Origin: Sphingobium sp.
GTDB taxonomy: Bacteria; Pseudomonadota; Alphaproteobacteria; Sphingomonadales; Sphingomonadaceae
Length of the DNA stretch: 64,000 nt
NCBI GenBank assembly: GCA_023266575.1
Contig: JAHFPV010000002.1
Location: 186,001-250,000 of the forward strand
Reading direction: 5' to 3'
Made by a program: the position numbers and the translations under genes. Numbering within the stretch: the first letter of the stretch is position 1; each line of letters opens with the position of its first letter. The notes below the pieces were generated by a model, which worked only from the letters and a program-made list of their open reading frames with translations, was not told the origin of the DNA and searched no databases. Of this stretch, positions 1 through 64,000 are shown piece by piece.

Positions 1-264
1 CGCTTCAACCTGTTGCGCCGCCGGATCGGCGCGATTTCGCAAAAGATGCTGTCCCAGACATTGAAGAGCCTGGAGCGCGACGGGCTGGTCAGCCGCGCCG
101 CCTTTGCCACCGTGCCGGTGACGGTGGAATATCGGCTGACCCCGCTGGCAGGCGGGCTGATCGGCATATTGGACCAGATTACCGGTTGGGCCGAAACCCA
201 TGTCGGCGACATCATGGCCGCCCGGCGCGCGCATGATGCGGGGATGGAGGCGATGGCAGCTTAG
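1..264 (+). CDS. HxlR-family transcriptional regulator, 5' partial
   Basis: C-terminal 87 residues of a winged-helix regulator; the gene begins before the window, and the frame is open from base 1. The segment reading RFNLLRRRIGAISQKML followed by LKSLERDGLVSR is typical of the HxlR/MarR-like wing region, where a 'LRRxIxGIS(Q/H)KML' stretch precedes the recognition helix and wing. Such proteins are small cytoplasmic DNA-binding regulators that often respond to reactive electrophiles, but the ligand and target cannot be told from this fragment. It converges on ligA, with a long inverted repeat between them. Confidence 0.85.
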   Translation, partial: RFNLLRRRIGAISQKMLSQTLKSLERDGLVSRAAFATVPVTVEYRLTPLAGGLIGILDQITGWAETHVGDIMAARRAHDAGMEAMAA

Positions 265-281
265 GATCGCTCAAACCACCT

Positions 282-348
282 CCGTTCGTTTCGAGCGAAG
301 TCGAGAAACCGACGCGCGACGTTTCTCGACTTCGCTCGAAACGAACGG
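282..348. repeat. 28-bp perfect inverted repeat between convergent genes
   Basis: Two 28-base arms (282-309 and 321-348) are exact reverse complements around an 11-base loop. The core shares the GAGCGAAGTCGA word with the palindromes at 9207, 19328 and 22866, so this is probably a member of the same dispersed repeat family. It sits between the stop codons of the HxlR gene and ligA, where it could end transcription from both sides. There is no T run, so a classical intrinsic terminator is not shown. Confidence 0.8.
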
Positions 349-357
349 CTGTTGGTT

Positions 358-2965
<2,608 letters not shown>

Positions 2966-2994
2966 GATTTTTCCTCTGCCATCTCATTGTCCGT

Positions 2995-3056
2995 GTTCCC
3001 GTGCAGGCGGGAACCCAGTTCGGCGCGTGGGACTGGGTTCCCGCCTGCGCGGGAAC
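2995..3056. repeat. 25-bp inverted repeat (CGCCTGCGCGGG family)
   Basis: The left arm (2995-3019) and right arm (3032-3056) are reverse complements with one mismatch around a 12-base loop. Each arm itself contains the short palindrome GCGCAGGCGGG. It lies just downstream of recN on the minus strand and upstream of the ABM gene. Confidence 0.85.
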
Positions 3057-3063
3057 ACCGGCG

Positions 3064-4728
3064 CTAAACCCGCTCCAGCAGCCGTTCCGCCTGCGCCCGC
3101 GCTTCGGCGGTAATCTCCGCACCCGACAGCATCCGCGCAATCTCCTCGCGCCGTTCGTCCTCATCCAGCGCATGAACGCCCGTCCGCGTCACCGTGCCGT
3201 CGCTGGACTTGGCGATCAGCAGATGCCCAGCCCCACGCGCGGCCACCTGCGGGCTGTGGGTGACGACCAATATCTGGTTGCTGCGCGCCAGCCGCGACAA
3301 GCGTTCGCCGATGGCGGACGCCACCGCGCCGCCCACGCCCCGGTCGATTTCATCGAAGATCAGCGTGTCCGCCCCGCCCTGTTCCGCCAGCGCGACCTTC
3401 AGCGCCAGGATGAAGCGCGACAATTCGCCACCGCTAGCGATTTTGGTCAGCGGGGCGAAGGGCGCGCCGGGGTTGGTCGAAATCTCAAACTCGACCCGGT
3501 CCATCCCCTGCCCGCTCCACTGCGCCTCATCGAGCGGCGCGACCACCGTGCGAAACCGCGCGGCGTCGAGCTTCAAGGGTGCCAGCTCCGCCGCGACCGC
3601 CGCGTCCAGCTTGCCGGCAGCCATCTGGCGCTCACCCGACAAAGCCTGCGCGGCGACGCGATAGGCAGCCGCCTTCTGCGCGACATCGGCCTCCAGCGCG
3701 GCGATATGCTCCTCCCCGCCCTCGATCGCGGTCAGGCGCGCGGCCATATCGGCGCACAATTCCGCCAGATCATCGGGCTGCACCTGATGCTTGCGCGCCA
3801 GCCCGCGCAGGTCGAACAAGCGGGTTTCGATATCGTCCAGCCGGGCGGGATCGAAGCTCAAGGCCTCCGCCACCTCGGCCAGCCGGTCCTCCGCCTCGCC
3901 CGCCTCCACCACTGCGCGGTCCAGCGCCTCCAGCACGGCGGCCAGTCGCTCATCCTCCGCCGCGATCCGGTCCAGCCGCCGCGCCGCCTGCCGCAACTGG
4001 GCAAGGCCACCATCAGAGCCGGTCAGGCAATCGGCGATCGCCGACAGATCGTCGGTCAGGCGCGCGCCCTTCTGCATCGACGCGCGCTCTTCCGCCAGCG
4101 TCGCCTCCTCACCCGGCTGCGCCCCGAAGCGGGTGAGTTCATCGACAGCATGGGCCAGATAATCCCGGTCGCGCGCGGCGGTATCGACGGTCGCCCGCGC
4201 CTCAGCCAACGCACTCGCCGCCTTGCGCCAAGCGCCATATGCCGCGCCGACCGCGCCCGCATCGCAGCGGCCATAAGCGTCGAGCAGCGCCCGATGCCCC
4301 CGCGCATTGAGCAGCCCACGATCATCATGCTGGCCATGAATTTCCACCAGGCACCCGCCCAGCTCCCGCAGCAATGCCGCCGAACAGGCCGAATCATTGA
4401 CGAAAGCGCGGCTGCCGCCATCAGCCTTCACCGTGCGGCGAATGAGCAGCGGTTCGCCCGGCTCCATGTCGATGCCATTATCGGCCAGCAGCATCGCGGC
4501 GCGATGGTCGGCGGGCGGTGGGTCGAACGTCGCGGTGACGCTGGCCTGCGCCTCGCCATTGCGGACGAGGCCACTGTCGGCGCGCGCGCCCAGCGCCAGC
4601 CCCAGCGAATCGAGCAGGATCGATTTGCCCGCGCCCGTCTCCCCGGTCAGCACGGACAGGCCCGCCCCGAAATCCAGGTCCAGCGCCTCGATCAACACGA
4701 CATTGCGGATGGACAAAGCGCTCAGCAT
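3064..4728 (-). CDS. recN: DNA repair protein RecN
   Basis: 554-residue SMC-like ATPase involved in double-strand break repair. Walker A GETGAGKS lies at residues 29-36, just after the N-terminal SIRNVVLIE stretch. A long helical/coiled-coil middle follows, and the C-terminal half has the ABC signature (SGGELSRF) and Walker B (TLIFDEIDRGVGG). Length and both nucleotide-binding halves match the family. It starts 51 bases after bamD, so the two are probably co-transcribed, as in many alphaproteobacteria. Confidence 0.97.
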   Translation of the reverse strand: MLSALSIRNVVLIEALDLDFGAGLSVLTGETGAGKSILLDSLGLALGARADSGLVRNGEAQASVTATFDPPPADHRAAMLLADNGIDMEPGEPLLIRRTVKADGGSRAFVNDSACSAALLRELGGCLVEIHGQHDDRGLLNARGHRALLDAYGRCDAGAVGAAYGAWRKAASALAEARATVDTAARDRDYLAHAVDELTRFGAQPGEEATLAEERASMQKGARLTDDLSAIADCLTGSDGGLAQLRQAARRLDRIAAEDERLAAVLEALDRAVVEAGEAEDRLAEVAEALSFDPARLDDIETRLFDLRGLARKHQVQPDDLAELCADMAARLTAIEGGEEHIAALEADVAQKAAAYRVAAQALSGERQMAAGKLDAAVAAELAPLKLDAARFRTVVAPLDEAQWSGQGMDRVEFEISTNPGAPFAPLTKIASGGELSRFILALKVALAEQGGADTLIFDEIDRGVGGAVASAIGERLSRLARSNQILVVTHSPQVAARGAGHLLIAKSSDGTVTRTGVHALDEDERREEIARMLSGAEITAEARAQAERLLERV

Positions 4729-4779
4729 GACGCGCTTCTACCCGTCAATGCACAAAAGGGGAACAGGCAAGAAAGGCGA

Positions 4780-5577
4780 TTACGCCTTGCTGCCATGTTC
4801 CTGCATCAGCTTGTAGCTGCGCTCATACCATTTGGTGCCGGGATAGTTGGCGCCCAGCACGGCGGCGGCCTTGCGCGCTTCGTCGGGGATGCCGAGCGAG
4901 AGATAGGATTCGACCAGCCGCTCCAGCGCTTCGGGCGTGTGCGTCGTGGTCTGGTACTTGTCGATGACGACGCGGAAGCGCAGCGTGGCGGCCAGCCACT
5001 GGCCGCGCCGCTGGTAGAAGCGGCCAATTTCCATTTCCTTGCCGGCCAGATGGTCGTTGACCAGATCGACCTTCAACCGCGCGTCGGCTGCATAGCGGGT
5101 GCCGGGATAGCGGCGGATCAGTTCGCCCAGCGAATCCAGCGCCTGTTGCGTAATCTTCTGGTCGCGGCTGACATCGGCAATCTGCTCATAATAGCAGAGC
5201 GCGATCAGATAATAAGCGTAGGGCGCGTCCTTGTTGCCGGTATGGATCGACAGGAAACGCTGCGATGCCGAGATGGATTCGGCATAGTCGCTGTTCATAT
5301 AGTAGCTGAACGCCGACATCAGCTGCGCCCGGCGCGCCCAGGGCGAATAGGGATGCTGGCGCTCCACCTCGTCAAACAAGGCGGCGGCAAGCTTATACTG
5401 GCCGCGATCGAGCCGCTCCTTGCCGCTATTATAGAGGGTGGACACGTCGCGGGCGACATATTGGGTGTCGGCCTTGTTCTTGGACGTCGCGCAGCCTGCA
5501 AGCAGGGCGGCAAGCAGAAGCGGGGCGGTGGCCGCGCCGATGCGCGTTACAGTTTTCATCAGCATGGGGCGGGTCAT
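4780..5577 (-). CDS. bamD: Outer membrane assembly lipoprotein BamD
   Basis: Lipoprotein of the BAM complex, which inserts beta-barrel proteins into the outer membrane. The start region holds several in-frame candidates (TTG at 5625, ATG at 5577, 5565 and 5559), none with a convincing ribosome site; I use 5577. A hydrophobic signal sequence ends in the lipobox LLAGC. The mature part consists of TPR-like helical repeats (LYNSGKERLDRGQYKLAAALF, then YSPWARRAQLMSAF). It is followed by recN and preceded by the sensor kinase on the same strand. Confidence 0.93.
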   Translation of the reverse strand: MTRPMLMKTVTRIGAATAPLLLAALLAGCATSKNKADTQYVARDVSTLYNSGKERLDRGQYKLAAALFDEVERQHPYSPWARRAQLMSAFSYYMNSDYAESISASQRFLSIHTGNKDAPYAYYLIALCYYEQIADVSRDQKITQQALDSLGELIRRYPGTRYAADARLKVDLVNDHLAGKEMEIGRFYQRRGQWLAATLRFRVVIDKYQTTTHTPEALERLVESYLSLGIPDEARKAAAVLGANYPGTKWYERSYKLMQEHGSKA

Positions 5578-5621
5578 AGCCGAGGGACACGCCGCCGCCA
5601 AGCGGCAGAATGGAGTCACGC

Positions 5622-6641
5622 TCAACAGGCTGTCCGCGCCGGCAGATCGAGCCGCGCCACCGCGCCGCCATTCGCCCCCGGCGTCAGCGAAAAGCGCCCG
5701 CCCAGCTGCACCGCCAGCGCATTGGCGATGCGCAGGCCCAGCGAATCGCTGGCGCCATGTTCAAAGTCCGGGGCAACACCATGGCCGTCATCAACGATGC
5801 GCAGCGCCAGCGCGCCCTGCGCCTCCTCCAGCGTCACGACCACCTTGCCGGGCCGGTCTGGCAGGCCATGCTCTATCGCGTTGCTGACCGATTCCGCCAC
5901 GATCAGCGCCAAGGGCACGGTGATGGACGGCTCGATCGTCAGCCCGTCGGGCGCGGTAACCGCGACATCTATGTCGGTGCGGCCACTGGCCTCCAGCACA
6001 TCGGCGGTCAGCGTGGTCAGGAAGGCGCGGATATCCTGCCCCTGCCCCGACGGATCATAGAGCGCGCGGCTGATCCGGCCGACCAGTCCCAGCCGGGCCG
6101 AGGCATCGTCCAGCGCCTTGCGCGCCACATCATGATCGACATGGCGCCTCTGGAGCGCCAGCATGGCGGCGACGACCTGAAGATTGTTCGACACGCGATG
6201 CTGGAGTTCGTGGAACAGAAGCTCGCGATTTTCCGCCAGCGCCCGGCTGCGTTCGCGCTCCACCGCCAGATGGAAATTGGCGCGCTGCATGAAGTGGATC
6301 AGCAATATGTCGACCACCACCACGCCGGTGTAGAAGAGCATGGCCACGGCCACCGCCGGGTTCATCGCAAAATTGTAGAATGGCGGGATGAAAACATACC
6401 AGGACAGCAGGCCACAAAAGATCGCGGTGAAAATCCCCGGCCTGACCCCGAACAGGAAGGAGGAGAGGATGACCGCCGGAAAGAAAGTGACGAAGGGATA
6501 GCCATTGGGCAGCAAGGGTTCAGCCGCGATGCGCAGCATGAAAGCTCCGCCGCAAAAGAGCAGCGACAAGATGTAGGCATAGGCTGGCCGATCGGGGACG
6601 AGCGGCAGGCGTTCGACAAAGCGCTCATTGCTCCGCTGCAT
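5622..6641 (-). CDS. Membrane sensor histidine kinase (DUF4118, HWE/HisKA_2 type)
   Basis: 339 residues from the ATG at 6641, chosen because a GGGGAA ribosome site precedes it; an ATG at 6662 has none. Several transmembrane helices at about residues 22-120 form a DUF4118-like KdpD-type membrane domain. The phospho-acceptor region HRVSNNLQ carries His148. The ATPase domain has the N-box ESVSNAIEHG, VDDGHG and a SLGLRIANAL G-box. Kinases of this class often act in the alphaproteobacterial general stress response. No response regulator gene is adjacent. It lies between the pnp terminator and bamD. Confidence 0.88.
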   Translation of the reverse strand: MQRSNERFVERLPLVPDRPAYAYILSLLFCGGAFMLRIAAEPLLPNGYPFVTFFPAVILSSFLFGVRPGIFTAIFCGLLSWYVFIPPFYNFAMNPAVAVAMLFYTGVVVVDILLIHFMQRANFHLAVERERSRALAENRELLFHELQHRVSNNLQVVAAMLALQRRHVDHDVARKALDDASARLGLVGRISRALYDPSGQGQDIRAFLTTLTADVLEASGRTDIDVAVTAPDGLTIEPSITVPLALIVAESVSNAIEHGLPDRPGKVVVTLEEAQGALALRIVDDGHGVAPDFEHGASDSLGLRIANALAVQLGGRFSLTPGANGGAVARLDLPARTAC

Positions 6642-6726
6642 GATGTTCCCCAAATGGTCCATCGTTACAGTAGCAGAACTTTAAGCCGATGCCTTGATCG
6701 AAATTAGTCCATTGCGCAGCCGACAT

Positions 6727-6766
6727 AAAAAAGGGGCGCCCGGTTGAACCGGACGCCCCATTTTTT
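6727..6766 (-). terminator. Intrinsic terminator after pnp
   Basis: Read on the minus strand, a GC-rich stem (GGGGCG.CCGG paired with CCGG.CGCCCC, 6733-6759) is followed by six T residues (6727-6732). It lies 22 bases beyond the pnp stop. The plus-strand side also ends in TTTTTT, so it could work both ways. Confidence 0.9.
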
Positions 6767-6788
6767 ATTCGGTTCGTCGGATGGACGA

Positions 6789-9113
6789 TCAATCCTGGGT
6801 CAGGAAGTCGGGCAGGCCGCCCGGTGCCGGGCCGTCATCATTGCCGCCTTCGCTGCGTTCGCGACGCGGGCCACGATCGCCACCATCGCGGCGCGGACCA
6901 CGACCACGATCACCACCTTCGCGACGCGGGCCACGGTCACCACCGCCATCGCGGCGCGGACCACGATCGCCACGGGGTTCGCGCGCTTCACGGGCAGGAC
7001 GGGTATCCTCCAGCTCTGCGCCGGTTTCCTGATCGACGACGCGCATCGACAGGCGAACCTTGCCGCGCGGATCGATTTCCAGAACCTTGACCTTTACTTC
7101 CTGGCCTTCCGACACGACGTCGGTCGGCTTTTCCACGCGCTCATTCTTCATTTCGGAGACGTGGACGAGGCCGTCCTTGCCACCCATGAAGTTCACGAAA
7201 GCCCCGAAATCGACAATGTTGACGACCTTGCCGTCATAAATCTTGCCGACTTCCGCTTCCTGCGTGATGCCCAGGATCCACTTGCGGGCCGCTTCGATCT
7301 GCGCCGGGTCGGACGAGCTGATCTTGATCAGGCCTTCGTCATCAATGTCCACCTTCGCGCCGGTTTCGGCGACGATTTCGCGGATGACCTTGCCACCGGT
7401 GCCGATGACTTCGCGGATCTTCGACTTGTCGATCTGCAACGTCTCGATGCGCGGGGCATGGGCCGACAGCTCGGTGCGGGTCGAGGACAGCGCCTTGCTC
7501 ATTTCGCCAAGGATATGCGCGCGGCCTTCCTTCGCCTGGGTCAGCGCGGCTTCAAAGATTTCGCGCGTGATGCCCGCAATCTTGATGTCCATCTGCATCG
7601 TTGTGATGCCTTCGGACGTGCCGGCCACCTTGAAGTCCATGTCGCCCAGATGATCTTCGTCACCCAGGATGTCGGACAGGACCGCAAAGTCCTTGCCTTC
7701 CAGGATCAGGCCCATGGCGATGCCGGACACGGGGCGCTTCAACGGCACACCGGCGTCCATCATCGAAAGCGAGCCGCCGCAGACGGTCGCCATCGAGGAG
7801 GAACCGTTCGACTCGGTAATGTCGGACAGGACGCGGATCGTGTAGGGGAACTCGTCCTTGCTGGGCAGCACGGGGTGCAGCGCACGCCATGCCAGCTTGC
7901 CATGACCCACTTCACGACGACCCGGCGCGCCGAAGCGGCCGACTTCACCGACCGAATAGGGCGGGAAGTTATAGTGCAGCATGAAGTTTTCATAATGCAG
8001 GCCGGTCAGGCCGTCGATCATCTGCTCGGCGTCCTTGGTGCCCAGCGTGGTGGTGCAGATGGACTGCGTTTCACCGCGCGTGAACAGGGCCGAACCATGG
8101 GTGCGGGGCAGGAAGCCAACCATCGCTTCGATCGGGCGAATCTGCGTGGTGGTGCGGCCGTCGATGCGCTTGCCGTCCTTCAGGATGGCACCGCGCACGA
8201 TTTCCGCTTCCAGCTTCTTGGTCAGCTTGATGCCGGCCATCACGGTCTGGGCGTCCAGGCCGTCGGCGGTGAACTTCGCCTTCGCCTTGGCGCGGGCTTC
8301 GTTCAGCGCGTTCGAGCGGGCCGACTTGTCGGTCAGCTTGTAAGCAGCGGCAATATCCTTGCCGATCAGCTTCTTGAGCTTGGCCTTCAGTTCGACCAGG
8401 TCATCGCTCTTGGCCATGTCCCAGGGATCCTTGGCCGCCTTTTCAGCCAGGCTGATGATGGCGTCGACAATCTTCTTGCTCGCTTCATGCGCGAACAGGA
8501 CGGCGCCCAGCATGATTTCTTCCGACAGCTCTTTCGCTTCGGATTCGACCATCATGACCGCGTCGTAGGTGGCGGCAACGACCAGGTCGAGTTCGCCGGT
8601 CTTTACCTCGTCCAGCGACGGGTTGAGCTGATATTCGCCATCCTTGTAGCCGACGCGCGCCGCGCCGATCGGACCCATGAAGGGGACGCCCGACAGGGTC
8701 AGCGCAGCGGACGCCGCGATCATCGCCACCATGTCCGGCTCGCTTTCGCCATCGAACGACAGCACCTGGGCGATGACGTTGATTTCGTTGTAAAAGCCTT
8801 CGGGGAACAGCGGGCGGATCGGACGGTCGATCAGGCGGGAAACCAGCGTTTCCTTTTCGGTCGCGCCGCGCTCACGCTTGAAAAAGCCACCGGGGATACG
8901 GCCGGCGGCGGAATATTTTTCCTGATAGTGAACGGTCAGCGGGAAGAAATCCTGGCCTTCCTTCACGCTCTTGGCGGCGGTCACGGCGCACAGCACCACG
9001 GTTTCGCCATAGGTGGCCAGCACGGCGGCGTCAGCCTGGCGTGCGATACGGCCGGTTTCGAGGGTCAGCGTCTTGCCGGCCAGCTCGATCGATACTTTCT
9101 TGACATCAAACAT
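6789..9113 (-). CDS. pnp: Polyribonucleotide nucleotidyltransferase (PNPase)
   Basis: 774-residue trimeric 3'-5' exoribonuclease that degrades RNA phosphorolytically. The start at 9113 is preceded by GAAGGA; the longer open frame upstream is not needed. Two RNase PH-like domains are followed by a KH domain ([17 protein letters not shown]) and an S1 domain ([21 protein letters not shown]). The last ~60 residues form an unusual arginine/glycine/aspartate tail of imperfect GGDRGPRRD repeats, ending in GLPDFLTQD. It follows rpsO across a gap with a terminator-like hairpin and a palindromic repeat. Confidence 0.97.
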
Positions 9114-9206
9114 AGTTTTTTCCTTCGCCCGCGTCGGCCCTATTGCCGGGCGGGGCCTTTGGCGGAGCCGGTAAGGCTCCATGGGTGAGGAGTGAACTCC
9201 TCATGT

Positions 9207-9304
9207 CCGTTCGCCCTGAGCGAAGTCGAAGGGCTTAGCTGAGCAGAGGCGAAGCAAACTTCGCTTCGCTCAGTAGAAGGCTTCGACAAGCTCAGCCCGA
9301 ACGG
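9207..9304. repeat. Long palindromic repeat (GTTCGCCCTGAGCGAAG family)
   Basis: The ends CCGTTCGCCCTGAGC and GCTCAGCCCGAACGG are near-perfect reverse complements, and the middle has a second nested palindrome (GAAGCAAACTTCGCTTC region). It is closely similar to 22866-22964 and to the shorter 19328-19405. It lies in the rpsO-pnp gap and could affect processing of the message. Confidence 0.85.
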
Positions 9305-9373
9305 TGTGGGGAAATGTCCCCCATATCATGAGCGCCGTGCCGAATTGCCCGACGCCATGTTTCAGAATCAGAA

Positions 9374-9394
9374 ACGGCCCCGCATGGGGGCCGT
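9374..9394 (-). terminator. Hairpin after rpsO, terminator-like
   Basis: A perfect 8-bp stem, ACGGCCCC/GGGGCCGT, with a CATGC loop lies 17 bases after the rpsO stop. On the minus strand it is followed by TTCTGATTCTG, a weak T-rich tract. It may act as a partial terminator or an RNA-processing hairpin between rpsO and pnp. Confidence 0.6.
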
Positions 9395-9411
9395 CCCGTT
9401 GAAGGTCTGCG

Positions 9412-9681
9412 TTACTTGCGCAGGCCCAGCTTGGCGATCAGGTCGGTGTAGCGCGCCTGATCCTTCTTCTTGAGATAGTCCAGCAGCGAACGACGCTTGT
9501 TGACCATCATCAGCAGACCACGACGGCTGTGATTATCCTTGTGGTGACCCTTGAAATGCTCGGTCAGGTTGGTGATCCGCTCGGTCAGGATCGAAACCTG
9601 GACCTCTGGCGAACCCGTGTCACCCTCAGCGCGGGCATATTCCTTGATCAGCGCTTCCTTGCGCTCGGCAGTAATCGTCAT
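9412..9681 (-). CDS. rpsO: 30S ribosomal protein S15
   Basis: 89 residues, the standard length for S15, which binds 16S rRNA in the central domain of the small subunit. The family pattern is complete: [32 protein letters not shown], then [10 protein letters not shown]. Its ATG directly follows the truB stop codon with no gap, which suggests translational coupling. The truB-rpsO-pnp order is the common bacterial arrangement. Confidence 0.98.
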
Positions 9682-10719
9682 TTAGTCGTCATCCTTCGAC
9701 ATCAGGTTGAAACCGCGCACCACGATGATCTCGCGATCATCCGACCGGACCAGCGCGACGGGAATAGTCCCGTCCATCGCCAGATACAGGCCGGTGGTGG
9801 CAATGATCCCGGTCAGAACCTTCCCCTGTCGGAGCATCAGGGCCTGATCGGGAGAGACGGGGAGAGCCGGGATGTCGTCCAGCCCCGCCGTCAGCGGCAG
9901 CATAAGGCTACCGATGGCGCGCTCGTTAGCAGCATGGCGCAATTTGTCCAGCGAAATCGCGGAATCCAGCGTGAACGGCCCAGCCTTGATACGGCGGAGC
10001 ATGGTGACATGCCCGACCGTCCCCAGCGCCAGCGCAATGTCGCGGGCAAGCGAGCGGATATAGGTGCCTTTGGAGACATGGGCGCGCAGGGTGATGGCCT
10101 CAATCCTCTCCCCTTGGGGGAGAGGATATGAAGGCTTGGCAGCTTGCTGCCTAGCCGCAGTTGGAGAGGGGGTTAGCGCACCCTCCCCCTCTCCAAGCTG
10201 CGCTAGCCCGCCATGCGGGCAAGCTGCGCTATCCTCTCCCCCGTGGGGCGAGGAGATTTGCAGCCCATACACCGTCACCCCGCGCACCTTCATCTCCACA
10301 TCCGCCCCCGCCCGCGCCAGATCATAGGCGCGCTGGCCGTCGATCAGGATGGCGCTATAGGCGGGCGGCACCTGTTCGATCGGGCCGGTGAAGCGCGGCA
10401 GCACCGCCTCCACTTGCCCCCATGTCGGTCGCACATCGCTGGTCGCGATCACCGCGCCTTCCAGGTCGAGCGTGTCGGTCTGCGCCCCGAACGCGATCGT
10501 GAAATCATAAATCTTGTCGCTGTCGAGCATCCGCCCGGCAAGCTTGGTCGCCTCGCCGATCGCGATCGGCAGCACGCCTGTCGCCAGCGGATCGAGCGTG
10601 CCGCCATGGCCGACCTTGCACTTGCCCGCCCCGCTGTCGCGCAGTGCGCGCTTGACCGCGCTGACCGCCTGGGTGGAGCCAAGGCCATGGGGTTTGTCGA
10701 GGATGATCCAGCCATGCAT
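9682..10719 (-). CDS. truB: tRNA pseudouridine(55) synthase TruB, with in-frame repeat insertion
   Basis: Makes pseudouridine 55 in the T-loop of tRNAs. The catalytic motif GGTLDPLATG (Asp43) and the later SKGTYIRSLARD segment are intact. At 345 residues it is longer than usual. Residues about 156-205, rich in Gly, Ala, Pro and Gln, interrupt the chain between YGLQI and EAITLRAHVSKG and coincide with a palindromic repeat in the DNA (10101-10254). The reading frame is kept, so the protein may still work with an exposed loop. The gene sits between tdk and rpsO. Confidence 0.95.
   Translation of the reverse strand: MHGWIILDKPHGLGSTQAVSAVKRALRDSGAGKCKVGHGGTLDPLATGVLPIAIGEATKLAGRMLDSDKIYDFTIAFGAQTDTLDLEGAVIATSDVRPTWGQVEAVLPRFTGPIEQVPPAYSAILIDGQRAYDLARAGADVEMKVRGVTVYGLQISSPHGGEDSAACPHGGLAQLGEGEGALTPSPTAARQQAAKPSYPLPQGERIEAITLRAHVSKGTYIRSLARDIALALGTVGHVTMLRRIKAGPFTLDSAISLDKLRHAANERAIGSLMLPLTAGLDDIPALPVSPDQALMLRQGKVLTGIIATTGLYLAMDGTIPVALVRSDDREIIVVRGFNLMSKDDD
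10101..10254. repeat. Palindromic element inserted inside truB
   Basis: About 150 bases with nested inverted repeats: CTCTCCCC-GGGGGAGAG at the left end, a central TTGGAGAGGGGG/CCCCCTCTCCAA pair, and CTCTCCCCCGTGGGGCGAG at the right end. The left half resembles the intergenic element at 39785-39862 (CTCCCC..GGGGAGA-GGATA, then TTGGA-AGAGGGGGTT). It has no stop codon in the truB frame and codes for about 50 extra residues. Confidence 0.85.
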
Positions 10720-10751
10720 GGACGCGCGCCTACACGGCGGCAGGCCGCTTG

Positions 10752-11330
10752 TCAGCCGCCCATCTGTTCCCGATAATGGCGACGGCAGAGCGCGACATAG
10801 CGGTCATTGCCGCCAATCTGCGTCTGCGCGCCATCGCGCACCGCGTCGCCCCGCCCGTCCACGCGCAGGTTCATCGTCGCCTTGCGCCCGCAATCACACA
10901 CTGTCTTGATCTCGCTCAGCGTGTCCGCCAGCCCCAGCAGATGGGCGCTGCCCTCAAATAATTCCCCGCGAAAATCGGTGCGCAGGCCATAGCATAGCAC
11001 CGGAATGTTGAGGTCGTCACACAGCCGCGCGATCTGCCACACCTGATCGCGGGTCAGGAACTGCGCTTCGTCGATCAGAACGCAGGACAGGGGCGTCGCC
11101 TCATGCTGGCGCGCGACAGCAGCGAAAATATCGACCGCCGGATCGAACAGATGCGCGTCCGTCTCCAGCCCGATGCGCGACGCTATGCGACCATGCCCAA
11201 AGCGATCGTCGATCGCGGCGGTCCACAGCATCGTCGCCATGCCGCGCTCACGATAGTTGAAGCTCGATTGCAGCAGCGTCGCGGATTTGCCCGCATTCAT
11301 CGAGCTATAGTAGAAATAGAGCTTGGCCAT
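10752..11330 (-). CDS. tdk: Thymidine kinase
   Basis: 192-residue type II thymidine kinase, which phosphorylates thymidine in the salvage pathway. The P-loop SSMNAGKS is at residues 9-16. The DEAQFL motif, the lasso region and C-terminal zinc cysteines (VCDCGRKA, CRRHY) are present. It starts just before the truB end of the block and stands between the alpha/beta hydrolase and truB, genes it is not functionally tied to. Confidence 0.96.
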   Translation of the reverse strand: MAKLYFYYSSMNAGKSATLLQSSFNYRERGMATMLWTAAIDDRFGHGRIASRIGLETDAHLFDPAVDIFAAVARQHEATPLSCVLIDEAQFLTRDQVWQIARLCDDLNIPVLCYGLRTDFRGELFEGSAHLLGLADTLSEIKTVCDCGRKATMNLRVDGRGDAVRDGAQTQIGGNDRYVALCRRHYREQMGG

Positions 11331-11333
11331 GGC

Positions 11334-12239
11334 TCAGCGGATCGTGGGCGCAACACCAGACAGGAAGCGCACGAGCGCATCGGCCAGCGCGATCCTTTTG
11401 TCCGAAAAACTATGATCGGTCGGCCAGACCATCAGTCGCGAATTGGGATTGGCCCCCTGCGCATCCGCCGCAACCTTGCGCGCGTCAGCCCCCAATCCCT
11501 TCTCCGCGCCAAGGATCGTGAGCGGACGACGGCCATAACCCGCCAGCCGTCGGCCAAGGTCGAACTTGTCACCATTGCCCTTTATCTCGGCGGTCAGACT
11601 GTCATAGGTCGCACCATGCAGCGGCGGCAGGTCGCTCTCCACCTCCGCCTTCCACGCCGCCTCGCCCTGCGCCGTCGCCAGCGCCGCGACGGTCTGCGCC
11701 GGGTCCCAAGGATCGATCAGAAACAGGCCCGCGACGCGCGGTTCGGCGGCGGCAATATCCGCCGCCATAAACCCGCCCATACTATGCCCCGCCACCACGA
11801 TCGCGCTGGTGTCGATGCGATATTTGGCGACGGTCGATGCCTGCTGGAGAAACTGGAGCGCGGCAAAAGCATCGTCGGACGCATTGCCAAAGGAGAAATT
11901 GCCCGGACTGCCCCACGATCCGCGATAATGGAGCGTCAGCACGTTCCACCCGGCGCGGCGGGCTGCCTGGGCCAGGTCCAGATTCTGCTCATTGCCGGGA
12001 AAACCATGGAGCAACAGCAACGTGGGATGCAGCCCGGCTCCAGCGGCCGTGTACATGACGGCGTTCATCGCCCCGTCGCCTGACGGCAGGACAAAAGCGC
12101 TCATGCCCGCAGGATAGGTGGGGTCCGGGGCGGGATCGCTGATAACGGCGGGGTGGACCGCGGGGTCTTTGGCCTGCAACGGTCCAGCAAGCAGCCAGGC
12201 CAGCCCGACTATCCCAATTCCGCGTCCGATCCGATCCAT
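11334..12239 (-). CDS. Exported alpha/beta hydrolase
   Basis: 301 residues from the ATG at 12239, which has a GGGGGCAGG ribosome site; the open frame runs further up but into rbfA. An N-terminal hydrophobic segment ending in LQAKD looks like a signal peptide. The hydrolase core shows LLLLHGFPGN (oxyanion region), the nucleophile elbow GHSMGG with Ser153, and a C-terminal PTDHSFSD histidine. The substrate is unknown; the fold is that of serine esterases and dienelactone-type hydrolases. It ends 3 bases before tdk begins. Confidence 0.85.
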   Translation of the reverse strand: MDRIGRGIGIVGLAWLLAGPLQAKDPAVHPAVISDPAPDPTYPAGMSAFVLPSGDGAMNAVMYTAAGAGLHPTLLLLHGFPGNEQNLDLAQAARRAGWNVLTLHYRGSWGSPGNFSFGNASDDAFAALQFLQQASTVAKYRIDTSAIVVAGHSMGGFMAADIAAAEPRVAGLFLIDPWDPAQTVAALATAQGEAAWKAEVESDLPPLHGATYDSLTAEIKGNGDKFDLGRRLAGYGRRPLTILGAEKGLGADARKVAADAQGANPNSRLMVWPTDHSFSDKRIALADALVRFLSGVAPTIR

Positions 12240-12313
12240 CGCCTGCCCCCGATCATTAACACATGAGACGCTACCGGACAGCGCTCGCCGTCCGATGAAA
12301 GACAAAGATTGGC

Positions 12314-12718
12314 TCAATCCTCGCCGTCATCATCCTTCGCCAGATCCTGCGCTACCTTTGGATCGCGCAGCAACTTGTCGATATGGCTGCCCTCATCGAA
12401 ACTGTCGTCGGCCAGGAATTTGATCTTGGCGGCATATTTCAGCCGCGTGCGCGATGCGACCTCGCGCTGGAAATAGGCGGTGTTGGTCCGCAGCGCCTTC
12501 AGCACCACTTCCTCGTCCCGCCCCAGCAGCGGCTTGATGAAGGCGGTGGCGTGGCGCAGGTCGGACGACATGCGCACTTCGGTGACGCTCACGACATGCT
12601 TGGCCAGCACATCATCATGCACGTCACCGCGCTGGAGAATGTCGGACAGGATATGACGCACCTGCTCCCCCACGCGGAGCGCACGGACGGACGGGCCTTG
12701 GGCTTGTTGCAATGTCAT
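12314..12718 (-). CDS. rbfA: 30S ribosome-binding factor RbfA
   Basis: 134 residues. RbfA helps the 16S rRNA 5' end mature and is needed for efficient small-subunit assembly, especially in the cold. The KH-like fold signature is visible: [14 protein letters not shown] at the start, [17 protein letters not shown] in the middle, and [16 protein letters not shown] near the end. It normally follows infB directly; here the antitoxin stop lies 4 bases upstream of its ATG and a toxin-antitoxin pair stands between. Confidence 0.95.
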
Positions 12719-12722
12719 AGGT

Positions 12723-13097
12723 TCAGCTTTCTGGCGCTATATCTTCAATTGCGACGTTCAGTTCGTCAGCAAGTTTGCGCCACAGGGCAAGTCCGCCTGC
12801 TTTCTTGCCATTTTCGACGTTACTTAAATATGTATGGCTATGACCGACACGGCGGCCCAAATCCACAAGTGTGAAATGGCGATGCTTGCGCCAGGCGCGA
12901 AGGGGACTTTCGCCAGCTATTATCGCATCCACAACCTCAGCCGGCACATATTCCTCGCCGCCCTCTCGGCGAGTTTGTGCCTTTTCGGCCGCCAGCAAAT
13001 CCGCCCTGTCCTCGGCAATATCGACCAGCCGCTGATAATCTTCCATCGGCAGCATAGCGATTTTCTGGCCTGCGATTTCGACAATCTGGGCAGTCAT
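12723..13097 (-). CDS. XRE-family antitoxin (HTH) of a type II toxin-antitoxin pair
   Basis: 124 residues. The C-terminal half (about 66-120) is a Cro/C1-type helix-turn-helix ([23 protein letters not shown]). The N-terminal half ([17 protein letters not shown]) resembles the YefM/Phd-like N-terminus often found in antitoxins. Its ATG overlaps, as ATGA, the stop codon that the upstream toxin would have after correction of a frameshift. The toxin-first order and the HTH antitoxin are HigBA-like. Antitoxins of this type usually repress their own operon; here the operon lies inside the infB-rbfA gap. Confidence 0.85.
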
Positions 13098-13343
13098 GGG
13101 TTCACCTCATAAGCCGATCCACGCGGAGCGATATCGTCGATCCAGAGGATATTCTGCTCAATGAAAAATCACACGCCAGTCCTGCACCCGCAACCGATAT
13201 TCCGGTCGCCCCTGCAACCGCTTCATGTTCGCCGCGAGCGAGTCTGGATCATGCGCCAGCTCCTCGATCTTCTGTCGAATGAGCGTCCGCTTGTTGGAGC
13301 GCAACAACGCCTTCATCGCCGCTTTCGAGAAACGAATATCCAC
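13094..13343 (-). pseudogene. RelE/HigB-type toxin, frameshifted
   Basis: The ATG at 13343 opens a RelE-like reading frame (FSKAAMKALLRSNK, IRQKIEELAHDP, YRLRVQDWRVIF) that stops after 61 residues at 13158. Removing one T from the T5 run (13164-13168 on the plus strand as A5) joins it to a frame ending IEQNILWIDDIAPRGSAYE, the expected toxin C-terminus. That frame stops at 13094-13096, overlapping the antitoxin ATG exactly. The toxin is therefore probably inactive, unless the extra base is a sequencing error or ribosomes shift frame there. Confidence 0.8.
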
Positions 13344-13360
13344 ATCGCCATGCTAGGCCG

Positions 13361-13421
13361 ATACAAAGAGGCGGTCAACGAATTTAACCATTGGATAAAT
13401 TTGTTGACCGCCTCTTTGTAT
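13361..13421. repeat. 26-bp inverted repeat between infB and toxin gene
   Basis: Arms 13361-13386 and 13396-13421 are reverse complements with one mismatch around a 9-base loop; the outer 19 bp (ATACAAAGAGGCGGTCAAC) are perfect. It starts right after the infB stop codon and ends 17 bases before the toxin ATG. It has lower GC than its surroundings. It could be an operator, an end of a mobile unit, or a hairpin limiting transcription; there is no T run for an intrinsic terminator. Confidence 0.85.
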
Positions 13422-13422
13422 C

Positions 13423-16032
<2,610 letters not shown>

Positions 16033-16042
16033 ACGACTGAAC

Positions 16043-16756
16043 TTAACCCTTCACTTCATCACCGGCCGGTGCAGGCACCGACGCATCATTCCATGCAATC
16101 TCGGCACCCTGCGCAGCGGAGGATTGCTCCTCCTCCTGCGCGGGCGCCTCGATAACGCAACCCAGATAGCTTTCCAAGCGGCCCAGGGCCGCACGCAGGC
16201 GTAGCGCCGCGCGCGAGTCGGTCACCGCAACATGGACGACATTATCGCGCCCCATTGCCATAGATAGGGCATCGCGGTCCACAGGCAAGACGGTGCCTGC
16301 AAGATCGCTGCCTTCCGCTTCCTGTCCGACGCGCAGCGCCTGGTCCAGTTTGCGGTTGCCATCGGCCGCCGCATCGGCGGCGTGGAGCAGCAATTTGACC
16401 AGCCCCTTGCGGCAGGCGGTATCGATTTTTTCAGAACCGGTGAGCAGCATGGACGCGCGCGCCTCCAGCCCCAGACGGCTGAGCAGATCCTGCCGCAACG
16501 CCGTCTCGATCCGTTCGGGCAGGTCCGCCTCGATCTGGAGCGCGCCGTCCTTGAACGACCGCGCGATCGCGCCCTTGAGCTTGCCCTTGACCAGCGCGGT
16601 TTCCAGCTCGGCGCGGCTGACGCCGATCCATGCGCCCCGCCCCGGTGCCTTGGCCCGGACGTCGGGCAGCACCTGACCCTCCGGGCCGATCGCAAGGCGA
16701 ATGAGGGTTTCGGGGTCGGCGCGGTCGCCGGTCAATATGCATTTGCGTTCGGTCAT
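16043..16756 (-). CDS. YlxR/DUF448 RNA-binding protein with L7Ae-like C-terminal domain
   Basis: 237 residues. The N-terminal ~85 (RKCILTGDRADPETLIRLAIGP, PGRGAWIG) are the DUF448/YlxR RNA-binding domain. The following part (GLVKLLLHAADAAADGNRKLD, LAGTVLPVDRDALSMAMGR) resembles an L7Ae/YlxQ-like fold, so the two proteins found separately in Firmicutes appear fused, as is usual in alphaproteobacteria. Its exact job is not settled; its position between nusA and infB supports a role in transcription/translation. A short acidic tail ends the chain. Confidence 0.88.
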   Translation of the reverse strand: MTERKCILTGDRADPETLIRLAIGPEGQVLPDVRAKAPGRGAWIGVSRAELETALVKGKLKGAIARSFKDGALQIEADLPERIETALRQDLLSRLGLEARASMLLTGSEKIDTACRKGLVKLLLHAADAAADGNRKLDQALRVGQEAEGSDLAGTVLPVDRDALSMAMGRDNVVHVAVTDSRAALRLRAALGRLESYLGCVIEAPAQEEEQSSAAQGAEIAWNDASVPAPAGDEVKG

Positions 16757-16819
16757 GCGTGCCCCTCCGCCAAAACGGATGGACTGGCAACCCCAACGCT
16801 ATCGGATAGGCCTAAACGC

Positions 16820-17056
16820 TCATCGGGGAGTGTCCGCAGCAATGGCGTCCTCCCTATCAGAGGGAGCGGGCGCGCGGTCGGCCAGCAACAGGCCGCCCGC
16901 CGCATAATTTTCCAGGCTCAGTTCGGTAATATTGATCTGGACGGCAGCCGCCGGCTTCCCCAGCCGCTCCACGAGCGACTGGGTGATGTCGGCAACCAGC
17001 GCGGCTTTCTGCGCGCGCGTTACGGCCCCGGCCAGACGGATATCAACGAACGGCAT
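16820..17056 (-). CDS. 4-oxalocrotonate tautomerase-family enzyme
   Basis: 78 residues. After removal of Met1 the chain begins with proline (PFVDIRLAG), the catalytic base of the tautomerase superfamily. VTRAQKAALVADITQSLVERLGK and VQINITELSLENYAAGG fit the family's beta-alpha-beta unit, with a 15-residue charged extension. Such enzymes isomerise enol/keto acids, often in aromatic breakdown, but the substrate is unknown here. It starts 6 bases after the nusA stop, so it is transcribed with a transcription/translation operon, an unusual setting. Confidence 0.85.
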   Translation of the reverse strand: MPFVDIRLAGAVTRAQKAALVADITQSLVERLGKPAAAVQINITELSLENYAAGGLLLADRAPAPSDREDAIAADTPR

Positions 17057-17062
17057 GGCGGA

Positions 17063-18634
17063 TCAGGCTTCCTCGTCCTCGAACCAGTGGGCGCGCGCGG
17101 CCATGATGATCTCGTTGCCTTGCTCGTCCGACAGGCCATAGGCCGCCAAAATGCCGCCCTTGTCCTCGGTGGTTTCGGTCTTGCGACGGCGTTGGTCGAT
17201 GCGCTTCTTCTGCACCAGCTCGTCAGTCGCCAGATCCGCCAGATCGTCGAGCGTCTTGATCCCCGCCTTGCCCAGCGTCACCAGCATCGCTTCGGTCAGA
17301 TGCGGCATGTCGGCCAAGGCATCCTCGACGCCCAGCGCCTGCCGTTCTTCCCGCGAAGCCGCCTCGCGACGCTCCAGCGCTTCCAATGCGCGGTTCTGCA
17401 ATTCGCCCGCCAGATCATCGTCAAAGCCTTCGATCGAGGCCAGCTCGTCAATGCTGACATAGGCGACCTCTTCCAGCTCGCCAAAGCCCTCGGCCACCAG
17501 CAGCTGCGACAGCGTCTCGTCCACGTCCAGTTCGTTCTGGAACAGTTCGGACCGGGTCACGAATTCCTTCTGGCGCTTCTCGCTGGCATCGGCCTCGGTC
17601 ATGATGTCGATCGCCTTGCCGGTCAGCTGGCTGGCGAGACGGACATTCTGGCCGCGACGACCAATGGCCAGGCTCAGCTGATCGTCGGGGACGACGACTT
17701 CGATCCGCTCTTCTTCCTCGTCGATCAGCACGCGGCTGACCTGGGCGGGCTGAAGCGCGTTGACCACGAAGGTCGCGGTATCTTCCGACCAGGGGATGAT
17801 GTCGATCTTTTCGCCCTGCATTTCCTGCACGACGGCCTGGACGCGGCTGCCCTTCATACCGACGCAGGCGCCGACCGGATCGATGCTCGAATCGCGGCTG
17901 ATGACGCCGATCTTGGCGCGGCTGCCCGGATCGCGGGCGGCGGCCATGATGGTGATGACGCCGTCATAGATTTCGGGGACTTCCTGCGCGAACAGCTTTT
18001 TCATGAACTCAGGATGCGCGCGGCTCAGGAAAATCTGCGGCCCGCGATTTTCGCGGCGCACGTTCAGCACGACCGAACGGATGCGGTCGCCGACGCGGAC
18101 GACTTCGCGCGGGATCTGCTGGTCGCGGCGGATGACGCCTTCGGCCCGGCCAAGGTTCACGACGACATGGCCGAACTCGACCGACTTGACGACGCCGGTG
18201 ATGATCTCACCCACGCGGTCCTTGAACTCTTCATGCTGGCGTTCGCGCTCGGCGTCGCGGACCTTCTGGAAGATCACCTGCTTGGCCGACTGGGCGTCGA
18301 TGCGCCCCAGATCGATGGGGGGCAGCGGATCGACGATGAAGTCGCCGACGACCGCGCCCTTCTGAAGCTTTTCAGCCGCCTTGATGTCGACCTGCTTGAA
18401 ATAATCCTCGACCACATCGACCACTTCGACGACGCGCCACAGGCGCAGATCGCCGCTGTCGGGGTCCAGCTTGGCGCGAATGTCGTTCTCCGCACCGTAG
18501 CGCGCACGCGCGGCGCGCTGGATCGCGTCCTCCATCGCCTCGATGACGATCGCCTTGTCGATCATCTTTTCGCTGGCCACCGAATTGGCGATGGCGATCA
18601 GTTCGGCCCGGTTGGCGGAAATGGCGTTGGCCAT
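17063..18634 (-). CDS. nusA: Transcription termination/antitermination protein NusA
   Basis: 523-residue RNA polymerase-binding factor. The order of parts is N-terminal polymerase-binding domain, S1 domain (KSVEFGHVVVNLGRAEGVI), two KH domains (PGSRAKIGVISRDSSIDPVGAC and GRRGQNVRLASQLTGK), and C-terminal helical repeats (ISIDELASIEGFDDDLAGEL). The last part is the longer alphaproteobacterial/proteobacterial version and ends in an acidic tail (HWFEDEEA). It follows rimP by 11 bases, the classic rimP-nusA-infB arrangement. Confidence 0.98.
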   Translation of the reverse strand: MANAISANRAELIAIANSVASEKMIDKAIVIEAMEDAIQRAARARYGAENDIRAKLDPDSGDLRLWRVVEVVDVVEDYFKQVDIKAAEKLQKGAVVGDFIVDPLPPIDLGRIDAQSAKQVIFQKVRDAERERQHEEFKDRVGEIITGVVKSVEFGHVVVNLGRAEGVIRRDQQIPREVVRVGDRIRSVVLNVRRENRGPQIFLSRAHPEFMKKLFAQEVPEIYDGVITIMAAARDPGSRAKIGVISRDSSIDPVGACVGMKGSRVQAVVQEMQGEKIDIIPWSEDTATFVVNALQPAQVSRVLIDEEEERIEVVVPDDQLSLAIGRRGQNVRLASQLTGKAIDIMTEADASEKRQKEFVTRSELFQNELDVDETLSQLLVAEGFGELEEVAYVSIDELASIEGFDDDLAGELQNRALEALERREAASREERQALGVEDALADMPHLTEAMLVTLGKAGIKTLDDLADLATDELVQKKRIDQRRRKTETTEDKGGILAAYGLSDEQGNEIIMAARAHWFEDEEA

Positions 18635-18645
18635 GGAAAGAACCC

Positions 18646-19170
18646 TTATCCTTCGGTTTCGATATCGTCCGCACCCTCGGCAGAGAGCGGCATGGTAGCA
18701 TTAATCAGCGCGTCCGTCAGCACCAGCTTGGCGGTGTCGATCAGGGCGAAGGGAATGACGACATTCCCGACCTTGGTATCCTTGAAGGCGATATCCTCGC
18801 CCTCGACCGTGCCCAGCACGCCCTTGAACGTCTTGCGATTGTCGATCGGCTCGGTCACCGTGATCCGCGCCTCGAACCCGCCCCATTCGACAAAGTCGTG
18901 CAGGCGGGTGAGCGGACGGTCGATCCCCGGCGAACTGACCTCCAGCCGATAGGCTTCCTCGATCGGATCGGTTTCGTCCAGCAGGTCCGACAGGCGGCGC
19001 GAGATCGTCATGCAATCCTCGATCACCAGCTGCCGCGTTTCCCGACGCTCGGCCATGATCTGAAGCGTGCGCTCATCGCCCGACCCAAACAGCTTCACCC
19101 GCACAAGGTCAAAGCCCAAAGCCTTCACCTCCGGTTCGATCAGCGCAGTCAGTGCGGCGATGTCCGCCAT
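18646..19170 (-). CDS. rimP: Ribosome maturation factor RimP
   Basis: 174 residues from the ATG at 19170, preceded by GGAGATTGC as ribosome site; a longer open frame to 19290 runs through the promoter region. RimP is needed for maturation of the 30S subunit. The N-terminal part (LTALIEPEVKALGFDLVRVKLFG) and the YRLEVSSPGIDRPLTRLHDF motif are diagnostic. It is the first gene of the nusA-infB block, and the sugar dehydrogenase is divergent from it. Confidence 0.96.
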   Translation of the reverse strand: MADIAALTALIEPEVKALGFDLVRVKLFGSGDERTLQIMAERRETRQLVIEDCMTISRRLSDLLDETDPIEEAYRLEVSSPGIDRPLTRLHDFVEWGGFEARITVTEPIDNRKTFKGVLGTVEGEDIAFKDTKVGNVVIPFALIDTAKLVLTDALINATMPLSAEGADDIETEG

Positions 19171-19327
19171 GCAATCTCCAGAACAATATAAGTTTGCCGC
19201 CGCCGCAGGCGGTTTGCCTGCGACCCTGACATGTTTGACGATGTAAGGAAGCGAGGGCGATATAGGCAGGACGCCGATAATCTGCAACATTATTCGTTCC
19301 CGCTCATTCTACAGCCAATATCTCGTC
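19171..19327. promoter_or_regulatory. Divergent promoter region, rimP / sugar dehydrogenase
   Basis: The gap between the divergent rimP and sugar dehydrogenase genes must hold the promoter of the rimP-nusA-infB block. An imperfect hairpin (CCGCCGCAGGCGG, about 19200-19212) lies close to the rimP start in the presumed leader. No clear -35/-10 pair or known attenuator could be assigned by eye. Confidence 0.4.
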
Positions 19328-19405
19328 CCGTTCGCCCTGAGCTTGTCGAAGGGTCGTTCTTTCTGGAGAAGAAGGACGGGGCTTCGACACGCTCAGCCCG
19401 AACGG
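19328..19405. repeat. Palindromic repeat next to the sugar dehydrogenase start
   Basis: The outer arms CCGTTCGCCCTGAGC...GTCGAAGGG and GCTTCGACACGCTCAGCCCGAACGG pair with each other, as in the copies at 9207 and 22866; the inner part is a second small palindrome (CTTTCTGGAGAAG region). The right end runs straight into the GGAGGA ribosome site of the downstream gene. Confidence 0.85.
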
Positions 19406-19413
19406 AGGATAGA

Positions 19414-20547
19414 ATGCGCAATCCCCTCATTACCGCCCTGCCCCTCATCCTCATCGCCTGCTCGGCCGACAATGCCACCGGCCAGAACGCCCCTGCCTCC
19501 GCCACGCCGTTCAAAACATCAACCATTGCCGATTTCGATTCGCCCTGGGCGATGACCTTCCTGCCCGACGGTCGCGCGCTGGTGACGGAGAAGGCGGGCG
19601 AGATGATCCTGTTCGATCCGAAAAACGGCACCAAAATTCCGGTCGCGGGCATCCCCGCGGTCGACAGCGCCGGTCAGGGCGCGCTAATGGACGTCGTCCT
19701 CTCCCCCAATTTCGCGCAGGACAAGGCGGTCTATTTCAGCTTCTCCGAAAGCCGCGATGGGGTGAAGGGTGTGGCGCTGGCCAAGGGCGGCTTCGCCCAG
19801 GCCAGCGACGGCACGACCAAACTGGACGGCGTCCAGGTCATCTTCCGCGCCAGCCCCTATGTCGAGGGCAACGGCCATTATTCGGGCCGCATCGCCTTTT
19901 CGCCCGATGGCAAATATCTCTTCTTCACCAATGGCGAGCGGCAGAAATTCGACCCCGCGCAGGATCCCAAGGCAACATTGGGCAAAGTCCTACGCCTGAA
20001 TCTGGACGGCACACCCGCCGCGGGCAATCCCCTGGCGGCGCAGGGCTTTCACCCGGCGGTCTGGTCCTATGGCCACCGCAACCTGCTGGGAATCGCCTTC
20101 GACGCGGACGGTCGCCTGTGGGAACAGGAAATGGGACCAAAGGGCGGAGATGAGGTCAATCTCATCAAGCCGGGTCTCAACTATGGCTATCCCAAAGTGT
20201 CCAACGGCAGCCATTATGACGGCCGCGACATTCCCGATCATGCCCCCGGTGACGGTTTTGAAGCCCCGAAGGTCAGCTGGAATCCGGTCATTTCGCCCGG
20301 TGGCCTGCTCTATTATTCCGGCAATCTCTTTCCGGCGTGGAAAGGCTCCCTCTTCATCGGCGGCCTGTCCAGCAAGGCGCTGGTCCGGGTCAAGCTGGAT
20401 GGCGACAAGGCCAGCAAGGCCGACCAGTGGGACATGGGCGCGCGCATCCGCGAAGTCGAACAAGGCCCGGACGGCGCGCTCTGGGTGCTGGAGGATGGCG
20501 ACGACGGATCGCAGGGTCGATTGCTGAAACTCACGCCTGCGGGGTGA
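19414..20547 (+). CDS. PQQ-dependent sugar dehydrogenase (soluble aldose dehydrogenase family), lipoprotein
   Basis: 377 residues from the ATG at 19414, which has a GGAGGA ribosome site. The N-terminus (LITALPLILIAC) is a short lipoprotein signal with Cys16. The rest is the six-bladed GSDH beta-propeller: DSPWAMTFLPDGRALVTEK, YVEGNGHYSGRIAFSPDGK, and YGHRNLLGIAFDADGRLWEQEMG. Relatives oxidise aldoses in the periplasm with pyrroloquinoline quinone. No PQQ synthesis gene lies in the window, so the cofactor source is unknown. The stop codon lies in the terminal repeat of the element that follows. Confidence 0.9.
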   Translation: MRNPLITALPLILIACSADNATGQNAPASATPFKTSTIADFDSPWAMTFLPDGRALVTEKAGEMILFDPKNGTKIPVAGIPAVDSAGQGALMDVVLSPNFAQDKAVYFSFSESRDGVKGVALAKGGFAQASDGTTKLDGVQVIFRASPYVEGNGHYSGRIAFSPDGKYLFFTNGERQKFDPAQDPKATLGKVLRLNLDGTPAAGNPLAAQGFHPAVWSYGHRNLLGIAFDADGRLWEQEMGPKGGDEVNLIKPGLNYGYPKVSNGSHYDGRDIPDHAPGDGFEAPKVSWNPVISPGGLLYYSGNLFPAWKGSLFIGGLSSKALVRVKLDGDKASKADQWDMGARIREVEQGPDGALWVLEDGDDGSQGRLLKLTPAG

Positions 20548-20673
20548 TGCGACATATCTCCCCTCCCCGGCGGGGAGGGGCCGGGGGAGGGGGAGCGAGG
20601 CAAAGCCGAGCGTCGATGCTAGCGTCGGCACACCCCCACCCAACCTCCCCCTCAAGGGGGAGGAGTCGCATCA
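20545..20673. repeat. Palindromic element with 9-bp terminal inverted repeats
   Basis: The ends TGATGCGAC (20545-20553) and GTCGCATCA (20665-20673) are exact inverted repeats. Inside are CCCCTCCCCGGCGGGGAGGGG at the left and CCTCCCCCTCAAGGGGGAGG at the right, around a GCCGAGCGTCGATGCTAGCGTCGGC centre. The stop codon of the sugar dehydrogenase is the first three bases. It fills the gap between two convergent genes and may also serve as terminator. Confidence 0.8.
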
Positions 20674-20691
20674 ATCACCAGAAGCCTGTCC

Positions 20692-22323
20692 TCAAACCAA
20701 CCGGCTCTGCTTGACCGCCGCCTCGATGAAGCTGGCGAACAGCGGATGCGGGTCGAACGGCTTGGATTTCAGCTCCGGGTGGAACTGCACGCCGACAAAC
20801 CAGGGATGGTCGGGCCGCTCGACGATTTCGGGCAGCGTGCCGTCGGGCGACATGCCGGAAAAGATCAGGCCGCCCTTTTCCAGCGGTTCGCGATAGCCTG
20901 CATTGACTTCATAGCGATGGCGATGCCGCTCGCTAATCTCGTCGGTGCCGTAGATGCCCGCGACCACGCTGTTGCCGGTCAGTTTCGCCGGATAAGCCCC
21001 CAGCCGCATCGTGCCGCCAAGATCGGTTTCGGCGGTCCGCTTCTGTAGGCCTTCCGCGCTCATCCATTCGGTGATCAGGCCCACGACCGGCTCGGTCGTC
21101 TCGCCAAATTCGGTGGTGGAGGCGGCCGCGATGCCCGCTGTATTGCGCGCACCCTCGATGCAGGCCATCTGCATCCCCAGGCAAATGCCAAAGAAGGGTA
21201 CATTGCGTTCACGCGCAAATTTGACGCTGGCGATCTTGCCTTCGGACCCGCGCACGCCAAAGCCGCCGGGGACCAAAATGCCGTGCATCGGCTCCAAAAA
21301 AGCGGCGACATCGTCGCCCTTCTCGAACAGTTCGGCGTCGATCCACTTGATCTTCACCTTCACCCGATTGGCAAAACCGCCATGGGTCAGCGCCTCGTGC
21401 AGCGATTTATAGGCGTCGGGCAGGCCGACATATTTGCCTACCACGCCGATCGTGACTTCGCCTTCCGGGTTTTGCTGCCGATCCATAATGTCGTCCCACC
21501 GCTCCAGCGACGGCACGGGCGCACCCTCGATACCAAAGGCGCGCAGCACTTCGGCGTCCAGACCTTCGGCATGATATTGGGCGGGAACGCCATAGATGCT
21601 GCTGGCGTCGAGCGCAGGAATGACCGCCTCGGGCCGCACATTGCAGAAGAGCGCAATCTTGCGCCGTTCGCTTTCCGGCAACGGATGTTCGCAGCGGCAC
21701 AGCAATATGTCGGGCTGGATACCCAGCGAGGTCAGTTCGCGCACGCTATGCTGGGTCGGCTTGGTCTTAAGCTCACCCGCCGCAGCAATGTACGGCACCA
21801 GCGTCACATGGACGAAGATCGACTGGCCGCGATCCAGATCATTATGCAGCTGGCGAATCGCCTCCATGAAGGGCAGCGATTCGATGTCGCCGACGGTCCC
21901 GCCTATCTCGCACAGCACGAAATCGATATCGTCGGTATCGGCCAGCGCGAACGCCTTGATCTCGTCGGTGACGTGCGGGATGACCTGCACCGTCGCGCCC
22001 AGATAGTCGCCGCGCCGTTCCTTGGTGATGATCGTCTGATAGACGCGACCCTGCGTCACATTGTCGCTCTGGCGCGCGGAAACGCCGGTAAAGCGCTCAT
22101 AATGGCCCAGGTCCAGATCCGTCTCCGCGCCGTCGTCGGTCACATAGACTTCGCCATGCTGATAGGGCGACATCGTGCCGGGATCGACGTTCAGATAGGG
22201 ATCGAACTTGCGGATTCGCACGCGATAGCCCCGCGCCTGCAACAGCGCTGCCAGGGATGCGGCCATCAGGCCTTTACCAAGCGAGGAGACCACGCCGCCG
22301 GTGATGAAAATATACCGCGTCAT
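20692..22323 (-). CDS. pyrG: CTP synthase
   Basis: 543-residue enzyme that aminates UTP to CTP using glutamine. The N-terminal synthase domain opens with [16 protein letters not shown], and the C-terminal class I glutamine amidotransferase has the FGICLGMQ nucleophile motif and a VQFHPE end. Length is normal. It is the last gene of the tpiA-secG-pyrG run on the minus strand, 91 bases after secG. Confidence 0.98.
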
Positions 22324-22414
22324 GGGAGAAGAGGCCTAGCCTTTCAGAACAACAAAGAGCAAGCGCGCGAATCCACGCACGCTTAAAAAATATTCGGGAA
22401 TGTCGGTGAACGGT

Positions 22415-22771
22415 TTAGTTGGCGAGCGGAACAGCGCCGTTGCTGGCCGCATTCGCCGCACCCGCCAACGGGTCAGCGCTGGTGGCCGGCGCGTTCTGCG
22501 TAACCGGCGCCTGCTTGACCAGCGACGTGTCGATGTCGCTGGGGGCATGACGCACCGACGCGATCACCGCCATGACGATGGACAGAGTGACGAAGATCGT
22601 CGCCAGCACCGTGGTCGATCGCGTCAGGAAATCCGCCGCGCCGCGCGCCGACATGAAGCCCGCTGGGCTGCCGCCCACGCCCAGACCGCCGCCTTCCGAC
22701 TTCTGCATCAGGATGACGGTAACCAGCAGGGCGGCGATGATCGCCTGCACGACGAGAAGGAAAGTGAACAT
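22415..22771 (-). CDS. secG: Preprotein translocase subunit SecG
   Basis: 118-residue inner-membrane protein that assists SecYE in export. Two transmembrane segments (about 3-20 and 55-75) flank the conserved EGGGLGVGGSPAGFMSARG cytoplasmic loop. The Ala/Pro/Asn-rich C-terminal tail is variable, as usual in alphaproteobacteria. The tpiA-secG-pyrG order is conserved in the class. Confidence 0.93.
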   Translation of the reverse strand: MFTFLLVVQAIIAALLVTVILMQKSEGGGLGVGGSPAGFMSARGAADFLTRSTTVLATIFVTLSIVMAVIASVRHAPSDIDTSLVKQAPVTQNAPATSADPLAGAANAASNGAVPLAN

Positions 22772-22865
22772 GCGACGGGTTCTGTCCGGAAATGGGGTGC
22801 GTTGCCGCGCACATAGCGATGAAGCGACGCGGGGGCAACCATGGGTATCTGACTCGATTCCAAAT

Positions 22866-22964
22866 CCGTTCGCCCTGAGCGAAGTCGAAGGGCTCTGCTG
22901 AGCCGCAGGCGAAGCTGCTTCGCTCCGCTCAGCACAAGGCTTCGACTTCGCTCAGCCCGAACGG
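22866..22964. repeat. Long palindromic repeat (GTTCGCCCTGAGCGAAG family)
   Basis: The ends CCGTTCGCCCTGAGCG and CGCTCAGCCCGAACGG form a near-perfect inverted repeat, with a nested hairpin GCAGGCGAAGC/GCTTCGCTCCGC between. It is nearly the same as 9207-9304. It occupies most of the tpiA-secG gap and ends 8 bases before the tpiA stop. Confidence 0.88.
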
Positions 22965-22972
22965 ATGTCGGA

Positions 22973-23713
22973 TTACCCAGCCGCCGCGATAATCGGCGCG
23001 AACTTGCCTGCCGTCAGGCTTGCGCCGCCGACCAGCCCGCCATCAACGTCCGCGATGGCCAGCAACTCGGCCGCATTGTCGCCATTCATCGACCCGCCAT
23101 AAAGAATACGCATCCCGTCGGCTTGCCCGCCGATCCGGCTGGCCAGCGCATCGCGCAGCGCCCGGTGCATCGCGTCGACCGCCTCCATCGTCGGAATCCG
23201 CCCGGTGCCGATCGCCCAAATGGGTTCATAGGCAATCGCCAGCCAGTCGGCCGCCGCGCCATCAGGCAAGGATGCCAGCAACTGCGCCGACACGACCGCT
23301 TCGGCGTCGCCCGCGTCGCGCACGTCCAGACTTTCGCCCACACATAGGATGACGTTCAGCCCCGCCGCCTTGGCCGCCAGCGCCTTGGCCGCAACGTCGC
23401 CATCGCTCTCGCCCTGCTCCTGCCGCCGCTCGCTATGGCCAACGATCGTCCAGCTCGCGCCCGCTTCGGCCAGCATCGCCCCCGACAGGCAACCGGTATG
23501 CGCGCCACTGGCGTTCATGTGACAATCCTGCGCCCCGATAAAGGCGCCGCCCCGAACCTGCGCCGCCGCCGCGATCAATGTCGCGGGTACGCATAGTCCT
23601 ACATCCACCCCCGGATGATCGGCCGCGATGCCGCCTATCGCTTCGACTTCCCCCAGATGCGCCTTAAGGCCATTCATCTTCCAGTTGCCCACGACGAGTT
23701 TACGCCTGTTCAT
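22973..23713 (-). CDS. tpiA: Triosephosphate isomerase
   Basis: 246-residue glycolytic enzyme that interconverts dihydroxyacetone phosphate and glyceraldehyde 3-phosphate. The N-terminal VVGNWKMNG, catalytic histidine in VGHSERR, catalytic glutamate in AYEPIWAIGTG and the C-terminal LYGGSMNGDNA phosphate-binding motif are all present. It is divergent from ppiD and precedes secG. Confidence 0.98.
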   Translation of the reverse strand: MNRRKLVVGNWKMNGLKAHLGEVEAIGGIAADHPGVDVGLCVPATLIAAAAQVRGGAFIGAQDCHMNASGAHTGCLSGAMLAEAGASWTIVGHSERRQEQGESDGDVAAKALAAKAAGLNVILCVGESLDVRDAGDAEAVVSAQLLASLPDGAAADWLAIAYEPIWAIGTGRIPTMEAVDAMHRALRDALASRIGGQADGMRILYGGSMNGDNAAELLAIADVDGGLVGGASLTAGKFAPIIAAAG

Positions 23714-23882
23714 GGATTATATTTCCCCATATTTGTTTTTGCTGCACGCCCTCTCGCGATGAACGGGGCGGGGAGATTTGTCCAGACCGGCTACGCCAGA
23801 GCTTGCATGACCGTGGGCGCTTGCCGCCGCGCCTATACCGCCTTAAAGCGACCGCCATCACGCCCGCTGTTCGGACATTTTC

Positions 23883-25835
23883 ATGCTTGCTGTCTTTCGC
23901 CGCTTCATTCGCTCCAGGTTCGGCGCGGTCTTTGCGATCCTCTTCCTGGCGGTCATCGCCGGTGCCTTCGTTCTGGGCGATCTGTCCAGCGGCCAGTTCG
24001 GCAGCAGCCTGACCGGCGGTGGCGGCACGGCGGCCAAGGCGGGCAGCCACAAGCTGTCGCAAAACGAAGTGCAGGACCGTATCCAGCGCGTCTATGAAAA
24101 TGCCCGCAAATCCAATCCCGGCCTGCTGATCGGTGATTTCTTCGCGCAGGGCGGCGCGACACAGGTGTTCGACCAGCTGGTCGCGTCCCTCACGCTGCGC
24201 GCCTTTGCCGACGATCAGGGCGTGCATATCTCCAAGCGGCTGGTCGATGCACAGATTGCGCAGATCCCCGCTTTTCAGGACGCAGCGGGCAATTTCAGCC
24301 AGGATAATTTCCGATCGCTGCTGATCCGCGAACGCATCACCGAACAGGCGCTGCGCGACGATATCAGCCGCGAAATCCTCCAGCGCCAATTGCTGGGTCC
24401 GGTGGGGCTTGGCGTCAAGCTCTCCGACTCTCTGGTGCTGCCCTATGCCTCGCTGCTGCTCGAAGCACGGCAAGGCACGATCGCGGCAATCCCGGCGGTC
24501 GCCTTCCTTGACGACAAGGCACCGACCGACGCGCAACTGGCCGATTATTACAAGCGTAACGCCGACCGCTTCACCATTCCCGAACAGCGCCGCATCCGTT
24601 ACGCGGTGATCGACGCGCAGCGTTTCGTGCAGGCCTCACAGCCCAGCGAAGCGGAAATCGCCGCCGCCTATAATCAGAACAAGGCCGCCTATGCCGCGAA
24701 ACAAAACCGCAGCATCGAGCAACTGGTGCTGCCGACGCAGGCAGCGGCCAAGGCGATCGCCGATCAGGTCAAGGGCGGCACGACGCTGTCCGCCGCGGCA
24801 AAGGGCGCGGGCCTGGAAGCGCTGACGCTGGCCGACCAGAGCCAGGCCGCACTCACCGCATCGGCGGGCAAGGCCATTGCCGACGCCGCCTTTGCCGCCA
24901 AACAGGGCGATCTGGTCGGTCCCGTGCGCGGGTCGCTGGGCTGGGTCGTGCTGCGCGTGACCGCGATCACCGAGACCCCCGCCCGCCCGCTCGCCTCGGT
25001 GCGGGGCGAACTTGTCGAGACGCTGCGCGCGCAAAAGGAAAAGACGCTGCTGACCGAATTGACCGGCAAGCTGGAGGACCAGATTGCCGATGGCGGCACG
25101 TTTGAGGAAGTGGTCAAGGATAATGGCCTGAAACTCGAAACCAGCCCGCTGCTGCTCGCCACCGGCAAGCAGGTCGAGGATTCGGCCTATGTCCCCTCCG
25201 CCGACCTGCAACCGCTCATTGCCCCTGCCTTCGCGATGAACGCGGACGACGACGCGCAGCTGGTGCCGATCACCCCGGACAAGCGCTATGCATTGATCGC
25301 CGCCGGAGAGATCGTGGCCGCTGCGCCGCCGCCGCTGGCCAAGGTCAAGCCGCTGGTGCAGGCGCAGTACAAGCTCAATCAGGGCAATCAAAAAGCCAAG
25401 AAGGTCGCCGAGGATATCCGGGCCAAGGTCGCCAAGGGCATGAAACTGGCCGATGCCGTCGCGGCCGTCGGCGTCAAGCTGCCCGCGCCGCAAGTGCTGG
25501 GCGGCCGCCGCGCCGACATCATGCGCGGGGAGCAGCGTCCCCCGGCCGAAGTCGCCATTCTCTTTTCGATGGCGGCTAACACGGTCAAGACGCTCCCCAT
25601 AGGGCAGGATCGCGGCACCTTCGTGGTGCAATTGAACGCCATCCAGCGCGGCGATGCCAAGGGTCAGCCCGAACTGTTGAAGCAGGTGCGCGACCAGCTC
25701 GGCGAAGTCGTCGGCCAGGAATATGGCCAGCAATTCGAGCGCGCGGTCGAAAAACAACTGGGCGTGACCCGCAACGCCAAGGCGGTGGCAGAGGCCCGCG
25801 CGGCCTTGACCGCCACCAACAGCGGCGGGCAGTAA
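23883..25835 (+). CDS. ppiD: Periplasmic peptidyl-prolyl isomerase/chaperone PpiD (SurA N-terminal type)
   Basis: 650 residues. An N-terminal anchor (FGAVFAILFLAVIAGAFVLG, about 13-32) holds a large periplasmic part. A SurA-N-like chaperone region (LSQNEVQDRIQRVYENAR, FQDAAGNFSQDNFRSLLI) comes first, then a parvulin-like PPIC domain (about 270-380), then further helical modules. PpiD assists folding of exported proteins at the SecYEG exit. It lies divergent from tpiA and one base before trpE, so the two are translated in tandem. Confidence 0.93.
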   Translation: MLAVFRRFIRSRFGAVFAILFLAVIAGAFVLGDLSSGQFGSSLTGGGGTAAKAGSHKLSQNEVQDRIQRVYENARKSNPGLLIGDFFAQGGATQVFDQLVASLTLRAFADDQGVHISKRLVDAQIAQIPAFQDAAGNFSQDNFRSLLIRERITEQALRDDISREILQRQLLGPVGLGVKLSDSLVLPYASLLLEARQGTIAAIPAVAFLDDKAPTDAQLADYYKRNADRFTIPEQRRIRYAVIDAQRFVQASQPSEAEIAAAYNQNKAAYAAKQNRSIEQLVLPTQAAAKAIADQVKGGTTLSAAAKGAGLEALTLADQSQAALTASAGKAIADAAFAAKQGDLVGPVRGSLGWVVLRVTAITETPARPLASVRGELVETLRAQKEKTLLTELTGKLEDQIADGGTFEEVVKDNGLKLETSPLLLATGKQVEDSAYVPSADLQPLIAPAFAMNADDDAQLVPITPDKRYALIAAGEIVAAAPPPLAKVKPLVQAQYKLNQGNQKAKKVAEDIRAKVAKGMKLADAVAAVGVKLPAPQVLGGRRADIMRGEQRPPAEVAILFSMAANTVKTLPIGQDRGTFVVQLNAIQRGDAKGQPELLKQVRDQLGEVVGQEYGQQFERAVEKQLGVTRNAKAVAEARAALTATNSGGQ

Positions 25836-25836
25836 T

Positions 25837-27366
25837 ATGGGTTTGACGGGCGGGGACGGCATCGCTTCGGCGCGCGCGGCGCTGGCGCGGGGCGAATCGG
25901 CGCTGGTGTGGCGGCGGCAGATTGCCGACACCGACACGCCGATTTCAGCCGCGCTCAAATTGTTCGAGGCGGACCGCGGCGACTTCCTGCTGGAATCGGT
26001 GGAGGGCGGCGCGGTGCGTGGCCGCCACAGCCTGATCGGTCTGGCCCCCGACCTCATCTTCCGCGCCGATGGCAACATGGCCCAGATCAACCGCCAATGG
26101 GCAACCGACCGCAATGCGTTCGAGCCGGTTGAGGCGGACGCGCTGACCGCGCTGCGGTCGTTGGTCGCCGAATGTCGCGCGGAACTCGATCCCGCTCTGC
26201 CCGCAGCGCTGGCCTGCCTGGTCGGCTATTTCGGCTATGAAACGGTCGGACTGGTCGAAAAACTGCCCCGCCCTGCCCCCAACCCCATCGCCCTGCCCGA
26301 CATGCTGTTCGTGCGCCCGACCGTGATCCTGGTGTTCGACCGGCTGGCCGACGCCCTCTATCTCGTCGCGCCGGTGTGGAAGGGCAGCTTTACCGACGCC
26401 GAAGGCGCTGCTGATCGGGCGATCGACGCCGCGCTCGAACGCATCGACGCCACCGCCGCACGCCTCGCCGCCCCGCTGCCCGCCACGCCCCCACCGGTGG
26501 ACATGGCTGACATCGCGGTCACCCCGGTGCTGGAGCCGGGCCGCTATGCCGCCATGGTGACCAAGGCCAAGGATTATATCGTCGCGGGCGACATATTTCA
26601 GGTCGTGCTGGCGCAGCGTTTCACCAGCCCCTTCACCCTGCCGCCGATCGCCCTCTATCGTGCGCTGCGGCGGATCAATCCCTCGCCCTTCCTCTATTAT
26701 CTCGACCTGCCCGGCTTCGCGCTGATCGGCTCGTCGCCTGAGATATTGGTCCGCGCCCGCGACGGCGAAGTCACGATCCGCCCGATCGCTGGCACCCGCC
26801 CACGCGGCAAAAATGCGGTAGAGGACGCCGCCAACCGCGAAAGCCTGCTGTCCGATCCCAAGGAGCGGGCCGAACATCTGATGCTGCTGGACCTTGGCCG
26901 CAACGATGTCGGCCGCGTCGCGACCGCTGGCAGCGTGACCGTGACCGACAGCTACAGCGTCGAATTTTACAGCCATGTCATGCACATCGTCTCCAACGTC
27001 GTCGGCCAGCTATCGCCGGACAAGGACGCGATCGACGCGCTGTTCGCAGGCTTCCCGGCCGGGACGGTATCGGGCGCGCCCAAGGTTCGCGCCTGCGAGA
27101 TCATCGCCGAACTGGAACCCGAAACCCGCGGCGCCTATGCAGGCGGGGTCGGCTATTTCGGCCCGGACGGCAATATGGACAGTTGCATCGTCCTGCGCAC
27201 CGCCGTCCTGAAAGACGGCGTCATGCACGTCCAGGCAGGCGCCGGGATCGTCGCGGACTCGACCCCCGAATATGAACAGCGCGAATGCGAAGCCAAAAGC
27301 GGCGCGTTGCTGGCAGCCGCCCGCGAAGCCGTGGCGCTGGCGCGCGAAAGCGGCTTCGGCCAATAA
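25837..27366 (+). CDS. trpE: Anthranilate synthase component I
   Basis: 509-residue chorismate-binding subunit that forms anthranilate for tryptophan synthesis. The chorismate-binding region carries ALIGSSPEILVR, PIAGTRPRGKN, LDLGRNDVGRV and PAGTVSGAPKVRA in the expected order. The amidotransferase partner trpG, which follows in many alphaproteobacteria, is not next door here: a hairpin and the convergent extensin-like gene follow. The start lies one base after the ppiD stop. Confidence 0.96.
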   Translation: MGLTGGDGIASARAALARGESALVWRRQIADTDTPISAALKLFEADRGDFLLESVEGGAVRGRHSLIGLAPDLIFRADGNMAQINRQWATDRNAFEPVEADALTALRSLVAECRAELDPALPAALACLVGYFGYETVGLVEKLPRPAPNPIALPDMLFVRPTVILVFDRLADALYLVAPVWKGSFTDAEGAADRAIDAALERIDATAARLAAPLPATPPPVDMADIAVTPVLEPGRYAAMVTKAKDYIVAGDIFQVVLAQRFTSPFTLPPIALYRALRRINPSPFLYYLDLPGFALIGSSPEILVRARDGEVTIRPIAGTRPRGKNAVEDAANRESLLSDPKERAEHLMLLDLGRNDVGRVATAGSVTVTDSYSVEFYSHVMHIVSNVVGQLSPDKDAIDALFAGFPAGTVSGAPKVRACEIIAELEPETRGAYAGGVGYFGPDGNMDSCIVLRTAVLKDGVMHVQAGAGIVADSTPEYEQRECEAKSGALLAAAREAVALARESGFGQ

Positions 27367-27370
27367 ATTC

Positions 27371-27392
27371 CTCCCCAAGCTTGCTTGGGGAG
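27371..27392. repeat. Hairpin between convergent trpE and extensin-like gene
   Basis: CCTCCCCAAGC and GCTTGGGGAGG are perfect inverted repeats with almost no loop, placed 4 bases after the trpE stop. A T run is missing. It may be a short relict of the CTCCCC/GGGGAG repeat family, and may slow or end transcription from either side. Confidence 0.7.
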
Positions 27393-27399
27393 GACCACT

Positions 27400-28125
27400 C
27401 TACCGGCACGCCCGCCACCCGGTCGCACCGCGTTCCGCCTGATCCAGATGGAAATGATCGCGGTGCGCAGCATTATAATCGGGCGACAGCACCGTCGAAA
27501 ACAGGTCGCACGCGCCATCCCGCACCGCGCGCAGAAATTCCGCGTCCCTGGCCTTGCCATCCCAGTCGTTCAGCACGCTCACCTGCCGCCCGTCCGCAAG
27601 CACGAACGCCGATATGTCGATCGCGTCGGCAGTCGCATGTTCGCTCAAGTCGCCAGCGCTGCGCCCATACATGCGCCGACAGCTATAGCTGCCAAAATGC
27701 CGCATCGACGCAACCGGCTGGCCATAGATGCGCTGCGCGGCAGGCTGCACCACCTGCCACTCCCACAGCTTGAGCGCCGCGACCACCGGGCAGGATGGTG
27801 CAACCGCTGCCGGGGACAGCGCCACCGCCCCACGCTCCGCCTTCAGCCGCACTGCGTCATCATAAACGCACTGTCCCGATCCGCCCGGCTGCATCGCGCT
27901 ATAGGCCACACCCGCCCGCTCCAGCAGCGCCAGGCATTGCGCCCTCTCCCCCGTCAGCGCCGCCAGCTTGCGCCCGGTGAACAGCCCGATCGGCTGATCA
28001 AGGTCGATATCAGTCCAGGGCAGATCCTGTGGTCGTTGCCGCACCATCGCATAGCCCAGCAATATCAGACACAGCAGGCCGCCCCATAGCAGGCAACGGC
28101 GCAGGATCAGGTGAACTCGACGCAT
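27400..28125 (-). CDS. Extensin-like family protein
   Basis: 241 residues with an N-terminal membrane anchor (LLWGGLLCLILLGYAMV). The C-terminal part matches the bacterial extensin-like domain: CPVVAALKLWEW, GSYSCRRMYG, HATADAIDIS, and HRDHFHLD. The last two resemble zinc-binding motifs of LAS-type D-Ala-D-Ala peptidases (H-x6-D and HxH), so a peptidoglycan enzyme is possible. The actual substrate is not known. It is adjacent to the NUDIX gene on the same strand and ends opposite trpE. Confidence 0.85.
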   Translation of the reverse strand: MRRVHLILRRCLLWGGLLCLILLGYAMVRQRPQDLPWTDIDLDQPIGLFTGRKLAALTGERAQCLALLERAGVAYSAMQPGGSGQCVYDDAVRLKAERGAVALSPAAVAPSCPVVAALKLWEWQVVQPAAQRIYGQPVASMRHFGSYSCRRMYGRSAGDLSEHATADAIDISAFVLADGRQVSVLNDWDGKARDAEFLRAVRDGACDLFSTVLSPDYNAAHRDHFHLDQAERGATGWRACR

Positions 28126-28128
28126 CCC

Positions 28129-28911
28129 CTAACCACGCCGGGCCTGCCGTAAAGGTTCCGACGTGACCGGATAACCCAGATGATCGGGGATGCACAAATG
28201 CCGCTCCCCATCGCGATCCTCCAGCCATGGCCGCACCTTCTCCACCGGATGGGCGGCGGCATGGGTGACCAGATCGGCATGGCTCCCGGCCAGCGCCAAC
28301 CGTTCCAGATTGCGGCGGGTCGGGAAGATGACATGTCCCTCTCCCGCATCGCACCGCGCCAGCGTTGCCGCCGCACTGCTCCAGAACAGATGCACATTCT
28401 CGGTCGCGTCGGCGATCGCCTCCTGCCCATCTGGCGCGCGCGCCAGATAGAAGCGCGTATCATAGACCCGGATCGCCTTCTCGAACGGCGCGGGGTGCCA
28501 GCGGGCAAAGGGCGTCAATGCGTCAAGCGCCAGCGCCACCCCATGCGCGTCGAGCAGATCACCCAGCACCGCCCCGCCCAGCAACCCCTGCCGGATCGAG
28601 ACCACCACCGCGCCATCGACCGCGCCCGCCAGCCCCCCATCCAGGCCCACGCCCAGCCCGCTTTCCTCGATCGTCTCGCGAATCGCCGCGATCCGCGCCG
28701 CCGCCTCGTCCAGGTCCAGCCCATGGTCGATCCGCGCCGCAAGCTGCCGGTCATGCGCGTCCACGCCCCCGCCGGGAAACACCAGCGCACCCGCCGCAAA
28801 GGCCATGGTCGATGCCCGCTCCATCATCAATATGTCGGGCGGCCCATCGGGTCGGTCCCGCACGATCACCACCGTCGCGGCGGGGCGACCTGCATCATCC
28901 TCTATCGTCAT
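28129..28911 (-). CDS. NUDIX hydrolase (CoA-pyrophosphatase-like)
   Basis: 260 residues. VFPGGGVD at 44-51 and RETIEESGL at 78-86 match the NUDIX box with a longer spacer, as seen in the NudL/coenzyme A pyrophosphatase-like group. The C-terminal two-thirds (PFARWHPAPFEKAIRVYDTRFYLA) is typical of sphingomonad relatives. The substrate is unknown. It ends 3 bases before the extensin-like gene starts, so the two are likely in one transcript. Confidence 0.87.
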   Translation of the reverse strand: MTIEDDAGRPAATVVIVRDRPDGPPDILMMERASTMAFAAGALVFPGGGVDAHDRQLAARIDHGLDLDEAAARIAAIRETIEESGLGVGLDGGLAGAVDGAVVVSIRQGLLGGAVLGDLLDAHGVALALDALTPFARWHPAPFEKAIRVYDTRFYLARAPDGQEAIADATENVHLFWSSAAATLARCDAGEGHVIFPTRRNLERLALAGSHADLVTHAAAHPVEKVRPWLEDRDGERHLCIPDHLGYPVTSEPLRQARRG

Positions 28912-28966
28912 GCCCTTGCTCTAGGCGCAGCAGCGCCCGGCGGTAAAGCCCGCCGCAGCGATCCCC

Positions 28967-29842
28967 TCACCCCGCCTGCGCCAGTTCCAGAAACTGGCGC
29001 AACGTGGGCGTCTCATCGTCCCGCCGCCACGCCAGCCCGGTTTCCAGCATCGGCGCGTCGCCCAGATCGGCATAGACCACCCCCGCGCGCGCCAGATTGC
29101 GCAGCGATGCCGGAACCAGCGCAATCCCCAGTCCCGCCGACACCAGGCTGATGATCGTCTGCATCTGGATCGCCTGCTGCACGATATTGGCCTGCCCGCC
29201 CCGCGCCGTATAATAGCCAGTGACCAGATCGTGGAAGGCAGGCGCCACCGCGCGCGGGAACAGGATCAGCGGCAATGACACGATGGCGTCGGCATCGATC
29301 GCCCCCGTCTCCACCCACTGCTCCGGCAGCGCCGCGACCAGCGGCTCGCGGATCAACCGGCGATAGCAAAGCTCCGGCGGCAAAGGCGTGTCAGCAGGCG
29401 GGATCAATATGCCCGCATGGGCCTGCCCCGCCAGCAGTGCCGGTATCTGCACATCGCTGGTCGCCTCGGTCAGGCGGATTTCGACCTGCGGAAACAGCGC
29501 AGCATAGCGCCGCACCAGCGCGGGCAGCACACTATAATCGGCGGTGCTGACGAAGGATAAGGCCAGATGCCCGGCCCGCCCCTCCCGCAACTGCCGCGCC
29601 GTTTCGGGCAGCGCGTCGATCGCCGCGATCGCCGGGCGCACCTGCTCCAGCCATTGCGCCCCGAACGGGGTCAGCGCCACTCGCCGCTTGGTCCGCGCAA
29701 ACAGCGCCGCGCCCAGTTCCCGCTCCAGCATCAGGATCGACTGGCTCAGCGGCGGCTGGGTCATGCGCAGCCGTTCCGCCGCCTGCCCGAAATGCAGCGT
29801 ATCGGCGACCGTGACAAAATGCCGCAACTGGCGAATATCCAT
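28967..29842 (-). CDS. LysR-family regulator, divergent from ilvD
   Basis: 291 residues. The N-terminal winged helix-turn-helix (DIRQLRHFVTVADTLHFGQAAERLRMTQPPLS) is followed by the periplasmic-binding-protein-like effector domain. The head-to-head position with ilvD, 107 bases apart, is the classic arrangement in which a LysR protein controls itself and its neighbour. IlvY regulates ilvC in enteric bacteria, but similarity to IlvY is not clear, so no symbol is given. Confidence 0.92.
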   Translation of the reverse strand: MDIRQLRHFVTVADTLHFGQAAERLRMTQPPLSQSILMLERELGAALFARTKRRVALTPFGAQWLEQVRPAIAAIDALPETARQLREGRAGHLALSFVSTADYSVLPALVRRYAALFPQVEIRLTEATSDVQIPALLAGQAHAGILIPPADTPLPPELCYRRLIREPLVAALPEQWVETGAIDADAIVSLPLILFPRAVAPAFHDLVTGYYTARGGQANIVQQAIQMQTIISLVSAGLGIALVPASLRNLARAGVVYADLGDAPMLETGLAWRRDDETPTLRQFLELAQAG

Positions 29843-29949
29843 ATTTCATATGTCCTGCGACCTAATAGGCCATCAATAATATATTTCACACCCAATCCCA
29901 ACGGGTATAAAGCGGCCCCAAGAGGATTATCTTTTCAGGGACACCGACC
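29843..29949. promoter_or_regulatory. Divergent LysR/ilvD promoter region
   Basis: This 107-base gap is AT-richer than its flanks (AATAATATATTTCACA at about 29874-29889) and must hold both promoters and, by analogy with other LysR systems, an operator. I could not fix a T-N11-A site with confidence. AGGGA, 8 bases before the ilvD ATG, is its ribosome site. Confidence 0.45.
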
Positions 29950-31800
29950 ATGCCGGCCTATCGCTCCAGAACCACCACCCACGGCCGCAACATGGCGGGC
30001 GCGCGCGGCCTGTGGCGCGCGACGGGCATGAAGGATGAGGATTTCGGCAAGCCGATCATCGCCGTCGTCAACAGCTTCACCCAGTTCGTGCCGGGCCATG
30101 TTCACCTCAAAGACCTGGGCCAACTCGTCGCCCGCGAGATTGAGGCCGCAGGCGGCGTCGCCAAGGAATTCAACACCATCGCGGTCGATGACGGCATCGC
30201 CATGGGCCATGGCGGGATGCTCTATTCCTTGCCAAGCCGGGATCTGATCGCCGACAGCGTCGAATATATGGTCAACGCCCATTGCGCCGACGCGATGGTC
30301 TGCATCTCCAACTGCGACAAGATCACGCCCGGCATGTTGATGGCCGCGATGCGCCTGAACATCCCTGCCGTGTTCGTTTCCGGCGGCCCGATGGAGGCGG
30401 GAAAGGTCGTGATGCGCGGCAAGGAAGTGGCGCTCGATCTGGTTGATGCGATGGTCGTCGCCGCCGACGAAAGCTATACCGACGAAGAAGTCAAAACCAT
30501 CGAACGCTCCGCCTGCCCGACCTGTGGCAGCTGCTCCGGCATGTTCACCGCCAATTCGATGAACTGCCTGACCGAAGCATTGGGCCTCTCATTGCCCGGC
30601 AACGGATCGACACTGGCCACCCATTCGGATCGCGAGCGCCTGTTCCGCGAAGCCGGCCATGTCATCGTCGATCTCGCCAAGCGCTGGTATGAACAGGATG
30701 ACGCCACCGCCCTGCCGCGCACCATCGCCAGCTTCGCCGCGTTCGAAAACGCCATGAGCCTGGACATTGCCATGGGCGGCTCGACCAACACCGTCCTCCA
30801 TTTGCTCGCCGCCGCGCATGAAGGCGGGGTCGATTTCACCATGGCCGATATTGACCGCCTGTCCCGCCGCGTCCCCTGCCTGTGCAAGGTCGCGCCCGCC
30901 AAGCAGGACGTGCATATGGAGGATGTCCACCGCGCCGGTGGCATCATGGCGATATTGGGCGAACTGGAGCGCGCGGGGCTGGTCGACACCAGCCTGCCGA
31001 CCGTCCACGCCCCCACCATGGCCGCCGCGCTGGCCCGCTGGGACATTGGCCGCACCAATAGCGATGAAGTCCGCAACTTCTTCCGCGCCGCCCCCGGCGG
31101 CGTCCCGACCCAGACCGCGTTCAGCCAGTCCGCCCGCTGGGAGGAACTGGATATCGACCGTGAAAAGGGCGTGATCCGCTCGGCCGAACACCCCTTCTCC
31201 AAGGATGGCGGCCTCGCCGTCCTCTACGGGAACCTCGCCCCCGAAGGCTGCATCGTCAAGACGGCGGGCGTCGATGATTCGATCCTGACCTTCCACGGCA
31301 CCGCGCGCGTCTATGAAAGCCAGGACGCCTCGGTCGCAGGCATTTTGGGCAATGAAGTGAAGGCCGGCGACGTCGTCGTCATCCGCTATGAAGGCCCAAA
31401 GGGCGGGCCGGGTATGCAGGAAATGCTGTATCCGACCAGCTATCTGAAATCCAAGGGGCTGGGCAAGGAATGCGCCCTCATCACCGACGGGCGCTTCTCC
31501 GGTGGCACGTCAGGCCTGTCGATCGGCCATGTCTCCCCCGAAGCAGCCGAAGGCGGCCTGATCGCCCTCGTCCAGACCGGTGACCCGATCGTCATCGATA
31601 TTCCCAACCGCGTCATCAAGCTGGACCTGGACGATGCCCTGCTGGCCGAACGCCGCGCCGAAATGGAGAAAATGGGCGTCAAGGCGTGGAAGCCCTTTGG
31701 CCGCAAGCGCGAAGTCTCCCCGGCCCTGCGTGCCTACGCCGCCATGACCACCAACGCCGCCAAAGGCGCGGTGCGGGACGTCAGCCAGATCGAGAAATGA
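29950..31800 (+). CDS. ilvD: Dihydroxy-acid dehydratase
   Basis: 616 residues, the same length as the enterobacterial enzyme. It dehydrates dihydroxy acids to 2-oxo acids in valine, isoleucine and leucine synthesis. Cluster and metal ligands are visible: NCDK (Cys122, Asp123, Lys124) and CPTCGSC (Cys192, Cys195). VPGH replaces the VPCN motif at the third-cysteine position, which suggests the oxygen-sensitive [4Fe-4S] type rather than the [2Fe-2S] type. A hairpin follows the stop. Confidence 0.97.
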
Positions 31801-31805
31801 TCCGT

Positions 31806-31832
31806 AAAAACCCCTCCCCTTAAGGGGAGGGG
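31806..31832 (-). terminator. Intrinsic terminator after fghA, shared with ilvD
   Basis: A 22-base perfect palindrome, CCCCTCCCCTTAAGGGGAGGGG (31811-31832 with its first base), is followed on the minus strand by TTTTT. It lies 12 bases beyond the fghA stop and 10 after the ilvD stop, so it could serve both convergent genes, though only the minus-strand reading has a T run. Confidence 0.8.
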
Positions 31833-31844
31833 ACAAAAATCATG

Positions 31845-32681
31845 TCAGCGCAACCGCGCTCCGTGCCAGCGCAGATGATCCGCCATGAAGGTGGAGATGA
31901 AATAATAGCTATGGTCATAGCCCTCGCGCACATTCAGCGTCAGGTCGATCCCCGCTGCCTCACACGCCGCGCGCAATAATTCCGGCCGCAATTCATTCTC
32001 CAGAAACGCATCCGCCCCGCCCTGATCGACCAGCAGCGCATCAACCCGCGCGCCATCCTCGATCAGCGCGACCGCATCATGCTTGCGCCATGCCACCTTG
32101 TCGTCGCCAAGATAGCCGCCCAGCGCCTTCTGCCCCCACGGCACCTGGCTAGGCGCAACGATCGGCGCGAAGGCCGATACCGCGCTGAAACGCTCAGGGT
32201 AAGTCAGCCCGATGGTCAGCGCCCCATGCCCGCCCATCGAATGGCCCATGATCGACTGCCGTCCCATATCGGCGGGAAACGCCTCCGCGATCAGCGCAGG
32301 CAATTCCTCGGTCACATAGGACCACATCCTGTAATGGGCAGCGAAGGGCGCTTCCGTCGCATCGACATAAAAGCCAGCGCCCAGCCCGAAATCATAAGCG
32401 CCTTGCGGGTCATCCGCGACACCCTCACCGCGCGGCGATGTATCGGGCGCAACGAAGATCAGCCCCAGTTCCGCGCAGAGCGCCCGAAACTCGCCCTTCT
32501 CGGTCACATTGGCATGGGTGCAGGTCAGCCCCGACAGATACCAGACCACCGGCAGCTTCGCCCCCGCCTCATGCGGCGGCACGAACACGGAAAAGAGCAT
32601 GTCGGTGCCGGTGCTGGCGGAGGCATGGGCGTAAACGCCCTGCACCCCGCCAAAGGCGCGATTTTCCGAAACCGTCTCCAT
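31845..32681 (-). CDS. fghA: S-formylglutathione hydrolase
   Basis: 278 residues. It splits S-formylglutathione into formate and glutathione, the second step of formaldehyde detoxification. The esterase D fold is clear: VVWYLSGLTCTHANVTEKG, catalytic GHSMGG with Ser148, and YDHSYYFISTF with the catalytic His near the end. The ATG overlaps the frmA stop by one base (TAATG), so translation is coupled to the enzyme of the first step. Confidence 0.96.
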   Translation of the reverse strand: METVSENRAFGGVQGVYAHASASTGTDMLFSVFVPPHEAGAKLPVVWYLSGLTCTHANVTEKGEFRALCAELGLIFVAPDTSPRGEGVADDPQGAYDFGLGAGFYVDATEAPFAAHYRMWSYVTEELPALIAEAFPADMGRQSIMGHSMGGHGALTIGLTYPERFSAVSAFAPIVAPSQVPWGQKALGGYLGDDKVAWRKHDAVALIEDGARVDALLVDQGGADAFLENELRPELLRAACEAAGIDLTLNVREGYDHSYYFISTFMADHLRWHGARLR

Positions 32682-33790
32682 TAGAACACCACGACCGAAC
32701 GGATGCTCTCGCCCACGTGCATCAGGTCGAACCCCTTGTTGATCTCCTCCAGGCTCAGCACATGGGTGATCATCGGGTCGATCTCGATCTTGCCGTTCAT
32801 ATACCAGTCGACAATCTTGGGCACGTCGGTCCGGCCCTTGGCCCCGCCGAACGCGCTGCCCTTCCATACCCGGCCGGTGACCAGCTGGAACGGGCGGGTG
32901 CTGATTTCCTTGCCCGCTTCAGCAACGCCGATGATGATGCTCTCGCCCCAGCCGCGGTGGCAGGCTTCCAGCGCGGTGCGCATCACCCCGGTATTGCCGG
33001 TGCAATCGAACGTATAGTCCGCCCCGCCATCGGTCAGCGCGACCAGATGCTGGACGATGTCGCCCTCCACCTTGTTGGGATTGACGAAGTGGGTCATGCC
33101 GAACCGGCGGCCCCATTCTTCCTTGCTGTCGTTGATGTCGACGCCGATGATCATGTCCGCGCCGACCAGCTTGGCGCCCTGAATGACGTTCAGGCCAATG
33201 CCGCCCAGGCCAAAGATGATGACGTTGGACCCCGGCGTCACCTTGGCGCTGTTCACCACCGCGCCCACGCCCGTGGTCACGCCGCAGCCGATATAGCAGC
33301 TCTTGTCGAACGGCGCGTCCTCGCGGATTTTCGCGACCGCGATTTCGGGCAGAACCGTGAAGTTGGAGAAGGTCGAACAGCCCATATAGTGAAAGATCGG
33401 CTGGCCCTTGTAGGAAAAGCGCGTCGTACCGTCGGGCATCAACCCCTTGCCCTGCGTCGCGCGGATCGCGGTGCACAGGTTGGTCTTGCCGCTCAGGCAG
33501 CTTTTGCACTGGCGACATTCGGGCGTGTAGAGTGGGATGACATGGTCGCCCGGCTTCACGCTGGTGACGCCTGGCCCGACCTCGCGCACGATCCCCGCAC
33601 CCTCATGCCCCAGGATCGACGGAAAGATACCCTCGCTGTCGAACCCGTCGAGCGTATAGGCGTCGGTATGGCAGATGCCGGTTGCCATGATTTCGACCAG
33701 CACTTCGCCCGCCTTCGGCCCTTCCAGATCGACTTCGACAATCTCCAGCGGCTTCTTGGCTTCAAAGGCGACGGCGGCGCGGGTTTTCAT
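32681..33790 (-). CDS. frmA: S-(hydroxymethyl)glutathione dehydrogenase / class III alcohol dehydrogenase
   Basis: 369 residues from the ATG at 33790 (ribosome site AGGAG). It oxidises the formaldehyde-glutathione adduct with NAD+. Catalytic zinc ligands Cys40 and His62 and structural zinc cysteines at 92, 95, 98 and 106 are present, as is the GLGGIGLNV nucleotide-binding loop. It heads the frmA-fghA pair. A LysR gene is divergent 100 bases upstream and may regulate it. Confidence 0.97.
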
Positions 33791-33890
33791 GGGAAAGCTC
33801 CTGATATGATGCTGTCCCGCCCTAGCAATATCCCACCCGCGCGATAAGGAAGGATTTTTGCAATTCATTATTTCATATAAGGGACAATCC

Positions 33891-34778
33891 ATGCGCGGCT
33901 GGGATGGGATCGACGAATTTGTCGCCGTGGCGACCACCGGCAGCTTCAAGGGCGGAGCCGACGCGCTCGGCCTCTCCACCACCCATATGAGCCGTGCCAT
34001 CGCCGCGCTGGAAAATCGGGTTCAACGGCCGCTCTTCCACCGCACCACCCGCACCGTGCGACTGACCGACACGGGCCGCCTTTTCTACGATCATTGCAGC
34101 CGCATCGTCACCGAACGGGACGAAGCCATCGCCCTCATCAGCGAAGGGGCTGAACCGCAGGGTGACCTGCGCATCACCTGCTCGACCGCGATGGGAGAGC
34201 GCTTCATCGCCCCCATCGTCCGTGAATTTGCCACGCGCTATGTCAAACTCACTGTCACGATAGAGCTGACCAACCGGGTGGTGGACCTGATCGGCGAGGG
34301 TTATGACATGGCGATCCGCACCGGCACGCTGGCCGACAGCCGCCTGATCGGCACCCACATCGCCTCGCGCACCCTCTACACCTGCGCCGCCCCTGCCTAT
34401 CTCGCCGTACGCGGCACGCCCAACGCCATTGCCGATCTGGCCCATCATGACTGCCTGATCGGCACGGCAACCAGCTGGCAGTTCCGCTCCTGGGGCCGGG
34501 TCGAAACCATCCGCCCGCGCGGCCGCTGGCGCTGCAACAGCGGCGCGGCGGTGGCGCAGGCAGCGGTCGCGGGGATGGGCATATGCCAGCTGCCGGAATT
34601 TTACGTCCTGCCCCATATCGCGTCCGGCGCGCTGGTGCCGCTGCTCGCCGATTTCGCGATGGAGGATGAACCGATCTGGGCCGTCTATCCCCAGCGCCGC
34701 CACCTGCTGCCCAAGATCACCGGCCTGCTCGACCTGTTGCGCAGCGAATTGCCCGTGGCGCTGGCCCGGCGGGACTAA
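33891..34778 (+). CDS. LysR-family regulator, divergent from frmA
   Basis: 295 residues from the ATG at 33891 (AAGGGA upstream); a TTG start at 33858 would add 11 residues. N-terminal winged HTH ([24 protein letters not shown]) followed by a substrate-binding domain ([20 protein letters not shown]), in the group of LysR proteins whose genes often face an oxidoreductase. The divergent frmA-fghA operon is the likely target; the effector is unknown. It overlaps the convergent TetR gene by 4 bases. Confidence 0.9.
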
Positions 34779-35353
34779 CCCTCGTGCCGGAACAGCCGCG
34801 CGACTTGCTCGGCAATCTCGCGCGGGGTCAGGCGGCCGGGCCGGAACCAGTCCGCCGCCGCATTGAGCTGCGACAGGAGCAGGTTGCGATAGATGGACCG
34901 GTCGATCGCCGCGGGTAGCGGCAGGTCATCAACGATCGCCCGGAACAACTGCTCGAACCGGTCGCGCCGCGCCACCAGTTGCGCCCGGACATCATCGGGC
35001 ACTTCGCGAAAATCATTCATCATCGGCATCGTCAGCGAATCGGGCGCCAGTTGCACCTCCAGCAGCGCCACGCACGCTGCCTCCAGCCTGTCCCAGGGAC
35101 CGGCCGCTTCCGCCACCGCCGCCGCGATCCGCGCCTCAGCCGCATCCAGCGCGCCATTGTGCAACTCGACGAACAGCGCGTCCTTGGACTTGATATGGTG
35201 ATAGAGCGACCCGCCCAGCACCCCCGACGCCTCGCCAATGTCGCGCATCGACGTGCCGCGATAGCCCTTGCGCGCGAACAGCTGCGCCGCGACCGCGAGT
35301 ATCTCGTCGCGCCGCGATCGCACCCCGTCTTCGCTTCCCGCCTGCTTGCTCAT
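34775..35353 (-). CDS. TetR-family transcriptional regulator
   Basis: 192 residues. The N-terminal HTH (RDEILAVAAQLFARKGYRGTSMRDIGEASGV, then GSLYHHIKSKDALF) is the standard TetR DNA-binding domain; the helical C-terminal domain has no recognised ligand. It resembles the KstR2/fatty-acid-type regulators in general form. No efflux or enzyme gene stands divergent to it, so the target is not evident; queA lies upstream on the same strand. Confidence 0.92.
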   Translation of the reverse strand: MSKQAGSEDGVRSRRDEILAVAAQLFARKGYRGTSMRDIGEASGVLGGSLYHHIKSKDALFVELHNGALDAAEARIAAAVAEAAGPWDRLEAACVALLEVQLAPDSLTMPMMNDFREVPDDVRAQLVARRDRFEQLFRAIVDDLPLPAAIDRSIYRNLLLSQLNAAADWFRPGRLTPREIAEQVARLFRHEG

Positions 35354-35397
35354 GCGCGTTGGCCTAGCACAGAAATCTGCCCCCGATCATCCCGGCG

Positions 35398-36426
35398 TCA
35401 CGGTAGCAGCAGCGAAGAATCGCCATAGCTGTAGAAACGATAGCCCGACCCGATCGCATGATCATAGGCCGCCCGCATCCGCTCCGTCCCCATCAGCGCC
35501 GACACCAGCATGAACAAGGTCGATTTGGGCAGATGAAAATTGGTCATCAGCCCGTCAATCGCCCGGAACCGGTAGCCCGGCGTGATGAAAATGCGGGTCT
35601 CGTCGGCAAAGGCGCGAATGATCCCGTCCTCCCCCGCCGCGCTTTCCAGCAGGCGCAGGCTGGTGGTGCCAACCGCAATCAGCCGCCCGCCAGCCGCCCG
35701 CGCGGCATTCAGCCGATCCGCCGTCGCCGCCTCGATCCGCCCCCATTCGGCGTGCATCCGGTGATCGTCGGTGTCGTCCGCCTTGACCGGCAGGAAGGTG
35801 CCCGCGCCCACATGCAGCGTCAGCGTCTCGGTCGCGATGCCCCGTTCGGCCAGCGCTGCCATCAGTTCCGGCGTGAAATGCAGTGCCGCCGTGGGTGCTG
35901 CCACCGCGCCATCCTCCCGCGCGAACATGGTCTGGTAATCGGCCCGATCGCGTTCGTCGGTCGGGCGCTTGCTGGCGATATAGGGTGGCAGCGGCATCCG
36001 CCCCGCCCGCTCCAGCAGCACCTCGACCGGCTCTTCGCCCTCGAAGCTCAGCGTCACCCCGCCATCATCGTCGCGCGGCCCGGCAATGGCAGTCACGCCC
36101 GCGCCAAAATCAATCCGTTCACCGTCGCGCACCCGCTTGGCATTGCGCAAAAAGGCCTGCCACTGGCGCAGCCCCAGCCTTTTGTGCAGCGTCGCCCCGA
36201 TCCGCGCATTGCCGCGCATCCCCTCCAACTGGGCGGGAATGACTCGCGTGTCGTTGAACACCAGCACATCGCCCGCCCGCAGCAACGACGGCAGGTCACG
36301 CACGCTCAGGTCAGCAAAATCACCCTCGCCCGGCACCAGCAACAGCCGCGCGCTATCGCGCGGAGAAGCAGGCCGCAGCGCAATATTCTCCGGCGGCAGG
36401 TCAAAATCGAAAAGGTCTACGCGCAT
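35398..36426 (-). CDS. queA: S-adenosylmethionine:tRNA ribosyltransferase-isomerase QueA
   Basis: 342 residues from the ATG at 36426; a longer frame reaches 36492 but adds no family sequence. QueA makes epoxyqueuosine in the tRNA anticodon from S-adenosylmethionine. The N-terminus [18 protein letters not shown], the [15 protein letters not shown] motif, [15 protein letters not shown] and the C-terminal [18 protein letters not shown] are diagnostic. tgt, often next to it, is not in the window. Confidence 0.97.
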
Positions 36427-36502
36427 GGTCCAGGGCGTTTCGTTGAACTGATCCTCCCCTGCAAGGGGATTATCGCGAAATTCATCCTTCACAAATTTTC
36501 AC

Positions 36503-36590
36503 GTCATCCCCGCGCAGGCGAGGATCCATCTCCGGCCCTAAAATCATGACGACAAGGTAGGAGATGGATTCCCGCCTGCGCGGGAATGAC
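36503..36590. repeat. 31-bp inverted repeat pair (CGCCTGCGCGGG family)
   Basis: Arms 36503-36533 and 36560-36590 are reverse complements with about four mismatches, around a 26-base loop. Each arm contains GTCATNCCCGCGCAGGCG. Two head-to-head units with a spacer resemble a REPIN. It lies between the divergent-looking 5' end of queA and the 3' end of the cyclophilin gene. Confidence 0.85.
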
Positions 36591-36665
36591 TAAGATTTGC
36601 TGGCCTATCCGAATTTCGCAACGATCCCTACAAGGGGAGGATGCCGATGGTGGATGCGGACTATA

Positions 36666-37385
36666 TTATTTCTTCGGCGCGGCAATAATCGACGGCGCGA
36701 CTGGCGCAACCGGCGCGGTCACCGGCGGCTTGCCGTCGCTCTCGATCGACGCCTGCAAAATCACGGTCGGATTGGCGGGCGGCTCCCCCTGCGCGATCGC
36801 GTCGACATAATTCATGCCCTCGATCACCCGGCCGAACACCGTATATTTCTTATCGAGCTGCATCCGCGGCAACAGCACGATAAAGAACTGGCTGTTGGCG
36901 CTGTCCTCGCCCTGCGCGCGCGCCATCGACACGGTGCCGCGCAGATGCGGCATCGGGTTGAACTCGGCCTTCAGGTCCGGCTGGGTCGAACCGCCGGTGC
37001 CATCGCCCTTGGGATCGCCGCCCTGCGCCATGAAGCCGGGGATGACGCGATGGAATTTAAGGCCATTATAGAAACCCTGCCGCGTCAGCTCCTTGATCCG
37101 CTCGACATGGCCGGGCGCGATGTCGGGGCGCAGCTGGATGCGCACCCGCCCGCCGCTCGACAGGTCCAGGTCCCAGATATTCTGCGGATCGGCCGGCACC
37201 ACCGCCGGTGGCAGCTTGGGGGTCAGGTCTCCGCCAAGCGACTTGGCATTTTCCGCCGCCCGCGCCGCGGCCTCCGCCTTCTTCATATCGTCGCCCTTGC
37301 CCCCGCCGCCCTGGGCATAGGCCAGGCCGGACGCGGTAAGGGCGATGCCGATCGCCACGGTCTTGAGCGCGCAGGTGAAACGCAT
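36666..37385 (-). CDS. Periplasmic cyclophilin-type peptidyl-prolyl isomerase
   Basis: 239 residues from the ATG at 37385 (AGGAAAG upstream). The signal peptide ends at ASGLAYAQ. The cyclophilin domain has FYNGLKFHRVIPGFMAQGGD, LRGTVSMAR and FFIVL. The N-terminal part of the mature chain is charged and rich in Gly/Lys (GGGGKGDDMKK). The enzyme catalyses proline isomerisation of exported proteins. A C-terminal extension (GKPPVTAPVAPVAPS) is Pro/Ala-rich. coaD lies upstream on the same strand. Confidence 0.92.
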   Translation of the reverse strand: MRFTCALKTVAIGIALTASGLAYAQGGGGKGDDMKKAEAAARAAENAKSLGGDLTPKLPPAVVPADPQNIWDLDLSSGGRVRIQLRPDIAPGHVERIKELTRQGFYNGLKFHRVIPGFMAQGGDPKGDGTGGSTQPDLKAEFNPMPHLRGTVSMARAQGEDSANSQFFIVLLPRMQLDKKYTVFGRVIEGMNYVDAIAQGEPPANPTVILQASIESDGKPPVTAPVAPVAPSIIAAPKK

Positions 37386-37465
37386 GAGACTTACTTTCCT
37401 CAATATCTTGGCCGTCCTGATAGCGCGCTGATCGCGATTGGCAACTGAACGCAGGCTGAGCGGTA

Positions 37466-37978
37466 TTAAGCGCTGCCTTTGCGCCCCAGTTTTTCAACCC
37501 GCGCCACTACCTCGTCGCGTACCACCGGCCCGACAAATTTATGGATCGGCCCGCCATAAAGCGCGATTTCCTTGACCAGCCGGGAAGCGATCGGTTGCAG
37601 GCACACGTCAGCCATCAGGAACACGGTTTCGACGCGGGCATTAATCTGCTGGTTCATGCCCGCCATCTGATATTCATATTCAAAGTCGGCGACCGCGCGC
37701 AGCCCGCGAATGATGACGCTGGCCCCCTGCGATTCGGCAAAGTCCATCAGCAGCGAATTGAAGCCCACGACCACGATGTCCGCGTCGATCCCGGCACATT
37801 CGCGCCGCACCATTTCCAGCCGCTCTTCATCGCTGAACATCGGCGACTTGCTGATGTTGGTGGTCACCCCGATGACCAGCCGGTCGACCAGCTTCGCGCC
37901 GCGCCGGATGATGTCCATATGCCCCAATGTGATGGGATCGAATGTGCCGGGATAGACACCGATGCGCTGCTTGCTCAT
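37466..37978 (-). CDS. coaD: Phosphopantetheine adenylyltransferase
   Basis: 170 residues, normal length. It transfers AMP to 4'-phosphopantetheine in coenzyme A synthesis. The nucleotidyltransferase motif TxGH appears in PGTFDPITLGHMD, with the ISKSPMFSDEER and RGLRAVADFEYE signatures. The frame is open upstream, but the ATG at 37978 gives the family start. It begins 5 bases after the ispA stop, so is probably co-transcribed with it. Confidence 0.97.
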   Translation of the reverse strand: MSKQRIGVYPGTFDPITLGHMDIIRRGAKLVDRLVIGVTTNISKSPMFSDEERLEMVRRECAGIDADIVVVGFNSLLMDFAESQGASVIIRGLRAVADFEYEYQMAGMNQQINARVETVFLMADVCLQPIASRLVKEIALYGGPIHKFVGPVVRDEVVARVEKLGRKGSA

Positions 37979-37983
37979 GGTCT

Positions 37984-38898
37984 TTAGCGATCCCTCTCCA
38001 CGATATAGTCGGCAATGGCGCGCAGCAGGTCCGCCTCGACGCCATAGCCATGCAGATGCGCCTTGGCCTGATCGACCAGCATATGCGCCTGCGCCCGCGC
38101 CCGATCGACGCCCAGCAGCGACACGAACGTCTCCTTGCCGGCCGCCGCATCCTTGCCCAGCGCCTTGCCCGCCAGCGCCGCGTCGCCCTCTACATCCAGC
38201 AGATCGTCGGCAATCTGGAACGCCAGGCCAATGTCGCGCGCATAGCCATGCAGCCCCTTGCGCGCGTCCGCCGGGATTCGCGCCATGATCGCGGCAGCAT
38301 CGACGCAAAAGGCGATCAGCGCCCCGGTCTTGAGATTTTGCAGCCGGGTGACGGTGGCCAGGTCAAACCGTGCATGTTCCGCTTCCAGGTCCATCATCTG
38401 CCCGCCCGCCATACCTGCCGGGCCGCTCGCCAGCGCCAGCGCGCGCACCAGTTCGATCCGCACGAACGGGTCGGGATGGGTGTCCTCGTCGGACAGGATC
38501 TGGAACGCCAGATCGTGCAGGCAGTCGCCCGCCAATATCGCCGTCGCCTCGTCAAACGCCTTGTGAACGGTCGGCTTGCCCCGGCGCATGTCGTCATCGT
38601 CCATCGCGGGCAGATCGTCATGCACCAGCGAATAGACATGGATGCACTCGATCGCCAGGCCGACACGCAGCGCCGATTCGCGCGACAGATGGAACAGGTC
38701 GCTGGTCGCCTGCACCAGCAATGGCCGCAACCTCTTGCCCCCGCCGATCGCAGCATGGCGCATCGCTTCATAGAGCCGCGCCCGTGGATCGTCCGGCACG
38801 CTCAGCAGATGGTCGAACGCGCTGTCGATCGCCGCCGCGACTTCCGCCGCGCGCGCCGTCACCAACGCCCCTGCGGAGGCCGCCTCTCCCCCGGTCAT
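37984..38898 (-). CDS. ispA: Polyprenyl synthetase (farnesyl/geranylgeranyl diphosphate synthase)
   Basis: 304 residues from the ATG at 38898, which has GGAG 8 bases upstream; a GTG at 38907 overlapping the xseB stop is the alternative. Both aspartate-rich motifs are present: DDLPAMDDDDMRRG (first) and FQIADDLLDVEGD (second). The GGGKRLRPLL segment binds diphosphate. It makes C15 (perhaps C20) isoprenoid diphosphates for quinones, undecaprenyl phosphate and carotenoids. The xseB-ispA order is conserved; chain length cannot be settled by eye. Confidence 0.94.
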   Translation of the reverse strand: MTGGEAASAGALVTARAAEVAAAIDSAFDHLLSVPDDPRARLYEAMRHAAIGGGKRLRPLLVQATSDLFHLSRESALRVGLAIECIHVYSLVHDDLPAMDDDDMRRGKPTVHKAFDEATAILAGDCLHDLAFQILSDEDTHPDPFVRIELVRALALASGPAGMAGGQMMDLEAEHARFDLATVTRLQNLKTGALIAFCVDAAAIMARIPADARKGLHGYARDIGLAFQIADDLLDVEGDAALAGKALGKDAAAGKETFVSLLGVDRARAQAHMLVDQAKAHLHGYGVEADLLRAIADYIVERDR

Positions 38899-38903
38899 GC
38901 CGC

Positions 38904-39164
38904 TCACTCCGTGCCGAACGGCTGCGCGCCGGTCACAGCGCCATTGGCGTCGATCGTCAGCTTGGCGATCCGCGCTTCGGCCGCCGCCAGCCGCTCGGTG
39001 CAGCGTTTGCGCAATTCTTCGCCCTGCGCATAGAGCGAGATCGACTCGTCGAGCGGCACGTCGCCGCTTTCAAGCCGCCGCACGATCGTTTCGAGCGCGC
39101 GCAAGGCGTCCTCGAAAGAGAGCGTTGCTGGATCGGGGGGCGCTATGCTGCTATCGTCTGCCAT
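38904..39164 (-). CDS. xseB: Exodeoxyribonuclease VII small subunit
   Basis: 86 residues. The pattern LSFEDALRALETIVRRLESGDVPLDESISLYAQGEEL is diagnostic for XseB, which binds the large subunit XseA (not in the window). Its stop overlaps the possible GTG start of ispA. It is the first gene of the xseB-ispA-coaD run on the minus strand. Confidence 0.96.
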   Translation of the reverse strand: MADDSSIAPPDPATLSFEDALRALETIVRRLESGDVPLDESISLYAQGEELRKRCTERLAAAEARIAKLTIDANGAVTGAQPFGTE

Positions 39165-39332
39165 GTCCCTGCATTGACCGCCGCCGCCGCCCCGGTCAAG
39201 CCATCACACCGGCTTTCGTGCCTGCTTTCATGACTGTCATCGTGCCGTCATGACGTCATATGATAGCGATGGTGGATTATGGGCAGTTTTGCGTTGACGC
39301 AACATGTTGCAGGTGCACATAGAAGGACCGCT

Positions 39333-39713
39333 ATGAAATTTTATCTCCCCCTTATCGCCGTTGCCTCGCTCAGCCTGCTGGCCGCCTGCAACAAGAATGA
39401 CGAACCCGAAGTCGTGGGCGGCCCTGCCGATCCGATGGCTGCCGAGCTGGCCAATGCCGCGCCGGTCGAGCTGCCGCCGTCGGTCAAGGCCAACAAGCAG
39501 TTCCGCTGCAAGGATAACAGCCTGATCTTCGTCGACTTTATGAGCGACGACAAGACCGCCCAGCTGCGCACCGAAAAGGGCGGCACCGCCACCACGCTGA
39601 AGGCCGCCGAAGTCGGCCAGCCCTTCACCGCCGAAGGCTTTTCCGTCAGCGGCACGGGCGACGACGTCACCATCACCGTGCCCGGCAAGGGCGCCCAGGC
39701 CTGCCACGTCTAA
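39333..39713 (+). CDS. Small lipoprotein, possibly MliC-like lysozyme inhibitor
   Basis: 126 residues from the ATG at 39333 (AGAAGGA upstream). The signal peptide ends in the lipobox SLLAAC. The mature domain has FRCKDNSLIFVDFMSD..., which resembles the YxCxDG...F opening of MliC/PliC inhibitors of C-type lysozyme, and a C-terminal cysteine (QACHV) that could close a disulphide. The similarity is weak and by eye, so the function is only a suggestion. It stands alone, followed by a strong terminator. Confidence 0.7.
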   Translation: MKFYLPLIAVASLSLLAACNKNDEPEVVGGPADPMAAELANAAPVELPPSVKANKQFRCKDNSLIFVDFMSDDKTAQLRTEKGGTATTLKAAEVGQPFTAEGFSVSGTGDDVTITVPGKGAQACHV

Positions 39714-39740
39714 GACGCGCGCAGCCTCATCCTCTTCCCA

Positions 39741-39775
39741 GGCCGGACCTTCCCAAAGGTCCGGCCTTTTTCTTA
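39741..39775 (+). terminator. Intrinsic terminator after the small lipoprotein
   Basis: The stem GGCCGGACCTT/AAGGTCCGGCC (39741-39766, with CCC loop) is followed by TTTTTCTT. It lies 27 bases after the stop codon. Confidence 0.95.
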
Positions 39776-39784
39776 TCCCACCTA

Positions 39785-39862
39785 CCTTCTCCCCGCTGGG
39801 GAGAAGGATAGTAAGCCTTGCCGAACGCAGTGAGGTTAGGCGCACTTGGAAGAGGGGGTTCG
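39785..39862. repeat. Intergenic element related to the truB insertion
   Basis: CTTCTCCCCGCTGGGGAGAAGGATAG at the left and TTGGAAGAGGGGGTT at the right follow the same order as the left half of the element inside truB at 10101. Between them lies an AAGCCTTGCCGAACGCAG segment. It sits in the gap before purL. Confidence 0.7.
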
Positions 39863-39931
39863 ACGCGGGTGCTGCGCGCCCCCCCACACCCACCATTGTG
39901 AATCCCGCTTGGCCCAGCTAAAGGCGCGCAC

Positions 39932-42121
39932 ATGTCCAGCACCGCTCCCCACATCACCCCGGATATCGTCGCCGAACATGGCCTCAGCCCGGAAGAATAT
40001 GACCGCGTCCTGAAGGCGATCGGCCGCGAGCCGAACCTCACGGAACTGGGCATATTCTCGGTCATGTGGTCGGAGCATTGCAGCTATAAAAGCTCCAAAA
40101 TCCACCTGATGAAGCTGCCGACCACCGGACCGCAGGTCATCTGCGGCCCCGGCGAAAATGCCGGCGTCGTGGACATTGGCGATGGTCAGGCGGCGATCTT
40201 CAAGATGGAGAGCCACAACCACCCGTCCTATATCGAACCCTATCAGGGCGCGGCAACGGGCGTTGGCGGCATATTGCGCGACGTGTTCACCATGGGCGCG
40301 CGCCCCATTGCCAACATGAACGCGCTGCGCTTCGGACGGCCCGATCATCCCAAGATGCGCCACCTGATCAGCGGCGTTGTGCGCGGCATTGGCGGCTATG
40401 GCAATTGCGTCGGCGTCCCGACCGTAGGCGGCGAAGTCAATTTCCACCCCGCCTATGACGGCAATATCCTGGTCAACGCCATGACCGTGGGCATCGCCGA
40501 CACCGACAAGATTTTCTATTCGGCCGCGTCAGGCGTCGGCAACTCCATCGTCTATGTCGGCTCCAAGACCGGCCGCGACGGCATCCATGGCGCGACCATG
40601 GCCAGCGCCGATTTCGGCGACGACGCCGACGCCAAGCGCCCCACCGTACAGGTCGGCGACCCCTTCACCGAAAAGCTGCTGATCGAGGCGTGCCTGGAAC
40701 TCATGGCGTCCGATGCGATCGTTGCCATTCAGGATATGGGCGCGGCGGGTCTCACCTCCTCCAGCGTCGAAATGGCGTCCAAGGGCGGCGTCGGTCTGCT
40801 CCTCAACATGGACGCCGTACCGCAACGCGAAACCGGTATGACCGCCTATGAAATGATGCTCTCCGAAAGTCAGGAGCGCATGTTGATGGTGCTGAAGCCC
40901 GGCCGCGAAGCCTTTGCCGAAGCCATTTTCCACAAATGGGAACTGGATTTCGCGGTGATCGGCACTGTCACCGACACGGGCCGCATGGTCCTCGTCCATC
41001 ATGGCGAAACCGTCTGCGACATTCCGCTCGCCCCGCTGGCCGACGACGCCCCGCTCTATGATCGCCCCTCCATGCCGGTGGACGACTATAAAGCCTGGTC
41101 GGGCGTAAAGCCGCTCGGCGACATCCCCGAAAGCACCGACATCGGCGCGGACCTGCTTAAGCTGATGGGCAGCCCCGACATCGCCAGCCGTCGCTGGATC
41201 TGGGAGCAATATGACCATATGGTCGGCGCCGACACCGTCCAGCGCCCCGGCGGCGACGCCGCGGTCGTGCGCGTCCACGGATCGAACAAGGGCATCGCGA
41301 TCAGCACCGATTGCACCCCGCGCTATTGCTATGCCGACCCCTATGAAGGCGGCAAGCAGGCGATCGCCGAATGTTACCGCAACCTGTCCGCCGTCGGCGC
41401 GACGCCGCTAGCGGTCACCAACTGCCTCAACTTCGCCAACCCCCAGCGCCCCGAAATCATGGCCCAGCTGACCGGCTGCCTCGACGGCATGGGCGACGCC
41501 TGCCGCGCACTGGACTTCCCGATCGTGAGCGGCAACGTCTCGCTTTACAACGAGAGCAAGGCGACCGGCGGCGGCAGCGCGATTTTGCCGACACCCGCGA
41601 TCGGCGGGATTGGCTTGCTGGCGGATGTCGATGTGATGGCAACGGTGGCGTTCAAGAATGAAGGCGACGCCATCTGGCTGATCGGCGGGCCAGAAGGAGC
41701 TTTGGGCACGCATCTGGGCCAGTCCATCTGGCTGCGCGAAATCGCCGGACGTGAAGCGGGCGAAGCGCCCAGGGTCGATCTGACCGCCGAGCGCGCCAAC
41801 GCCGACACGATCCGCGCGCTGGTCGCGGCAGGCACCGTCAATGCCGTCCATGATATTGCCGACGGCGGCCTGATCGTCACGATCACGGAAATGGCGCTGG
41901 CGGGCAAGATCGGCGCAAAGCTCGACACCACCCTCACCACGGCTTCCGCCTTTGGCGAAGATCAGGGTCGGTACGTCGTTGCTGCGCCACAAGGCATCGA
42001 CATTCCGGGCGCTGTCCGCATCGGCACTACCGGCGGACTGGAAGTGGCGGGCGTCCCCCTCACCGACCTGCGCGCCGTGCATGAAGGCTTCTTCCCCAAA
42101 CTGATGGACAGCGAACTCTAA
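39932..42121 (+). CDS. purL: Phosphoribosylformylglycinamidine synthase subunit PurL
   Basis: 729 residues, the small-PurL form that works with separate PurS and PurQ subunits. It uses ATP and glutamine-derived ammonia to turn FGAR into FGAM in purine synthesis. The motifs [41 protein letters not shown] and [10 protein letters not shown] are diagnostic. purS and purQ, often upstream, are absent from this window: an intergenic repeat and the lipoprotein gene stand there instead. Confidence 0.97.
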
Positions 42122-42504
42122 CCCCAACCCCACGAACCCCCGTCATCCCCGCGGACGCGGGGCCCCAACTCTCGTGAAGCGCCTTCGATCGCAGTGTTCG
42201 TTGACGCAGGCGCTGCTTCGTGGGTCCCCAAGCGCCGCGCTTCTGGAAAACCTCCGGTAGCCACGACCAAAGGCGCATGGCCCAACTTGGGTCCCCGCCT
42301 CCGCGGGGATGACGAACAAGGAAGAACGCAGGCCCTCCGTCGTCCCCGCAAAAGCGGGGACCCAACGCCCGTTGCGCACCTTGATACAATCGACGCGCAA
42401 CGCGCTCCGCCGTAACGCAACCCTATTTCGCTCCCCGCCCCTAACGCCGGACGAAATTTGGTTCCCACTTCCTTGGACACGACGGGTATTGTTAAAACCA
42501 CGCA
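42122..42504. repeat. Repeat-rich gap upstream of the GIY-YIG gene
   Basis: The 383-base gap contains no gene I can support. From 42138 to about 42375 there are at least three short palindromes of one family: GTCATCCCCGCGGACGCGGGG (about 42140), GGGTCCCCGCCTCCGCGGGGATGAC (about 42289-42313) and GTCGTCCCCGCAAAAGCGGGGACCCAA (about 42339-42365), in mixed orientation. The remaining ~125 bases before the ATG have no recognisable promoter. Confidence 0.75.
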
Positions 42505-42816
42505 ATGCGAATCCTCCAGCCTTGCGTCTATATCCTGGCCAGCCAGCGCAACGGCACCCTCTATATCGGCGTTACATCAGACCTCATCACCCGCCTGCAC
42601 CAGCATCGCACCGGTGCCGTCCCCGGCTTCACCCATGATTACAACGTCAACCGCCTCATGTGGTTCGAGCAACATGGCACGATGGACGAAGCCATCCTGC
42701 GCGAGAAGCGCGTGAAAAAATGGAACCGCGCCTGGAAAATTGCGCTGATTCAAGACCGCAACCCGTACTGGGATGATCTGGCAATAGGCTTGGGGTTCGA
42801 GCGCTTACCTGATTAG
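42505..42816 (+). CDS. Orphan GIY-YIG nuclease-domain protein (UPF0213/YhbQ-like)
   Basis: 103 residues. CVYILASQRNGTLYIGVT is the GIY-YIG start (VYIL...LYIG), followed by DLITRLHQHR and REKRVKKWNRAWKIALI, with the conserved Arg and a later acidic residue. Solitary small GIY-YIG proteins are common, and their role is unclear; some bind DNA structures, others are putative mobile nucleases. It has no clear ribosome site and is bordered on both sides by clusters of one palindromic repeat family. Confidence 0.88.
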   Translation: MRILQPCVYILASQRNGTLYIGVTSDLITRLHQHRTGAVPGFTHDYNVNRLMWFEQHGTMDEAILREKRVKKWNRAWKIALIQDRNPYWDDLAIGLGFERLPD

Positions 42817-42819
42817 TCC

Positions 42820-42957
42820 CCCGTCGTCCCCGCGCAGGCGGGGACCCAACTATCGGCTCGCACATTGGCATTGTTGGCGCAGCTTGGTCGCACCACGCGC
42901 CAATCCAGTCGCGCAACGAAAGCTGGACTCCCGCCTTCGCGGGAACGACGAAGCTGG
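42820..42957. repeat. Repeat cluster downstream of the GIY-YIG gene
   Basis: CCCGTCGTCCCCGCGCAGGCGGGGACCCAACT (about 42821-42852) and, in inverted order, AGCTGGACTCCCGCCTTCGCGGGAACGACG (about 42921-42950), frame a short unrelated segment. They match the family at 42138-42365 upstream. Confidence 0.8.
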
Positions 42958-42997
42958 TTATACAGACGGGGGCAAATCCCTAAAGGAGCCAAGCCTC

Positions 42998-43402
42998 ATG
43001 ACCACCGGCTACTCCACCACCCCACTTGCCAAAAAGCTCAGCCTGAAACCCGGCCAGCGCGCCTGGTGGGATGCCATGCCCGCGTCGGTCGCGGCCGAAC
43101 TGGCCGACTCTGGCGTCATCCGCCTGCCCCACCCGCAAGCGCCGATCGACGCCGCCCATATCTTCGTCACCGACCGCGCTGACATGACCGCGAAAATCGC
43201 CGCACTCCGCCCGCTGCTAGCGCCCACCGGCTTCCTCTGGATCAGCTGGCCCAAAAAGGCCTCCAAAGTCCCGACCGATATCACCGAGGACGTGATCCGC
43301 GCCGTCATCCTGCCCGCGACCGATCTGGTCGATGTCAAGGTCTGCGCCATCGACGCCATCTGGTCGGGCCTCAAACTGATGATCCGCAAATCAGCGCGCT
43401 GA
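42998..43402 (+). CDS. DUF3052 domain-containing protein
   Basis: 134 residues from the ATG at 42998, which has AAAGGAG upstream. YSTTPLAKKLSLKPGQRAWW at the start and PTGFLWISWPKKASKVPTDITED with IDAIWSGLKLMIRKS at the end match the DUF3052 family, whose function is not known. Its stop and the stop of the convergent methyltransferase gene lie at the two ends of a 12-bp palindrome, TCAGCGCGCTGA. Confidence 0.87.
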   Translation: MTTGYSTTPLAKKLSLKPGQRAWWDAMPASVAAELADSGVIRLPHPQAPIDAAHIFVTDRADMTAKIAALRPLLAPTGFLWISWPKKASKVPTDITEDVIRAVILPATDLVDVKVCAIDAIWSGLKLMIRKSAR

Positions 43403-44161
43403 TCGCGTCACCCGCCCGAACAGTATCTGATAGCCGTCATCGCCGCCCGCGGCTTCAAACGCCGCCATCACCCGCCGCAAATCGCCCGGGACAAGCGGCG
43501 CGCGCCCCGCGCCCGGCACCACCGCGCCAATACCGCGCAAATGCGCGATCAACCCGCGCGCCCCGCCGCAATCCAGCGCATACTCCTCGTCAAAGGCGAA
43601 CGCATCGCCGAACCCCGCCAGCATCGCGCGCAGCTCGTCCAGCGTCGGATAGTCCGGCACCCCCGCCACCAGCCCGCATCGCGCGTGCGCCGCCCGCCAG
43701 CGCGCGAAACTCCCCTGCCCCATGGTCGAGAAGATCAGGCTCCCGCCCGGCCGCAACAGCCCCGCCAGCCGCGATATTCCGCTGCCCAGATCATCGAACC
43801 ATTGAAACGCCAGACTGGACAGGATCAGGTCGAACCACGGCCCGTCGAAAATCGGCGCTTCCCCGTCCATCGTCAGGAAACGGCCCGCGACATGGCCGTG
43901 CGATGCCGCCTGTTCCAGCATCCCCGGCGACAGGTCGGTCACCACCATCTCCGCCCCCGGCCAGCGCGCCTGCACGTCGCGCGTCAGGAAACCGGTGCCG
44001 CATCCAATCTCCAATATGCGCCCGACCCCGTCGGGCTTCTGCCGCTGAGCCAGCTCCGCCACCAGCGCCGCCGCCTGCCGTTGCGGCCCGGCATGGTCAT
44101 CATAATGCGCTGCCGCCGCGCCGAAGGCGTCGCTGATCCGTTGCTTGCGGGCATCAATCAT
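43391..44161 (-). CDS. SAM-dependent methyltransferase, BioC-like
   Basis: 256 residues from the ATG at 44161. Class I methyltransferase: ILEIGCGTGFLTRDVQ (motif I), VVTDLSPGML, FDLILSSLAFQWFDDLG (typical of malonyl-ACP O-methyltransferases) and LRPGGSLIFSTMG. The likely role is BioC, which methylates malonyl-ACP to start biotin synthesis, but no other bio gene is near, so the name is not assigned with certainty. It overlaps the end of the DUF3052 gene by 12 bases. Confidence 0.82.
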   Translation of the reverse strand: MIDARKQRISDAFGAAAAHYDDHAGPQRQAAALVAELAQRQKPDGVGRILEIGCGTGFLTRDVQARWPGAEMVVTDLSPGMLEQAASHGHVAGRFLTMDGEAPIFDGPWFDLILSSLAFQWFDDLGSGISRLAGLLRPGGSLIFSTMGQGSFARWRAAHARCGLVAGVPDYPTLDELRAMLAGFGDAFAFDEEYALDCGGARGLIAHLRGIGAVVPGAGRAPLVPGDLRRVMAAFEAAGGDDGYQILFGRVTRSAR

Positions 44162-44220
44162 GGCTACGCGCCTTGGCAGAGGCTTGCGCCGCTGACCAGT
44201 CCCCTTCATGGATGGCTCCC

Positions 44221-45459
44221 ATGACATCCCCCCGCATCCCCGCCATGGACGTGCTGCGCGGCTGCGCGGTGATGGGCATCCTGTGGATGAACATCACCGC
44301 CTTCGCCCTGCCGCAATCGGCCTATTTCAACCCGGCCGCATCGGGATCGCTCGGCACCGGCGACATTGCCTTTTGGCTCAGCAGCCTGATCCTGTTCGAC
44401 GGCAAGATGCGCGGCCTGTTCGCCATGCTGTTCGGCGCCTCGATGCTGCTGCTGATCGACCGGGAAGAAATGGCCGGGCGCGACGGTCGCCGCAGCCAGT
44501 TGATCCGCGCGGGCTGGCTCTTCGCCATCGGCATGGCCCATTATCTGCTGCTCTGGTGGGGCGACATTTTGGCGATCTACGCGCTGGTCAGCCTTGTCGC
44601 GCTCCGTTTCGTGCGACAGGAGCCGATGGCGCTGGTCAAGAGCGCCTTCCTCATCTTCCTTCTCCACTTCCTTCTCTGCGCCGCCTTCATCGCCACCCTC
44701 TACGCCTGGGGCCATGCCGCAGCCCTTCCCGACGCCAGCGCCGCCACGCGCGATGGCTTTGCGACCTTCATGGCGACCATGGCCGACCCCGCCAGCCCCG
44801 GCGTCCAGGCGGACCTCGCCACCTATCGTAGCGGCTATGGTGCAATCCTGGCGCACAAGCTCGCATCCTTCCCCGGCGAATGGGTCTGGGGTTTCCTGTT
44901 CACCGGCCTCGACGTTCTGGGCTTCATGCTGCTCGGTATGGCGATGCTGAAGGGCGGCTTCCTCACCGGACGCTGGCCCGCCGATCAATATTGGCGCACC
45001 GCGCGCCATTGCTTCCTCATCGGCCTGCCGCCGATGATCGGCCTTGCCATCTGGATCATCGCCAGCGGCTTTGCCCCGCTGCCCGCTTTCGGCACCGTCC
45101 TGCTCTGGTCCTTCCCCTTCCGCATCCCGCTTGCCGTGGGCTGGGCGGCGCTCATCCTGTGGCTGCTTGCCCGCCATCGCGATCATCCGCTGGTCGCGCG
45201 CCTCGCCGCCACCGGGCGGATGGCGCTCAGCAATTATCTGGGCTCCAGCCTGCTGATGACCGCGCTCTTCTACGGTTGGGGGCTGGGCCTGTTCGGCCAT
45301 GTCCGCCCTGCACTGTTGCTTCCCTTCGTCCTGGGTGCCTGGGGGTTGATGCTGCTCTGGTCGCCGTTATGGCTGTCGCGATTCGCGCTTGGCCCGGCGG
45401 AATGGCTCTGGCGCAGCCTGATCCGCGGCCAAGCGCAAAAGATTCGCAAGAGCAGCTGA
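44221..45459 (+). CDS. DUF418 domain-containing membrane protein
   Basis: 412 residues from the ATG at 44221 (an ATG at 44212 is also possible; no clear ribosome site). Many transmembrane helices. The N-terminus MDVLRGCAVMGILWMNI and the LFAMLFGASMLLLIDR region are typical of the DUF418/YeiB family, related to acyltransferases. The C-terminal DUF418 part includes ATGRMALSNYLGSSLLMTALFYGWGLGLFG. The substrate is unknown. It begins divergently from the methyltransferase and is followed by bfd. Confidence 0.9.
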   Translation: MTSPRIPAMDVLRGCAVMGILWMNITAFALPQSAYFNPAASGSLGTGDIAFWLSSLILFDGKMRGLFAMLFGASMLLLIDREEMAGRDGRRSQLIRAGWLFAIGMAHYLLLWWGDILAIYALVSLVALRFVRQEPMALVKSAFLIFLLHFLLCAAFIATLYAWGHAAALPDASAATRDGFATFMATMADPASPGVQADLATYRSGYGAILAHKLASFPGEWVWGFLFTGLDVLGFMLLGMAMLKGGFLTGRWPADQYWRTARHCFLIGLPPMIGLAIWIIASGFAPLPAFGTVLLWSFPFRIPLAVGWAALILWLLARHRDHPLVARLAATGRMALSNYLGSSLLMTALFYGWGLGLFGHVRPALLLPFVLGAWGLMLLWSPLWLSRFALGPAEWLWRSLIRGQAQKIRKSS

Positions 45460-45464
45460 TTACT

Positions 45465-45488
45465 ATTGCGACCTATTATCATCTGCGC
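45465..45488. promoter_or_regulatory. Possible iron-regulated operator upstream of bfd
   Basis: ATTGCGACCTATTATCATCTGCGC, an imperfect palindrome with the TTATCAT and TGCG words seen in alphaproteobacterial Fur/Irr-type sites, lies about 30 bases before the bfd start. The match is by eye and partial. Confidence 0.35.
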
Positions 45489-45517
45489 TATCTCTCTCCC
45501 AACAGGAGAGTGTTTCG

Positions 45518-45688
45518 ATGGTCGTCTGTATCTGCAATGCCATTCGTGAAAAGGACTTGAAGGAAGCCGTGCGCGACGGCGCGGATACGCCATGCAGCGC
45601 CTATGCCCGCTTTGGCCACCGCCCCAAATGCGGCCAGTGCGTCCCCTTCGCCCGCACGATCATCGCCGCAGAGCGCGCATCGGCCTGA
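45518..45688 (+). CDS. bfd: Bacterioferritin-associated ferredoxin
   Basis: 56 residues, below the usual size cut-off. The ribosome site AACAGGAGAG precedes it. The Bfd-like [2Fe-2S] pattern is complete: VCICNAIREKDL (CxC) and GHRPKCGQCVPFAR (CxxC). The protein reduces ferric iron in bacterioferritin to release it. The bfr gene follows 149 bases downstream on the same strand. Confidence 0.92.
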   Translation: MVVCICNAIREKDLKEAVRDGADTPCSAYARFGHRPKCGQCVPFARTIIAAERASA

Positions 45689-45694
45689 CACGAC

Positions 45695-45709
45695 TGCAAA
45701 TCATCCGCA
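45695..45709. promoter_or_regulatory. Possible Fur-type box upstream of bfr
   Basis: TGCAAATCATCCGCA fits the alphaproteobacterial Fur pattern TGCAAATNATTNGCA with one mismatch. It lies between bfd and bfr, 129 bases before the bfr ATG. Suggestive, since iron controls these genes in related species, but not proven. Confidence 0.45.
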
Positions 45710-45837
45710 TGAAAGCATCGCGAAGCCGACGCAATAGCGTGCGATAAAATGGCGAAATATCAAGGCTTTTCAGCTTAACAGCGCCGATCCTAACGCCTAT
45801 AGTCCGGCGGCATTTCCCCCCAGCCGGAGTATCCGCC

Positions 45838-46317
45838 ATGAAAGGCGACCCGAAGGTCATCGACTATCTGAACGAGGTGCTCAAAAATGAGCTGACCGCG
45901 ATCAACCAATATTTCCTCCACTATCGCATCCTCAATCACTGGGGCGTCGAAAAACTCGCCAAGTTCGAATATGAGGAATCGATCGACGAGATGAAGCACG
46001 CCGACAAGCTGGCGGAGCGCATCCTCTTCCTCGACGGCCTGCCCAATTTCCAGCTGCTGGGTCGACTCAAGATTGGCGAAACGGTCGAGGAAATCCTCAA
46101 GGCTGATCTCGCGCTCGAATATGAAGCTCTGCCCCCGCTCAAGGACGGCATCGCCTATTGCGAATCGATTCGCGACTATGTGACCCGTGACCTGTTCCAG
46201 TACATCCTCGAAAGCGAGGAAGAGCATATCGACACGCTGGAAACCCAGTTCGAAATGATCGAACGCATGGGCATCCAAAATTACATCCAGCTCCAGAGCA
46301 AGGCACGCGAAGAGTGA
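45838..46317 (+). CDS. bfr: Bacterioferritin
   Basis: 159 residues. A 24-subunit iron-storage protein. The ferroxidase ligands Glu18, Glu51, His54, Glu94, Glu127 and His130 and the haem ligand Met52 are all in place, so it should be a functional haem-binding type. It lies downstream of bfd, with GGAG some 10 bases before the ATG. Storage and release genes are thus side by side. Confidence 0.97.
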   Translation: MKGDPKVIDYLNEVLKNELTAINQYFLHYRILNHWGVEKLAKFEYEESIDEMKHADKLAERILFLDGLPNFQLLGRLKIGETVEEILKADLALEYEALPPLKDGIAYCESIRDYVTRDLFQYILESEEEHIDTLETQFEMIERMGIQNYIQLQSKAREE

Positions 46318-46350
46318 CGCGCAGGCGGGAGGGGATCAACCCTCCCGCTA

Positions 46351-46758
46351 TTACAGCAACGCTTCCAATATCCCGATCAGCGGCAGGTCGGCGGGCGGCA
46401 TGTCGAGCGCGTACATTTGCGCCGGGCGCACCCATTGCAGCGCCGTGGCATGGCGTGCCTGCGCCACCCCTTCCCATTTGCGGCATACATAAAGCAGCAG
46501 CAGCAGATGCCTGTCGCCCAGCGCTTCGCTGGCAAAGGTCGCGGGCGCTAGGCAGCTCGCATGGGTGCGGATACCCAGCTCCTCCTCCAACTCGCGGATC
46601 AGCGCCGCTTCAGGGGTTTCTCCCGGCTCCAGCTTCCCTCCCGGAAACTCCCACAGCCCCGCCATCGACCCACCCGGCGGCCGTTGCTGCACCAGAACGC
46701 GGCCATCCGCATCGATCAGGGCGGCGGCCACCACCAGCAAAGGCGAAAAACTATCCAT
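46351..46758 (-). CDS. mutT: 8-oxo-dGTP diphosphatase MutT
   Basis: 135 residues. The NUDIX box G-x5-E-x7-RELEEELGI spans residues 41-63 (GGKLEPGE... RELEEE). LVQQRPPGGSMAGLWEFPGGK is the usual MutT opening. It hydrolyses oxidised guanine nucleotides so they are not built into DNA. It converges with bfr and is divergent from the first flp gene. Confidence 0.93.
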   Translation of the reverse strand: MDSFSPLLVVAAALIDADGRVLVQQRPPGGSMAGLWEFPGGKLEPGETPEAALIRELEEELGIRTHASCLAPATFASEALGDRHLLLLLYVCRKWEGVAQARHATALQWVRPAQMYALDMPPADLPLIGILEALL

Positions 46759-46839
46759 AAAGGTCCAATGAAAGGGCTTTGTTAACCGTGGGTCTTTTAC
46801 AGGTCTGTCGGGGACTGTCTGTAGTGAACTGGGGACCGT

Positions 46840-47025
46840 ATGCGCGGGATCATCGAAATCATCGCCCGCCTGGGCCTTACGCGATGCGAACGCGGCGCGA
46901 CCGCGGTCGAATATGGACTCATCATCGCGATGGTCGTTCTGGCCATGATCACGGCGCTGACCAACGTCGCCAACAAGACCACCGGCATGTGGAACAACGT
47001 GTCCAATGAAGTAACGTCGCGTTAA
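46840..47025 (+). CDS. Flp/Fap-type pilin
   Basis: 61 residues. The type IVb prepilin signature RGATAVEYGLIIAMVVLAMI includes the Glu+5/Tyr+6 of Flp pilins after the Gly-Ala cut region. Ribosome site GGGGAC before the ATG. The positive N-terminal segment and length fit Flp subunits of Tad pili. No tad/cpa/rcp gene lies in the window. A second flp gene follows 138 bases downstream. Confidence 0.92.
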   Translation: MRGIIEIIARLGLTRCERGATAVEYGLIIAMVVLAMITALTNVANKTTGMWNNVSNEVTSR

Positions 47026-47162
47026 CCATCAATATCTGACAGCAGCTTGATCCTCATTAACAGTTTTTCAACTGACCTCCTCTAATCCGTTCCTTGCTGA
47101 CCACATTTATCTAGCGGGGCGGCCGGGTAGTTAAACGCAGTTTCAAGACAAGGAGACCTAAC

Positions 47163-47324
47163 ATGCAGTTCATCCGTAAGATGCTGAAGAACGACAAGGG
47201 CGCGACTGCCATTGAATATGGCCTGATCGCGGCTCTGATCGCTGTCGCCGCCATTGGCGCGATGACCAGCCTGGGCACGAAGCTCGGCAGCACCTTCAAC
47301 AATGTTTCGGGCAACCTCAAGTAA
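47163..47324 (+). CDS. Flp/Fap-type pilin (second copy)
   Basis: 53 residues, too short for most gene cut-offs. GATAIEYGLIAALIAVAAIGAM is a textbook Flp prepilin core, with AAGGAGACC as ribosome site. It is more conserved than the first copy and is followed by a strong terminator, so it is probably the major subunit. Confidence 0.93.
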   Translation: MQFIRKMLKNDKGATAIEYGLIAALIAVAAIGAMTSLGTKLGSTFNNVSGNLK

Positions 47325-47346
47325 GCCCGACACACTGTCGAATCAG

Positions 47347-47378
47347 GGGGCGGCGAAGGCAACTTCGCCGCCCCTTTT
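47347..47378 (+). terminator. Intrinsic terminator after the second flp gene
   Basis: Perfect 12-bp stem GGGGCGGCGAAG/CTTCGCCGCCCC with a GCAA tetraloop, followed by TTTTCG. It lies 22 bases after the stop. Confidence 0.93.
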
Positions 47379-47502
47379 CGTGTGATGACGTCGGAGAATG
47401 TGCCATCGCACATCCATACCGCACCGGTCCGCTCGCCCATCCGGCCAGCCAACGTCAGTATCATATGGGTGGCCGGGTGGTGGAGCGGGCCGGTGCGGCT
47501 CT

Positions 47503-47528
47503 AAAAATGCGCTCTTTCGCGCATTTTT
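47503..47528. terminator. Intrinsic terminator after the M48 protease gene
   Basis: AAAAATGCGC (47503-47512) and GCGCATTTTT (47519-47528) form a perfect 10-bp stem with a 6-base loop; U-rich on both strands. It lies 10 bases beyond the protease stop (minus strand), with the flp side 125 bases away. Confidence 0.85.
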
Positions 47529-47538
47529 CAAATGAGTT

Positions 47539-49017
47539 TCACCAGGTCACGATCTTGACCCGCTGCCCCGGCCGCAGCGACGCATTGGCCGCCAGCGCGT
47601 TGATCGTCAGAAACCGCTCCAGCTGATAGTCGCTATAGGCCATGCGGCGGCTGAGCAACTGGACCGTATCCCCCGCCTTCACCGTCACCACATCCACCCG
47701 GCGCGGCTTGATCGCGGCGGCTTCCTGCACCGAAAGACGCTGGACCGACTGCACCATGGCGTTGAACGGGCCAATGCCCTGGCCCGCCGCGGTCAGCAGC
47801 AGGAAGTGATAGGCTTTGCCGCCACCAAAATCATAAGCAAACACCGTCGCATCCACCGCGCCCGACTGGCTGTTCGCGCGCACCGTGCGCCACGCAGCAG
47901 GCAGCCCATTAACAGTCGTCCGCCGCACCTCGCCCTCCGGCACGCCGCCATTCGCCCCGCCCAGCTTGGCAAAGACGCTGTCGATATAGGCTGCCAGATT
48001 GCCGGAATAGGGGGCCGCGCCAAATTGCGCCTGCCCGCCCGATCCGGTCACCGACACCGCGTCCGCGCCATTTTCCATGCCAAAACCGGTCGGCGCGGTG
48101 AAGGTCAGGCGCAGGTCGGGATGACGAAAGCGATTACCCTCAATCACGCCCTGCCGGGGATCATCGCCATAGAGCAGCCCGTCGAGCGCGTTGAGGAAGG
48201 CGTCCCGGTTGCGCACGACGCTCTTCGATCCGCTGCCTGCCGCGCCCTTGGCTGCGCGCGCGACGCGGGACGCCGGGTCGGGATGGGTGCTGGCCCATTC
48301 CGGCATTGTCCGCGCACTGCCCGCGACTCGCGCATCCAAATTGCTCTGCGCCGCCAGCGACGCCAGCATCCCCGACAGCGCGCGCGGATCATAGCCACCA
48401 GACGCCAGATAACGGATGCCCAGATCGTCCGCCTCATATTCCTGCGTGCGGGAGAATCGCAGCGTCAGCAACTGGCTGCCCGTGCCAATCCCCTTCTGGA
48501 TCAGCCCGGCAAAGCCCGAATCGCCCAGCAGCGCCCCCGTCAGCACGCCCAGCAAAGCCCCGCCAATCGCGTTGCGTTGCGCCGCCTGTTGCCGCCGCTG
48601 GCCATGGCGGGCCGCTACATGGCCCACTTCATGCCCCAAAACCCCGGCCAGTTCCGCCTCATCATTCATCAACGCCATCAGCTGGCGCGTGACATAGACA
48701 TAGCCGCCCGGAATCGCGAAAGCATTGTTGACCGGCGAATTGAGCAGGCTGACGGTAAAATCGCTCTGCGCATTGGAGAGGCCGGACTGCACCGCGATGC
48801 GCCGTCCGACACTCTCGACATAGCGCGCCTGCGGCCCGGCATAGGGACCGCCAAATTCCTTGAGCAGTTCGGGATGCTGCTTCGCACCCGTAGCCTTGTC
48901 CTGCGCGCTGATCGACGAGACAGTGCGTATCGCGCGCTGCTGACCGATCACGGCAGGCGCAGCCACCAGCGCGGCCATACCCACACCGGCGCACGCCAGC
49001 GACAATTTCCAGTTCAT
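47539..49017 (-). CDS. Exported M48-family metalloprotease with C-terminal LysM domain
   Basis: 492 residues. Signal peptide (ALVAAPAVIGQ). The zinc motif GHEVGH and the second metal ligand in EYEADDLG identify an M48 protease of the BepA/LoiP kind, involved in outer-membrane protein quality control. The C-terminal region (VVTVKAGDTVQLLSRRM, LRPGQRVKIV) is a LysM-like peptidoglycan-binding domain. It is upstream-isolated, with accA 71 bases before it on the same strand. Confidence 0.92.
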   Translation of the reverse strand: MNWKLSLACAGVGMAALVAAPAVIGQQRAIRTVSSISAQDKATGAKQHPELLKEFGGPYAGPQARYVESVGRRIAVQSGLSNAQSDFTVSLLNSPVNNAFAIPGGYVYVTRQLMALMNDEAELAGVLGHEVGHVAARHGQRRQQAAQRNAIGGALLGVLTGALLGDSGFAGLIQKGIGTGSQLLTLRFSRTQEYEADDLGIRYLASGGYDPRALSGMLASLAAQSNLDARVAGSARTMPEWASTHPDPASRVARAAKGAAGSGSKSVVRNRDAFLNALDGLLYGDDPRQGVIEGNRFRHPDLRLTFTAPTGFGMENGADAVSVTGSGGQAQFGAAPYSGNLAAYIDSVFAKLGGANGGVPEGEVRRTTVNGLPAAWRTVRANSQSGAVDATVFAYDFGGGKAYHFLLLTAAGQGIGPFNAMVQSVQRLSVQEAAAIKPRRVDVVTVKAGDTVQLLSRRMAYSDYQLERFLTINALAANASLRPGQRVKIVTW

Positions 49018-49088
49018 CCCCTAACCTCCACCTCTGTTACCTCATCGTAACGAGAAGAGGGGCCGGAGCGTTCCCCGTCAAGCGTCCG

Positions 49089-50033
49089 TCAGGCACCAAT
49101 GGCGAGAAATTTGTCCGCCCGGTCGGTGCGCAGCGCCAGCGCGTCCATGCCGTCCATCGCCGCCAGTTCCGCCTCGATCGCCGCACCCAGGCTGGCAATC
49201 GCCGCAACGGGATCGCGATGCGCCCCCCCCACCGGTTCCGGCACGATCGTGTCGATGACGCCCAGATTTTTCAAATGCTGCGCGGTCACCTGCATCGCCG
49301 TTGCCGCGTCGCTGGCCTTGTCGGCAGTGCGCCACAGGATCGACGCGCAGCCTTCGGGCGAAATCACCGAATAGACCGCATGTTCGAACATCAGCACCCG
49401 ATTGGCCGCCGCCAGCGCAATCGCGCCGCCCGACCCGCCTTCGCCGACCACCGCCGCGACCATCGGCACGCCCAGTTTCAGGCAGGCCTCGGTCGACCGC
49501 GCAATCGCTTCGGCTTGCCCGCGCTCTTCGGCTTGCACGCCGGGAAAAGCGCCCGACGTATCCACCAGCGTCACCACCGGCAGGCCGAACCGGTCGGCTA
49601 ATTCCATCAGGCGGATCGCCTTGCGATAGCCTTCGGGCTTCGCCATGCCGAAATTGTGCCGCACCCGGCTGGCGGTATCATCGCCCTTTTCATGGCCGAT
49701 CACCATCACCCGCCGTTCGCCCAGCGTCGCAAAGCCGCCCAATATCGCCTGATCGTCGGCAAAGGCGCGATCGCCCGCTAAGGGAAGGAAATTATCGAAC
49801 ATGCCCGCGACATAATCCTTGAAGTGCGGGCGTTCGGGGTGGCGCGCCACCTGCGTCTTTTGCCAGGGCGTCAGCTTGGCATAGGTGTCGCCCAGCATCT
49901 TGGCCGCGCGCTGCTCCAGCGTCGCGATCTCACCGTCAATATTGATGTCACCGACACTGGCAGTGGCGCGCAGTTCGACAATGCGCGCTTCCAGTTCGGC
50001 AACGGGCTTTTCAAATTCCAGAAAGCTGACCAT
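49089..50033 (-). CDS. accA: Acetyl-CoA carboxylase carboxyltransferase subunit alpha
   Basis: 314 residues, normal length. It transfers carboxyl groups from biotin to acetyl-CoA, together with AccD (not in the window), in fatty acid synthesis. [15 protein letters not shown] at the start, [17 protein letters not shown] and [12 protein letters not shown] in the middle are diagnostic. It starts 11 bases after xerD ends, in one operon with it. Confidence 0.97.
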
Positions 50034-50044
50034 GGCGCATGGCG

Positions 50045-50974
50045 TTAGGGCGATGTCGCGTCGTCGTCAACGCGCTGCAGCGGCATTTTCGGCACCATCT
50101 GCCCCAACGGATGGCGGCTATTGACCAGTTCAACGAGGCGGCGGCTATCGACATGGGTATAGATTTGCGTCGTGCCAATGTCGGCATGGCCCAGCATCGA
50201 CTGGAGCGCGCGCAGATCCGCGCCGCCCTCCAGCAAATGGGTGGCAAAGGCGTGGCGCAGCACATGCGGGCTGACCCGTTCGGGCGCGATTCCCGCCGCC
50301 CCCGCCAGCGCCTTGACGATCTGGTAGAGCCGTATGCGGCTGAGGTAACTTTTCCCCGACGGAAACAGCCAGGCGCTATCCGTCGGCACATGCGCCAGCC
50401 AGGTCGCGACAGCCGCCCGCGCCCGGTCGGAAATCGGCACCAGCCGCTCGCGCCCGCCCTTGCCCTTCAGGATCAGGAAGGGCCGGTCCGCCGCCAGCGC
50501 CCGGCGCGGCAGCGACACCAGTTCGGTGGCGCGCAGCCCGGAGCCATAGAGCAGCTCGATCAGCGCTGACAGCCGCAGGTCGCCGGGCGCAGGATGCGCC
50601 ACCGCCAGCCGCTCGGCGATCAGCGCGAACAGCCTATCGACTTCGGCACCCGACAATATTTTGGGCAGTGGCCGCCGCATCACCGGGCGCGGCAGCGCAC
50701 TGGCGGGATTGTCCGCGCGCAGCCCTTCTTCCTCCAGAAAACCGTAAAAGGCCCGCAGCGCCGACGCCTTGCGCGCCACGGACGATGCCGCCAGCGTCGC
50801 CCATTCGCCCGCCAGTCTGCCCAGCGCCTCCTTGCTCGCCCCGGCCAGCCCGCCGATCAGCGCCGCCGCACCGTTCAGGTCAGCCCGATAGGCCAGCAAG
50901 GTATTGCGCGACGCGCCCCGCTCCGCCGCCATCATTTCCAGAAAGCGGTCGATCAGGGCATCATCGTCACCCAT
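50045..50974 (-). CDS. xerD: Tyrosine recombinase XerD-type
   Basis: 309 residues. Site-specific recombinase that, with XerC, resolves chromosome dimers at dif. The N-terminal core-binding domain ([24 protein letters not shown]) precedes the catalytic domain: [10 protein letters not shown] (Arg), [11 protein letters not shown] (Lys), [10 protein letters not shown] (His/Arg), [14 protein letters not shown] (His, Tyr). It is not associated with an integrase-type element. Its ATG overlaps the upstream gene's stop by one base (TGATG). Confidence 0.93.
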
Positions 50975-52785
50975 CAGAGCCGCGTGATCGCCTCCGCCGC
51001 GATCATCCGCGCTTCGGGGTCCAGCCCGACGCGATGCAGCGCGGCGACGACATGGTAGAGATGCCCCGGCGGCAGGCGGTTCCAGTCGCTCCCCTGCATC
51101 CCCACCGCCGCCAGCAGTGCTACGGTGCCCTTTTCGCCCCGCTGCGCCGCCGCACCGATCGCGCGCGCCCAGCGGCTGTTGGCGGCAAGGTTCACGCCAT
51201 TCTCCTGCGCCAGACTGGCCGCATCATCAGCCGACAGCCGCGCCAGACCGGCCAGCGCCGCGATCAGCATCCGGCCCTTCGCCGGCCCGGCCTCGCCAAC
51301 ATAGGTCGATACCCGGCCTTCGTTGATGTCCACGACCGGGCTTGGTGCGCCGACCGCCAGCAGGCCCCAAAATTGCGCCGCGCCATCGCCGTTCAGTTGC
51401 CCCAGCGCCCGCGCCCAGCGCGCCGCGTTGCGATCATAACCGGCGGTCATCATCGCCGCGACCAGATTGGCCGCGTCGCGCGCGTCTGCCTGCGCCACGG
51501 GCAGGGCCGCCGCTGCCCGCGCCGTCGCGATCAGCCCGACATAGTCGGGCCGCGCGCCATCCTGCCACCATGTCTGCATCGCGCCGATCCGCTCGCCCAC
51601 CGTCGCCCCGGCATAGGCGGTGCGCAGCGCGTCTATCCGGTCGGCGATCTCCGCCGGGGCGTCGCCATCGGCCGCCAGCTGGCTGTAGAAACCGACCAGC
51701 GCGGCGTTGGAAAACACCCCCAGCCGCGCCGCAATCTCCGCCGCAGGCCGCCGCCGCACCGCTGCCAGCGCGGGCGCACGTGCTTCCCACGCCCGCACAT
51801 GCGACCCAACCGTGCCATAAAGCGTATCGGGAATCTCGACATTCAGCGCCGTCGCCAGACCAAAGCGCCAGGCGGTCAGCTTGTCGACCCCGTCCCACTC
51901 GATCTTCACCGAACGGCGCGCATTGAAACCGGTGCCGACCACCTTTTCGGCCAGCCGATAGTCGATGCCGCGCACCACGCCGCGCCGCTGCGCCTGATTG
52001 AGCGCGCCGCTGGCTGATCCCTGATCGCCCGACAATGCCGGGCAGATCGCCCGCGTCATGTCCCAGCCCGGCTCTTTGCTGAAACGCAACGCACCCTCAG
52101 ACAGCGGGCACAGCCCGGCGGGGTCCGCGCTTGCCAGATAGGTCTGCATCGCAATGGCATAGAGGCGAGGCGAATAGCGGTCGGGATCGACGCTCTGCAC
52201 CATCATCCGCGCGCTGTCCGCCTCACCCATGCGCAGCAGCAGCCAGGCGCGCTCCGCCGCCCAGTCCGCCCCGTCAATGTCGCGCGGCGTATCGACCGCA
52301 GACAACAACGTCCGCCGCAACAGGATCGCGGCCCAGCGCGACATGATCGGCGCATGGGTCTGCTGCATCAGCGTGGCCAGAAACTTGCCCGACTGCCCGC
52401 CAAAGGCGTTCGGCTCCATCCCGCGCGTGGCGGGCGTCAGCGGGCCGATGCGGTCCAGCGACCGACGCGCCGTATCGGGCAGGTCATATTTCGCCTTCTG
52501 CGCCGCCAGCTCTTCAGGCGTCAATTCTTCGTCGGCCGCATTGGCCGCCGTCGGTGGCAACAGCGCCAGATCGGGCGGGGTCGCAGGATTGAGCGACGGG
52601 GCAGGCGCGACACCCGGCGTTGATCCCGGCGCAGGGCGCGCGGGCGTTGGCGCAGGCGCTTCAGGCGCGTCGCCAAAACCGGGCGGCAACAGCGATTCGG
52701 GCGCCTGTTGCGCCACGACCGGCAGCGCCAGTGCCAGCGCAAAGCTGCCCAGCGCCCATTTCGCCTTACCCCCGGACCTGCGCAT
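50974..52785 (-). CDS. Exported protein of unknown function (sphingomonad-type)
   Basis: 603 residues from the ATG at 52785. A signal peptide (LGSFALALALPVVAQQ) is followed by a Pro/Ala-rich linker (about 20-90) and a long, mostly helical region without known motifs. A repeated Ala-rich helical pattern suggests TPR-like or alpha-solenoid structure. I recognise no family. It is packed between a 62-residue membrane protein (5-base gap) and xerD (1-base overlap), so it is an operon member. Confidence 0.75.
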   Translation of the reverse strand: MRRSGGKAKWALGSFALALALPVVAQQAPESLLPPGFGDAPEAPAPTPARPAPGSTPGVAPAPSLNPATPPDLALLPPTAANAADEELTPEELAAQKAKYDLPDTARRSLDRIGPLTPATRGMEPNAFGGQSGKFLATLMQQTHAPIMSRWAAILLRRTLLSAVDTPRDIDGADWAAERAWLLLRMGEADSARMMVQSVDPDRYSPRLYAIAMQTYLASADPAGLCPLSEGALRFSKEPGWDMTRAICPALSGDQGSASGALNQAQRRGVVRGIDYRLAEKVVGTGFNARRSVKIEWDGVDKLTAWRFGLATALNVEIPDTLYGTVGSHVRAWEARAPALAAVRRRPAAEIAARLGVFSNAALVGFYSQLAADGDAPAEIADRIDALRTAYAGATVGERIGAMQTWWQDGARPDYVGLIATARAAAALPVAQADARDAANLVAAMMTAGYDRNAARWARALGQLNGDGAAQFWGLLAVGAPSPVVDINEGRVSTYVGEAGPAKGRMLIAALAGLARLSADDAASLAQENGVNLAANSRWARAIGAAAQRGEKGTVALLAAVGMQGSDWNRLPPGHLYHVVAALHRVGLDPEARMIAAEAITRL

Positions 52786-52790
52786 GGGCT

Positions 52791-52979
52791 TTACTGGCCC
52801 AGCTTCTCGGCGGGGATGGCTTTCTCGACACGCTGCTGCGGCTGCTCGCCGCCGCGCGACCACAGGAAGGCCAGCAGCGCGACGACCAGCACCACCAGGA
52901 CGATGGGCAGGATCGGCAGGCGCGTGCCACGACGGCGGCCAGCGCCCTCAAAACTGCTGAAATTGCGGTTGTTCTTCAT
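52791..52979 (-). CDS. Small single-pass membrane protein
   Basis: 62 residues. An N-terminal basic segment (FEGAGRRRGTRL) leads to one transmembrane helix (PILPIVLVVLVVALLAFLW) and a short hydrophilic end. It starts the operon with the 603-residue exported protein, xerD and accA and is divergent from aroK. A similar reading frame in relatives is usual for this locus as far as I know; function unknown. Confidence 0.75.
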   Translation of the reverse strand: MKNNRNFSSFEGAGRRRGTRLPILPIVLVVLVVALLAFLWSRGGEQPQQRVEKAIPAEKLGQ

Positions 52980-53073
52980 GAGTCCTTGCTACGGCTGGTC
53001 CCGCCATCGCGCAAAACGACAGGGAAAGATGCGATTTGCCTCTGTGACGGGTCGCTGTATAGCCCCGGTCGCC

Positions 53074-53622
53074 ATGCAGCGAAACAGCAAATTCCCGGCA
53101 ACCAACGCCAAGCGCGGTCCCATCGTCCTGGTGGGCATGATGGGCGTGGGCAAATCCACCGTCGGACGGCGGCTCGCCGCGCGGCTGGGCGTGACTTTCG
53201 TCGATGCGGATGAGGAGATTGAGAAAGCCGCCGGGCTGTCCATCACCGAAATTTTCGCCCGCTATGGCGAACCCCATTTCCGCGACGGCGAACGCCGCGT
53301 CATCGCCCGGCTGATGGACGGCGCGCCCAAGGTGATCGCGACCGGCGGCGGCGCGTTCATGCAGGATGATACCCGCGCGCTGATCCTGGATCAGGCGACC
53401 GCCATCTGGCTGGACGCGGACATTGACGTGCTGGTCGATCGCGTGTCCCGCCGCGAAGGCCGCCCCCTGCTCAAGGATCGCGATCCCCGCACTGTGCTGA
53501 CCGATCTGGCGGCGGTCCGCAATCCGGTTTACGCGCTCGCCCCCATTCATGTGAAGAGCATCGCTGCCCCGCATGACATCACGGTCGACCGCATCATGGA
53601 GCATCTGACGGCATGGCAATAG
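53074..53622 (+). CDS. aroK: Shikimate kinase
   Basis: 182 residues from the ATG at 53074. It phosphorylates shikimate in the aromatic amino acid pathway. Walker A GMMGVGKS at 21-28, DADEEIE, GERRVI and ATGGGAF are all present. Its end overlaps the aroB start by 10 bases, so the two consecutive steps are coupled in translation. The gene is divergent from the small membrane protein. Confidence 0.96.
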   Translation: MQRNSKFPATNAKRGPIVLVGMMGVGKSTVGRRLAARLGVTFVDADEEIEKAAGLSITEIFARYGEPHFRDGERRVIARLMDGAPKVIATGGGAFMQDDTRALILDQATAIWLDADIDVLVDRVSRREGRPLLKDRDPRTVLTDLAAVRNPVYALAPIHVKSIAAPHDITVDRIMEHLTAWQ

Positions 53623-54719
53623 TCCCGGTCGCGCTCGGCGCGCGCAGTTACGATATTCTCGTCGAACAGGGCGCGCTCGACCGTGCGGGCGACATCCTGG
53701 CCCCCTATGCGCGCAAGGGGCGGCTGGTCGTCGTCACCGACGCCCATGTCGCCGCCGCGCAACTCCCCCGCCTCGACGCCAGCCTGCGCGCTGCCAATGT
53801 GACGCTCGAACCGATCATCCTGCCGCCCGGCGAACAGACCAAGAGCTGGCGGCATCTGGAACAATTGCTCGACGCGCTGCTGGCGCTGGAGATTGAGCGC
53901 GGCGATCATGTCGTGGCGCTGGGCGGCGGCGTGATCGGCGACCTCGTCGGCTTTGCCGCCTCCATCCTCAAGCGCGGCTGCCACTTCATCCAGGTGCCGA
54001 CTACCCTGCTGGCCCAGGTCGATTCGTCGGTCGGCGGCAAGACCGCGATCAACACCGCGGCAGGCAAGAATCTGATCGGCAGCTTCTACCAGCCCGCCCT
54101 CGTCCTGATCGACCCCTCGACCCTCGATAGCCTGCCCCAACGCGAAACCCGCGCGGGCTATGCCGAAGTCGTCAAATATGGGCTGATCGACGATCCCGAT
54201 TTCTTCGGCTGGTGCGAAGCCAATGCCCAGGCGCTGCTGGCCGGTGATCCCGACGCCCGCACGATCGCCATCGAACGCAGCGTCCGCGCGAAAGCCGCGA
54301 TCGTCGCCGATGACGAGCGCGAAACATCGGGCCGCCGCGCCCTGCTCAACCTTGGCCACACATTCGGCCACGCGCTGGAGGCCGACACCGGCTTTTGCGA
54401 TACCCTGCTCCATGGCGAAGGCGTCGCGGCAGGCATGGCGCTGGCCTTCCGCTACTCAGCGCGCCTCGGCCTCTGCCCCCAATCTGATGCAGACCGCGTC
54501 ACCGCGCACCTCAAAGCCGTCGGTCTGCCCCACAACCTCGCCACCGCCCACGTCACCGCCGATGGCCCAACACTGGTCGGCCACATGCTCCACGACAAGA
54601 AGATGGCGGCAGGCACCCTCCCCTTCCTGCTGGCGCGCGGCATCGGCCAGACCTTCCTGTCAAAGGATGTCGTGCTGGACGATGTAGCGGCGTTTCTGGA
54701 CGCGGATCGGGCTTCCTAA
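53613..54719 (+). CDS. aroB: 3-dehydroquinate synthase
   Basis: 368 residues. It cyclises DAHP to 3-dehydroquinate using NAD+ and a divalent metal. LPPGEQTKSW, ALGGGVIGDLVGFAASILKRG, VGGKTAIN and the metal-binding histidines in LGHTFGHALE are present. It forms an overlapping pair with aroK, as in many proteobacteria. A large palindromic element follows the stop. Confidence 0.97.
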   Translation: MAIVPVALGARSYDILVEQGALDRAGDILAPYARKGRLVVVTDAHVAAAQLPRLDASLRAANVTLEPIILPPGEQTKSWRHLEQLLDALLALEIERGDHVVALGGGVIGDLVGFAASILKRGCHFIQVPTTLLAQVDSSVGGKTAINTAAGKNLIGSFYQPALVLIDPSTLDSLPQRETRAGYAEVVKYGLIDDPDFFGWCEANAQALLAGDPDARTIAIERSVRAKAAIVADDERETSGRRALLNLGHTFGHALEADTGFCDTLLHGEGVAAGMALAFRYSARLGLCPQSDADRVTAHLKAVGLPHNLATAHVTADGPTLVGHMLHDKKMAAGTLPFLLARGIGQTFLSKDVVLDDVAAFLDADRAS

Positions 54720-54721
54720 GT

Positions 54722-54818
54722 CCCCCTCCCGCTTGCGGGAGGGGTTAGGGGAGGGTCTGTAAATCCCCTCGCGCCCGCACAAGCCCTCGCCCGACCCCTC
54801 CCGCAAGCGGAAGGGGAG
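54722..54818. repeat. Large palindromic element after aroB
   Basis: CCCCTCCCGCTTGCGGGAGGGG at the left and CCCCTCCCGCAAGCGGAAGGGG at the right frame a middle with AGGGGAGGG. The outer segments are reverse complements with small differences. It is of the CTCCC/GGGAG family seen at 20545 and 39785, and may serve to end aroB transcription. Confidence 0.75.
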
Positions 54819-54825
54819 AAGAAAC

Positions 54826-54853
54826 AAAAAAAGGGCGCCACATCGGGCGCCCT
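54826..54853 (-). terminator. Intrinsic terminator after rpmE
   Basis: On the minus strand AGGGCGCC-CGATGT-GGCGCCCT is followed by a T7 run (A's at 54826-54832 on plus). It lies 23 bases after the rpmE stop. Confidence 0.93.
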
Positions 54854-54876
54854 TTCCTTGAACCTTGTAAGGCCGA

Positions 54877-55101
54877 TTACTTCTTCAGCGTCAGACCGCC
54901 AAAGCGCTTGTTGAAGCGCGCCACCTGGCCGCCCTGATCCAGCTGGCGCTGGCCACCGATCCATGCGGGATGCGACTTGGGGTCGATGTCGAGCGCCATC
55001 TTGTCGCCTTCCTTGCCCCAGGTCGAACGGGTCTGGAACGTCGTGCCATCCGTCATCTGGACGGTGATCATGTGGTAGTCGGGGTGAATATCGGCCTTCA
55101 T
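54877..55101 (-). CDS. rpmE: 50S ribosomal protein L31
   Basis: 74 residues from the ATG at 55101, with GGAG upstream; the frame is open further, but the start fits L31. [10 protein letters not shown] and [14 protein letters not shown] are the family start. The zinc cysteines of the C+ type are missing, so it is the alphaproteobacterial C- form. The terminator follows directly. It lies downstream of fabZ on the same strand. Confidence 0.95.
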
Positions 55102-55224
55102 GGCGTCATGCTCCGTAGTGCGCCGGTTCCGACCGGCTGTGGATGCGGGAAAAGTGCGAAGGCGCGCCGTTAGCCGGTTTGGCGCGCCATGGCAAGCGCG
55201 ATGCGCCATCCCGCCCCCTCGCCC

Positions 55225-55704
55225 TCAATCCTTGGGCGGATCGCTGATCATCGCGACGAACTGCGCCTCGGCGGCCAGCTTGTCGCCCAGCATCGCCTTG
55301 CCAGCAAATTTGCAGATCGCGCCGCGATTCTGGGTCACCTCGACATGCAGGTCGAGCAGGCAGCCCGGCTCAACTGGCGATCGGAACTTCGCGCCGTCGA
55401 TGCTCATGAAATAGACGAGCTTGCCCGAATCGGCCAAATTCATTGATTCCACCGCCAGCACGCCCGCCGCCTGCGCCATCGCTTCGACGATCAGCACGCC
55501 CGGCATGATCGGCCGGGTCGGGAAATGCCCCTGGAAAAAAGGTTCGTTCACCGACACCGCCTTGATCGCGTGGATCGACTGGTTCGGCACCAGCGACACC
55601 ACACGGTCGATCAGCAGCATCGGGTAACGATGCGGCAGCGCGGCCATGACCCGACGGATATCCATCGGGCCACGCGCGCCTTCATTTTCAACTGCCCCCG
55701 TCAT
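55225..55704 (-). CDS. fabZ: 3-hydroxyacyl-ACP dehydratase FabZ
   Basis: 159 residues (an inner ATG at residue 14 is possible). It dehydrates 3-hydroxyacyl-ACP in fatty acid synthesis. Catalytic His60 lies in [10 protein letters not shown] and Glu74 in VEAMAQ. In most Gram-negatives it lies between lpxD and lpxA; here it follows skp by 6 bases, with neither lpx gene present. Confidence 0.96.
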
Positions 55705-55710
55705 GCTGGA

Positions 55711-56364
55711 TCAGCGCGACTTGGGCGCCTGCGCCGGGTTCGCCGGTGCGGGCTGGCCTGCAGCCTGACCCTGACGGCCCGGCTGCCAGCCGGCGGGCGG
55801 GGTGATCGAAACGCTGGGGACCAGCGCGTTGATTTCGGTCACGACGGCAGCCGTAATATCGACGGTCGGCTGGTAGGACACGGTCGCGTCGGGGGCCAGC
55901 ACCAGGTCAACCTTGGCCTTCGCCATCGCGGCCTTCAGCGCGTCCGAAAGCTTGGCGGTGATCTGCTCCTCGACATAGGCGTTGGCGAGCGCGATCGGCT
56001 GGCCCATGCGCTGCAATTCCGCCTGTGCGCTCTGCTGCGACTGCTGGAACGCCTGATACTGGGTCTCGATCGCCGGGGTGGGTTTGTTGCCCGCCGCGGT
56101 CAGCGCCTTCTGGATCGCATCGCCCTTGGTCTTGAGGTCGGCGTCGATCGCCGTCTTGCGCGTGTTGAACGCATCGATCTGCGGCTTGTAGGTCGTCTGC
56201 ATCTGGGTGCGGGCGACGGTGTAGGCCGCGCTGGTGCCAACCGCGCGTTGCAGGTCGGCGACGGCGATGCCCAACTTGGACTGCGCAGCGGCGGGAACGG
56301 CGGTCAGTGCAATGGCGGTCATCGGCGCGAGAACGAGCGCCGCAGCCTTGATAATGGTCTTCAT
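55711..56364 (-). CDS. skp: OmpH/Skp-like periplasmic chaperone
   Basis: 217 residues. Signal peptide ends at VPAAAQ. The OmpH domain (KLGIAVADLQRAVGTSAAYTVA, then long helices with AIETQYQAFQQSQQSAQAEL) forms the jellyfish-like coiled arms that hold unfolded outer-membrane proteins. The Gly/Gln/Pro/Ala-rich C-terminal tail is extra. Its ATG overlaps the bamA stop by one base, so chaperone and assembly barrel are coupled. Confidence 0.93.
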   Translation of the reverse strand: MKTIIKAAALVLAPMTAIALTAVPAAAQSKLGIAVADLQRAVGTSAAYTVARTQMQTTYKPQIDAFNTRKTAIDADLKTKGDAIQKALTAAGNKPTPAIETQYQAFQQSQQSAQAELQRMGQPIALANAYVEEQITAKLSDALKAAMAKAKVDLVLAPDATVSYQPTVDITAAVVTEINALVPSVSITPPAGWQPGRQGQAAGQPAPANPAQAPKSR

Positions 56365-59039
56365 CAGAATTGAGTCCCTACGTTGAAGGTGATGAGCTTG
56401 TTGTCGTCCCCTGGTTCTTTCAGCAGCGCCTTGGCGATATCGATACGGAACGGGCCGAACGGCGAGTTCCAGTTGACGCCAAAGCCAACCGACAGGCGGG
56501 GTTTGAGCGTATCGCCGAGATATTCTTCCACGAAATTGCCGCCGGAGAAGGTGTAGTTCACGTCGCAGGTCGGTTGATAGGGCGTGCCCCCGGCCCGCAC
56601 CGTAGCGCCAGTCCCCGATGTGGGTGAACAATAGCCAGCAAAGGCGATTGTGCCGGGATTTTTCAGTCCGGCCACGGCGCCTGCATCCATGAAGATCGAG
56701 GGGCGCAGGCCCATTTCGCGCGCACCCGATCCCAGCGGAATTTCGACTTCGGCGCGGGCCAGATAATAGATTTTGCCGCCCAGCGCGTCGTCCGACACAT
56801 TATTATTATCGGTATTCTTGACATAGCCGGTGGTGTTGCCGTTCGCATCCGTCTCCGCCGTCAGGTAGAAGCGCTTGACGCGGGGGCCGACACCGCGAAT
56901 GTCAAAGCCCCTGAATTGCGGTTCGCCCAGGAAGAAACGGTCAGTCAGGCGGATCTTGTCGACCGACTGCCCGGTCGAATCCAGACGTTCGCCTTCCAGG
57001 CTGTGGATATAACCACCCTCGCCGGTCAGCGAGAAAATGAAGCCGCCACCCAGCGGGAAGAATTTGGAGGCGTTCAGGCGCGTGCGCACATATTTGACGC
57101 TACCGCCAAGCCCGGCAAAATCCTGGCTCAACACGATATTATGTCCGCGCGTCGGACGAATACGATTGTCGCGCGTGTCGTAGATCAGCGAATAGCCGAG
57201 CGACGATGTCGTCCGCTTGCCGATCGCATCGCAGAGATAGCGGCCCGCCAGCAACGGATCGCATTCGGTGATGCCATCGCCATTGGTGTCCGAATAATAA
57301 GTATCCTTGTCGAGCGTCACATCGTCCAGATTGAGGCTGTAACGCAGCGCCAGCGACATGAACTCGGTGATCGGCACACCCGCGCGGATCTGGAAACCCG
57401 TCGTCGTCTGTTCGTAGGTCGTATCGCGGTCATTATTGGTCAAATAGCGGAAGCTATTGAGATCGCGGCGATAAATATCACCGCCCAGCGCGATATTCTT
57501 GTCGAGAAAATAGGGTTCGGTAAACCCGACTTCCACCGACTTGCTATAGGCCGAATAATTGACCGAGGTGCGCAGTTCCTGGCCCTTGCCGCGGAAGTTG
57601 CGCTGGGTGATCGAAGCCGACACGATGAAGCGTTCCAACGACGAGAAACCGGCCGACAGCGACAATTCGCCGGTCGATTTTTCCTGCACATTGGTTTCCA
57701 AGATGATGCGATCAGGCGCTGAACCCGGCTTCTGCTCCACGTCCAGCTTTTCCTGGAAGAAGCCGAGCGAATTGATCCGGTCCTTCGACCGCTTGACCAG
57801 GAAGCTGTTGAACGCGTCCCCTTCGGCCAGACGGAATTCGCGGCGCACGACCTTGTCCTGCGTCAGCGTATTGCCGTTGATGTCGACCCGCTCGACATAG
57901 ACGCGCGGCGCATTGGCGATGCGGAAATTAATCCCCATCGTCAGCGTATCTTTGTCGCGCTGGAAATCGGGCGACACATCGGCAAAGGCGTAACCGAACA
58001 GGCCAGCCGTCTCGCTGAGCGTGTCGACCGTATCCTCGACCTGCTTGGCGTTATACCAGTCGCCCTTCTTCATCGGCAGACGCTTGGTCAGGCCATCGCC
58101 CGACAGGTCGCGAATGTCCGATTCGACCTTCACGTCGCCAAATTTATAGCGGTCGCCTTCTTCCACCACATAAGTGATGATGAAGTCCTGCTTGTCGGGG
58201 GTCAGTTCCGCCACGGCGGAAATCACGCGGAAATCGGCATAGCCCTCAGTCAGATAATATTGGCGCAGCTTCTGCTGGTCATAAGCCAGACGATCGGGAT
58301 CATAACTGGTGCCCGACGAAAACAGGCGGAACCAGCGCGACTGCTTGGTCACCATCTGGCTGCGCAGCGCGCCGTCCTTGAACTTCTCGTTGCCGATGAT
58401 GTTGATCTGGCGGACCTTGGACTTCGGCCCTTCGGTAATTTCGAACACGATATCGACGCGATTCTGGTCCAGCTGCACCATCTTCGGCTCGACGCTGGCG
58501 GCAAAACGGCCCTGGCGGCGATAGAGTTCGATGATGCGCGCCACGTCGGCGCGAACCTTGGAGCGCGTATAGATTTGCCGCGGGGCCAGCTTGATTTCCG
58601 GCCGAATCTTATCCTCTTTCAGCCGCTTATTGCCTTCCAGCACGATGCGGTTGATGACCGGATTTTCCTTCACCTCGACAATCAGCGCGCCATTGTCGTT
58701 GCGGATCTGGACATCGGCGAACAGCTCGGTCTCATACAGGTCGCGCAGACCCTGATCGAGCGTTTCCTGGGTGAAGGGCTGGCCAACGCGCAGCTTGGTG
58801 TAGGACAGGATCGTGTCCGGCTCCAGCCGCTGGGTGCCGGTCACGGTGATCGCGCTGATCGTGCCGACCGGCGCGGGAGCGACGGGCGGGGCCAGCGTCG
58901 GCGCGGGTGCGCGGGCAGGCGCTGCCGCCTGCTGCGCCATCGCGGGCACCGTCGCAAAGCCAGCGATCATCGTCGTCGCCAACAGGGCCGTGACGACCGG
59001 GCGCTGCCTCTTGCTGCTCATCATCGCTGTCACCCGCAT
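56364..59039 (-). CDS. bamA: Outer membrane protein assembly factor BamA
   Basis: 891 residues from the ATG at 59039, near GAGGTG; other ATGs at 59024 and 59021 are possible. After the signal peptide (ending VPAMAQQ) and a Pro/Ala linker come five POTRA domains (ISAITVTGTQRLEPDTIL, etc.) and the 16-stranded barrel, which includes VRGF-like RGFDIRGVGPR and ends in the outer-membrane signal phenylalanine (VGTQF). It is the essential core of the BAM complex; BamD is encoded at 4780. Confidence 0.96.
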   Translation of the reverse strand: MRVTAMMSSKRQRPVVTALLATTMIAGFATVPAMAQQAAAPARAPAPTLAPPVAPAPVGTISAITVTGTQRLEPDTILSYTKLRVGQPFTQETLDQGLRDLYETELFADVQIRNDNGALIVEVKENPVINRIVLEGNKRLKEDKIRPEIKLAPRQIYTRSKVRADVARIIELYRRQGRFAASVEPKMVQLDQNRVDIVFEITEGPKSKVRQINIIGNEKFKDGALRSQMVTKQSRWFRLFSSGTSYDPDRLAYDQQKLRQYYLTEGYADFRVISAVAELTPDKQDFIITYVVEEGDRYKFGDVKVESDIRDLSGDGLTKRLPMKKGDWYNAKQVEDTVDTLSETAGLFGYAFADVSPDFQRDKDTLTMGINFRIANAPRVYVERVDINGNTLTQDKVVRREFRLAEGDAFNSFLVKRSKDRINSLGFFQEKLDVEQKPGSAPDRIILETNVQEKSTGELSLSAGFSSLERFIVSASITQRNFRGKGQELRTSVNYSAYSKSVEVGFTEPYFLDKNIALGGDIYRRDLNSFRYLTNNDRDTTYEQTTTGFQIRAGVPITEFMSLALRYSLNLDDVTLDKDTYYSDTNGDGITECDPLLAGRYLCDAIGKRTTSSLGYSLIYDTRDNRIRPTRGHNIVLSQDFAGLGGSVKYVRTRLNASKFFPLGGGFIFSLTGEGGYIHSLEGERLDSTGQSVDKIRLTDRFFLGEPQFRGFDIRGVGPRVKRFYLTAETDANGNTTGYVKNTDNNNVSDDALGGKIYYLARAEVEIPLGSGAREMGLRPSIFMDAGAVAGLKNPGTIAFAGYCSPTSGTGATVRAGGTPYQPTCDVNYTFSGGNFVEEYLGDTLKPRLSVGFGVNWNSPFGPFRIDIAKALLKEPGDDNKLITFNVGTQF

Positions 59040-59111
59040 CACCTCAAACCATATAAAATTGTTTCCGCCGACACAGACGACGCCAAACCGCGTCTCCCTG
59101 CCCGAAGCGGC

Positions 59112-60245
59112 TCAGCCGATCAAGCCGGACAGGCTTTTCCACAGTCCGAAAGACGACAAATCGTTGAAAGTCACCAGCACCATCATGGTCAGCAGCACAG
59201 CCAGACCCGATTTATAGGCCCATTCCTGCACCCGTTCGCTGACCGGCCGCCGCTGCACTGCCTCTATTCCGTAAAACAGCAGATGCCCGCCATCCAGCAT
59301 CGGGATTGGCAACAAATTGATGAACCCCAAGTTAATCGAGATGAGCGCGGCAAAGAAGATGAAGCTTTCGATGCCCAGCGTCGCCGCCTGCCCGGAAACC
59401 TGCGCGATCTTCAACGGCCCGCCCAGTTCCTTGACCGACCGACCGCCGCTGACGATCTGGCCCATCGTCTCGACCATGGTGCGGACAATCTGTCCTGTCC
59501 GCTCCACCGCGACGACCGGTGCGCGCAGCAGGCTGACCGGCTCGATCACGGGATCGCCGGGGGCCAGCCCAAGGCGACCGATCTGGAATGTGTTGCCGAA
59601 ACCGTCATCCTCGGTCACGCTGCCGATCTTGCCGCCCTTGGCAAAGGTCTTGCCGTTCCGCTCGATCACCATGGCGACCGTCTCGCCGGGCCGGATCTGC
59701 GCATAGAGGCGAATATCGTCGAACGTCGCCATTTCGCGCCCGCCTAGCGACACGATCCGGTCGCCCGGCAGGATACCCGCCGCCGCCGCCGCGCTGCCGG
59801 GCTGCACCTGACCCGCAACCGCAGGCGTCCGGCTCTCGCCATGCACGAAGGCAAAGGTCGCCAATATCAGAATCGCGAACAGAAAATTGATCGCCGGTCC
59901 CGCCGCGACGATCGCCGCGCGCTGCCATAGCGGCTTGGACGGAAAGCTCTGCGCCCGCTCGGCAGCGGGCAGTTCCAGCCAGGCTGGGTCAGTCATGCTC
60001 GCCGCATTCATGTCGCCCTTGAAGCGGACATAGCCGCCCAAGGGGAGCGCCGCGACGCGCCAGCGTGTGCCGCGCTTGTCGACCCAGGCGAACAGTTCCG
60101 GCCCGAAGCCGATCGAAAACGCCTCCGCCTTCACCCCGCACCAGCGTCCGACCAGATAATGGCCCAGCTCATGCACGAAAACGAGCGGCCCGATGACCGC
60201 CACAAATGCCAGAACAGTCAGCAGAAAACCGGGATTGTGGATCAA
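59112..60245 (-). CDS. rseP: Site-2 intramembrane metalloprotease RseP
   Basis: 377 residues. The active-site motif HELGH is at 25-29 in the first transmembrane helix, with the second metal site in NLLPIPMLDGGH. One PDZ domain (about 110-200: VQPGSAAAAAGILPGDRIVSLGG) lies between. It cuts membrane-bound anti-sigma factors and signal-peptide remnants. Its start overlaps the dxr stop by 4 bases. The dxr-rseP-bamA order is standard. Confidence 0.96.
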   Translation of the reverse strand: MIHNPGFLLTVLAFVAVIGPLVFVHELGHYLVGRWCGVKAEAFSIGFGPELFAWVDKRGTRWRVAALPLGGYVRFKGDMNAASMTDPAWLELPAAERAQSFPSKPLWQRAAIVAAGPAINFLFAILILATFAFVHGESRTPAVAGQVQPGSAAAAAGILPGDRIVSLGGREMATFDDIRLYAQIRPGETVAMVIERNGKTFAKGGKIGSVTEDDGFGNTFQIGRLGLAPGDPVIEPVSLLRAPVVAVERTGQIVRTMVETMGQIVSGGRSVKELGGPLKIAQVSGQAATLGIESFIFFAALISINLGFINLLPIPMLDGGHLLFYGIEAVQRRPVSERVQEWAYKSGLAVLLTMMVLVTFNDLSSFGLWKSLSGLIG

Positions 60246-61402
60246 ACCGTCAATCTTTCCATCACATTGCCCGCCATGGCACGCGCCCCGGCGTCGGCCG
60301 CCAGCACATCGTCAATCGTGGAGGGCATTGGCGCGCTATAGCGGGTCAACACCTCCTCCACAATCATGGCGATATCAAGGAAGCCGATCGCCCCGCCCAG
60401 AAACGCGGCAACCGCGACCTCATTGGCCGCGTTCAGGATCGCGGGCACCGCCCCGCCCGCCGCCGCCGCCTCGCGCGTCAGGCGCAAAGCAGGGAAGCGA
60501 TCCTCATCGGGTGCCTCGAAATCCAGCCGCCCAATCCGCGCGAGATCGAGCGGCAGGCAGGGCGTGGCGATCCGCTGCGGCCAGGCCAGCGCATGGGCGA
60601 TCGGTATTCGCATGTCCGGCGATCCGAGCTGCGCCAGCGTCGACCGGTCGCGATATTCGACCATCGAATGGATCACCGATTGCGGGTGGACGAGTATCTC
60701 GATCCGGTCGAGGCCGACCGGGAACAGATGCGCCGCCTCGATCAGTTCCAGACCCTTGTTCATCATCGTCGCGCTATCGACGCTGATCTTGGCCCCCATC
60801 GACCAGTTGGGATGCGCCACCGCCTGCGCGGGCGTGATATTGGCCATCTCCGCGCGGCTGCGCGTGCGGAACGGCCCGCCGCTGGCGGTCAGGGTAATTC
60901 TTGCGACATCTTCCAAACGACTGCCAGCAAGGCACTGGAAAATGGCATTATGCTCACTATCCACCGGCAGCAAGGTCGTGCCGGAAACCCCAGCCGCCGC
61001 CATCATCAGCCCACCAGCCGACACCAGCGACTCCTTGTTCGCCAGCGCCACGGTGCCGCCAGCCTTCAGCGCCGCCATCGTCGGTCGCAGCCCCGCGCAA
61101 CCAACAATCGCCGCCATGGTCCAGTCCGCGCCAGCCCCTGCGACATCGACCAGCGCCTGTTCGCCCGCCGCCGCCTCGATCCCCGTTCCGGCCAGCGCCT
61201 CCTTCAACGCCCCGTACAGCCGCTCCTGGCCGATGACCGCGACCTTGGCCCCGGTCTCCCGCGCCAGTGCCGCCAGGCTGTCCAGCTCACTGTTCGCCGT
61301 CAGCGCCACCACCTCATAGGCATCGCGATCCCGCCGGATCAGGTCCAGCGTTGACTGCCCCACCGACCCGGTCGCGCCAAAGATCGAAACCTTCCGGGTC
61401 AT
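60242..61402 (-). CDS. dxr: 1-deoxy-D-xylulose 5-phosphate reductoisomerase
   Basis: 386 residues. It makes MEP in the non-mevalonate isoprenoid pathway. The NADPH loop ATGSVGQSTLDLI starts at about residue 10; LPVDSEHNAIFQCL and ASGGPFR are the metal- and substrate-binding segments, and NKGLELIEAAHLF follows. Its start overlaps the cdsA stop by 4 bases (ATGA). Confidence 0.97.
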   Translation of the reverse strand: MTRKVSIFGATGSVGQSTLDLIRRDRDAYEVVALTANSELDSLAALARETGAKVAVIGQERLYGALKEALAGTGIEAAAGEQALVDVAGAGADWTMAAIVGCAGLRPTMAALKAGGTVALANKESLVSAGGLMMAAAGVSGTTLLPVDSEHNAIFQCLAGSRLEDVARITLTASGGPFRTRSRAEMANITPAQAVAHPNWSMGAKISVDSATMMNKGLELIEAAHLFPVGLDRIEILVHPQSVIHSMVEYRDRSTLAQLGSPDMRIPIAHALAWPQRIATPCLPLDLARIGRLDFEAPDEDRFPALRLTREAAAAGGAVPAILNAANEVAVAAFLGGAIGFLDIAMIVEEVLTRYSAPMPSTIDDVLAADAGARAMAGNVMERLTV

Positions 61403-62175
61403 CGCAGCACCAGCAGCAGATACAGCAAGGCCGCCAGCGGCGCAGCGGTCGCCACCCCGTCCAGCCGGTCCATCACCCCGCCATGGCCGGGCAGCAGCGA
61501 TCCGCTATCCTTAACCCCCGCCCGCCGCTTCATCGCGCTTTCCAGCAGATCGCCCCCCTGCGCCGCCACCGCCAGCAGGCCGCTGGCCGCCGCCAGTTCG
61601 ATCGGCAGCCCGGCAAAACGGTGCAGCGCAAAGCCGACCAGCAACGCCGCCAGCACGCCCCCGCCCAGCCCCGACCAGGTCTTGGACGGGCTGATCCGCG
61701 GCGCCAGCTTCGGCCCGCCGATCGACCGGCCCGCAAAATAGGCACCAATGTCTGTCGCCCACACCAAAGCCAGCGCCCACAGCGCCAGCGTCAGGCCAAA
61801 GATATTCGGTGCCTGCCCGCGCAGGAACAGCAAAGCCATCACCGGCAGGCAGACGTAGATCACGCCCAGCGCCAGCCGGACCGATCGCGTCGCCACGATC
61901 ACGAACAGGAACGCCGCCACCAGCAGCCCGATCGCAAACCAGGACAGCCCCGCCGCCAGCGGACAAAGAATCGCCAACGGCACCGACACCGCATACATGG
62001 ACAATTTCTTGTGATCTGCCGACGCGCCGCTCAGATCAGCCCATTCGGCCTGCATCAGCACGCCTGCCGCCGACAGCAACACCCAGAAGAGCAGCCCACC
62101 CGACAGCAAAGCGCCCAGCGCCACCGCAATCAGCACGACGCCCACAATAGCGCGGGTGCGCAATTCGCTTGCCAT
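61399..62175 (-). CDS. cdsA: Phosphatidate cytidylyltransferase
   Basis: 258 residues from the ATG at 62175. It makes CDP-diacylglycerol for phospholipid synthesis. Several transmembrane helices; the signature is visible as ATDIGAYFAGRSIGGPKLAPRISPSKTWSGLGGG with HGGVMDRLDG. It overlaps dxr by 4 bases and follows uppS by 5 bases. Confidence 0.95.
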   Translation of the reverse strand: MASELRTRAIVGVVLIAVALGALLSGGLLFWVLLSAAGVLMQAEWADLSGASADHKKLSMYAVSVPLAILCPLAAGLSWFAIGLLVAAFLFVIVATRSVRLALGVIYVCLPVMALLFLRGQAPNIFGLTLALWALALVWATDIGAYFAGRSIGGPKLAPRISPSKTWSGLGGGVLAALLVGFALHRFAGLPIELAAASGLLAVAAQGGDLLESAMKRRAGVKDSGSLLPGHGGVMDRLDGVATAAPLAALLYLLLVLR

Positions 62176-62180
62176 CCCGC

Positions 62181-62921
62181 TCACAGCCCGCCGAAACGGC
62201 GGTCCCTCAAGCGGAAAGCATCCAGCGCCTTGGCCAGTGCATGGGCGTCGAAATCGGGCCACAGCATGTCGGTGAAATAGAGTTCGGCATAGGCCGCCTG
62301 CCACAGCATGAAGTTGCTCAAGCGCTGCTCGCCCGACGTGCGGATCAGCAGGTCGAGCGGCGGCAGGTCAGCCGTATCGAGCGCCGCGTCAATATCCCCC
62401 ACGCCAATCGCGTCCGCCGCAATCTCGCCCGCCACGACCCGCTGCGCCAGCGCCTGTGCCGCGCGGACCATCTCGTCCTGCGCGCCATAGTTGAGCGCAA
62501 TCGCGATGATCGGCCCGCTATTGCCCGCCGTGCGCGCCACCGCATCCTCGATCAGCGCGACCAGCGAAGGCTCCAGCGCCTTATAATTGCCGATAATCCG
62601 CAACCGCACGCCATTGGCATGAAATTCGTCCAGATCCGCCTGGATGAAGTGGCGCAGCAGCCCCATCAGGTCCGCGACTTCGCTCGCCGGGCGCTTCCAG
62701 TTTTCCGACGAGAAAGCGTAGAGCGTCAGGCACTCCAGCCCCATGTCCCGCGCCGCGCGCGACACGCGGCGGACCGCCTCCACCCCGGCACGATGCCCGG
62801 CGATGCGCGGCAGCAACCGCTTCTTCGCCCAGCGACCATTGCCGTCCATGATGATGGCGACATGGCGCGCGCCATGGGCGGGCGCGGCCTGGGGCAGATC
62901 GGGCCGGACTTGCGTGGCCAT
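62181..62921 (-). CDS. uppS: Undecaprenyl diphosphate synthase (isoprenyl transferase)
   Basis: 246 residues. The catalytic Asp26 lies in HVAIIMDGNGRWAKKR. LYAFSSENWKRP and the C-terminal DLLIRTSGEQRLSNFMLWQ are diagnostic. It makes the C55 carrier of cell-wall synthesis. It lies between frr and cdsA in the conserved envelope block. Confidence 0.97.
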   Translation of the reverse strand: MATQVRPDLPQAAPAHGARHVAIIMDGNGRWAKKRLLPRIAGHRAGVEAVRRVSRAARDMGLECLTLYAFSSENWKRPASEVADLMGLLRHFIQADLDEFHANGVRLRIIGNYKALEPSLVALIEDAVARTAGNSGPIIAIALNYGAQDEMVRAAQALAQRVVAGEIAADAIGVGDIDAALDTADLPPLDLLIRTSGEQRLSNFMLWQAAYAELYFTDMLWPDFDAHALAKALDAFRLRDRRFGGL

Positions 62922-62965
62922 CAGCTGGTGGGGATTGCGCGGATCATGGGCGGAACAGTCCCGGC

Positions 62966-63523
62966 TTACTGGCCGAGAATTTCCTTTTCCTTGGCCGCAA
63001 AGGTCGCGTCCAGTTCCGCAATGACGCCGTCGGTCAGCTTCTGGACCTCGGTTTCCTTGCGCTTGCGCTCATCCTCGCTGATTTCGCCCTTCTTCTCGTC
63101 GGCCTTCAGGCTGTCCATGCCATCACGCCGCACGTTGCGCACCGCGATGCGGGCGGCTTCGGCATATTTGCTCGCCAGCTTGGCCAGTTCCTTGCGACGA
63201 TCCTCGGTCAGGTCAGGGATCGGCAGGCGCAGCGTCTGCCCGTCGACGATGGGATTGAGGCCGAGGCCCGCCGACCGGATCGCCTTGTCCACCGGACCCA
63301 CATTGGTCTTGTCCCACACCTGCACCGATAACATGCGCGGCTCAGGAGCGGACACGGTCGCCACCTGATTGAGCGGCATCGACGCGCCATAGACGGTCAC
63401 TGTCACCGGATCGAGCAGCATCACATTGGCGCGCCCGGTGCGCAGGCCCGAAAGGTCGCCCTTGAGCGATTCGACCGCACCCGCCATGCGGCGTTCCAGG
63501 TCCGATTTGTCATATTGCGGCAT
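62966..63523 (-). CDS. frr: Ribosome recycling factor
   Basis: 185 residues from the ATG at 63523. It splits the post-termination ribosome with [47 protein letters not shown] and the charged helix ending in KEILGQ are the full family pattern. It begins 4 bases after pyrH. Confidence 0.98.
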
Positions 63524-63527
63524 GTGA

Positions 63528-64000
63528 TCAGCTCTCCTGATTTTGGACGATCGTCGCCACGCCCTGCCCGGCCAGCACAGTCGCCAGATTGCCGGTTTCG
63601 CGGATGTTGAACACGACGATGGGAATATGATTGTCACGGCACAGCGCAATCGCGCTGGCGTCCATGACCTTGAGATTGTCTGTCAGCACCCGATCGAAAC
63701 TGATTTCGTCATAACGGGTCGCACTGGCCACCTTCTTGGGATCGGCATCATAGACGCCATCCACGCTGGTGCCCTTGAAGATCGCATCGCAATTCATCTC
63801 CGCCGCGCGGAGCGCTGCCGTCGTGTCGGTGGTGAAGAAGGGATTACCGGTGCCCGCCGCGAATATGACGATCCGGCCCTTTTCCATATGCCGCACCGCT
63901 TTGCGCCGGATATAGGGTTCGCACACCGACGCCATCGGGATGGCCGACTGGACACGCGTGTCGCAGCCAATCTTCTCCAGCGCATTCTGCACCGCCAGCG
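63528..64000 (-). CDS. pyrH: UMP kinase, 5' partial
   Basis: C-terminal ~157 residues of UMP kinase; the gene continues past the right edge. [46 protein letters not shown], and the end [24 protein letters not shown] are the family pattern of the amino-acid-kinase fold. It makes UDP from UMP. The (tsf)-pyrH-frr order is common, though tsf cannot be seen here. Confidence 0.96.

Follow-up and report, generated by a model that had tools for sequence, protein, structure and literature searches.

Palindromic repeats lying inside protein genes have precedents, also in sphingomonads, to which E. litoralis and S. alaskensis belong. The Rickettsia palindromic elements (RPEs; Ogata et al. 2000, 2002) are, in the available parts of PMC2229807 and PMC10969869, palindromes of ~105-150 bp, some of which sit in frame in conserved enzymes. 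REPs are listed, in the accessible text of Di Nocera et al. 2013 (PMC3733652), for tRNA synthetase genes in X. oryzae, E. litoralis and S. alaskensis and for truB in S. maltophilia and the latter two species; the same text recalls that truB of R. conorii holds RPE-1 and states that, with the exception of recB, genes sharing a functional category carry their REPs at different sites. Enterobacterial RU/ERIC units are small mobile repeats with open frames that also lie inside annotated genes, according to the accessible portion of Delihas 2007 (PMC2759123).

The locus reported here lies in a window of 64,000 nt (the whole stretch of Sphingobium DNA analysed) from a genome of 3.6 Mb in 26 contigs. 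The event is of a known kind, i.e. a palindrome in frame in a conserved gene, the gene was already known as a target, and no new kind of system is involved. The element resembles RPEs in its features, being a dispersed palindromic repeat of their ~105-150 bp class inserted in frame and without stops in the gene of a conserved enzyme; truB is likewise occupied in R. conorii, a likeness at the level of the gene that the accessible text of PMC3733652 supports. It differs in that the host is a free-living member of the Sphingomonadaceae and not a Rickettsia, the closest relatives of its TruB being found in Sphingobium species, and in that many element types fill one and the same loop. As in MITEs, terminal inverted repeats are present, as the outer arms of the element. 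On the other hand, CGTC-tagged REPs are approached by two other types found in truB (E and D, below), which mostly fit the tag, the 8-bp stem and the 4- or 5-base loop, often with a CCA tail, whereas a tag scan of the window element showed neither a CGTC nor a GTAG tag with a short stem-loop; moreover, the same loop is reused here, whereas the accessible text of PMC3733652 tells of differing sites within a category. RU/ERIC units share with our case the small open-frame repeat within a gene, but the part of PMC2759123 at hand tells of no recurrent common site. An Rfam search of 9100-11000 gave only matches below the gathering score, which were taken as chance.

The initial annotation of this DNA had proposed that a dispersed palindromic repeat invaded truB in frame, and knew of no sphingomonad truB with an insertion of this kind. 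The invasion is borne out by other genomic copies, by the loops of relatives and by an exchange of type A for type B; the lack of precedent is not, truB of E. litoralis and S. alaskensis being already listed in the accessible text of PMC3733652, and the picture is larger than proposed, with many element types and other enzymes invaded. For recurrent turnover of several types in one truB loop we found no report in the open literature, and the extent of this turnover seems to be new, a few in-frame cases being already in print.

The palindrome in truB of the window

The truB gene (9682-10719, minus strand) encodes a tRNA pseudouridine-55 synthase of 345 aa and lies upstream of rpsO (9412-9681) and pnp (6789-9182), both named by eye from the sequence. 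Its frame, open through the element, scores 218.9 bits against the NCBIfam TruB equivalog TIGR00431 (cut-off 151.45), and judged from sequence the protein looks sound. A full-length palindromic element, which we call type A, occupies ~10103-10257, between the TruB_N and TruB_C_2 domains. Its outer arms (10104-10146 and 10212-10254) are 43 nt long and 74% complementary, the inner arms span 10146-10172 and 10185-10211, and a terminal hairpin is formed by 10103-10113 and 10117-10127; the single-strand fold of 10101-10258 reaches -107.4 kcal/mol (z -9.1), a value matched by 0 of 200 shuffles. Both the nested inverted repeats at this place and their stop-free, in-frame position between conserved parts had been correctly read in the initial annotation, ~45 added residues being found where ~50 had been claimed.

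The insert turns what is a turn of 10-11 residues in other Alphaproteobacteria into a loop of 56 codons (10096-10263, minus strand) between two beta strands. In an alignment with the solved TruB sequence 1R3F, residues 160 and 209 of the window protein pair with chain residues 165 and 168, which leaves 2 unaligned residues in the 1R3F turn versus 48 in the window TruB. Modelling of the insertion as a loop, a check that had been suggested beforehand, gave a consistent picture: AlphaFold2 on 19 aligned sequences returned a mean pLDDT of 77.1, with residues 159-201 below 50 and flanked by strands 144-156 and 208-215, and the loop is thus predicted to be disordered.

The window insert is 85-88% identical in DNA to those of L032, L033, L034 and L037, from several separately deposited species, and the proteins are 83% identical across the species sharing it, whereas the best other full-length copy in its own genome reaches 74% and a half copy 90% over 66 nt. 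These comparisons make it seem that the type A insert was inherited within a group of Sphingobium-like species, and its retention across them could be a hint of use. With such orthologues in several separate deposits, and with inserts present in the genomes of another collection too, an artefact of assembly or gene calling has practically no probability. Type A inserts do not all remain palindromic. Fold z-scores of the 17 type A loops in truB run from -3.6 to -9.7 in the 9 that measure at least 168 nt, whereas 6 of the 8 shorter ones lie at -1.3 to -2.8; the initial annotation had made its reading depend on palindromic DNA in relatives that share the insertion, and this was found in the long loops and is weak in most of the short ones. 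We read the shortened, weakly folding loops as decayed, and those of L031 and L035, both in frame and shorter than that of the window by 75 and 129 nt, respectively, look in sequence like shrunken forms of the window element.

Dispersed copies and other invaded genes

A search of the host genome with the window element gave 53 matches at E <=10 and 32 at E <0.01, both strands counted, so the absence of further copies, an outcome that would have spoken against a repeat, did not occur. A half copy of a type A variant near 39785, already pointed out in the initial annotation, is real (39781-39862); intergenic by eye, it shares 70% identity over 73 nt with the truB element and 90% over 82 nt with the genomic copy L028. 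All 6 full-length type A copies examined, that of truB counted, have at least one open frame, which by our own estimate is not far from chance at such a length.

Element places were surveyed in ~0.67 Mb of DNA from the window's genome (overlaps counted), which is enriched for repeats because many stretches were chosen around them. Seven of the eight types that we distinguish in truB were found there at 82 distinct places (G 30, A 22, E 16, H 8, B 4, C 1 and D 1), and 21 of the 22 type A places were not called in-gene. The window itself holds further dispersed palindromes: a type G repeat at 9197-9304, between pnp and rpsO and downstream of truB, and five more at 276-348 (C), 19321-19406 (G), 20558-20662 (H), 22859-22899 (G) and 36502-36599 (E), with no in-gene call among these five. 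In-gene calls were based on the codon scores of both flanks, with a threshold lowered to 0.03 to recover known cases, and may overlook genes of unusual codon usage or those in which the match contains a stop. They numbered 6 of 82; the search for copies inside genes, which had also been suggested, thereby turned up palindromes of other types in further genes. Besides type A in truB, type H palindromes lie in frame in the valine-tRNA ligase gene valS (L030:1497-1591) and at two sites of glyS (L427:970-1068 and 1860-1968), and CGTC-REP-like pairs of type E in murD (L118:1491-1595) and in a nifS-like cysteine desulfurase gene (L116:1497-1590), the family matches of the latter being under their curated cut-offs.

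A survey of 400 kb plus the window and two known loci returned 33 places at E 1e-4, with truB alone in-gene, under a stricter codon-score threshold that overlooked the known valS and glyS inserts (valS had been borderline earlier). At a looser BLAST cut-off of 0.01, 3 of 51 places were in-gene, namely truB and two matches of 38-39 nt (in L457 and at 24988-25025 of the window) that we took for chance. An inverted-repeat scan of 456 records made 67 in-gene calls, of which 39 were tagged truB after merging of like rows; 12 of the 13 other rows shown were by eye glyS or more truB, one with weak scores (L245) stayed unexplained, and the scan overlooked valS, murD and the nifS-like gene. Across four genomes the in-gene places were 6/82 (that of the window, G000), 1/24, 3/26 and 1/13, truB being included in all four, which is not an independent test since they were picked for their truB insert. 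In the GlyS beta subunit, sampled in 29 family genomes and L374, loops with z < -4 occur in 7/30 at the first site and 6/30 at the second, the window's genome being in both; L374 was found via an element and therefore counts as chosen, which leaves 6/29 per site without it.

TruB, ValS and GlyS being among the invaded genes of this genome, and tRNA synthetases and TruB being listed together for other species in the accessible text of PMC3733652, the inserted peptide could be useful in itself, for instance as an extension with which tRNA enzymes bind RNA or assemble. A pattern confined to tRNA enzymes, suggested by truB, valS and glyS, is weakened by the inserts of murD and of the nifS-like gene. 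Further doubt is cast on the usefulness of the peptide by types that fill the same loop without DNA similarity to each other, by the predicted disorder of the window insert and by insert dN/dS values of up to 1.51, and we regard it as very improbable.

Occupancy and turnover of the TruB turn

Outside the family the turn is short. For 87 of 137 class-wide matches the locus was retrieved (loops were parsed in 195 of 195 loci overall), all sampling staying within the Alphaproteobacteria; 84 of these 87 loops measure 30-36 nt and the other three 45, 48 and 69 nt. None of the 87 matched our element references at E <0.01, and a single loop, of 33 nt (L152), folded with z < -4. The only one of at least 60 nt (L188, 69 nt) holds a tandem GAGGGC run and no palindrome. 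Within this class-wide sample, elements in the truB turn are restricted to the family.

Inside the family, a near sample of 80 truB loci and the window (81 rows) is biased because one search pattern fell inside the insert; 62 of its 81 loops are at least 60 nt long, and 45 of these 62 have z < -4, versus 6 of 656 control windows taken from other parts of these genes, as scored by single-base shuffles, which control less strictly than dinucleotide shuffles do. An even sample of 109 family genomes gave a truB match in 108, one of which (L340) is truncated at the end of a contig and was excluded from the element counts, leaving 107. Here 62/108 loops reach 60 nt, 24 of them with z < -4, and 26/108 measure 27-33 nt; an element was recognised in 29/107 and none in 78/107.

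Altogether, an element of one of eight types was recognised in 88 of the 184 distinct truB loops from sphingomonads (A 17, B 34, C 5, D 8, E 5, F 6, G 6 and H 7). Labels were given by BLAST to references at a lenient cut-off (E <0.01 at a fixed search space), with some sub-types merged by eye, as was Dp with D despite no BLAST match between them; single-linkage clustering of the loops was discarded, nested loops chaining the types together. Weak similarity joins types A, B and H into one group and C and G into another; none of D, E and F has a match to a further type at E <1, which makes at least five groups. Among labelled loops of at least 60 nt, z < -4 was found in 65 of 84 (A 8/15, B 29/34, C 5/5, D 5/8, E 4/4, F 3/5, G 4/6 and H 7/7) versus 0 of 35 unlabelled ones. 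The CGTC tag with an 8-bp stem is present in 5/5 type E and 5/8 type D loops (L045 and L105 have other stems and L272 none), and one or more units carry a CCA tail in 3/5 and 5/8, respectively; tag, 8-bp stem and loop of 4 or 5 bases recur in the nifS-like and murD inserts. Elsewhere the CGTC tag was seen in A 2/17, B 1/34, C 0/5, F 3/6, G 0/6, H 0/7 and 13/96 element-free loops, and GTAG in A 1/17, G 1/6 and 2/96 element-free loops, and otherwise in none.

The truB loop elements are dispersed also in genomes other than that of the window: own-genome matches, both strands and the truB copy counted, were 28 for type C, 18 for E, 104 for D and 79 for G, and type B had 84 genome matches. Dispersal of type F is weak, with 3 matches in its own genome and 60 in another, and that of type H is represented by its 8 places in the surveyed DNA of the window's genome. 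One truB loop of 282 nt (L296) holds D-like and G-like elements together, with more than one D-like unit. Furthermore, 22 distinct loops (L309 and 21 others, labelled X) match a non-palindromic insert of ~111 nt, and the conserved part of X occurs in six other loops too, preceded there by an element of type A, B, E or G (L302, L297, L289, L290, L299 and L315). The X insert, in the same turn, is conserved and carries by eye a GRPDPYDP motif.

Elements turn over between relatives in this loop. The window (A) and L066 (B) have flanking DNA that is 94.2% identical, L047 (E) and L041 (A) 91%, and L252 (B) and L261 (D) 89.7%; a quick single-gene TruB tree built without the loop carries at least 60 label changes, a figure inflated by tree error, with no label shuffling. 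The swap of A for B in place would be accounted for by site targeting through the mobilising enzyme or by recombination with the resident element, i.e. a cassette exchange through similar outer ends. A and B indeed resemble each other weakly there (28 nt, 82%), L101 appears by eye to join the left half of a B' element to the right half of B, and a type H loop (L254) matches type A over 74 nt at 69%; types C/G, D, E and F use the same loop without such ends, however, and we hold targeting or exchange of this kind to be rather improbable as the general explanation.

Probable tolerance of the insert and possible constraints on it

A hairpin kept for a job in the mRNA, such as a signal for an RNase or for attenuation ahead of rpsO-pnp, would make unrelated palindromes interchangeable because the fold alone counts. 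The strong folds of most labelled loops and the substitution of unrelated types for one another are in line with this, as is the pairing in 8 of the 17 type A loops, where 89.9% of the cells are paired, a level reached by 19 of 500 shuffles. Covariation among the same 8 orthologues, type A alone being considered, was no better than in shuffles (two-sided changes equalled in 50/500, score in 109/500), i.e. it gave no signal of a function at the RNA level; in addition, the 78 even-sample genes with no recognised element and the 26 loops of 27-33 nt tell against an mRNA job, which we judge quite unlikely.

In 13 pairs, some sharing members, dN/dS is 0.21-1.51 in the insert versus 0.07-0.36 in the flanks, a pattern that fits a tolerated and slowly decaying insert. 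In 9 of these 13 non-independent pairs dS is lower in the insert than in the flanks, and this could reflect some constraint on the DNA. While the repeat nature, the in-frame occupancy, the exchange of types between relatives and, for the class-wide sample, the confinement to the family are observed directly, the explanation that we consider probable is a non-autonomous, MITE/REP-like palindrome in a permissive beta-hairpin turn of TruB, tolerated and replaced over time; by analogy with RPEs, the best explanation would be that palindromes, selfish or neutral, are tolerated where surface loops are permissive. The turn of the Sphingomonadaceae would have lost a strict limit on its length and become a permissive site, in whose hairpin a dispersed palindrome could land; we propose that the insert may survive because it is stop-free, keeps the frame and, as a disordered loop, leaves the fold intact. 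Elements would then enter the turn, shrink through in-frame deletion and give way to other types. Since no target-site duplication was found and the nearest element-free truB loops are too diverged for a clean empty site, transposition is a mode of entry that we infer, as we do the surface position and neutrality of the inserted peptide and the cause of the loosened constraint.

Tolerance alone does not explain why truB is invaded so frequently when few other genes are seen invaded. It can be speculated that the TruB turn and the GlyS and ValS loops are preferred landing or exchange sites for palindromes of many families, and that genes of tRNA enzymes attract them repeatedly, via targeting or via selection for the hairpin or the insert, in the Sphingomonadaceae and also, going by published reports, in Rickettsia and Stenotrophomonas; we deem this broader proposal unlikely. 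Tolerated palindromes in a permissive turn, our preferred reading, call for caution in comparing these enzymes, as much of the TruB and GlyS length variation in the family is repeat-derived. They also provide a natural series, in free-living bacteria, of close relatives of one enzyme in which repetitive DNA has entered one and the same loop, been shortened and entered anew. Whether coding palindromes are tolerated junk or give rise to new parts of proteins has been a question since the Rickettsia reports, and in this family it can be put to the test on closely related pairs whose inserts differ or have shrunk.
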